Origin: an uncultured Lachnospiraceae bacterium
GTDB lineage: Bacteria > Bacillota > Clostridia > Lachnospirales > Lachnospiraceae
Assembly: GCA_949502235.1 (NCBI GenBank)
Contig: CATBDC010000043.1
Location: 1-32,851 of the forward strand
Reading direction: 5' to 3'
DNA: 32,851 nt
Made by a program: the position numbers and the translations under genes. The stretch's first letter is position 1, and every line of letters begins with the position of its first letter. Positions 1 to 32,851 of the stretch are shown here, piece by piece. Under the pieces are notes generated by a model. That model worked only from the letters and a program-made list of their open reading frames with translations. It did not search any database and was not told the DNA's origin.

Positions 1-192
1 TTTTATTTTAAAGAAATTAATGTAATAAAGTTTGTTATAAAGTAACGGACAATAACCCAATGGGAAATACCGCCTGTAAATCCAGTTGCAGTTCAGCAAT
101 TATACAGTATAGATAAAAGAGACAGAAAATTCAGCATTACTGTCACCAGGCTGATTTTAGATGCGATTGGAGTTACAATAAAATTCAATGAT

Positions 193-1386
193 ATGAACAG
201 GCGAACAGAAATTAATGGAATTCCTGAAAAATATGGAAAGGATGATTTGAACAATCTTCTAGCCACATTTGTATATGACATTGCGTATAAACTGTCATTT
301 AAAAAAGTAACCTCAAAGATTGCATATGAGAATCTCCATGTAATAGCTATAGAAAATCATTATCACCCTGTAATAACACTTCTGCACGAGAGGTCATGGG
401 ATAATGCGGACAGGCTTCCACTAATCTATGAAATATTAGGCATTACCGATAAGAATTACCAGTCTCTTATAAAGAAATGGGCGATACAAACGATTGCCGT
501 CCTCTTTAATTCTGACGATACGCCTGTTACCGCAGAGGGCGTGCTTGTGCTACAGGGAAAACAAGGTATCGGAAAGACACAGTTTTTCAGACATCTTGCA
601 ATTAAGGACAGCTTTTTCAAAGGCGGAGCTACTTTGGATATGACAAATAAGGACAGCCTGATGTCAGCCACAAAAGTATGGATATGCGAGCTTGGGGAGA
701 TAGACAGCACTACGAAAAAAGAACAGTCCGCACTCAAAGCCTTTCTTACAGAGCAGACAGACCGTTACCGGGAACCATACGCGCGCTGTGAAACGGTTCG
801 TCCACGTAGAACCTCTTTTTGCGGAACTGTAAACCCACAGGATTATCTACGGGACGAAACCGGAAACCGCCGATTTTGGACAATACCCATTGAGAAGATA
901 GACTTAAAAAGAATTTTTGAACTCTCTCCTGAATGGTACGTACAGTTTTGGAGGCAGATACTCACCATATACAAAAGCAACCCGAAAGAATATCTTCTTA
1001 CAGAGAAAGAAAAGAATTTTATCAATTGTAATAACCAACAATACGAACAACTGCTCTTTGGGGAAGATGAATTTCTGACTTGTGCAGACTTCCAAGCCGA
1101 CAAAGCATTATGGAAATGGCAGACGGCGGCTGAAATCGCAAAGGTTCTCAATGAAGAATTTAGAAGCCTTCATATTTCAAGTGCAAGAATCGGTAAGTTA
1201 CTTAACAGAATTGAGGAACGGCAACATATCATGTTTGAAAGAAAAACAGTAAAAGGAAAACGCCTCATACTATGTCCTCCAATAGCAAATACAACAGCCA
1301 ATAATACCTATCAGATTTCTGATTTACCAGATTACAAATTGCCCTCCTTACAGATTTTATCTGACGAAGAACCCATAATCTTCTAA
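193..1386 (+). CDS. VapE-like (virulence-associated E) helicase, 5' end damaged
   Basis: P-loop ATPase of the virulence-associated E family, found as a replication helicase in phages, phage satellites and integrative elements. The Walker A motif GKQGIGKT is at residues 122-129, a Walker B-like segment KVWICELGEI at 161-170, and the conserved NRRFWTIPI follows further on. The ATG at 193 has no good ribosome site. The same frame is open back to base 46 and encodes family-like sequence (KFSITVTRLILDAIGV, about 139-186), but it has no usual start codon there and is closed by TAA at 43-45. The gene is therefore probably a 5'-truncated or nonsense-mutated copy of a longer protein. It is followed by a large inverted repeat. 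Confidence 0.75.
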   Translation: MNRRTEINGIPEKYGKDDLNNLLATFVYDIAYKLSFKKVTSKIAYENLHVIAIENHYHPVITLLHERSWDNADRLPLIYEILGITDKNYQSLIKKWAIQTIAVLFNSDDTPVTAEGVLVLQGKQGIGKTQFFRHLAIKDSFFKGGATLDMTNKDSLMSATKVWICELGEIDSTTKKEQSALKAFLTEQTDRYREPYARCETVRPRRTSFCGTVNPQDYLRDETGNRRFWTIPIEKIDLKRIFELSPEWYVQFWRQILTIYKSNPKEYLLTEKEKNFINCNNQQYEQLLFGEDEFLTCADFQADKALWKWQTAAEIAKVLNEEFRSLHISSARIGKLLNRIEERQHIMFERKTVKGKRLILCPPIANTTANNTYQISDLPDYKLPSLQILSDEEPIIF

Positions 1387-1394
1387 ACTCATAT

Positions 1395-1495
1395 AGGGTG
1401 CAGAGTGTAAGATATGTCATATATAAATGATAAAAAATCAGTATGAGGTTATACTATATTTGAAATACTACCTCACCTCTTACACTCTGCACCCT
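1395..1495. repeat. 18-bp perfect inverted repeat
   Basis: Arms at 1395-1412 and 1478-1495 are exact reverse complements (AGGGTGCAGAGTGTAAGA on the left) around a 65-base AT-rich loop. A shorter nested pair (TGAGGT at 1444-1449, ACCTCA at 1470-1475) sits inside. It begins nine bases after the helicase stop. It could be a terminator, a replication-origin element used by the helicase, or a relic of another insertion. Confidence 0.7.
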
Positions 1496-1727
1496 TTTCT
1501 AAGCAAAATCTTCTCGTATATCATAAACAGATTCTCCTTACATAAATTCCGCCATAACTGATAAAATGAGCATATAAAATGTATCCATAAAACTCCAAGT
1601 CAGATGTTCTGCTGTGACTGATGTACGAACAGTTTTCGTTACTTAAACAGCATAAAAGATACGATTTTCTCTTATTTTATCCTCATACTTATGTAAGGTT
1701 TTCTCATATGTATTTTCTGTTATACTC
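1496..1727. other. AT-rich spacer, no gene seen
   Basis: No open frame with a plausible start and ribosome site was found. The stretch lies between the helicase repeat and the end of the minus-strand toxin operon. No strong terminator hairpin is evident. Confidence 0.5.
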
Positions 1728-1901
1728 TTATACCTTCTGTAATCTGCTTTCTTCAATCTCCTTTAGAAACGCACGTCCTTTCTGATTGTAGTAGTCTATC
1801 CGTTCCTGGGAGGTCATATCTTTTGTGACAAAGTAATTATATTCACGCAATTTGTGAATATCTTCAATCGTAAAATTGGGGCTTAGAATCGGTTTTTCCA
1901 T
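1728..1901 (-). CDS. Small antitoxin-like partner of the PIN protein (57 aa)
   Basis: A 57-residue protein beginning MEKPILSPNFTIEDIHKLRE, rich in charged residues and without cysteines. It lies directly downstream of the PIN-domain gene. Another in-frame ATG at 1907 overlaps the PIN stop codon (ATGA). GAGGA is placed seven bases before the ATG at 1901 and only one base before 1907, so 1901 is preferred. Overlap, size and charge fit the antitoxin half of a PIN toxin-antitoxin pair. The order is toxin first, the reverse of most VapBC operons. The function is inferred from context; no DNA-binding fold can be assigned by eye. Confidence 0.7.
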   Translation of the reverse strand: MEKPILSPNFTIEDIHKLREYNYFVTKDMTSQERIDYYNQKGRAFLKEIEESRLQKV

Positions 1902-1903
1902 AA

Positions 1904-2380
1904 TCATTCCTCACTTTCTAATAATACGGACGGATTCAGAATTTCAATCGGTCTGTATCCTTTCAAATTGGTAATCGCACGTACTCCGCGAATCGTTTTG
2001 ATATTGACTATATGCTTAAAGTTCCATGAAATAATACAATCGCACTCGTTCACAACAGCCGCTCCGATATGCTGACAATCATCATAACTTTTTTGCGTCA
2101 AAATTCCCATATCTATAATTTGCTGTGCAACCTCCGCGACATCATTAGAAATATCAAGGGTCGTAAACGAAATCTGTCCCAAATACTCCCTTAACTGGCT
2201 CCTTTTCGGTTCGGGGCAGGCTGATATTTCTTCTAATGTAACTGTAGACACATATACCTCATAAATCCCCTTACGGAACAACTCCCATAGCTGTAACGTA
2301 TCAGCCATTTTTGCAGGAACATCTTCCTGCATTAAGTGACTAACAACAGACGTATCTAAATATACTTTCAATCTCCGCAT
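1904..2380 (-). CDS. PIN-domain protein, VapC-like toxin
   Basis: PIN-fold ribonuclease candidate of about 158 residues. The first strand carries VYLDTSVVSHL with the first metal-binding Asp. Further acidic positions are in LEEIS, in YDDCQHIGAA and in the CDCIISWNFKHI segment, matching the usual constellation of PIN metal ligands. The frame also has an ATG at 2386, but AGGAG lies about eight bases before the ATG at 2380 and almost touches the earlier one, so 2380 is preferred. A promoter is seen upstream. Co-transcribed with the 57-residue partner, it probably cleaves RNA and acts as the toxin of an element-stabilizing module. A housekeeping RNase role is less likely in this context. Confidence 0.8.
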   Translation of the reverse strand: MRRLKVYLDTSVVSHLMQEDVPAKMADTLQLWELFRKGIYEVYVSTVTLEEISACPEPKRSQLREYLGQISFTTLDISNDVAEVAQQIIDMGILTQKSYDDCQHIGAAVVNECDCIISWNFKHIVNIKTIRGVRAITNLKGYRPIEILNPSVLLESEE

Positions 2381-2405
2381 TACCATCTCTCCTATCTTTA
2401 CTTAA

Positions 2406-2434
2406 AGTATAATATAAGTCTTTAAAATCCTCAA
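2406..2434 (-). promoter_or_regulatory. Promoter of the PIN toxin operon
   Basis: On the minus strand, TTGAGG (2429-2434) and TATACT (2406-2411) are separated by 17 bases, about 25 bases before the PIN start codon. Confidence 0.55.
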
Positions 2435-2476
2435 CTGCTTACTGCTCACTCTGTTCACATCAACATTTAATTTTCT

Positions 2477-2788
2477 TTATTCTATGCTAATTCCAAGCAG
2501 GATATTTACCGCTTTTTGCAATTCCTTTTTCTCTCTGTATGCCTGTATCATCTTCCATTCTGTATCGCTCAATTCCTCTTTCGACAGCTTAACACCTAAT
2601 AATGAACTTGGAGAAACCTTTAAGGCATAGCAAATTTCAGCAAGCATATCGGCATCCGGTCTGTTAATTCCTTGTTCCCAATTTGAAACGCGTCCATTAC
2701 TGACGCCAAGCTGCTCTGCCAGTTGTTTCTGGCTTATTCCAAGCTCCTCTCTGTATTTACGGATTCGATTTCCGATTTCGTATTTCAT
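2477..2788 (-). CDS. XRE-family helix-turn-helix regulator (103 aa)
   Basis: The N-terminal 60 residues form a Cro/C1-type helix-turn-helix: IRKYREELGISQKQLAEQL, then the recognition-helix region GVSNGRVSNWEQG. The C-terminal 40 residues are helical and charged, as in small phage-type repressors. It is divergent from a second XRE gene across a 150-bp region that holds two identical inverted repeats. It probably controls itself, the neighbouring operon, or both. It could also relate to the PIN operon downstream, from which it is separated by about 90 bases with a promoter between them. Confidence 0.85.
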   Translation of the reverse strand: MKYEIGNRIRKYREELGISQKQLAEQLGVSNGRVSNWEQGINRPDADMLAEICYALKVSPSSLLGVKLSKEELSDTEWKMIQAYREKKELQKAVNILLGISIE

Positions 2789-2809
2789 ATATTCACCGCC
2801 TTTTGACTA

Positions 2810-2838
2810 ATTATACATTCAAAACTTTACAAAGGCAA
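2810..2838 (-). promoter_or_regulatory. Promoter of the leftward XRE gene
   Basis: On the minus strand, TTGCCT (2833-2838) and a perfect TATAAT (2810-2815) are separated by 17 bases. The operator at 2845-2861 begins seven bases upstream of the -35 box. Confidence 0.7.
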
Positions 2839-2844
2839 TTACAA

Positions 2845-2861
2845 ATCAAGATATTCTTGAT
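2845..2861. promoter_or_regulatory. Operator 1 (ATCAAG-N5-CTTGAT)
   Basis: Perfect 6-bp arms around five bases. It is the same motif as 2906-2922, 61 bp away. It lies between the two divergent -35 boxes. Confidence 0.65.
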
Positions 2862-2867
2862 ATTCCG

Positions 2868-2897
2868 TTGACGAAAACAGAATATCTGTGATATTAT
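2868..2897 (+). promoter_or_regulatory. Promoter of the XRE-glycosylase operon
   Basis: TTGACG (2868-2873) and TATTAT (2892-2897) are separated by 18 bases. A further imperfect palindrome (AATATC-TGT-GATATT, 2881-2895) fills the spacer. Operator 2 covers the expected transcription start. Confidence 0.65.
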
Positions 2898-2905
2898 GTA
2901 TTAAA

Positions 2906-2922
2906 ATCAAGAAATCCTTGAT
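2906..2922. promoter_or_regulatory. Operator 2 (ATCAAG-N5-CTTGAT)
   Basis: The second copy of the operator motif, placed just after the -10 box of the rightward promoter, so a bound repressor would block initiation. Both half-sites are identical to operator 1; only the five central bases differ. Confidence 0.65.
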
Positions 2923-2938
2923 AGAAAGAAGTGATAAT

Positions 2939-3175
2939 ATGAAAGTTTATGAAAAAGTCCGGGAGTATATTGTTGCTAACGGATACAAGCAGGTAGCAAT
3001 CGCTAAGAAAGCGGGAATACCAAACGCAACTTTTAACGCCATTATGAACGGCAAAAGGACGTTGTATGCAGACGATTTATCTTCTATCTGCATTGCGCTA
3101 AACGTAAGCCCCGAATTATTTATCGAAATTAAAAATCCATGTAAAAACGTTACAGACAGAATGGAGGTGATTTGA
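2939..3175 (+). CDS. Small XRE/Cro-type regulator (78 aa)
   Basis: The compact helix-turn-helix protein starts MKVYEKVREYIVANGYKQV, with the recognition region KKAGIPNATFNAIMNGKR and the C-terminal SSICIALNVSPELFIE typical of Cro-like regulators. The frame extends to 2888, but the ATG at 2939 follows an AAGAAG purine stretch and leaves the -10 box and operator 2 in the leader, so 2939 is chosen. It is the first gene of an operon with the glycosylase-like gene (one base gap). It probably represses its own operon and competes with the divergent XRE protein at the twin operators. Confidence 0.8.
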   Translation: MKVYEKVREYIVANGYKQVAIAKKAGIPNATFNAIMNGKRTLYADDLSSICIALNVSPELFIEIKNPCKNVTDRMEVI

Positions 3176-3176
3176 A

Positions 3177-4025
3177 GTGATAAACAAAATAGCAGAAGAA
3201 AAGGCAAGCGTCATCTACATAATCGAACAGCACTTAAAGGAGGAACTGTTAAAACATACACCCGAAAAGCTGTGGGAAGAAAGCTTCATAAAACGGCAGA
3301 TTGAAAGACGGCAGAATGGAAAAGCATTTACAACAACAGACCATATCCGCGCTATGGTGTATTCTATGTTGAGTTCTGGTATGTCATGGGACAAGGTCGC
3401 AAAGAATATGAATCCCGAAACAAAGTGTATTACTTCTGTCGATAAAATCTTTTGCGATTATGATTTAGAGCAACTTTTAAAGCTTACTCCAACACAACTA
3501 AGAGACAGCATAAAAGAAATCCATTGTGCAACCCAATCTACGCTGAAACAGATGGAAGCTCTGCTTACAGTCAATGTTCCTAAGCTCCTGTCAATAGAAA
3601 AAACATATGGAACAATTGATACTTTCTATCAAAAGTTTATAGAGATTGATAATACTCTGAAAACTCTCATTATACTTTTATCTGCTACAGAAAGTACCAG
3701 TAAATTAGAGCAGATGAATGTAGCACTGGTATGTGAATATCTGCGGAATATAGGACACGATATACCGAAACCAGACAGGCATATTTGTAGGATTCTAAGC
3801 AGTGAGTATCTTGCGTTTTCAGATAAAAAGAACGTAACGCCTTTTGAAGCGTTCGACATTATAACAGAACTATCAAAAATGACAGGGAAATCAGCCGCAG
3901 AAGTGGATTATATTCTTTGGTCTTATTGTGCAGATGGATATGGAGAAATCTGCACTTTAAAGAATCCTAAATGCAAAACATGCAAAGCAAAAGAAATTTG
4001 TAAAAATACTTTTAAGGAGAATTGA
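3177..4025 (+). CDS. Endonuclease III-like (HhH-GPD) DNA glycosylase with [4Fe-4S] cluster
   Basis: A 282-residue protein starting at GTG, eight bases after GGAGGTGA. The C-terminus has four cysteines (C259, C266, C269, C275) in the spacing C-X6-C-X2-C-X5-C, exactly that of the endonuclease III/MutY cluster. IPKPDRHICRIL (about 196-207) aligns with the segment of HhH-GPD glycosylases that holds the catalytic Asp, here D200. I do not see a clear glycine-rich LPGVGxKTA hairpin with the lyase Lys, so a monofunctional glycosylase is more likely than a bifunctional one. The N-terminal 50 residues are extra relative to endonuclease III. Position in a regulated element operon next to a membrane coiled-coil protein suggests a role beyond housekeeping repair. 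Family call fairly firm; substrate unknown. Confidence 0.75.
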   Translation: MINKIAEEKASVIYIIEQHLKEELLKHTPEKLWEESFIKRQIERRQNGKAFTTTDHIRAMVYSMLSSGMSWDKVAKNMNPETKCITSVDKIFCDYDLEQLLKLTPTQLRDSIKEIHCATQSTLKQMEALLTVNVPKLLSIEKTYGTIDTFYQKFIEIDNTLKTLIILLSATESTSKLEQMNVALVCEYLRNIGHDIPKPDRHICRILSSEYLAFSDKKNVTPFEAFDIITELSKMTGKSAAEVDYILWSYCADGYGEICTLKNPKCKTCKAKEICKNTFKEN

Positions 4026-4026
4026 T

Positions 4027-5034
4027 ATGAAAAAAGAACAAGAATTAGAAATTATCACAACAGCATATTTTTTGGAAGAACGTATGAAAGAACTAAATGA
4101 CGGGAAAGCAAAGCTGCGCAATGATAAGCCCCAAAATCCTATAATGCCAACAGAGCCTCAAGAAGAAACAGAAATTCTCTCACCAACTCCATACCCGGTT
4201 ATTACTCCTGAAAAATCAGTAATACCAATAGTACCTGATAGTTGTAAACACGTACTACATATGGCATTAGTTATTCTTGCAGTTTCCTTTATTGTTTCCA
4301 TTTTTATTCCTGCGATTGGAATGCCTTGCTCTACAATTGCCTTTTGGGGTGGAATCATATATATATTTAAAGGGAGAAAAGCAGAAAAGAAAAGATTAGA
4401 AAATGAATCTGTAGAACGTCAGAAAAATTCTTTAGCTTATAAACAAGCATGTCAAGAAATAGATGAGCAAAACCGTATTCGTCAAACGCAAAAAGATGAA
4501 GAATTACATAACAAATATCTGACAAGATATGAAAACTACAAAAATGCAATGAAACAGTATGAAATAGAATTAAAAGAATACCAAGAACAGGAACTTCCAG
4601 AATGGGAGAAGGAAAATGCCGCCTTATCTGTTACTTTGGATGAAACCAAGTCCGCTTTACAGGAAATATATAATAAAAATGTTATTCCAGCCCCATATCG
4701 CAAAAGAGAAGCACTGTGTTATCTTGCTACATTTCTTAACAGTTCTCAATATGATTTGAAATTTGCAATTGAAAATTTCAATCAATATGTAACTCAATGT
4801 AAGCAAGACATGCAAATTACGCTCCAAGAAGCACAGTTGCGGATAATGCGCGAAACGTTAAGTCAACAACAATATTCTAACTGGCTCAATGAACAAATAC
4901 TTGATATAACCGAGCAGGGAAATTCTACTCTAAACAGTATTCATAACTGGCAAAAAGCTGATATTACTTATCGTACATATGTATCAGTTAAAAATCAAAG
5001 AGCCAAAAAGAAAGCTGCGAAGTCAAGGAGATAG
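4027..5034 (+). CDS. Membrane-anchored coiled-coil protein of unknown function (335 aa)
   Basis: I do not recognise the family. The N-terminal 70 residues are charged and then proline-rich (about 32-70). Two hydrophobic segments follow at about 77-97 and 99-115. The rest is Lys/Glu/Gln-rich and predicted coiled coil (about 118-230 and 245-320), ending in a very basic tail RAKKKAAKSRR. The start ATG follows AAGGAG by eight bases, and the gene begins one base after the glycosylase stop, so the two are translated together. The layout suggests a membrane sensor or anchor with a long cytoplasmic rod. The basic tail might contact nucleic acid. Confidence 0.7.
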   Translation: MKKEQELEIITTAYFLEERMKELNDGKAKLRNDKPQNPIMPTEPQEETEILSPTPYPVITPEKSVIPIVPDSCKHVLHMALVILAVSFIVSIFIPAIGMPCSTIAFWGGIIYIFKGRKAEKKRLENESVERQKNSLAYKQACQEIDEQNRIRQTQKDEELHNKYLTRYENYKNAMKQYEIELKEYQEQELPEWEKENAALSVTLDETKSALQEIYNKNVIPAPYRKREALCYLATFLNSSQYDLKFAIENFNQYVTQCKQDMQITLQEAQLRIMRETLSQQQYSNWLNEQILDITEQGNSTLNSIHNWQKADITYRTYVSVKNQRAKKKAAKSRR

Positions 5035-5113
5035 TTCTTGTGTACATCCAGTATTCAGCAATTTGCTTTACCATATAAAAACAAACATCTCTTTCCATTT
5101 ATACCGTATATTT

Positions 5114-5155
5114 GAAAAACCAACTGTAAAATTATCGTCTTATGGTTGGTTTTTC
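5114..5155 (+). terminator. Terminator after the XRE-glycosylase-coiled-coil operon
   Basis: Perfect 11-bp arms (GAAAAACCAAC, 5114-5124; complement at 5145-5155) with a 20-base loop, the 3' arm ending in a T run. Confidence 0.65.
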
Positions 5156-5178
5156 TTATCAGAATATAAACGAAACAG

Positions 5179-5207
5179 TTGACTTCTTTTCTTTTATATC
5201 TTACAAC
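5179..5207 (+). promoter_or_regulatory. Promoter of the small serine recombinase
   Basis: TTGACT (5179-5184) and TACAAC (5202-5207) are separated by 17 bases. The start point would fall just before the LexA-like palindrome. Confidence 0.5.
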
Positions 5208-5215
5208 AAAAAATA

Positions 5216-5227
5216 GAACATATGTTC
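5216..5227. promoter_or_regulatory. LexA/DinR-type SOS box (GAAC-N4-GTTC)
   Basis: GAACATATGTTC is a perfect 12-bp palindrome that fits the Gram-positive LexA half-sites GAAC-N4-GTTC. It lies between the expected transcription start and the ribosome site of the recombinase gene. Confidence 0.55.
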
Positions 5228-5251
5228 ATTTTGACGGAATGGAGAAAAGAA

Positions 5252-5839
5252 ATGATTTATGGATATGCAAGATGTTCCACTAATGAGCAATTACAGGACA
5301 TCAACAGACAAGTACGAGAACTGAAACAGCAAGGAGCAACAGACACAACAATCTATTTGGAATACGAAAGCGGTACGAAAATCAACAGGGCAGAACTGCA
5401 AAAATTATTATCTGCTGTTCAGACGGGGGATACAATTTTCGCTACCGAAGTCAGCAGAATCACAAGAAGTACAAAACAGCTCTGTGATATTATCGAATTT
5501 GCAAAGGAGAGAAAAATCAAATTAGTGCTTGGAAATTTTGTTGTTGACTGTACAAAGGAGCTTGACCCCATGACAGAGGGTATGCTGAAAATGATGGGCG
5601 TGTTTGCAGAACTGGAGCGAAATATGATAAGCCAGCGAGTAAAAAGCGGAATGGAGAATGCAAGAGCAAAAGGAAAGAAAATCGGCAGACCTGCTACTAC
5701 TGCTGATAATATCCCTAACATTTTTTATAAACATTATCCCAAATACCAAAAGGGAGAGTTAAATAAAAAAGAATTATCAAGGCTCTGTTCTCTTTCTTAT
5801 CCAACTGTTTATAAATACTTACAAATTGTGGAGGGTTAA
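5252..5839 (+). CDS. Small serine recombinase (resolvase/invertase family)
   Basis: A 195-residue protein. The N-terminal catalytic domain begins MIYGYARCSTNEQ, with the nucleophile Ser9 in the canonical Y-A-R-x-S-T context. The conserved active-site segment ATEVSRITRS and the E-helix region AELERNMISQRVKSGMENAR follow. The C-terminal 45 residues form a helix-turn-helix (KELSRLCSLSYPTVYKYL). The frame extends to 5222, but that start lies inside the LexA-like box and lacks a ribosome site, while GGAGAAAAGAA precedes the ATG at 5252. It could resolve multimers or invert a segment of the element. A 57-residue protein follows directly on its stop codon. Confidence 0.9.
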   Translation: MIYGYARCSTNEQLQDINRQVRELKQQGATDTTIYLEYESGTKINRAELQKLLSAVQTGDTIFATEVSRITRSTKQLCDIIEFAKERKIKLVLGNFVVDCTKELDPMTEGMLKMMGVFAELERNMISQRVKSGMENARAKGKKIGRPATTADNIPNIFYKHYPKYQKGELNKKELSRLCSLSYPTVYKYLQIVEG

Positions 5840-6013
5840 ATGTGTGAATATGGACAGAGCCGGAGCGCCGCCTGTGCTTCGGCAATATTGGAGCATTTTT
5901 ATCATAACGGTATTTCTGTATTTGCAGATTACCGTTATTATCCGAATCAGATGGTATTTCACAAGGTATTTGACGCATTGAATCATTTGAAAAGAACATA
6001 TCAGCACAAGTAA
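5840..6013 (+). CDS. 57-aa Cys-X5-Arg protein (truncated tyrosine-phosphatase-like)
   Basis: The ATG abuts the recombinase stop codon, with GGAGG a few bases before it. The protein starts MCEYGQSRSAA, a Cys-X5-Arg-Ser phosphate-binding loop as in protein tyrosine phosphatases, and continues with a helix and ISVFADYRYYPNQMVFHKVF. In such enzymes the loop is preceded by a beta strand and other catalytic residues, which are absent here because the protein begins at the loop itself. It is therefore either a 5'-truncated remnant or a minimal phosphate-binding peptide. The frame is intact to a normal TAA, and the sequence looks protein-coding. Confidence 0.6.
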   Translation: MCEYGQSRSAACASAILEHFYHNGISVFADYRYYPNQMVFHKVFDALNHLKRTYQHK

Positions 6014-6060
6014 AACACAGCGAAAAAGTGGAAAAGTGAATAGAAATAGAAATACATATT

Positions 6061-6088
6061 AAGAACAGTCCTTACGGGCTGTTCTTTC
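6061..6088 (+). terminator. Terminator after the recombinase-phosphatase-like pair
   Basis: AAGAACAG (6061-6068) pairs with CTGTTCTT (6079-6086), with an extra CC/GG inside, followed by a short T-rich stretch. Confidence 0.65.
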
Positions 6089-6369
6089 GTTACAAAGTAG
6101 TTGCATCAAACCATCTATACAAAATACACAAAACATACATTCTTATATTGTTCAATGTAAATATATTTTTATTATAATTTCATCATTAATTTATGCAAAA
6201 AGTCATAAAAATGTATCTCCGGAGCTAAATTTTTTTTGAGAGTCTGTAATCGTTATATATAGGGTATTTCAAGCAACGGAGGTATCCCTATATGTACAAT
6301 AGTAGTTAAAAAATGAGAACAACTTAAAGAACATTTAAAATCGTAAACTATACAGAAAGGATGAATCAA
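6089..6369. other. AT-rich leader region upstream of the recombination genes
   Basis: No gene is seen. It contains a T8 run at 6231-6238 and a weak hairpin (ATATAGGG 6257-6264, CCCTATAT 6286-6293) with GGAGG in its loop. The hairpin could act on the leader of the small gene that follows, but no known riboswitch fold is recognised. Confidence 0.4.
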
Positions 6370-6657
6370 ATGACTATGAACAAACAAGTTGTTCTCTCCG
6401 AAGAAACTTCTCTTATCACACTTCTTTATGGAAATGCTGAATACGACAAGCCATTTCAAAATATGAATGAAATAAATAAGCTTAACAGGAAAAAATTTAT
6501 GAATCACAAGGAATACAATCATGTGGAACAGGAACGAAACAATATGCACATAATACTGGAATTTCCAAAAGAACCGGAGAAAGAAGAACATATAAAAAGA
6601 GAAGTGAAAGGAATTCTCTCTAATATTCTTCAGGAGCACATAACAAAAATTTCTTAG
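6370..6657 (+). CDS. Small protein upstream of the large recombinase (95 aa)
   Basis: The charged protein has no cysteine and ends in a helical segment (HIKREVKGILSNILQEHI). Three nearby ATGs are possible (6361, 6370, 6376); AAAGG touches the first and is nine bases from 6370, so 6370 is chosen. Its place before the large serine recombinase, and the C-terminal pattern of a short strand, a charged turn and a helix, recall the TnpW-like small proteins of Tn4451-type elements. The resemblance is too weak for a firm name. It might regulate excision. It is separated from the recombinase by 75 bases. Confidence 0.6.
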   Translation: MTMNKQVVLSEETSLITLLYGNAEYDKPFQNMNEINKLNRKKFMNHKEYNHVEQERNNMHIILEFPKEPEKEEHIKREVKGILSNILQEHITKIS

Positions 6658-6732
6658 TTACTAAGAGACAGCAAAAATCATTCCGCTTTCTCTTTACAAA
6701 AATAATTAAAAATTACAGAAAAGGAGACACAT

Positions 6733-8454
6733 ATGAATACAAATAAAAATTTACTTTCAGGAGAATTTCATAAAAAACGAATCAGAATCTTGTTACGTGT
6801 AAGTTCAGACCAACAATTAGAATCTGACGGAGATTTAACCGTACAAAGACAACTTATTATGGAGTATGTAAAATCTCATTCCGATTGGATTTTAGACAGC
6901 AAGGAGTACTTTGAAGGAAGCAACAGCGGATATAAAAATTCTGTTGCAGACAGGGAAATTTTACGGGAGGCATATCATGATGCCGAAAACCACGAATACG
7001 ATATATTAGTTGTATACAAAGACGACCGAATCGGGCGAAGAATGTGGGAAATAGGCAGTTATATCATGTCTTTAAAAAATCTCGGCGTAGATGTATATAC
7101 AGTAAAAGACGGCTGTATTTCTCCGGGAAATGACGATATTATGGGACAGATGATGTTAGCTTTGCGATATGGAAACGCACAGAAAAGCAGCGCTGATACA
7201 GGAATGAGAGTAAAAGACACCGCAAAAAAATTAGTTCAGTCAGGAAAATTTATGGGAGGGAAAGCTCCCTATGGATACAATTTAGAACATTCCGGCGAAA
7301 TCAGCAAGCATGGACGGGCTTTAAAGCATTTAGTCATATCTCCCGAACGTTCAGATGTTGTTAAACACATCTATGAATTGTCATTAAACATGGAATATGG
7401 CTCGACTAAAATCGCAAAAACATTGAATACAGATGAACGATATAAAAACCTTGCGCCGAACGATGTTTGGAAAAGCGGAACAATCACCAGTATCCTCACC
7501 AATCCGATCTATGCAGGCTATACCGCCTACAACCGCAGAGAGAGCTTAAGCGGAAGACACCGCAATTTAGACAGCAGTGAATGGATTCTTTCAGATAAAC
7601 CCAATCCTGACCTCGTAATCATTGATGAAGATACATGGAAAAGAGTACAGAAGAAACGCGAACTAAGAAGCAATAAGTACACGAAATCTCTGAAAAATCA
7701 AGATGTAACCGTACTGAAACGAAACGACGGTATGCTGTCTCTCGTAGATGTCCTATACTGCGGGTACTGTGGCTGTAAGATGGTAAACGGCAGTAAATAC
7801 AATTACTGGACCATCAAAGGAACCGGAGAACGAAGAACAAGCAAAATAGCCATTTATAAATGTCAGAATGCCTGGCAGGGTGTGCCTCACGATAAGACAA
7901 AGCAATACAGGGCAGATGTGATTGAACCGATTGTATATGAGGCATTAGCCGAGTATATCAGCAAGTTACAGGAGAATGAGAACATTTATGAACAGATTAC
8001 TGCAAATAACAATGTAGAAAAAAAGAGAAAAGAACAAGATTTAGAAACGGCAAAAAAAGAGCTTGAAAAAATCAGGCGTGACATCCATATCATGGAAGAA
8101 CATATTCCCGAAGCCATGACAGGAGAATATGCGTTATCATTAGAAAAACTGAATCGCCTTATCGACAAGAAAACCGAACAGGAGAAAGAACAAATGTCAG
8201 TAGTACAAGAAAAAGAAACAATATTACAGAACACCACTATTACCGCAAAGGATTGGGAAGATATCAGACATCAGATACCAACCTGGAAAGAAATGTTTCT
8301 CCATGCAGATACAGCTACGAAACGCGTACTGGTAAATAAACTGATTGAACGTATTGATATCACCAGAGAAAGGCTGGTTGTCCGTTTTAAAATCAGCTTA
8401 GACGAGTTCCTGCCCCAGTCCCGAATCAGTAATAACGAAGTGGTACAGGAATAA
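6733..8454 (+). CDS. Large serine recombinase (TnpX/TndX type)
   Basis: A 573-residue integrase/excisionase. The catalytic domain is at about 15-155, with the nucleophile in LLRVSSDQQ (Ser24) and VVYKDDRIGRRM. The recombinase domain follows from about 165, with FMGGKAPYGY and the SGTITSILTNPIYAGYTAYN motif. The zinc-ribbon region has C343-X2-C346 and C377, and where a fourth Cys is usual there is His386. A long coiled coil (about 425-500) precedes the C-terminus. AAGGAG lies six bases before the ATG. It is the last gene of the element: its final codons lie in sequence that continues as the host peptidoglycan-binding gene in another frame. It should catalyse the integration that produced this junction. 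Confidence 0.93.
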   Translation: MNTNKNLLSGEFHKKRIRILLRVSSDQQLESDGDLTVQRQLIMEYVKSHSDWILDSKEYFEGSNSGYKNSVADREILREAYHDAENHEYDILVVYKDDRIGRRMWEIGSYIMSLKNLGVDVYTVKDGCISPGNDDIMGQMMLALRYGNAQKSSADTGMRVKDTAKKLVQSGKFMGGKAPYGYNLEHSGEISKHGRALKHLVISPERSDVVKHIYELSLNMEYGSTKIAKTLNTDERYKNLAPNDVWKSGTITSILTNPIYAGYTAYNRRESLSGRHRNLDSSEWILSDKPNPDLVIIDEDTWKRVQKKRELRSNKYTKSLKNQDVTVLKRNDGMLSLVDVLYCGYCGCKMVNGSKYNYWTIKGTGERRTSKIAIYKCQNAWQGVPHDKTKQYRADVIEPIVYEALAEYISKLQENENIYEQITANNNVEKKRKEQDLETAKKELEKIRRDIHIMEEHIPEAMTGEYALSLEKLNRLIDKKTEQEKEQMSVVQEKETILQNTTITAKDWEDIRHQIPTWKEMFLHADTATKRVLVNKLIERIDITRERLVVRFKISLDEFLPQSRISNNEVVQE

Positions 8455-8455
8455 G
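8425..8455. other. Element-chromosome junction (attachment site region)
   Basis: From 8441 the second frame reads WYRNKGYDFTITSSTAFD, which is host protein sequence, while the recombinase frame reads to its stop at 8454 through the same bases. The exact crossover cannot be fixed without the empty site. A GA dinucleotide, the core used by TnpX/TndX enzymes, is present at 8449-8450. Confidence 0.65.
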
Positions 8456-9028
8456 GGCTATGATTTTACCATTACCTCCTCCACGGCCTTTGATCATAAG
8501 TGGATACCGGAACGTAATTTCTATAATACTATATCCGTGATTGTAGATGAACTATTTTCCAACTACTTATCCCGGCCCAATGTAAGGCAGCCGATTTTGA
8601 CACAATACTGCGATGGAAGACAGGTTCAGTGTCCCAACTGGATGACCCAGTGGGGCTCTAAGGCTCTCGGTGACCAGGGCTACAGCCCTATCCAGATTCT
8701 GCGGTATTATTACGGGGACAATATGTACATCAATACTGCTGAGGCCATCTCCGGTATTCCTTCCTCCTGGCCCGGCTACAATCTGACCCAGGGCTCCACC
8801 GGCGATAAGGTACGCCAGATGCAGGAGCAGCTTGCTGTAATCTCCGGCGCCTATCCTGCAATTCCAAAAATCACTGCTGACGGCATCTACGGCCCTGCAA
8901 CTGCGGCCGCTGTAAGAAAATTCCAATCCGTGTTCGGGCTGCCTCAGACAGGAATTGTTGATTATCCCACCTGGTACAAAATCTCTGAAATCTATGTAGG
9001 AGTCTCACGAATTGCAGAACTAGTATAG
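8441..9028 (+). pseudogene. 3' part of a peptidoglycan-binding protein gene, split by the element
   Basis: The frame runs from the junction to TAG at 9026-9028 and encodes 195 residues. The first part (GYDFTITSSTAFDHKW ... YCDGRQVQCPNWMTQWGSKALGDQGYSPIQILRYYYG) matches a family of clostridial SpoIID-like cell-wall proteins. The last 75 residues (LTQGSTGDKVRQMQEQL ... DGIYGPATAAAVRKFQSVFG) are a PG_binding_1 repeat that binds peptidoglycan. No start codon or ribosome site is found at the 5' edge. An internal in-frame start at 8537 exists but has no ribosome site. The 5' half should lie beyond the far end of the element. Confidence 0.85.
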
Positions 9029-9030
9029 CC

Positions 9031-9071
9031 AAAACAGCCATTCAGCCTATACACAGCAGAATGGCTGTTTT
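9031..9071. terminator. Bidirectional terminator between convergent genes
   Basis: Perfect 13-bp arms (AAAACAGCCATTC, 9031-9043; complement 9059-9071) with a 15-base loop, with A and T runs at the two ends so that it works in both directions. Confidence 0.85.
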
Positions 9072-10448
9072 CTACAAAGCCTTTCCCTTCCATTTCCCTC
9101 TCTTATAAAATATACCTGTAAGCACTGCGCCGATCACCCAGGATATCAGGAGTGAAATAAACAGACATTCCCTTCTTCCCTTTGGAAATGCTTCGCTTTT
9201 TGTGAGTGCCACAAGTCCATATGCCAGCGGAACACGGATAACAATTGTCGTTACAATGGAAATCCACATAGGGGTCATGGTATCGCCCGCCCCTCTCATT
9301 ACACCGGACAGGCTCTGGGTAACTGCCATGGCGATATATCCGACTGCCAGTATCCGCATCATCTGCATACTGAGGGTCACCAGGGATTCTGTATCTGTGA
9401 AAATCCCCATAAGATGATGGCCAAACAGCAGTATCACTGCTGTTATTACCGCCGAGATCCCCATGGCTAAAGCTGTTCCCTGCCTGGCGCCCGCCGTAAC
9501 ACGATCACCCAGCCTGGCACCCACATTTTGGCCGGCATAGGTCGTCATGGCAGTTCCAAAGGAAAAATTCGGGAGCATGGCAAAGCCGTCCACACGCATA
9601 ACAATCACATTTGCCGCAATCAGCTGTTCTCCGAAGCTGTTCGTAAGAGACTGTACCAGAAGCATCGCCATGGACATAATGGCCTGTGTAATACCAGAAG
9701 GAAGCCCCAGACGGACCACATGAGCCACTATCTCCTTATCCAGCTTAAAATACTTTACCTTAAAATCAAAAAAATCAGTCATGGACATGAGCTTCCTGAC
9801 ACACAAGACAGCCGAGATTGCCTGGGCGATAGCTGTTGCCAGCGCAACGCCGCCCACACCCATTTGAAACTTTGCTACAAACAAAAGGTCTAAAACAATA
9901 TTAAGAATACTGGCAACAACAAGATAAATAAGAGCCGATACCGAATCCCCAAGTCCCCTTAAAATGCCGCACAGAATATTATAATAGGCCATGCCTGCAA
10001 TGCCGAGAAATAAAATTCGCAGATATGATGTACACCATTCCAGAATACTTTCCGGCGTATTCAAAAGAACAAGGAGCGGTCTTGCCGCTACCGTTGCCGT
10101 CACCATAATAAATACCGAAGATATAAAAGTAAGTACAATTGTATTTCCGATTGTTACAGAAAGCTCCTCCCGCCTGCGTGCTCCCAGGTACTGCGAAACC
10201 ATAATTCCGGCGCCCACACTGATGCCGATAAAAAGCACAAGAAGGAGATTTAAAATCGGCCCGGCACTCCCAACTGCCGCCAGGGCATTATCCCCCACAT
10301 ATTTCCCTACTACAACACTATCCACCGTATTATAGAGCTGCTGGGCGATATTACCCAAAAGCATGGGCAGTGTAAAAATCAAAATCTTCTCCCAGGGGCG
10401 GCCTTCCGTCATATCCACCGCCGCAAATATCCTCTTTAGTTTTTCCAT
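9072..10448 (-). CDS. MATE-family multidrug/metabolite exporter
   Basis: A membrane protein of about 458 residues with the 12-helix MATE layout. The first helix carries ILIFTLPMLLGNIAQQLYNTVDSVVVGKYVG, the standard N-lobe start of the DinF/NorM-like group, and the second half repeats it (LGLPSGITQAIMSMAMLLVQ). It exports drugs or metabolites by Na+ or H+ antiport. The frame extends to 10493, but GGGG lies seven to eight bases before the ATG at 10448. It follows rseP closely on the same strand and may be read from the same transcript, although it has no functional link to it. Confidence 0.9.
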   Translation of the reverse strand: MEKLKRIFAAVDMTEGRPWEKILIFTLPMLLGNIAQQLYNTVDSVVVGKYVGDNALAAVGSAGPILNLLLVLFIGISVGAGIMVSQYLGARRREELSVTIGNTIVLTFISSVFIMVTATVAARPLLVLLNTPESILEWCTSYLRILFLGIAGMAYYNILCGILRGLGDSVSALIYLVVASILNIVLDLLFVAKFQMGVGGVALATAIAQAISAVLCVRKLMSMTDFFDFKVKYFKLDKEIVAHVVRLGLPSGITQAIMSMAMLLVQSLTNSFGEQLIAANVIVMRVDGFAMLPNFSFGTAMTTYAGQNVGARLGDRVTAGARQGTALAMGISAVITAVILLFGHHLMGIFTDTESLVTLSMQMMRILAVGYIAMAVTQSLSGVMRGAGDTMTPMWISIVTTIVIRVPLAYGLVALTKSEAFPKGRRECLFISLLISWVIGAVLTGIFYKRGKWKGKAL

Positions 10449-10464
10449 TTTCATCCCCACTAAT

Positions 10465-11499
10465 TTAATTGAAAAACACCCGTCTGATGTCATTAAACAT
10501 AATAAATACCATAAGAACCATTAAAAGCGCAATTCCTACCATATGGACATACCCTTCCTTCTCCGGCGGAACACGTTTTCTTCTTACTGCCTCAACAAAT
10601 AAAAACACAAGCCTTCCCCCGTCCAGAGCCGGAAGAGGAAGAAGATTCATCACTCCTATATTTGCAGATAAAAGAATGGCAATATGGATAAGCTGTATAA
10701 CAACTGCAAACACTCCGTAAGACCGGCTCTCCTTATACGTATCATCAACCATGTCTACAATTCCTACCGGTCCCGACATCTGATCAATGCCGACCTGGCC
10801 TGTAAGAAGCATCTTAAGACTGTCTATCGTTATGTTAATCCAGTATTTCACCTGATAAGCCCCATACTGCATAGCAGTAAGAATATTTGCCTTTGTATAG
10901 GCACCGCCGCCGATTCCGAACCAGTAATAGCCAAGCTCTTCATCCATCACCGGCGTAAGGACTGCTGTATGCTTCTTACCGTCACGGAGATACGTAATCT
11001 CTGTTCTCTCTCCCTGATGGATCTGGTTATAGAACGTAATCTCCCTGAAAATATGAATCCTCCTGTCTCCCATGCGAAGAATCGTATCTCCCTCTTTTAG
11101 CCCTGCCTCCTCTGCCGGATACCCATTTTCAACGGAACTGATTACCGGCCTGTCATACCCGGTCATCAGGACAAGGATTACTGCAAATACAAAGGCCAGT
11201 ATAAAATTAAATACCGGTCCTGCCGCAATAACTGATATTCTTGCCCATACTGATTTGTTATTAAAATTCCCGGGAGAATCTGTCCTTTCCTCATCCTCTC
11301 CCATAGCACAGAAACCGCCGATAGGGAACAGATGGACTGCATACCGGGTTCCCTTATATTCCTTCGAATATAAGGTCGGCCCCATTCCTAAAGCAAACTC
11401 CTCTACATCAATTCCGTTTTTCTTTGCAAGAATAAAATGTCCGAATTCATGAAAAAGTACAATAAAGCTGAAAATCAATAACGCTAATATAATTCCCAA
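10465..11499 (-). CDS. rseP: Site-2 intramembrane zinc protease RseP/RasP
   Basis: A 344-residue protease that cuts anti-sigma factors and signal-peptide remnants within the membrane. Zinc-binding HEFGH is at residues 17-21 in the first helix, a PDZ domain at about 115-185, and the third ligand motif LDGGR at 292-296. There are four hydrophobic helices. The start is a TTG at 11499, with AGGAGG 11 bases upstream. It ends the conserved run pyrH-frr-uppS-cdsA-dxr-rseP. The length is typical of the Firmicutes form with a single PDZ domain. Confidence 0.95.
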   Translation of the reverse strand: MGIILALLIFSFIVLFHEFGHFILAKKNGIDVEEFALGMGPTLYSKEYKGTRYAVHLFPIGGFCAMGEDEERTDSPGNFNNKSVWARISVIAAGPVFNFILAFVFAVILVLMTGYDRPVISSVENGYPAEEAGLKEGDTILRMGDRRIHIFREITFYNQIHQGERTEITYLRDGKKHTAVLTPVMDEELGYYWFGIGGGAYTKANILTAMQYGAYQVKYWINITIDSLKMLLTGQVGIDQMSGPVGIVDMVDDTYKESRSYGVFAVVIQLIHIAILLSANIGVMNLLPLPALDGGRLVFLFVEAVRRKRVPPEKEGYVHMVGIALLMVLMVFIMFNDIRRVFFN

Positions 11500-11507
11500 G
11501 TCAATAA

Positions 11508-12650
11508 CTACCTCCTGCTTTTAATACGTTCATAAACCCCTGCTTCCACAGTCAGAATTTCTTCCAACGTTGGATTTTTTATGTTTTTATGTGCCCTCAT
11601 GCAATCCTCGATAATCTCTGTAATTTCCAGATATTTTATCTCACGGTTTAAAAACTGCTTCACAGCCAGCTCGTTTGCCGCATTAAACACTGTAGGGAGT
11701 GACCCCCCTTCCCTTCCTGCCTCATAGGCGAGACTTAAGGCATAAAAGGTATCCATATCCGGTTTTTCAAAATCCAGTCTTGCAAGACTCCAGAAATCAA
11801 GCCTGCTTCCCTTTAAATAACGCCGCTTTGGATAATACAGGGCATATTGTATAGGAAGCTTCATGTCAGGCGTTCCAAGCTGCGCCATAACGGCTCCGTC
11901 TTCATACTCTACCATGGAGTGAATAACGCTCTGGGGCTGGATGACAACCTGTATCTGGTCTATCTCCACGTCAAAAAGCCATCTTGCTTCCATAACCTCC
12001 AGTCCTTTATTAACCATCGTAGATGAATCAATGGTTATCTTCTGTCCCATGGACCAATTAGGATGCTTAAGCGCATCCTCCACACGGATATCTAAAAGCT
12101 CCTCCTGTTTTTTCCCCCTGAAGGGTCCGCCGGAGGCAGTGAGAAGAATCTTATGAACCGCATTTTCCCCGTTGCCCCTAAGAGACTGGAAGATAGCGCT
12201 GTGTTCACTATCCACCGGAAGAACAGACACATTTTTTTCCTTTGCAAGAGGCATAATGATATGTCCTGCAGTCACCAGTGTCTCCTTATTTGCAAGGGCA
12301 ATATCCTTCCCGGCCTTAATTGCTTCTATTGTAGGCCGGATTCCAATCATGCCTACAATAGCAGTCACCAGTATTTCTGTTTCTTCAAGGACTGAAACAC
12401 GTATGAGCCCTTCCATCCCCGATAAAATCTCCACATCTAGATCAGCCACAAGGCTTCTAAGCTCTTTTGCACTTTCCTCTTCCCACACTGCCGCAAGACG
12501 GGGGCCGAATTCCCGTATCTGCTTTTCAAGAAGCCTTATATTGCTTCCTGCTGCAAGAGCAAGTACCTCTATATCCTTATTTTCTCTGACAACCTCCAGA
12601 GTCTGTGTCCCTATAGAACCCGTAGAACCTAATATTGCTATTTTCTTCAT
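11508..12650 (-). CDS. dxr: 1-deoxy-D-xylulose 5-phosphate reductoisomerase
   Basis: Converts DXP to methylerythritol 4-phosphate with NADPH, the committed step of the non-mevalonate isoprenoid pathway that feeds UppS. The NADPH loop GSTGSIG is at 8-14 and ANKETL at 120-125. The metal ligands Asp147 and Glu149 (DSEHSA) and Glu218 (GLEVMEA) are all present, as is the TASGGPF substrate loop at 171-177. The 380-residue length is normal. GAGGAG lies just before the ATG, and eight bases separate it from rseP. Confidence 0.97.
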   Translation of the reverse strand: MKKIAILGSTGSIGTQTLEVVRENKDIEVLALAAGSNIRLLEKQIREFGPRLAAVWEEESAKELRSLVADLDVEILSGMEGLIRVSVLEETEILVTAIVGMIGIRPTIEAIKAGKDIALANKETLVTAGHIIMPLAKEKNVSVLPVDSEHSAIFQSLRGNGENAVHKILLTASGGPFRGKKQEELLDIRVEDALKHPNWSMGQKITIDSSTMVNKGLEVMEARWLFDVEIDQIQVVIQPQSVIHSMVEYEDGAVMAQLGTPDMKLPIQYALYYPKRRYLKGSRLDFWSLARLDFEKPDMDTFYALSLAYEAGREGGSLPTVFNAANELAVKQFLNREIKYLEITEIIEDCMRAHKNIKNPTLEEILTVEAGVYERIKSRR

Positions 12651-12716
12651 AATCTCCTCACCTATACTCTATGCCTGACAAATGCCCTATATGTTTACAG
12701 ACAGATCGGACATACC

Positions 12717-13520
12717 CTATATTGCTCCTGTTAAAAATACTGCCAGATAGTAGATGACCGGCGCCGTAAATATGACACTGTCAAACCGGTCTAATACTCC
12801 CCCGTGTCCTGGAATAAGCTTCCCGTAATCCTTTATCTCATGATTCCGCTTGATGGCAGATGCTGCCAGATCCCCCACCTGGGATATCATACCTCCCGCA
12901 GCACAGATAAGGGCATACAGAAACGGATCAGCTGATGCCCCTGCCCACTGATTCATGGCGAGGGCAAAAATGCATCCTAAGAGAGCCGCGCCTGCAATAC
13001 CGCCAACACCGCCCTCCACAGACTTCTTCGGGCTTAATCTTGGCGCCATTTTATGCTTTCCAAACAGCATCCCTGCACAATACGCGCAGGTGTCACATCC
13101 CCAGGAGCTTAGGAAAATGAGCCATACGATAATTTCTCCTTCCTTAAGCATCCTCGTCTGATACACGTAGGACAACATAACAGCAACATAGAAAAAACCA
13201 AAATAAACCATTGTAATCTGTTCCGAGCGAAAGGCCGGAAAGGCAAACACATATACCGCCATCACCGCCACAAGAAACAGAATCATAAGAGGCATCTGGT
13301 ACTGCGTGTGCTGAAACAGCATTAGTGCATACCATCCAATTGCCGCGAAATATCCCACAACTCCCAGGCTGTTTTGTACTCCCACAACTTTATATAGTTC
13401 ATATAACCCTATCAGGCTCAAAACCGCCAGAATTCCCAGAAGAAGATATCCGCCGTATCCCACCGTGGCAATCAGTACAATTACCAGGATAATCCCGCTA
13501 ATTAATCTCGTTTTAAACAT
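12717..13520 (-). CDS. cdsA: Phosphatidate cytidylyltransferase
   Basis: Makes CDP-diacylglycerol from phosphatidate and CTP at the membrane. The 267-residue protein has about seven to eight hydrophobic helices and the family signature at 221-247 (SAIKRNHEIKDYGK, then GHGGVLDRFD), including the catalytic Asp residues. LSPKKSVEG at 162-170 is the second conserved block. It starts one base after the uppS stop, with AAGGAGG inside the end of uppS, so the two are translationally coupled. Confidence 0.96.
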   Translation of the reverse strand: MFKTRLISGIILVIVLIATVGYGGYLLLGILAVLSLIGLYELYKVVGVQNSLGVVGYFAAIGWYALMLFQHTQYQMPLMILFLVAVMAVYVFAFPAFRSEQITMVYFGFFYVAVMLSYVYQTRMLKEGEIIVWLIFLSSWGCDTCAYCAGMLFGKHKMAPRLSPKKSVEGGVGGIAGAALLGCIFALAMNQWAGASADPFLYALICAAGGMISQVGDLAASAIKRNHEIKDYGKLIPGHGGVLDRFDSVIFTAPVIYYLAVFLTGAI

Positions 13521-13521
13521 T

Positions 13522-14229
13522 TTAAGCCTCCTTCACACCGCCGAAGCGCCGCTCTCTTTCGTTATACTTTTCGATTGCCTTAAGAAGCTCTTCCTTCGTA
13601 AAATCAGGCCAGAGGACATCTGTAAAATAAAATTCCGTATAGGCAAGCTGCCAGAGAAGATAATTTGAGATTCTCTGCTCCCCGCTCGTCCTTATCAGAA
13701 GATCCGGGTCGGGTATATCATGTGTATCCAGATAGCTCTCTATACATGTCTCATTAATCTCTTTTGGTGACAGCCTGCCTTCCTTCACATCCATAGCAAG
13801 CCGCTTTACCGCCCGGACGATCTCATCCCGGCTTCCATAGTTAATGGCTATCTGGAAATTAAGGCCTCCATTGTTCTTCGTTGCCTCCTCAAGCTCCCCG
13901 ATTCTGCTTCTTATATCCTCATCCAGTCTTGTAGTGTCTCCAAGAACACGGATTTTCATGTCATTTTTCGCTGCTGTCTTAAGACAGGTTTTCATATAAT
14001 TACGAAGGAGCTTCATCAGGGCATCCACCTCATCCTTAGGCCGGTTCCAGTTTTCTGTGGAAAATGCGTAGACTGTCAGATACTTGATCCCCATTTTGTA
14101 TGCATCCTCACAAATGCGCTCTACATTCTTACTTCCCTGGGCGTGCCCGTAATTCCGGGGCATCCCCTTTGATTTTGCCCAGCGTCCGTTACCATCTAAA
14201 ATAATTGCAACATGCTTAGGTACCTTCAT
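13522..14229 (-). CDS. uppS: Undecaprenyl diphosphate synthase (cis-prenyltransferase)
   Basis: Adds isopentenyl units to farnesyl diphosphate to give the C55 carrier lipid of cell-wall synthesis. The first motif LDGNGRWAKSKG holds the catalytic Asp12. The C-terminal RTSGEQRISNYLLWQ (180-194) binds diphosphate, and FYFTDVLWPDF completes the family pattern. The 235-residue length is normal. GGAGACAG precedes the ATG. The enzyme lies in one operon with cdsA and dxr, linking wall, membrane and isoprenoid supply. Confidence 0.96.
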   Translation of the reverse strand: MKVPKHVAIILDGNGRWAKSKGMPRNYGHAQGSKNVERICEDAYKMGIKYLTVYAFSTENWNRPKDEVDALMKLLRNYMKTCLKTAAKNDMKIRVLGDTTRLDEDIRSRIGELEEATKNNGGLNFQIAINYGSRDEIVRAVKRLAMDVKEGRLSPKEINETCIESYLDTHDIPDPDLLIRTSGEQRISNYLLWQLAYTEFYFTDVLWPDFTKEELLKAIEKYNERERRFGGVKEA

Positions 14230-14274
14230 ACCTGTCTCCTCTCCGATTCACAGGAATCTCATATACTCAAATAA

Positions 14275-14304
14275 GGACAGCCCCGAATTTCAATGGGTCT
14301 GTCC
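14275..14304 (-). repeat. Hairpin in the frr-uppS spacer
   Basis: GGACAG-CCC (14275-14283) pairs with GGG-T-CTGTCC (14295-14304) with one bulged base. There is no T run, so it is more likely an mRNA processing or partial attenuation element than a full terminator. Confidence 0.45.
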
Positions 14305-14322
14305 CCGGCATACATACTTGAT

Positions 14323-14874
14323 TTATACAGTCATTACTTCCTTCGATTTTGTCTCTACCAGTTTGTCTACTTCCTTAATATATTTGTCCGTAAGCTTCTG
14401 AAGCTCATCTCCCATGTCTTTGATCTCATCCTCCGATATATCAGAGCCTTTCAGCTTCTTAAACGCGTCATTTCCATCACGGCGTATATTACGCACTGCA
14501 ACCTTGGCTGCCTCCCCCTTCTTTTTCACATCCTTAACAAGCTCTTTTCTCCGCTCCTCCGTAAGCTCCGGGAATACAAGGCGGATGCAGGAGCCGTCAT
14601 TCGTTGGGTTGATTCCGAGATCAGATACCTGGATTGCCTTCTCAATCACCTTTATCATATTTTTCTCCCAGGGCTGAATCTGGATCATACGCGGTTCCGG
14701 AACATTAACATTTGCCACCTGCTGGATAGGAGTCGGAGATCCGTAATAATCTACCATAATCCTGTTTAATACATTCGGATTCGCGCGTCCGGCGCGGATA
14801 GTCCCAAGATCTCCCTCCAGGTTTGCAATTGTCTTTTTCATCTTCTCCTCATATACATTAAGTTTTTCATTCAT
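14323..14874 (-). CDS. frr: Ribosome recycling factor
   Basis: Splits post-termination ribosomes together with EF-G. The 183-residue protein has the full RRF pattern: [21 protein letters not shown], then the beta domain with [19 protein letters not shown], and the C-terminal helices beginning [29 protein letters not shown] lies nine bases before the ATG. It follows pyrH by 19 bases in the usual order. Confidence 0.97.
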
Positions 14875-14893
14875 AAGTATATCTCCTCCTTAT

Positions 14894-15589
14894 TTATACA
14901 GTCACCTTTGTTCCTGTAAATTTCCCTGTCATCGTCTCCACTATACTGTTCTTCTCATTCAGTCCGAATACCAGCATGGGCATCTTGTTCTCAAGGCACA
15001 TAATGGACGCGGTGAGATCGACTGCCATAAGCTTTTTATCTATAATCTCCTGAATGGATATCTCATCGTATTTTTTCGCCTCAGGATTGAGCTTGGGATC
15101 ACTGTCATAGATTCCATCAATGGCCTTTGCCAGAAGCATCGCATCTGCCTCAATCTCAACTGCGCGCAGCACTGCTCCCGTATCCGTGGAAAAATACGGA
15201 TGGCCCGTTCCTCCTGCAAAAAAAACAACCTTTCCTTTCTCTAACGCCTCCACTGCCTTATCCTTAGAAAACAGGGTTGTAAATGCACCGCAGGCAAAGG
15301 GCGTAAACACCTCTGTCTTCATCCCGGCATACCGGAAAATCTCAGATACATAAATACAGTTCATCACCGTTGCCAGCATCCCGATCTGGTCGGCCTTTAC
15401 CCTGTCAATTGTCTCACTTGTCCGGCCTCTCCAGAAATTGCCTCCTCCTGTGACAATCGCTGTCTGAATACCAGCTTCTGTGAGCTTCTTTACCTGCCCT
15501 GCTACTCCCATGCAGGTTGCCTCGTCAAAACCTGTCTTTTTGTCACCCGCGAGAGCCTCCCCGCTAAGCTTCAACAATACTCTTTTCAT
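14894..15589 (-). CDS. pyrH: UMP kinase
   Basis: Phosphorylates UMP to UDP in pyrimidine nucleotide synthesis. It belongs to the amino-acid-kinase fold: VLLKLSGEALAG at the N-terminus (phosphate-binding Lys), VTGGGNFWRGR, and the C-terminal DLTASIMCLENKMPMLVFGL. The open frame reaches a GTG at 15607, but that stretch contains the ribosome site itself (AAGGAG, nine bases before the ATG at 15589), so 15589 is used, giving 231 residues. It is the first gene of the pyrH-rseP run. Confidence 0.95.
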   Translation of the reverse strand: MKRVLLKLSGEALAGDKKTGFDEATCMGVAGQVKKLTEAGIQTAIVTGGGNFWRGRTSETIDRVKADQIGMLATVMNCIYVSEIFRYAGMKTEVFTPFACGAFTTLFSKDKAVEALEKGKVVFFAGGTGHPYFSTDTGAVLRAVEIEADAMLLAKAIDGIYDSDPKLNPEAKKYDEISIQEIIDKKLMAVDLTASIMCLENKMPMLVFGLNEKNSIVETMTGKFTGTKVTV

Positions 15590-15680
15590 CTTTGTCTGCT
15601 CCTTCACATACTGTAATAAAGTATATCACAGGCTCTTCAAAAATGGAATATAGGATATTGATTAAATTTCTCTTATCCTC

Positions 15681-15705
15681 TTACTGTTCATTCCGTTCAC
15701 AGTAA
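15681..15705. repeat. Palindromic repeat, copy A (TTACTGT ... ACAGTAA)
   Basis: Seven-base perfect arms. The sequence between them (TCATTCCGTTC) closely matches copy B at 29914-29946. It covers the last codons and stop of the AlbA_2 gene. Confidence 0.5.
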
Positions 15706-17066
15706 CTTATCATCACTTTCCAGCTGCCGCTTCTTCTAGAGCCCTCGCGGACAACCGCCCCCTTCTTTTTCAGCCCCTGGAGAATCCGTTCTACCGTACG
15801 CTTTGCGATTTTACTCTCACGGCTTAGATTATCCGTAGAAACTGCCGGCTGTTCCTTAAGAATCGCCAATATCCGCTTTTCATTTTCGTTTAGCAAAACC
15901 TCCGGACTGGTCTCTGGTTTCACCGCCTTATTACCGCCATTTCCATCTTCACCGCCATCTGTGTCCGCATTTCTATCGCCATCCATATCTATATTTCCGC
16001 CGCCAGAATTCAGATTCTTAAGCACAACCGTAAACTGGCCTTTATCCGAATAAAACTCAGGCGTCCTGCCGCATGTGTCTCCCTTTGTTTCCTCACACAG
16101 GCTTCTAATATTTCTAAGGCCGGTTCCCTGACGCTTCATGTATCCTATCTGATAAAACATATCCGCGATCACCGGATTTCTTCTCACAGACAGAACAGTA
16201 TCTGTATCCTTCTTTTGAATCTGCTCCCCGTCCGGCATACCTCCCGGCGAACAGACCGTAAGGTATTCCTCAAAAATATCGATCCTTACCTCACTTCCCC
16301 TAATAAAATAATCCCTGTGTGCAAACGCATTTACCACCGCCTCGAATACACTGCCGCTATCGTAATCCGGCAATTCCGTCTTTCTTCCATTTTCTTCCCG
16401 CCAGAGGATCTTTGTATTGCTTCTTACAAACCAAATCCCCTTATTAATAAGATAAATCAGTCCCCCTCTGTATTCTGCGCTTTCAGTTCTTTCCTTCCCT
16501 TTCCACCTGCTGCACACCAGCCTGGAATTAGGCACCGGGGAGGCATCCGCAAACAAAAGTCCTGCATAGGTAAGCTTTCCCGACTTCATCAGGCCAAAGG
16601 ACTCAAATTTTCTTTCATTCATCCTGTCTCCGGTCCACTCCTGATAAGCCACGCAAAGCTCCGTAAATGTAAAGTCTTTAAAATCATATCCCGAAACCTG
16701 AGTATCATAGGATAAATATCTCCCCTTGAGAATCAGGCTCTTAAGCTCCTGGGCACTGGCCGGAATACTCGCCTTTTCTGCCCTGACAAAAACCTCTGCC
16801 CTGCCGTCTCCCATATAATAATAAGGCGTTTCCCGCCCCGCTGTGACCTCCAATAGAAGAAGCCTTTTCCCGTTCTCTGCCCTTTTTACCTTCAGCCGGA
16901 CCTCCGGAGGGGGTACAATACATTCTTCGATTTTCAGCCGGATAACCTCAGACGCAGTCTCCATATCCTTTACACCGGCTACCGTTCCGTCCTCTGCTGT
17001 CCCAAATACCAGCGTACCGCCGGTGCCGTTGGCAAACGCGCTTACACTTTTCAGCCAGTTTTCCAC
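15681..17066 (-). CDS. AlbA_2/RecG-type transcriptional regulator with winged helix
   Basis: A 461-residue protein with an N-terminal AlbA_2 (Schlafen-type) domain: VSAFANGTGGTLVFGTAEDG, then GRETPYYYMGDGRAEVFVRA. A middle ATPase-related region has VFEAVVNAFAHRDYFIRGSEVRID, and MKRQGTGLRNI follows. The C-terminal winged helix is at about 395-455 (ILAILKEQPAVSTDNLSRES). A Gly/Asp/Asn-rich linker (about 353-380) separates them. The start is GTG with AAGGGG six bases upstream, only about 30 bases after a strong -10 box. The first AlbA_2 strand (usually E-x-x-E-x-K) is missing from the protein. Such proteins are usually annotated as putative regulators; the target is unknown. Confidence 0.75.
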   Translation of the reverse strand: MENWLKSVSAFANGTGGTLVFGTAEDGTVAGVKDMETASEVIRLKIEECIVPPPEVRLKVKRAENGKRLLLLEVTAGRETPYYYMGDGRAEVFVRAEKASIPASAQELKSLILKGRYLSYDTQVSGYDFKDFTFTELCVAYQEWTGDRMNERKFESFGLMKSGKLTYAGLLFADASPVPNSRLVCSRWKGKERTESAEYRGGLIYLINKGIWFVRSNTKILWREENGRKTELPDYDSGSVFEAVVNAFAHRDYFIRGSEVRIDIFEEYLTVCSPGGMPDGEQIQKKDTDTVLSVRRNPVIADMFYQIGYMKRQGTGLRNIRSLCEETKGDTCGRTPEFYSDKGQFTVVLKNLNSGGGNIDMDGDRNADTDGGEDGNGGNKAVKPETSPEVLLNENEKRILAILKEQPAVSTDNLSRESKIAKRTVERILQGLKKKGAVVREGSRRSGSWKVMISYCERNEQ

Positions 17067-17098
17067 GTCTTTCCCCTTCTCTCATAAATCTCCAAATT

Positions 17099-17127
17099 AT
17101 TATAGCATTTTTACCGCCAATTTGCAA
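17099..17127 (-). promoter_or_regulatory. Promoter of the AlbA_2 regulator
   Basis: On the minus strand, TTGCAA (17122-17127) and a perfect TATAAT (17099-17104) are 17 bases apart. Confidence 0.7.
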
Positions 17128-17159
17128 TTCATTTAAAATTTGCGAAAAGGATTTGCTGC

Positions 17160-17188
17160 TTGCTATTTTTCTGTTTATCATGGATAAT
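17160..17188 (+). promoter_or_regulatory. Promoter of the VanW gene
   Basis: TTGCTA (17160-17165) and GATAAT (17183-17188) are 17 bases apart, back to back with the AlbA_2 promoter (32 bases between the two -35 boxes). Confidence 0.55.
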
Positions 17189-17230
17189 AAGAATAAAAAA
17201 ACATAAGTTTAGAAAGAAGCTTAGATTTTT

Positions 17231-18034
17231 ATGAAACGACTTAAAGCCTTTATTGCGGCAGGAGTCCTTATACCTTCTGCCTGCCTATTTCTCTTCTGCA
17301 CAAATACGAATTCCATGCTTGTGACATCCCGCCCCGCGGCCCGCGCGCTTAAGGGCGGCGGCATGGCCTGTGACGTCACTGGCGGAATTGTGGCGGAAAC
17401 TATCCAGGAGTCTGTCCGGGAATATCAAAGTAAGATATTTACGGATACGCTTAGTACATATACAACACCTGTCTGCGGAACTGACAACTGCGTTACGAAT
17501 ATAAAGCTGGCCGCCGAAAAATGCGATGGAATTATCATTCCAGGCGGCTCTGTGTTTTCATTTAATGACACGGTGGGGGAACAGACTGCCGCTGCGGGCT
17601 TTAAAACGGCTGACGCCATCTATAACGGCGAAATCATCCAGGCGTACGGGGGAGGTATCTGCCAGGTATCCTCCACAATATTTGCCGCTGCCCTTTACAC
17701 GGATCTGGATATCCTCGAACACTGGAACCATGACTACATATCCAGCTACATTGATGCAGGCATGGATGCTGCAGTGGCCTGGGGAGCTCTTGACATGCGG
17801 ATTCACAATACTTCTCCTTATCCCATCCGGATTGATATTACCTGCACGGATGAATACCTTACTGCTGCCATTATCGGTACAAAAACAGATGACAGCATTA
17901 TTGAAGTGGAGACAAAGGTTCTGGAAACCTCCACGCCCCAGACACTGGATATTGCAACCCGCCGGCTTATTTACACGGCGGATAAAAGCCAAGTTTTTAT
18001 CCGACAGGTTGCTATAAGCAGCTATGTATTATAG
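17231..18034 (+). CDS. VanW family protein, exported
   Basis: A 267-residue protein with an N-terminal hydrophobic signal or anchor (about 5-24) followed by the VanW domain: NIKLAAEKCDGIIIPGGSVFSFND, then AYGGGICQVSSTIFAAAL and the C-terminal MRIHNTSPYPIRID. VanW was named in vancomycin-resistance clusters, but its reaction is unknown; here there are no van genes nearby. The four-strand cap after the domain is short. A weak AAGAAG ribosome site lies before the ATG. It is divergent from the AlbA_2 regulator and convergent with the ABC operon. Confidence 0.88.
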   Translation: MKRLKAFIAAGVLIPSACLFLFCTNTNSMLVTSRPAARALKGGGMACDVTGGIVAETIQESVREYQSKIFTDTLSTYTTPVCGTDNCVTNIKLAAEKCDGIIIPGGSVFSFNDTVGEQTAAAGFKTADAIYNGEIIQAYGGGICQVSSTIFAAALYTDLDILEHWNHDYISSYIDAGMDAAVAWGALDMRIHNTSPYPIRIDITCTDEYLTAAIIGTKTDDSIIEVETKVLETSTPQTLDIATRRLIYTADKSQVFIRQVAISSYVL

Positions 18035-18079
18035 AACGCTATATTACATATTTTTCCTCTGCCAAACTGATTTTGTACA

Positions 18080-19084
18080 CTAACTCACCTTGCGCCTGGA
18101 TATAAGAAGATAAAGTAAAAACCAACCCGCACAATGGACCGCAAGGATCACCATATCTTTGCCTGCGGCTGCCATACCGCCATTCGCCAAATCCATAACA
18201 CCCTCAAAGGTGGCGCTGGACGGAATCACATAGCAGATGGCGGAGAGGACCTTATTTCCTGCCATTGCCAGATACTTAAGAAGGGGAACTGCCATAAACA
18301 CGATCATAACGATTTTGATATAAACTACGCCTGACATCATCCCATCCGAAATACGGCCGACAAACAGACCCACCAGAGCGGCTACAAAGGCCGACAGTAC
18401 CGTTAACACAAGCATGGCCGCTGCCCCCGCCGGGGAAAGTCTGAAACAGATTGCCGCCGTGGAGGCAGCGGACAGAGAGCCAAACACAAATCCTATAAAG
18501 ATTTTCTGGACTACATATTGTCTGGACGTCATAGGCAGTATTTCATTAATCAGCGCAACACCGTCTTCCTTTTCAGAGATAATGTTCATCGCATTAAAAG
18601 TACAGCCCATGAACATAGCGACAATTAGTGTCATTGCCATAAAAATATGTTGAAATCCTGTCAGTACGTCAGGCTGTTCCAAAGTCTGTATACTGATTCC
18701 AGCCGCCATTTCCCGCTGCTTATAGAGGTCTGGAAGTGTGCCTGCCATCTGCTGCCATATCGTTAATTCATCACCGGACAAAACAGTTTTGATACCTTCC
18801 CCATCCATTTCCACGCCGATTACATTGGTAGACGGCTCCCTGATTACCGAAAGCCATTCTTCCCTTGTCTGGCAGACCGTAACATCGCCGTATCCCATAA
18901 GCCATTCTCTCGTTTCATCAGTGACCTCACCATCAACCACACAAAAGTAATATTCCCCTAAAGAAGAAAGGTCAATGGAACCGGCAATATTCAGTGCGAT
19001 AGCTGCCACAATAGGCAGGAGAAACGACATGATACAGAACTTATCTTTCCTGACGCTTTTCAGCTGATAGATTAATCCTTTCAT
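18080..19084 (-). CDS. ABC-2 type permease (second)
   Basis: A 334-residue membrane protein of the ABC2_membrane family: one N-terminal helix (IMSFLLPIVAAIALNIAGSI), an extracytoplasmic domain of about 130 residues, then five to six helices including the conserved NIISEKEDGVALINEILPMT turn. The frame extends to 19156, but GGAGGG lies before the ATG at 19084, two bases from the stop of the other permease. It forms the membrane channel together with that permease. Confidence 0.85.
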   Translation of the reverse strand: MKGLIYQLKSVRKDKFCIMSFLLPIVAAIALNIAGSIDLSSLGEYYFCVVDGEVTDETREWLMGYGDVTVCQTREEWLSVIREPSTNVIGVEMDGEGIKTVLSGDELTIWQQMAGTLPDLYKQREMAAGISIQTLEQPDVLTGFQHIFMAMTLIVAMFMGCTFNAMNIISEKEDGVALINEILPMTSRQYVVQKIFIGFVFGSLSAASTAAICFRLSPAGAAAMLVLTVLSAFVAALVGLFVGRISDGMMSGVVYIKIVMIVFMAVPLLKYLAMAGNKVLSAICYVIPSSATFEGVMDLANGGMAAAGKDMVILAVHCAGWFLLYLLISRRKVS

Positions 19085-19086
19085 AA

Positions 19087-20088
19087 TCAGCCCTCCTTTC
19101 CCATCTCTTTGCAAAATGCCGCGGCGGCAATGACAAATAATAAAATAATGGCACATACTGCGCTAATATAATAAACCGGGTCTGTAACAGGCATACCGAA
19201 AAAAGCATTTTTCAGGCCCATATATACGTGATAAAACGGATGGCAGGAGATCCAGTCCATTTTGATTGCTGTGTTGGCTGATAGAAAAACTGGTGTAGCA
19301 GTAAAAAGCGCAATCACCAGATAGGCCAGCGAAAACTGTTTAAAATCTTTCAGCAGCATCGTACAGCCAAAGCCTGTGAGAGCCATAATCAGGGATAAAA
19401 TCCCTGTCTGTATCAGTACGGCAGGCAAAACGCCTCCTGTCTCTTTTAGTCCCACATTGAGCAGAGTCATCAAAGCTGCAAAAGCCAAATCCGTCAGAAG
19501 AAAAAGAAAAACCTTGGAAAATACAAACAGGCTCATAGAAAACGGCATAATGGCATGGACACGTATTACTCCCATCTGTTTTTCTTTAAACAGTACCGAT
19601 GCAATGCCCAAAAACCCTACAGCAACAATCTCAATGAACAGGAGTTCACAGGTGATTTCCCTGCGCTGTTTCATTTCCGGGGTATTGTCCCCCACTGTTT
19701 CCGGCTGATATCCGCTTCCGGAATGCAGAAGTGAGAGTGCATAATCTGCTCTGTGCCGGTCAACTTTTTCTGTTCCTGCATAAAGTACGATATTGGTTTT
19801 CCCATCCTTTATGTGGATTCCAACGCCGCCGCTCGTATCTCTGGCAAGCGCCTCGTCCAGTTCCTCCTCTGAAGCTGCCGAATGGATCAGCGGCGATGTC
19901 TGGGTATAAGCTCCTGCCGGATCATAGAGATATACATTATAGATATTGGCATTATCCCCCATGAAATTCAGATAGCCAAAATGAATAAACAACGTATAAA
20001 GCAAAAGTGACACAAACGCTACAAGAAAAAATTTTCCTGATACCATCATCCGGCAGTCTTTTTTGAATAAAGAAAAAAGGATTTTCAA
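19087..20088 (-). CDS. ABC-2 type permease (first)
   Basis: A 333-residue protein with the same architecture as its neighbour: helix, extracytoplasmic domain, then a cluster of helices with the KEKQMGVIRVHAIMPFSMS turn. The start is TTG at 20088, overlapping the ATPase stop by four bases, with AGGAGG upstream. The two permeases are diverged copies (similar layout, low identity) and should form a heterodimer that exports or removes a substrate, possibly an antimicrobial peptide or lipid. Confidence 0.85.
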   Translation of the reverse strand: MKILFSLFKKDCRMMVSGKFFLVAFVSLLLYTLFIHFGYLNFMGDNANIYNVYLYDPAGAYTQTSPLIHSAASEEELDEALARDTSGGVGIHIKDGKTNIVLYAGTEKVDRHRADYALSLLHSGSGYQPETVGDNTPEMKQRREITCELLFIEIVAVGFLGIASVLFKEKQMGVIRVHAIMPFSMSLFVFSKVFLFLLTDLAFAALMTLLNVGLKETGGVLPAVLIQTGILSLIMALTGFGCTMLLKDFKQFSLAYLVIALFTATPVFLSANTAIKMDWISCHPFYHVYMGLKNAFFGMPVTDPVYYISAVCAIILLFVIAAAAFCKEMGKEG

Positions 20089-20933
20089 GACAGCCTCCTT
20101 CCTGCATACTGGATAAAGATATCCTCCAGCGTTGGCTCCTGAGAGTGAATGGCAAGCAGCTCGTCATATGGAAAGGGAATACCCGATTTCAGCGACCGCG
20201 CTTCCATCATTTGTTCCTCCCTCCTGCCTTGGTACAGGTAATCGACAGCAATGCTGTGGTTACTATTCTGTTCTTTCAGATTTCTCGGTGTATCAAGTGC
20301 AACAATGTTCCCATTCGAGATAAAAGCGACTCTGTCACAGAGCAGATCGGCATCCAGCATATTATGGGTTGTTACGAATACAGTCGTTCCCTTCTGGCGC
20401 TCTTTCTCTATGATCCTGCGGAAGAGGACTGCCCCGGTAGGGTCAAGGCCGCTGGTCGGCTCATCCAGAAACAAAAGTTTCGGATTGCTGATCAAAGCCC
20501 TTGCCATACTGACACGCTGGCGCATCCCTTTGGAGTAAGAGGACACTGGTTTCTTTAAAAAATCCTTCTTGAACTCCAGTTCCTCAAGCACCTCTTTTGC
20601 ATCCCGCAGCTGTTCTTTGGGATAAAAAGAGGAAAAATAATGCAGATTGTCAAGGGCGCTTAAATTAGCGTACAGATAAGGGAACTCAAACAGGACGCCA
20701 ATATTCTGAAAAAACTCCTGCGTATGTACTTCCTTTATGTCTTTCCCAAACAGGGATACCATACCGCCATGTCCCTTTAAAATACCGGTCAATATTTTCT
20801 GAGTGGTAGACTTCCCGGAGCCATTTGGCCCCAGGAATCCAAAAATTTCACCATCCTCCACAGTGAAGTTCAGGCCGTGCAGTGCCTGTTTGTCTTTCCC
20901 ATAGGAAAAAGTCAGATTCCTTACTTCAATCAT
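20085..20933 (-). CDS. ABC transporter ATP-binding protein
   Basis: A 282-residue ATPase: Walker A GPNGSGKST at 35-43, signature SSYSKGMRQRVSMARAL from 131, Walker B LLFLDEPTSGLDPTG from 153, and the switch His in FVTTHNMLDADLLCD. The C-terminal 60 residues form the small extra domain of the CcmA/lantibiotic-immunity type ATPases. It overlaps the upstream 50-residue peptide gene (ATGA) and the downstream permease by four bases, so all are translationally coupled. Confidence 0.93.
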   Translation of the reverse strand: MIEVRNLTFSYGKDKQALHGLNFTVEDGEIFGFLGPNGSGKSTTQKILTGILKGHGGMVSLFGKDIKEVHTQEFFQNIGVLFEFPYLYANLSALDNLHYFSSFYPKEQLRDAKEVLEELEFKKDFLKKPVSSYSKGMRQRVSMARALISNPKLLFLDEPTSGLDPTGAVLFRRIIEKERQKGTTVFVTTHNMLDADLLCDRVAFISNGNIVALDTPRNLKEQNSNHSIAVDYLYQGRREEQMMEARSLKSGIPFPYDELLAIHSQEPTLEDIFIQYAGRRLS

Positions 20934-21082
20934 TCTTCATCCCCCCATTTCCCAGACGTTCCCTTTTTCTTACTCTGTTCCCGTTTACTCCACCATTTCA
21001 TAAACTTTACCTTGAACGGAACAGAGAGAATAAGCACTGCCGCAATCACAATCCACCAGTACCATTCCAAACCTAAAAACAT
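20930..21082 (-). CDS. 50-aa single-pass membrane peptide
   Basis: It begins MFLGLEWYWWIVIAAVLILS, one membrane helix, followed by a basic tail (KVKFMKWWSKREQSKKK). AAAGGAGG precedes the ATG at 21082; the longer open frame to 21190 is not supported by a ribosome site. It lies between the histidine kinase and the ATPase and overlaps the ATPase by four bases. The function is unknown. Its placement suggests a small regulator or adaptor of the kinase or transporter. Confidence 0.75.
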   Translation of the reverse strand: MFLGLEWYWWIVIAAVLILSVPFKVKFMKWWSKREQSKKKGTSGKWGDEE

Positions 21083-21196
21083 AATCGTTACCTCCTTTTT
21101 TGAGGAAAATTTCTTTCCTCTTGATGGGGTAAGAATAAAAAAACGCGTTGAAGTCCATGTGAAATCGGTGTGAAGCCTCTGTGAAATCATTTTGCA

Positions 21197-22270
21197 TTAC
21201 AAAAAAGGAATAGAAAAATAGAACATCACTCCATCCTGCCTGTTTAAAACGCCATATGCTAAATGCTGCATAGAAAGGATTTGCGCCACAATCGCAAGCC
21301 CTAACCCCGAACCGCTGTATTTTGTATTTTTATCGCGATAAAATTTCGTCCAGATTTTTGTAAGATTCTCTTCCGGGATACGATGACCCTGATTATATAT
21401 AGAAAAGTTCAGCATACCATCTTGTTCCGTAAGCGAAAGTTTCAAAATGCCGCCTGGCCGGACATTACGCTTTGCATTAACAATCAGATTATTAAGCACC
21501 TGTTCCATCCTGCTCTTATCGGTATTGACATAGACCGGAAGTTCCGGCAATTCATATTGCAGTTTAAAATCAGCATCCGGGATATCCATCAGCAATCGTC
21601 CGGCAACTGTTTCCAAAAATTCAACAAATTCAAAGCGCTCCGGGTGAAGCCCGCAGGCTCCGTTTTCCAGTGCAGATAAGTCAAGCAGGGTCGTAATCAG
21701 GCTGCTCATGCGTTCCGTTTCTTTTATAATAACTTCATAGTAATTCTGCCTTTTCGCTTCATCTGTTTCATCCTGTAACCCTTCTGTATAAGCCCGGATC
21801 ACTCCCAGAGGCGTTTTCATTTCGTGGGAGAGGCTGTCTACCAGCTCTTTGCGCTCCGAGAGCAGACGCTTTTTCTGCTCCACATCCTGCTCAAGCTTAT
21901 TATTTGCCTCTTCCAATTCCCCGAATGCTTTCTGCAAATTCTGTGCCATAACATTCAGGCTGTGGGAAAGCTCCCCAAATTCATCACGCCCTGTTACCTC
22001 ACAAAGATGTGAGAAGTCTAAATCTGCCATCCGGCCGGCAGCTTCATTCAGCTCAGACACAGGCCTTGAAATAAACCTGGCCATCCACAGGTCAATCACA
22101 CAGATTAAGACTGCGACAAATATCAGCCAGATCATAAGAGAAATATCTGCGTTTAATGGCAGCCTGGCAGAAAGCATATAAGACAACACCAAAATAGCTC
22201 CCATCAGTTTGGAAGCCATCACTATTTTTTTCCGAACGGTAAAAACATTCATTTGCTCTCTTATCTTCAT
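21197..22270 (-). CDS. Sensor histidine kinase
   Basis: A 357-residue kinase. It has two helices at about 17-34 and 43-66 with only a short external loop of about eight residues, a HAMP domain to about 118, and a dimerization helix with phospho-acceptor His149 in DSLSHEMKTPLG. The ATPase domain has NNLIVNAKRNV (N box) and SGSGLGLAIV. The minimal external loop suggests that it senses within the membrane or through the transporter, rather than a soluble ligand. It overlaps the response regulator by four bases (ATGA). Confidence 0.93.
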   Translation of the reverse strand: MKIREQMNVFTVRKKIVMASKLMGAILVLSYMLSARLPLNADISLMIWLIFVAVLICVIDLWMARFISRPVSELNEAAGRMADLDFSHLCEVTGRDEFGELSHSLNVMAQNLQKAFGELEEANNKLEQDVEQKKRLLSERKELVDSLSHEMKTPLGVIRAYTEGLQDETDEAKRQNYYEVIIKETERMSSLITTLLDLSALENGACGLHPERFEFVEFLETVAGRLLMDIPDADFKLQYELPELPVYVNTDKSRMEQVLNNLIVNAKRNVRPGGILKLSLTEQDGMLNFSIYNQGHRIPEENLTKIWTKFYRDKNTKYSGSGLGLAIVAQILSMQHLAYGVLNRQDGVMFYFSIPFL

Positions 22271-22935
22271 GCTGTCACCTCAAATTTATAACCGGACCGG
22301 ATAAGTGTAACGATATGCCTGCCTTCGTCACCTAATTTCTGACGGAGAGTTTTGATATGCGTATCTACGGTTCTGGTCGTTCCCTCAAAGTCATATCCCC
22401 ATATCCGGTTCAGTAATTGTTCACGGCTGAAGATCTGGCCTGGATTTGACATAAAAAAGTGAAGCAGTTCATATTCCTTGTAAGTCAGCGTGATTTCCTT
22501 TCCATCCAGAAAAACTTTATGCGAGGCTGTGAGGACTGAAATTTTTCCGGCATTTATAGTGTCTGCCGGAAGGGCAGAAGAACGGCGCAGCAATGCGTTT
22601 GCCTTTGCCAGCAGCACTTTCGGGCTGAATGGTTTTGTCATGTAATCATCTGCGCCCAAATCATAACCTTTCAATTTATCGTCCTCATTACTTTTAGCTG
22701 TCAGCATGATAATCGGGAGGTTACTTATTTCCCTTGCCATCTTACAAACAGAAAAGCCATCAAGGTGGGGCATCATAATATCCAGTATCATCAAGTCCAT
22801 AGGATTGCTTTTCAGCGTCAGCAGCGCATCCATACCATCATCAGCGGTAAAACAGCTATGACCGCCGCGCTGCATATACCTCGCAATAATTTCCTGCATA
22901 TTCCTTTCATCTTCGACAATCAAAATTTTCGCCAT
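22267..22935 (-). CDS. OmpR-family response regulator
   Basis: A 222-residue regulator. The receiver has the acidic pair ED at 8-9, phospho-acceptor Asp52 (LMILDIMMPHLDG) and Lys in YMTKPFSP. The C-terminal winged helix (about 128-220) contains LTYKEYELLHFFM and TVDTHIKTLRQKLG. AAAGGAG lies eight bases before the ATG. It is the first gene of the six-gene sensor-transporter operon and probably activates it. Confidence 0.95.
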   Translation of the reverse strand: MAKILIVEDERNMQEIIARYMQRGGHSCFTADDGMDALLTLKSNPMDLMILDIMMPHLDGFSVCKMAREISNLPIIMLTAKSNEDDKLKGYDLGADDYMTKPFSPKVLLAKANALLRRSSALPADTINAGKISVLTASHKVFLDGKEITLTYKEYELLHFFMSNPGQIFSREQLLNRIWGYDFEGTTRTVDTHIKTLRQKLGDEGRHIVTLIRSGYKFEVTA

Positions 22936-22982
22936 AGGATTTACTCCTTTACTTTTTTATAGTAACAGCCCTAATATATGTC

Positions 22983-23011
22983 ATTATATTTCTTCCACTA
23001 AAAAAATACAA
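22983..23011 (-). promoter_or_regulatory. Promoter of the two-component/ABC operon
   Basis: On the minus strand, TTGTAT (23006-23011) and a perfect TATAAT (22983-22988) are 17 bases apart, about 48 bases before the regulator start. Confidence 0.7.
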
Positions 23012-23115
23012 GATACAGAATATGTCCTTCCAGTATCCCATTCTATTGCCCTGGCTGCGTCTGTTGTATTGGCAAGCCTATAGTTAAAAAATAAGATGAG
23101 AACAGGCAGCTTCCA

Positions 23116-23298
23116 CTAACCGTTTTCATCCATGTCAATCAATATCTCCCCTGTAGGCTGCGGAAATACCTCTATACCATATCTCTTTACCGCCGAAAGA
23201 ACCGTTCGAATCACATCTTCTGACAGATGGAATTTAGGACGATGCAGGACTTCCCCGTATAAAATTCGCTTCGCGAATGGGATTTGCTCACACCTGAA
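23116..23298 (-). pseudogene. Possible remnant of an unrecognised gene
   Basis: A 60-codon frame closed by stops at both sides, without a start codon. The middle reads like protein (LSEDVIRTVLSAVKRYGIEV, then FPQPTGEILIDMDENG). The upstream end runs into the palindromic repeat. It might be the tail of a deleted gene or chance. Confidence 0.3.
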
Positions 23299-23350
23299 TC
23301 ACTTTCTTACGTACTTTGCAGTAAATGCAAAGTACTGTGTGAACAGTAAC
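23264..23350. repeat. Composite palindromic repeat
   Basis: Hairpin ATTCGC-TTC-GCGAAT (23264-23278), then a 10-bp palindrome GTACTTTGCA-GTAAA-TGCAAAGTAC (23311-23335), then GTGTGAACAGTAAC (23337-23350), whose complement matches the TTACTGTTCAC core of copies A and B. It lies in the gene-free stretch 22936-23446, with the operon promoter and a possible gene remnant. Confidence 0.55.
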
Positions 23351-23394
23351 TCCTTGTATTCCACTTCAGGTTACAGTTTTCCAACTCCTGTTGA

Positions 23395-23423
23395 ATCACC
23401 AAATAAGATATGATATAATGAAC
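23395..23423 (+). promoter_or_regulatory. Promoter of the GntR gene
   Basis: TTGAAT and TATAAT are 17 bases apart, ending some 25 bases before the ribosome site AAAGGAG. Confidence 0.6.
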
Positions 23424-23446
23424 GGCATAAAAGGAGATTACATGAT

Positions 23447-24169
23447 ATGAAATTTAAAGAACTTGTCACCCCTTCCTTAACAGAACTTTTCATTAAAGAA
23501 ATGGAACGTCTCATACTTTCCGGAGAACTAAAAATTGGCGAAAGGCTTCCCACTGAACGGGAATTAAGTGATAAAATGAAGGTAAGCCGTGCAGTAATCA
23601 ATGGTGGACTCAATCATCTTGCCGACATAGGCTTTATCCGTATTGTTCCAAGGAAGGGCGCATTTGTAGATGATTATATCGCAAATGGCAATGTTGATGT
23701 TCTTGCTGCTATCATGGAATATAATAGCTGGCGTTTTACGCCTGAATTTTTAGAACCGATCCTTCAGCTCCGCACAAGTATCGAACCTTATGCTATGGAG
23801 CTGGCAGCACAAAACGCATCGCAGGAACATCTTGATACCCTTGCGGAAATCATAAAAGAAATGAAATCCACCAACCCAGACACATCCTCCGCAGAGTTAT
23901 TGTTCCAGTTTTACCACACCATATCCATTGCCGGAAAAAACATCATCCTTCCCTTGCTTTTCCGCACATTCAAGCCTGTGTATCTTTCCATCGGCAATGT
24001 TTATATTCAGCTTGGCTATCTGAAAGCATTAATTGACGATTTTGAATATATTTATCATGCCATTGCAGGAAAACGTCAGAATGATGCCAGAGAACGGGAT
24101 ATTAAGTCTATTGAAGACTGCCGGACAAGCATTGGCGCACACTACAAGCCTGGAGACTATTTTAACTAA
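23447..24169 (+). CDS. GntR-family regulator, FadR/FCD subfamily
   Basis: A 240-residue protein. The N-terminal winged helix carries the classic GntR pattern: LILSGELKIGERLPTERELS, followed by MKVSRAVINGGLNHLADIGFI. The C-terminal helical FCD domain (about 90-230) begins LEPILQLRTSIEPYAMELAA; such domains bind small carboxylates or related metabolites, often through a metal. AAAGGAG lies ten bases before the ATG. It is convergent with the FAD/flavin-reductase operon. Palindromic TGGTATACCA-type sites, which suit GntR/FCD proteins, occur at that operon's far promoter, so it is the likely regulator. Confidence 0.9.
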   Translation: MKFKELVTPSLTELFIKEMERLILSGELKIGERLPTERELSDKMKVSRAVINGGLNHLADIGFIRIVPRKGAFVDDYIANGNVDVLAAIMEYNSWRFTPEFLEPILQLRTSIEPYAMELAAQNASQEHLDTLAEIIKEMKSTNPDTSSAELLFQFYHTISIAGKNIILPLLFRTFKPVYLSIGNVYIQLGYLKALIDDFEYIYHAIAGKRQNDARERDIKSIEDCRTSIGAHYKPGDYFN

Positions 24170-24208
24170 ACAATAATGTATCCTCCTTGTTACATTAGTA
24201 ATAAATCA

Positions 24209-24238
24209 GGGACGGAGCTTTCCGCACTTCTCCGTCCC
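24209..24238. terminator. Terminator between gntR and the oxidoreductase operon
   Basis: Perfect 9-bp GC-rich arms (GGGACGGAG 24209-24217; CTCCGTCCC 24230-24238), followed by a pyrimidine-rich stretch. Confidence 0.75.
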
Positions 24239-24257
24239 CTTCTATTGCTTATGACTA

Positions 24258-25457
24258 TTATTTTGCAGCCGGAACCTCTATCTCAAGATCACTCAATCCG
24301 AAAGCAGCGCATGGATGGATATATCCATATTTCAAATCTGCCATACGCCGTCCATCAATCTCTTTTGGAATATAAACCTTTCCGCTGATCAGCCTCGAAT
24401 GGCACCACCCGCATTCTCCGCTCCTGCATCTGCTTGGAACGCGGATTCCGTTTTTCTCCAGTATCTGAAGAACCGAATCATTCGCCGGGCCGGTTACCGT
24501 CCTTGTCTCATCTCTTACCGTCACCGTAATACGGATTGTATCCGGCGCGCCGCCTGGGTAATCTTCCTGTGCCTTCGGATTATGCATCTCCCCGAACAGC
24601 TCATGGCGGATATATTTTTTCTCTAAAGACAGCTTCTCAAGCTCTTTATCTACAAATGTATACATCTGCTGAGGGCCGCATAAGAATACGGAATAAGGTG
24701 TTTCCGGCGCATATTTGCGGATTAGATCCGCTGTCACAAATCCATGCTCATATCCCTCCCTCTCCTCATGGGAAAGTACGTGGATGACCTTCACCTTATC
24801 CGTTTTTGCCATAATGCTGTCAAATTCTTCTTTGAATAAGATATGCTCCGCTTCCCGGCTGCCATATAGAAGGATCAGGTTAAATTCCTCGTCTCCGTCA
24901 CAGATTGCCTGTGCCATTGACAGGAACGGAGTAATGCCGCTTCCTCCCGCTACACCGACCACTGTTTCTGCATCCCGCAGAGAATTATATTCAAAAAAAC
25001 CTTCCGGAGCTGACACCTCTACAGAATCCCCTTCTTTCCAGTTGTCCAGGATATATCTGGAAGCAAGCCCGTCCTGTACATATTTAACCGTAAGCATATA
25101 TCTTCCCTCTAATGCCTCTTTGGGGGAAGAAGAGATCGAATAAGCGCGGGTAAGCTTCATCCCCTCAATGTCAAGAAATACGGTAAGATACTGCCCGGCG
25201 CTGAAATAAGCCAGGGTTTCTGTTCCTTTTTCCGCATCCGGCACTAACACAAAGCTCTTGCAGTCTGCATCCCGTTCCATCACTTTTTGAATCCGCACAA
25301 ATTGCTTCTGCGGATGCAGCGCATAAGCCAGCTTATTCACTGCATACTCTGATGAAATCTCCTTTGCCGGTGCTTCCTCGATTCTTTTCTGCCGTTCTTC
25401 CATGCGCGCCATAAAACGCAGCGGATCTAACACATCAATATTATATGATTTTGACAT
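24258..25457 (-). CDS. NAD(P)H-flavin reductase with C-terminal [2Fe-2S] domain (copy 2)
   Basis: A 399-residue electron-transfer protein. The FAD domain (about 50-160) has the flavin motif RAYS at 104-107, and the NAD(P) domain has GGSGITPF at 171-178 and FLCGPQQMY. The plant-type ferredoxin domain (about 308-395) has C344, C349, C352 and C383 as cluster ligands. An extra helical N-terminus of about 45 residues is shared only with its paralogue. Electrons should flow NAD(P)H to FAD to [2Fe-2S] to a partner, most simply the FAD oxidoreductase encoded just upstream. The ATG at 25457 has AAAGGAGGG upstream. Confidence 0.9.
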   Translation of the reverse strand: MSKSYNIDVLDPLRFMARMEERQKRIEEAPAKEISSEYAVNKLAYALHPQKQFVRIQKVMERDADCKSFVLVPDAEKGTETLAYFSAGQYLTVFLDIEGMKLTRAYSISSSPKEALEGRYMLTVKYVQDGLASRYILDNWKEGDSVEVSAPEGFFEYNSLRDAETVVGVAGGSGITPFLSMAQAICDGDEEFNLILLYGSREAEHILFKEEFDSIMAKTDKVKVIHVLSHEEREGYEHGFVTADLIRKYAPETPYSVFLCGPQQMYTFVDKELEKLSLEKKYIRHELFGEMHNPKAQEDYPGGAPDTIRITVTVRDETRTVTGPANDSVLQILEKNGIRVPSRCRSGECGWCHSRLISGKVYIPKEIDGRRMADLKYGYIHPCAAFGLSDLEIEVPAAK

Positions 25458-25458
25458 A

Positions 25459-26979
25459 TTACTTTCCCTCCTTTGCATCCCGTACTGTCCGAAGCCCTGT
25501 ATTCATACCGGAAATATAAGCAGAGCTGTAGCCGTCCCCGCGCTCCCCGCAGGCTCCGCAGAAACGTAAGTGTTTAATAGGTTCTTCTGCTTCCACATTC
25601 ATTGTACGCATCATCATGGAATCCCACATATCAAACTGGTATCCGTAAGGCGTTCCCCTTGGAGTCATCAGGTATCTTGCAAATGTAGGCGGTGCTGCAA
25701 TCACAATCTCCTCTATGTAAGGTTTCAAGGTAATGCCAAGCGCCTTTTCACAGTTTTCAATGATTTCTCCCGCAATCTTTATCTTAAGTTTTTTATATTC
25801 TTCCGGTTTTACATCTTTCCACACATCGCCGTAGTACATGGTCGTAAAGAACAAGGTGCATGTCCCTTCCGGTGAGGATTCAGGGATCACTGTATTCAGG
25901 CAGTTCATAATCGCATATCCGCTATCTTCAATACTGCAGCACCGGTTATACTGCTCTCTGGAATCCGCGCAGGGGATAACAAAATTGGAATAATCATGGA
26001 TTCCCAGCTCTTCTGCAGACCTATTCATTCCCAGATAAACTGTAACGAAGGACAATGCAATATCACGTGCATTGGCAAGCTTCAGCATTTTTTCAGGTAT
26101 TTCCTCTGCCGGAAGCAGACGGGACAGGGCATTGCCCATATGGGAATTACAAATAATATGCTCTGCGTAAATCTCTTTCCCATCCACTACAACGCCGTAA
26201 GCTTTCCCGTCTTTTACCAGGATCCTCTCCACCTCGCTGTTATACCAGATCTCGCCCCCATGCTCATGGATTGCCTTCTCAAGCGCAAGAGACATTTCAT
26301 GGGAACGCATCTTCGGCATCGCCGGCCTTAACTGTACATACAGGATCAGCATCAGCGCATAGTAGAGGAAATCAAGCTGATCCGCAGGCGCCCCAAGATA
26401 ACACCAGTACGTCACAAGGATATCCTGCGCACGTTTCGGCATATGCAGCGCATCCAGTACCTCTTTCGTTGTATGGGATGCAATCCGCATGAAATCCGCA
26501 TACTCCGATTGCAGAACCGCCGGATCAGGCGCGCCTTTTGATAGATATCCAATTGCTTCTATGGCATGCCGCCCCAAGTCAAAAACTGCCTTTACGCTTT
26601 CCCTGCATCCGGGAACCTGCCGTTCCATCTCGTCCGCAAAAGCCTCTTCGCCCGTTGGCAGGGTTGCATCGAATCCTCCCTCTCCCGGCAGGACGACACG
26701 AAATGCATTTTCCTCAAAATGCCATTCCACATCCTTCGCCCCAAGCTCATCAAATAACTGGCGCACTGTTCCTTCAAAAGGATTCGGCCCTACCTCTGCC
26801 AGTTCGTGCAGGGAAGTCTCAAATTCAAACCTCCCCCGCCGGAAACTTGTCGCAGAACCGCCGGGGATATTGTGGCGTTCTAACACAAGTGTGGAAAGCC
26901 CGTTCTTTGATGTAATACCGCCTGCCGCCAGTCCGCCGTTTCCAGCCCCCACAACAATCACATCATATTGTCTGCTCAT
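25459..26979 (-). CDS. CrtI/RetSat-like FAD oxidoreductase (copy 2)
   Basis: A 506-residue flavoprotein. The N-terminal dinucleotide fold carries VIVVGAGNGGLAAG (Gly residues at 11-16) and the second strand ends LVLERHNIPGGSATSF. The C-terminus has LRFCGACGERGDGYSSAYISG, the second FAD-binding block. The family includes phytoene desaturases and all-trans-retinol saturases, which add or remove hydrogen at isolated C=C bonds. The pairing with a [2Fe-2S] flavin reductase favours reduction. AAAGGAG precedes the ATG. It ends one base before its reductase partner begins. Confidence 0.88.
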   Translation of the reverse strand: MSRQYDVIVVGAGNGGLAAGGITSKNGLSTLVLERHNIPGGSATSFRRGRFEFETSLHELAEVGPNPFEGTVRQLFDELGAKDVEWHFEENAFRVVLPGEGGFDATLPTGEEAFADEMERQVPGCRESVKAVFDLGRHAIEAIGYLSKGAPDPAVLQSEYADFMRIASHTTKEVLDALHMPKRAQDILVTYWCYLGAPADQLDFLYYALMLILYVQLRPAMPKMRSHEMSLALEKAIHEHGGEIWYNSEVERILVKDGKAYGVVVDGKEIYAEHIICNSHMGNALSRLLPAEEIPEKMLKLANARDIALSFVTVYLGMNRSAEELGIHDYSNFVIPCADSREQYNRCCSIEDSGYAIMNCLNTVIPESSPEGTCTLFFTTMYYGDVWKDVKPEEYKKLKIKIAGEIIENCEKALGITLKPYIEEIVIAAPPTFARYLMTPRGTPYGYQFDMWDSMMMRTMNVEAEEPIKHLRFCGACGERGDGYSSAYISGMNTGLRTVRDAKEGK

Positions 26980-27036
26980 AAAACATTCTCTCCTTTCATC
27001 TCTGACAGGATTTCTTTTTCCTGCCTGTTTTTATTG

Positions 27037-28266
27037 TTAATCCTGCTCCTTAATCACAGGATAAACTTCAATTGCCGCGTCACCCGCCGCGTAGGCAGCA
27101 CAGGGATGTATCCATCCGAATTTCAGGTCTGCCATACGTCTTCCGTCCACGTCCTGCGGGATATAAACATTCCCTGACAGGAGCTTGGAATGACACCATC
27201 CGCACTCTCCGCTCCTACAGTGGGACGGCGCTTTGATATGGGATGCTTCCATCGCCTGAAGGATTGTCTGGTCAGAACGAATCTGGATCTCCGTTATCTT
27301 CCCGCCTATATGTACCTTCAGCCTGAAGGTTTTTCCCTCTATTCCTGCCGGGTAATCTTCATTTTTCTGTGGATTAATATAGTCCCCCGGAAGCTCCTTG
27401 CGAACTGACTTTCTCTTAAGCCCCAGCTTTTTTGCCTGTTCGTCTCCAAAAGCATATAGCGGCTTTGGACCGCAGATGAAGAGAGAATATTTTTCCGGCG
27501 CATATTTTGCTATCAATTCTGCTGTCAGGAAACCATGCTCGTAACCTTCCTTCTCTTCATGGGAAAGTACATGGACAACTTTTACCCGTCCATCAGATTT
27601 TCTTTCCAGTTCTTCCAACTCATCTTTCAGCAAAATCCCCTCACTGGTACGGCTTCCATATAAAATTGTCAGATCAAAGTCCTCAATCCCTGATACGATT
27701 GCCGCAGCCATGGAATAAAACGGCGTAATACCGCTTCCTCCCGCCAAAGCTACCACATGCTTTTCATCCCGGAATTTCTGGTAATAAAATTCACCCAAAG
27801 GTCCGGATATTTCCAATTCATCACCGACTTTCAGGCAATCCAGCATATAATCCGAGGCAAGACCTGTAATATTTCGTTTCACCGTTATCATATAATGGTT
27901 ATTCTTCTCTCCCAGTGCATCCTTTGGATTCGAACGGATTGCATAAGGCTTGCACATTGTCCCTCCCTCAAAATCCAAAGAAACGCTGATATACTGTCCG
28001 GCACGGAAATATGCCAGTTCCCTTGTTCCTCTCTTTTCATCCGGTACAAGGATAAATGTCTTGGCGTCCCCATGATCTTTGATATCACTGATTCTTACAT
28101 ACTGAATCTCCGGATGAAGCTTTGCTGCCAGAATATTTGCATTGAACTCTGTCCTCGGCATGACAGCCTCGGCGCGTTCAATCACCTGATTCCGGTCTTT
28201 TACCATATTAAGAAACGGCTTTATGGGGAGCGGTTTTATAGCATCCCGCTTATAATGATATTTCAT
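27037..28266 (-). CDS. NAD(P)H-flavin reductase with C-terminal [2Fe-2S] domain (copy 1)
   Basis: A 409-residue paralogue of the 24258-25457 product. The NAD(P) loop GGSGITPF and the cluster ligands C350, C355, C358 and C389 are intact. The flavin motif is changed from RAYS to KPYA at 106-109, so binding of the flavin phosphate and N5 may differ. The open frame extends to 28464, but GAAGGAGGG precedes the ATG at 28266, two bases from the upstream stop. It probably serves the FAD oxidoreductase encoded directly before it. Confidence 0.9.
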   Translation of the reverse strand: MKYHYKRDAIKPLPIKPFLNMVKDRNQVIERAEAVMPRTEFNANILAAKLHPEIQYVRISDIKDHGDAKTFILVPDEKRGTRELAYFRAGQYISVSLDFEGGTMCKPYAIRSNPKDALGEKNNHYMITVKRNITGLASDYMLDCLKVGDELEISGPLGEFYYQKFRDEKHVVALAGGSGITPFYSMAAAIVSGIEDFDLTILYGSRTSEGILLKDELEELERKSDGRVKVVHVLSHEEKEGYEHGFLTAELIAKYAPEKYSLFICGPKPLYAFGDEQAKKLGLKRKSVRKELPGDYINPQKNEDYPAGIEGKTFRLKVHIGGKITEIQIRSDQTILQAMEASHIKAPSHCRSGECGWCHSKLLSGNVYIPQDVDGRRMADLKFGWIHPCAAYAAGDAAIEVYPVIKEQD

Positions 28267-28268
28267 CT

Positions 28269-29801
28269 TTAGCGTCCCTCCTTCATATCCTTTAATGTAT
28301 AGCGGGCAACCTCTCTCCCGCTTAAATATGCCTGACTGTAACCATCCATCTGCGTTCCGTGGCCTCCGCAGAACCGTAAGCCCTTTACGGTATAATCCTC
28401 CTTCTCGCCAGACATAGTACGGGGCAGCATACCGTCCCACATAGGAACAGCATACCCATAACAATTCCCCTGTGGTGTGCCGATATAACGGGCTAACGTA
28501 ACCGGCGAGGCAGTCACAAGCTCCTCGATATGATCCCGGATACGCACCTTTGCTGCTTCTTCAAAATAATCAATTGTTTCTTCTACAATCTGGTCTTTGA
28601 TGCGGAAGTAATTCTCTTCTGTCACATCTGCAAAAGCATCCTCCGTATACAGCAGAAGAAACATAATCATACAGGTTCCTTCTGGCGAAGCATCGGAAAT
28701 AGCACGGTTTAAGCAGGAATAATTAAATATTTTCCGATGGGATGCACGTGTTTTACACTTTTCAAATAGGATATGAGTGTCTGCCGTTTCGCGTACAAAA
28801 GTATCGTATCCCCGGATACCCAGTTCGTCTGCCGATGCATCCAGCCCGAGATAAATGACAAAACCGCTGGGGCCAAGGGTTCTTGCATTGCACAGCTTCC
28901 TGTCACGTACAGGCACTTCTTTCGGATCAATCATCTTTCCAAAGGCAACCGTTGGCATGATATTGGAAATAATCCGGTCACAGGGAATATAAGTCCCGTC
29001 TGTCAGCTCTACGCCCTTCGCCTGATTATTTTTGATATCAATCCGTTTTACCTTCGTGTTATAACGGATCTCCCCGCCAAAATCCCGGATGCGCTGCTCA
29101 AGCGCCAGCACAATTTCAAAACTCCTTTTTCTGGCTATGTAAGGTTTTCTGGTTAGATAGGTATATACCATAAAACTGTATACCACGAAACTCACCCTGG
29201 TACAGTCCACGCTCAGATAATCCCAGTAAGACTCATAAATCTCCCTTGCCTTATCCGGAAGCCCCAGTTTTTTCAGCATCTCATCAGCCGGCACCGCTGC
29301 CATCTTCATAAAGTCGCTCCATTTCACAAGCATCTGTGCTTTCGGCGGATCGTTCTGGTAGGACGCAAGCCATTCGATTGCATCTGCAATCATGCGGTTG
29401 AGCTCCATGAGGTTCTCCATTGCCGGCCTGCTTCCCGGAACCTCCTTTTCCATCTCGTCCACAAAAGCCTTAGAACCAATCGGCATCTCCACATCAAAGC
29501 CATGTGTCGGATGTGTATTAATCGTGTGAAATGCCTCGTCCATTGCAACCCACTCCACATCCGTTCCCAGTTCGTCCAAAAGCTTTCTTACTTCTCCTGT
29601 TCCTTTTGGCCCCATCTGACACAGCTCATGCAGTGTCAGCTCAAACTCAAACCGTCCCCTGACAATGCTGCCTGCGCAGCCGCCGGGAATGTTATGCTTT
29701 TCTAACAGCAATACCCTTTTTCCTTCCTTTGCCATCCATGCAGCGGCGGCAAGTCCGCCGTTTCCTGCCCCAACGACAATCACATCATATTCTTTCTTCA
29801 T
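28269..29801 (-). CDS. CrtI/RetSat-like FAD oxidoreductase (copy 1)
   Basis: A 510-residue flavoprotein, paralogous to the 25459-26979 product over its whole length. It has VIVVGAGNGGLAAAAWMAKE, LLLEKHNIPGGCAGS, and the C-terminal LRFCGGHGTQMDGYSQAYLSG. The frame reaches 29873, but AAAGGGGAAG precedes the ATG at 29801. It is the first gene of the four-gene operon. The two paralogues differ in the middle of the protein, where substrate selection is expected, so the two pairs probably handle different or successive substrates. Confidence 0.88.
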   Translation of the reverse strand: MKKEYDVIVVGAGNGGLAAAAWMAKEGKRVLLLEKHNIPGGCAGSIVRGRFEFELTLHELCQMGPKGTGEVRKLLDELGTDVEWVAMDEAFHTINTHPTHGFDVEMPIGSKAFVDEMEKEVPGSRPAMENLMELNRMIADAIEWLASYQNDPPKAQMLVKWSDFMKMAAVPADEMLKKLGLPDKAREIYESYWDYLSVDCTRVSFVVYSFMVYTYLTRKPYIARKRSFEIVLALEQRIRDFGGEIRYNTKVKRIDIKNNQAKGVELTDGTYIPCDRIISNIMPTVAFGKMIDPKEVPVRDRKLCNARTLGPSGFVIYLGLDASADELGIRGYDTFVRETADTHILFEKCKTRASHRKIFNYSCLNRAISDASPEGTCMIMFLLLYTEDAFADVTEENYFRIKDQIVEETIDYFEEAAKVRIRDHIEELVTASPVTLARYIGTPQGNCYGYAVPMWDGMLPRTMSGEKEDYTVKGLRFCGGHGTQMDGYSQAYLSGREVARYTLKDMKEGR

Positions 29802-29820
29802 TCCGCTTCCCCTTTCTTCA

Positions 29821-29837
29821 TGGTATACCACAAACCA
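29821..29837. promoter_or_regulatory. GntR-type operator, site 1
   Basis: TGGTATACCACAAACCA contains a perfect palindrome TGGTATACCA (29821-29830). It lies between the predicted -10 box and the ribosome site of the oxidoreductase operon. Confidence 0.6.
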
Positions 29838-29844
29838 TATTTTT

Positions 29845-29873
29845 ATATTATCATACAAGAGATGAGTTTTCAA
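29845..29873 (-). promoter_or_regulatory. Promoter of the four-gene oxidoreductase operon
   Basis: On the minus strand, TTGAAA (29868-29873) and TAATAT (29845-29850) are 17 bases apart. The expected start point falls next to operator site 1. Confidence 0.6.
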
Positions 29874-29913
29874 TCTTAAATTTACTTTTTTATTTCTGTA
29901 TATTGACTATTAT

Positions 29914-29946
29914 GTTACTGTTCACTCCGTTCACAGCAACAGTAAC
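29914..29946. repeat. Palindromic repeat, copy B
   Basis: Perfect 9-bp arms GTTACTGTT (29914-29922) and AACAGTAAC (29938-29946). The loop CACTCCGTTCACAGC resembles copy A. Confidence 0.6.
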
Positions 29947-29986
29947 ACTATTATCCCTGTTGTGTGTATAGTGTAATCACTTTTAT

Positions 29987-30003
29987 TGGTATACTACAAA
30001 CCA
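29987..30003. promoter_or_regulatory. GntR-type operator, site 2
   Basis: TGGTATACTACAAACCA matches site 1 at 16 of 17 bases, in the same orientation. It lies just before the ribosome site of the truncated divergent FAD gene. Confidence 0.6.
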
Positions 30004-30018
30004 GAAAGAAGAATACTT

Positions 30019-30114
30019 ATGAACAATGCATATGACGTAATTGTAATAGGAGCCGGCAATGGCGGACGTTTGCCATCAATCTATATAATCTACAAAAAGA
30101 AACAGAGCCAATAA
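30019..30114 (+). pseudogene. Truncated third FAD oxidoreductase (31 codons)
   Basis: It begins MNNAYDVIVIGAGNGG, the same N-terminus as the two intact FAD oxidoreductases, then changes after GGCGGA (30061-30066) into unrelated sequence and stops at 30112-30114. AGAAAGAAG lies upstream of the ATG. The loss of the remaining 490 or so codons coincides with the start of the AT-rich foreign block. Confidence 0.8.
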
Positions 30115-30146
30115 ACTGTAATTCTTTCTACAAGTTCATAGGCTCT
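30104..30146 (-). terminator. Terminator of the minus-strand gene group
   Basis: AGAGCCAAT (30104-30112) pairs with ATAGGCTCT (30138-30146) with one mismatch. On the minus strand it is followed by a T-rich run. It resembles the hairpin at 32564-32605. Confidence 0.65.
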
Positions 30147-30179
30147 GCATCTGCGCGTCTGGCTCTGCAAATATTCAAT

Positions 30180-30338
30180 TTAATTTCCATGAATAAAGTG
30201 GAAATCACAACAAATAGCTCCTTCACCCATCGTTCCTGCTCTCTCAAATTTAATCTTGGGTTCATATCCTGCAAAGGCAGTTATATCGCTTTGGCAAAAA
30301 ACCTTACAGAGTTCAGAGCGTAAAGTGAAATAAGTCAT
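30180..30338 (-). pseudogene. C-terminal fragment of an ATC-hydrolase-like protein
   Basis: The frame reads LRSELCKVFCQSDITAFAG and ends TMGEGAICCDFHF, matching the C-terminus of L-2-amino-thiazoline-4-carboxylate hydrolase-like proteins, which end in a GEG-x-x-CCDF motif. The N-terminal two thirds are absent; upstream, the sequence is a HEAT-repeat gene in another frame. It is therefore a deletion remnant. Confidence 0.6.
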
Positions 30339-30549
30339 TTTCCGAAACGATAAAAGAGGCAATTTCTTTTGTATATGGTGCAACTTCCTGCGGATATATC
30401 AATCCCATCTCTCCAAGCAGCCACATTGCTTTAGCTGTTATTTTAGGAGGTTGATTTTTAAGTAAAGAAGCTACATAGGGGATATTTTGTTTCCAAATAG
30501 TTTTATCTTTTGTCAGTTGACCAAGTTCACGATATAATCTTTCATCCAT
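30313..30549 (-). pseudogene. HEAT-repeat protein, truncated (78 codons)
   Basis: It begins MDERLYRELGQLTKDKTIWK and has one clear HEAT-type helix pair (PPKITAKAMWLLGEMGL). The expected continuation of further repeats is replaced, after SEND, by LFHFTL and a stop, at the point where the ATC-hydrolase-like fragment begins. The ATG at 30549 overlaps the end of the KTR gene; a GTG at 30564 is the alternative. It may still be expressed as a short protein. Confidence 0.55.
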
Positions 30550-30754
30550 CAGCGTTGTTTTCACCTTTCCTTATTATCTCGTTTTTACTGAAATCTTCAA
30601 TGACCGTTATTTGGAATTTCTTTGCTCCAATCAATGTTTCTTGTTTGCATTTCGGACAATATAGAGGAAAATTCAAAAGAACCGTATCTTCTCTGATTTG
30701 ATTACGAGTTTTATTGCCACAAACGGGACAGAGTATCCATCCTATTTTTGTCAT
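30542..30754 (-). CDS. Cysteine-rich KTR domain protein (70 aa)
   Basis: A small zinc-ribbon-like protein: CPVCGNKTRNQIREDT, then FPLYCPKCKQETLI. The two CxxC pairs and the KTR tripeptide define the Cys_rich_KTR family, common next to genes in conjugative transposons of gut Firmicutes. GAGG lies before the ATG. Its function is unknown; nucleic-acid binding is possible. Confidence 0.88.
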   Translation of the reverse strand: MTKIGWILCPVCGNKTRNQIREDTVLLNFPLYCPKCKQETLIGAKKFQITVIEDFSKNEIIRKGENNADG

Positions 30755-30774
30755 TTCAATACCTCACTATCGCT

Positions 30775-31413
30775 CTAAAAGAACAAGTTGCTCATAGACT
30801 TATAAACAAAAGGAATATACATATAAAACAAAGTAAGGCGTTCCCATAATCCTTCATAATTCAAAGGGGTATTTTGAAATTGCTCCTTATCTCCCATAAC
30901 AAAACAGGCAAAGAAAATAAGCGATAAAACAAATGAGCTTATACTGATGATGCCTTCAAGCGTGCCATTTTGCTTAAATGATACAATCCCATTTAGCAAT
31001 GGAAAAAGCAGTAAAGCCATAAAACCGATTGCCGCACCTATTCCATGTATCTTTGAGGCTGTAGTAACTATGTATTTGCTCTCGTTTACGCAAAAAAATC
31101 CAGAAATAAGCCCTGCTCCAACAGCAAAAAATCCAATCGAAAGTAGCATGAAAACCGCCAGAACAGGAAACTTTGTTCTGAATGACATAAAGTATACACC
31201 TGCTGTATATGCTAAGAAACCTCCAAGCCAGACAAGCCATAAATTATAAACAAGTCGGACTGGGCTTTGCGGACTGCCTAAAACGCTCATAACCATTTTC
31301 TTGCCGTTATATTCAGAATAAAATTGTTCCAATATCCACGGAACAATAAACTCGCCTATGATTGTAAATAACAAAATCATATTAAAGAACCTATTGTCTG
31401 CTATGTTTTTCAT
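30775..31413 (-). CDS. DUF998-like membrane protein (212 aa)
   Basis: Six hydrophobic helices. The segment SVLGSPQSPVRLVYNLWLVW is characteristic of DUF998 proteins, as is the His in KIHGIGAAIGFMAL. The function is unknown. It lies in an apparent operon with the 155-residue protein upstream (12 bases apart) and divergent from a PadR regulator. Confidence 0.75.
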   Translation of the reverse strand: MKNIADNRFFNMILLFTIIGEFIVPWILEQFYSEYNGKKMVMSVLGSPQSPVRLVYNLWLVWLGGFLAYTAGVYFMSFRTKFPVLAVFMLLSIGFFAVGAGLISGFFCVNESKYIVTTASKIHGIGAAIGFMALLLFPLLNGIVSFKQNGTLEGIISISSFVLSLIFFACFVMGDKEQFQNTPLNYEGLWERLTLFYMYIPFVYKSMSNLFF

Positions 31414-31425
31414 TTCGTTATTCTC

Positions 31426-31893
31426 CTAATATTTCTCTATACTTCCTTGAAAGTTATGGGCTTTTTCCAACAGCGGTCCTTTTGCCCCCATTGTAAAGGC
31501 AATATCACTGCTACGAATAGATAACAACTCCATTCCAAATTGTAGTTCTAAGACCGCCAAAGTGCTATGCGGCAATTTAATCACACCATTTTTATCAATA
31601 TCAAGCCAAGCATATTTACGCCCTTTATATTGTATAAACTCGCCCTCCGAAAGCAAACAATCCCTTAATGCAGGACAATCCTCTAAAATATGCTTTAACT
31701 TTGAACCCCGCAGCAACGAATATGTAGTAACACAAAAACCACCTGTTATTTTGCTTCCCGTAAAGATAATAATTTTTCCATCTCGTGTTGCATCGTACTC
31801 CGACAATACTTGTGGTGGAATATGGATTGTTAAATCTGGGTATATAACAGAAAGCCCAAATACAAATTTACCGCCCTTATTAAGTTGTGGCAT
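31426..31893 (-). CDS. Protein of unknown function (155 aa)
   Basis: I do not recognise a named domain. The N-terminus MPQLNKGGKFVFGLSVI and the C-terminus RSSDIAFTMGAKGPLLEKA look like conserved blocks; the middle is beta-rich, and KLPHSTLAVLELQFGMELLS recalls an AbrB-like strand-helix unit. GGAGG lies before the ATG. It is divergent from padR, with a palindromic operator between them, so probably PadR-controlled. Confidence 0.7.
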   Translation of the reverse strand: MPQLNKGGKFVFGLSVIYPDLTIHIPPQVLSEYDATRDGKIIIFTGSKITGGFCVTTYSLLRGSKLKHILEDCPALRDCLLSEGEFIQYKGRKYAWLDIDKNGVIKLPHSTLAVLELQFGMELLSIRSSDIAFTMGAKGPLLEKAHNFQGSIEKY

Positions 31894-31960
31894 AAAAACC
31901 TCCTTTTCTGGTATTCCATTTTTAATTTAACTGTGGTATAATAGTAGTGCTTATAGAAAT

Positions 31961-31978
31961 TACTTTATATATAAAGTA
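31961..31978. promoter_or_regulatory. 18-bp palindromic operator in the padR intergenic region
   Basis: TACTTTATATATAAAGTA is a perfect palindrome between the divergent genes, 19 bases after a TATAAT (31937-31942) for padR. Confidence 0.65.
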
Positions 31979-32013
31979 CTGCAAATACAATAAGATGTCA
32001 AGGAGGAAATTGT

Positions 32014-32553
32014 ATGTTGTCAAAACCTGCCACAATGCTTTTAGGTCTTATTTATGAAAAACCTCTTAATGCATATGAGATAATAAAGCTCTTAAAATAC
32101 ATGAATGTAAAATGGTGGTTTAATATCGCTGATTCAACCGTTTACTCTACACTGAAAACTCTTGAAAAAAAGGAATTTATATTAGGTACAGCCGAGAAAG
32201 TCGGAAATATGCCAGACCGTACTGTTTATAGCCTTTCTGACAATGGGAAAAATGAGTTTATAGCTACGCTAAAAGCATCCGTCCTACAATTCAATTACGA
32301 CACAAACATTTTTTCCATTGCTGCATTTTTTTTGAATATATTCACGCCAGAGGAACAACAGGAGCTTTTACAGGAACGCCTTACCATCCTGCAAAAATAC
32401 CGTACAGGAATTGAAAAGCAAGTGAATCCATTATGGGAAAATGAAGTTTCTACCGTTCATGTAGCAAATGTAAAAAGAATGATTGATTTGGTAGATGCTG
32501 AAATAACAGGTACAAAACGCTTGCTTGCCATCTATTCAGACAAACAAATATAA
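32014..32553 (+). CDS. PadR-family transcriptional regulator
   Basis: A 179-residue regulator. The N-terminal winged helix carries MLLGLIYEKPLNAYEIIKLL, then STVYSTLKTLEKKEFI and DRTVYSLSDNGK, the PadR pattern. The C-terminal helical arm (about 95-175) mediates dimerization. AAGGAGG lies before the ATG. Such proteins usually repress adjacent membrane-protein genes in response to small molecules; here the 155-residue protein and DUF998 gene are the likely targets. Confidence 0.9.
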   Translation: MLSKPATMLLGLIYEKPLNAYEIIKLLKYMNVKWWFNIADSTVYSTLKTLEKKEFILGTAEKVGNMPDRTVYSLSDNGKNEFIATLKASVLQFNYDTNIFSIAAFFLNIFTPEEQQELLQERLTILQKYRTGIEKQVNPLWENEVSTVHVANVKRMIDLVDAEITGTKRLLAIYSDKQI

Positions 32554-32563
32554 ATCTTTAAAA

Positions 32564-32605
32564 AGAGCCAATCACTTGCAAATACTGTACAAGTGCATTG
32601 GCTCT
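32564..32605. terminator. Hairpin terminator after padR
   Basis: AGAGCCAATCACTTG pairs with CAAGTG-C-ATTGGCTCT (one bulge). The T run is on the minus-strand side, so it may mainly stop leftward transcription from the TnpV remnant. Confidence 0.65.
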
Positions 32606-32625
32606 AATAAAATAATCATTATAAT

Positions 32626-32786
32626 TTATGTGTATATGAGTTCCCTCTCTACAATCTCCCTCGCACAAGTCCTTATGTTATTGAGGTGTCCTGTCCATTC
32701 TCGGCGGATATCGTCAAGCACGGTATTAAATAATCACTTTCTTTTCGATATGTACCGCCTAACTGTTCAAATAATGATTTTTCCAC
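32626..32786 (-). pseudogene. tnpV: TnpV remnant (internal deletion plus frameshift)
   Basis: GTG at 32786 with GGAGG upstream begins MEKSLFEQLGGTYRKESDYL, the N-terminus of transposon-encoded TnpV. After about 25 codons the frame changes, and the sequence continues in another frame as WTGHLNNIRTCAREIVEREL, the TnpV C-terminus, stopping at 32626-32628. About half of the central protein is missing. TnpV occurs in Tn4451-type and related mobilizable elements. Confidence 0.75.
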
Positions 32787-32851
32787 TTTTTAATGCCTCC
32801 AAATAAGATATTCACTCCACATTGTTATGTCTGCTGTCTTAAACACAATTT

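What the first reader, a model, noticed from the sequence alone, without database searches (positions are those of the whole stretch)
2939..5034. Candidate undescribed three-gene system: XRE regulator, [4Fe-4S] DNA glycosylase, membrane coiled-coil protein
A tightly coupled operon (one-base gaps) in mobile DNA joins a Cro-like regulator, an endonuclease III-like protein with all four cluster cysteines and Asp200, and a two-helix membrane protein with long coiled coils and a basic tail. A glycosylase under repressor control beside a toxin module and recombinases would suit an anti-phage or anti-plasmid role against modified bases. This role is inference.
Basis: partly seen in the sequence, partly recalled or inferred. 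Interest (0 to 1): 0.75.

Follow-up and report, generated by a model that had tools for sequence, protein, structure and literature searches.

The report
Mobile-element base-removing enzyme, probably anti-phage
A small piece of mobile bacterial DNA carries an unusual enzyme, with the marks of an iron-sulphur protein, that probably cuts certain bases out of DNA; relatives of this enzyme, but not of the gene behind it, often sit among known anti-virus genes, so it may be a so far undescribed kind of bacterial antiviral enzyme.

Summary
In detail: three genes with one-base gaps (2939-3175, 3177-4025, 4027-5034), three operator-like repeats upstream, a hairpin terminator downstream. Gene 2 is a divergent HhH-GPD protein with four cluster cysteines and Asp200 but without the lysine of endonuclease III/OGG2: probably a monofunctional glycosylase. 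It is no displaced housekeeping copy; the genome has a separate nth gene. The operon is cargo of a serine-integrase element (about 9.4 kb in its sister copy), inserted at the same site in two genera; same-genus genomes show the empty site. The 'three-gene system' is only partly supported: gene 3 follows in 2 of 4 close relatives (both the same element), other genes in the other two, and gene 3 has kin without a glycosylase. The glycosylase family is rare and patchy. Of 9 more distant loci, 6 have defence-type neighbours (Qat, CBASS with Pycsar, type I R-M, GmrSD, PDC-S35, a GajB-like helicase); six nth-type control loci showed no named multi-gene system, but one strong candidate-model match. 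The window's own sub-clade shows only one REase_II and one mad3 match. Best reading: an anti-phage or anti-element base-excision enzyme, working like Brig1-3 from another fold. Activity, substrate and structure are untested.

The parts
2843..2864 (.). operator-like repeat 1, AAATCAAGATATTCTTGATATT
   Evidence: the repeat finder
2874..2895 (.). operator-like repeat 2 (73% identical to repeat 1), overlapping the second hexamer of the promoter-like match
2904..2925 (.). operator-like repeat 3 (82% identical to repeat 1)
2868..2897 (+). promoter-like match TTGACG-18-TATTAT ahead of gene 1
   Evidence: 11 such matches in the region against 11.2 expected from shuffles
2477..2788 (-). divergent CI-like HTH regulator (103 aa)
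   Evidence: HTH_3 4.5e-17; counterpart by position and sequence in L015 7308-7628
2939..3175 (+). gene 1: Cro-like HTH regulator, 78 aa
   Evidence: counterpart in L015 6908-7174
3177..4025 (+). gene 2: divergent HhH-GPD protein with [4Fe-4S]-type cysteine motif, probable glycosylase, 282 aa
   Evidence: PDB chain 9o02 at 4.9e-06 with the family profile; hhalign probability 79.5 with nth; PADLOC OGG 7.2e-08 over residues 190-253
3774..3776 (+). codon of Asp200 in the KPDxH motif, the expected catalytic aspartate
   Evidence: kept in 13 of 13 rows; aligned with the nth aspartate
3951..4001 (+). cluster loop Cys259, Cys266, Cys269, Cys275
4027..5034 (+). gene 3: membrane protein with long charged regions and basic tail, 335 aa
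   Evidence: homologue in L015, 42%; distant kin L018 and L072
5114..5155 (+). hairpin followed by T-rich sequence, probable end of the operon
   Evidence: fold z -5.05; inverted repeat I15
1904..2386 (-). PIN-domain toxin-like gene
   Evidence: PIN_3 5.2e-06, 27.7 bits against a cut-off of 27
1728..1907 (-). 59-aa ORF overlapping the PIN gene by 4 bases, antitoxin-like by position only
193..1386 (+). VapE-like replication gene of the element
   Evidence: PF05272 6.5e-53
5252..5839 (+). small serine recombinase (resolvase/invertase type)
   Evidence: PF00239 1.7e-35
6733..8454 (+). large serine recombinase, the probable integrase
   Evidence: PF07508 2.5e-17
8435..8445 (+). right attachment core ACGAAGTGGTA (10 of 11 bases of the empty-site core ACGGAGTGGTA)

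Best explanation
Gene 2 is a monofunctional DNA glycosylase of the HhH-GPD superfamily, carried as cargo by a small site-specific integrative element, which protects the cell (and the resident element) by removing particular, probably modified, bases from incoming phage or element DNA and leaving abasic sites. Shown by computation: the operon, its repeats, the element and its empty sites, the superfamily, conservation of Asp200 and the four cysteines, absence of the lysine of bifunctional enzymes, a separate nth gene, and the defence-type neighbours of part of the wider family. Inferred: glycosylase activity, lack of lyase activity, a modified-base substrate, an anti-phage effect, and induction through the CI/Cro-like switch. 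Gene 3 is more likely an exchangeable neighbour than an obligate partner.
For: The HhH-Asp segment matches 8-oxoguanine glycosylase/lyase chains (9o02, 4.9e-06 with the family profile); the cluster loop matches endonuclease III chains weakly (0.06) and PF10576 just under its cut-off in L028 (0.0013). Asp200 and four Cys in 13 of 13 rows. The lysine of chain 9o00 aligns with residue 183: Ala in 10 of 11 family rows, Pro in one, Asp and Ala in the two distant rows; no row has Lys at 182 or 183. Neighbours outside the window's sub-clade, 6 of 9 loci: L030 QatC, L017 PDC-S35, L029 GajB-like UvrD helicase, L016 MkoA-like helicase; L017 REase_I, L056 CBASS cyclase/E1-E2/JAB/effector and Pycsar, L028 MTase_I and SoFic; L016 GmrSD domains. 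At E up to 1e-30, 44 ORFs around L016, L017, L030 and L056 matched 59 PADLOC families (25 shown, among them QatA, QatC, QatD, E1-E2, cyclase, REase_I, MTase_I, PycC, SduA), against 12 families for 63 ORFs around six nth-type genes of the same four genomes. Patchy: 1 of 6 genomes of the genus, 4 strong of 397 in the family draw. Precedent for defensive base excision: Brig1 and Brig3.
Against: The window's own sub-clade has few such neighbours: 39 ORFs of window, L015, L003 and L055 gave one REase_II and one mad3 match. L031, L034 and L035 gave only reverse-transcriptase, Cas1 and homing-endonuclease models. The controls are not empty: PDC-S08 at 2.7e-129, PDC-M51A 7.7e-36 and PDC-S48 2.2e-31 are candidate-defence models, DEDDh is CRISPR-associated, and the rest are reverse-transcriptase, Cas1 and homing-endonuclease models. 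The scans of lists do not say which protein matched. L035 lies in a phage tail module, which also fits a phage's own use. The L029 helicase match is at superfamily level. No structure, substrate or activity is known; structure prediction could not be run.
Confidence: 0.5

Rival explanations
1. Element upkeep: the glycosylase repairs or sanitises the element's (or a phage's) own DNA during replication or transfer, and the defence company of some relatives reflects shared mobility.
For: Three of four close relatives (window, L015, L055) lie with primase-type genes and recombinases; for L003 none is seen on the held DNA. L035 lies in a phage tail module. Few defence genes near the sub-clade.
Against: The host has its own nth gene. 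Absence of the lyase residue and varied N-terminal extensions (L016, L028, L029, L030, L034) are unlike an ordinary repair enzyme (inference).
Confidence: 0.2
2. One reading: the membrane protein is the obligate effector or anchor of the glycosylase, both under the HTH regulator.
For: One-base gaps and a shared terminator; same trio in L015 of another genus; L030 has a gene that looks membrane-bound by eye just downstream.
Against: Gene 3 is missing in 2 of 4 close relatives, where a 334-aa protein without predicted membrane stretch (L003) or a 943-aa collagen/LRR lipoprotein-like protein (L055) follows. Kin of gene 3 without a glycosylase seen nearby in L018 and L072. Both trio cases are one element at one site.
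Confidence: 0.13
3. Toxin-like or abortive use: the glycosylase attacks host DNA when repression is lifted by infection.
For: CI/Cro-like layout with three repeats; an HTH-type gene stands divergently next to the glycosylase or its gene 1 in 4 of 4 close relatives (only the window's was scanned against Pfam, the others are judged by sequence).
Against: Such regulators are usual in integrative elements (recalled) and need not be antitoxins; nothing shows action on normal bases.
Confidence: 0.1
4. A non-catalytic DNA-binding relative that acts as sensor or regulator.
For: No lysine at the position of bifunctional enzymes in 13 of 13 rows.
Against: The aspartate is kept in 13 of 13 rows; monofunctional HhH-GPD enzymes lack the lysine as a rule (recalled).
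Confidence: 0.07

Closest known systems
Brig1 / Brig3 anti-phage DNA glycosylases (PMC11078745: start of abstract and passages seen; PMC13160076: abstract and passages seen)
   Same: Proposed working principle: a glycosylase gene found in defence islands that makes abasic sites without lyase activity; Brig3 has an operon neighbour, BapA.
   Different: [quoted passage not shown] gene 2 has no UDG match in Pfam or NCBIfam and belongs to HhH-GPD.
OGG protein of PADLOC (PDLC00910; recalled as an accessory of type IV CBASS, no paper seen that says so)
   Same: Only PADLOC match of gene 2 (7.2e-08) and a match of 4 of 6 other proteins scanned (L017, L028, L029, L030; not L016 nor the distant L032).
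   Different: The match covers 54 to 68 of 215 model positions and leaves out the cluster loop; no CBASS family among the scanned ORFs of the window.
8-oxoguanine DNA glycosylase/AP lyase chains 9o00-9o03, 3fhf, 3knt (OGG2 type, recalled)
   Same: Best match in the PDB sequences, over the HhH-Asp segment.
   Different: No lysine at the aligned position (9o00 has Lys there, 9o02 Ser); extra C-terminal cysteine motif; the N-terminal half resembles other members more.
Endonuclease III (Nth) and MutY
   Same: Cluster motif and aspartate; hhalign probability 79.5 with six nth proteins.
   Different: No catalytic lysine (unlike Nth); the protein ends at the cluster, so no MutY-type C-terminal domain; nth is a separate gene in the genome.
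PabI-type base-excision restriction enzymes (PMC10273834, passages seen)
   Same: Base excision used against foreign DNA.
   Different: Another fold (recalled) and a partner methyltransferase; none matched among the scanned proteins of the element.

Membership tests
HhH-GPD glycosylase superfamily | HhH-Asp segment with the conserved aspartate | tested here: met
   9o02 at 4.9e-06; Asp200 in 13 of 13 rows; aligned to the nth Asp
HhH-GPD glycosylase superfamily | all-helical two-domain fold | not testable with these tools
   structure prediction busy from then on, switched off
Endonuclease III (Nth) | C-x6-C-x2-C-x5-C cluster loop | tested here: met
   window, L015, L003, L055 exactly; first gap of 5 in most other family rows
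Endonuclease III (Nth) | catalytic lysine of the hairpin | tested here: not met
   no Lys at 182 or 183 in 13 of 13 rows
OGG2 8-oxoguanine glycosylase/lyase | catalytic lysine ahead of the aspartate | tested here: not met
   Ala183 at the aligned position
MutY | C-terminal recognition domain (recalled) | tested here: not met
   protein ends seven residues after Cys275; MutY model at 9 bits
Brig1-type defensive glycosylases | uracil DNA glycosylase superfamily | tested here: not met
   no UDG family in Pfam or NCBIfam scans at E up to 1
Brig1-type defensive glycosylases | protection against phages with modified bases | not testable with these tools
   needs phage challenge
Type IV CBASS OGG component (system recalled) | match over the whole OGG model, beside a CD-NTase | tested here: not met
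   partial match; no CBASS family among the window ORFs scanned; L056 lies near a CBASS, one with E1-E2 and JAB
Three-gene HTH-glycosylase-membrane system | all three genes kept together in independent elements | tested here: not met
   2 of 4 close relatives, both one element at one site
Integrative element of satellite type | integrase, primase-type gene, CI-like regulator, defined attachment site | tested here: met
   window and L015
Integrative element of satellite type | no phage structural genes | tested here: inconclusive
   none seen by eye in L015 1262-10616; not all its ORFs were scanned against phage families
Integrative element of satellite type | helper-phage dependence | not testable with these tools
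   experiment needed

The most novel reading that the evidence does not exclude
A second, structurally unrelated lineage of defensive DNA glycosylases: HhH-GPD enzymes with a [4Fe-4S]-type motif that have no lyase residue and turned from DNA repair to excising modified (or otherwise marked) bases from phage DNA, working alone or fused to varied N-terminal recognition domains, and spread by satellite-like elements, prophages and defence islands in what are probably mostly Firmicutes.
Probability: 0.42. Interest if true: 0.75.

Novelty: new variant of a known kind. Interest (0 to 1): 0.5.

Why it matters
The defensive glycosylases that I met in the held papers are of the uracil DNA glycosylase kind (Brig1-3) or the PabI kind. 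An HhH-GPD lineage would show that base-excision immunity arose more than once, and its GmrSD, Qat and CBASS neighbours would give a lead to its targets.

Tried and rejected
Displaced housekeeping copy: rejected. nth matches at E up to 1e-20 were found in 7 of 7 genomes, over the family cut-off in 5 of 7; the G000 gene is under it (201.9 of 211.7 bits) but full-length, with its hairpin Lys and Asp. A second, weaker nth-model match in G000 and four others is presumably mutY; that was not tested.

Invertible segment for the small serine recombinase: no convincing pair of inverted repeats in 2400-6800 or the L015 counterpart. Gene 2 in phages and plasmids: no match. L035 protein in phages: none. 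L030 protein in plasmids: one weak partial match. Gene 3 in viral contigs: none. OGG in type IV CBASS: no text on it found (searches; word finds in two papers), so this stays recalled. DefensePredictor paper: 'glycosylase' occurs once, in a figure legend, as UDG. A search for satellites with serine recombinases gave nothing used.

Dropped before counting: weak hits L002, L007, L008, L009, L014, L025 and L027 were not followed; L013 was fetched with its surroundings (L019) and set aside. L032 and L033 are distant, long-branched rows: used as outer rows, left out of the nine loci, and their neighbours were read by eye only (L032 stands among housekeeping-looking genes). The one genome-contig scan went to a single-protein query and gave one locus. 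Alignment A4, made for structure prediction, was not used.

I had also overcounted the OGG matches and under-reported the control's candidate-model matches. The odds did not need changing.
Full report
What is there. The three genes exist as described, at 2939-3175, 3177-4025 and 4027-5034, with one base between neighbours. A 150-base gap separates gene 1 from a divergent CI-like HTH gene (2477-2788, minus strand). It holds three 22-nt repeats at 2843, 2874 and 2904, spaced 31 and 30 bases, and a promoter-like match at 2868-2897 (11 such matches in the region, 11.2 expected). Behind gene 3 a hairpin at 5114-5155 folds far better than shuffles (z -5.05). So the unit reads as one operon under a CI/Cro-type switch, an inference from layout.

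The carrier. The window has a VapE-like replication gene, a small serine recombinase and a large serine recombinase. L015, from another genus of the same family, has a like set: a primase/helicase-type gene (AAA_25 and an NrS-1 polymerase-type domain, not VapE), two HTH genes, glycosylase, gene 3, an extra cysteine-rich lipoprotein-like gene and both recombinases. Both copies interrupt the same gene for a peptidoglycan-binding protein. In four of five same-genus relatives that gene has an open frame of 428-440 aa; in the fifth (G306) the frame is 133 aa. Comparison with the whole gene in L039 puts the L015 element at 1262-10616, about 9.35 kb, with the 11-base core ACGGAGTGGTA at both ends and at the empty site; the window's right end is at 8435-8445 with 10 of 11 core bases. 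The window is the start of contig C43. The left half of the gene ends on contig C78, followed by about 150 bases that resemble the L015 left end by eye; the core there differs more (8 of 11 bases). Part of the element is therefore not assembled. No phage structural gene was seen by eye in the L015 element; 'satellite-like' rests on content only.

Gene 2. Pfam has no glycosylase match. PADLOC OGG (7.2e-08, residues 190-253), NCBIfam N-glycosylase/DNA lyase (0.0016, 17.9 bits against a cut-off of 183) and, with the family profile, 8-oxoguanine glycosylase/lyase chains (4.9e-06), endonuclease III chains over the cluster loop (0.06) and 3-methyladenine glycosylase I over the N-terminal half (0.085) point to the HhH-GPD superfamily; hhalign with six nth proteins gives probability 79.5. 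In 13 aligned rows (11 family, 2 distant) Asp200 and the four cysteines are kept in all. The lysine of chain 9o00 aligns with residue 183, which is Ala in 10 of 11 family rows and Pro in one; no row has Lys at 182 or 183. The likely enzyme is a monofunctional glycosylase (inference). The genome has a separate nth gene and a second, weaker nth-model match that is presumably mutY.

Relatives. The family is rare. Family draw: 7 of 397 genomes at E up to 1e-3, four of them strong. Phylum draw: 6 of 398 at 1e-6, three close and three distant. Class draw: 3 of 291 at 1e-10. Own genus: 1 of 6. Order of G300: 1 of 146. Class of G495: 1 of 10. Each of these counts holds the query's own or the centre's known hit, and draws overlap. 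Viral contigs gave L028, L029, L034 and one phage seen in several contigs (L035, L036, L037, L074-L076). The genome-contig scan gave L003.

Is it a three-gene system? Four loci form the window's sub-clade (window, L015, L003, L055; support 86/83, under the tool's mark for firm support). In 4 of 4 an HTH-type gene stands divergently beside the module. Gene 3 follows in 2 of 4, and these two are one element at one site. In L003 a 334-aa protein without predicted membrane stretch follows, in L055 a 943-aa protein with collagen (1.4e-12) and LRR_5 (9e-23) repeats. Gene 3 has distant kin in L018 and, with a zinc ribbon, in L072, with no glycosylase seen in the held DNA; it matched in 5 of 397 family genomes at 1e-3, two of them strong, and in 2 of 216 class genomes at 1e-10. 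I conclude that the glycosylase with a nearby HTH gene is the stable unit and that the downstream gene is exchangeable.

Defence company. Outside the sub-clade I count nine loci: L016, L017, L028, L029, L030, L031, L034, L035, L056 (distant L032, L033 and the G543 hits are left out). Six have defence-type neighbours: L030 has QatC (1.3e-99); L017 has PDC-S35 (4.3e-91) and a type I restriction enzyme (3.7e-210); L056 has a CBASS with E1-E2 and JAB and Pycsar proteins; L028 a type I methyltransferase (6.7e-207) and a SoFic-like protein (3.6e-38); L016 GmrSD domains (4.4e-35 and 3.7e-18) and a MkoA-like helicase (6.6e-54); L029 a GajB-like UvrD helicase (3.7e-52), the weakest case. L031, L034 and L035 gave, among 32 ORFs at 1e-30, only reverse-transcriptase, Cas1 and homing-endonuclease models.

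Control. Around six nth-type genes (four nth, two weaker matches presumed mutY) of the four genomes that hold L016, L017, L030 and L056, 63 ORFs matched 12 families at 1e-30: five reverse-transcriptase models, one Cas1, two homing endonucleases, DEDDh, and the candidate models PDC-S08 (2.7e-129), PDC-M51A and PDC-S48. The 44 ORFs around the family genes matched 59 families, 25 of them shown, with several genes each of Qat, CBASS and type I R-M and one PycC, SduA and PDC-S35. The control is small, is not free of candidate-defence matches, and the scans count families, not loci. For the window's own sub-clade 39 ORFs gave one REase_II (1.8e-60) and one mad3 (2.1e-31) match, so the defence case for the window's copy rests mainly on kinship.

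Modularity. Relatives carry different N-terminal extensions: DUF7225 in L030 (1.7e-19), DUF6508 in L028 (2.1e-07), a weak DUF4406 match in L016 (0.072), unassigned ones in L029 and L034. This fits a catalytic domain used with different recognition parts; that is inference.

How it most likely works. An incoming phage or element lifts repression (inferred); the glycosylase removes a certain base, most likely a modified one (inferred from the GmrSD neighbour of L016, a family recalled to attack modified DNA, and from the Brig precedent: PMC11078745, start of abstract and passages seen; PMC13160076, abstract and passages seen), leaving abasic sites that stop replication of the foreign DNA. I put this at about one half. 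Element upkeep is the main rival. Novelty: the principle is known; I saw no paper on this lineage in the searches, which cover openly licensed papers only.

Noticed in passing
window 1728-2386: PIN-domain gene with a 59-aa ORF overlapping it by 4 bases, likely a toxin-antitoxin pair; no PIN-like ORF was seen at the same place in L015.
   Followed up: partly
window 8435-9028 and the end of G000:C78 (L049): A peptidoglycan-binding protein gene is cut in two by the element; four same-genus genomes have the whole gene and show the empty site (L039-L042).
   Followed up: yes
L030 6985-14241: Family member with a DUF7225 extension, 260 bases behind a Qat gene set, with a gene that looks membrane-bound downstream.
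   Followed up: partly
L056 212-11446: A frameshifted family member sits between a CBASS with E1-E2 and JAB and a group of Pycsar-type genes.
   Followed up: partly
L035 5222-9437: Family member inside what looks like a phage tail gene module, just before a tape-measure-like gene; a reverse-transcriptase/homing-endonuclease ORF lies nearby (2409-4223).
   Followed up: no
L031 6333-8395: Family member interrupted by an insertion with two transposase-like ORFs.
   Followed up: no
L080 6187-9228: Piscinibacter plasmid with a weak partial match in an unannotated stretch (7512-9228), near genes annotated as SOS response-associated peptidase (abasic-site binding family, recalled), thermonuclease and UmuD.
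   Followed up: no
L072 3941-7371: Cluster of zinc-ribbon, membrane-type proteins that includes a distant relative of gene 3; an uncharacterised family.
   Followed up: no
window 5252-5839, L015 3370-3972, L055 4430-5050: Small serine recombinase near the glycosylase in three of four close relatives; no convincing invertible segment in the window or L015.
   Followed up: partly
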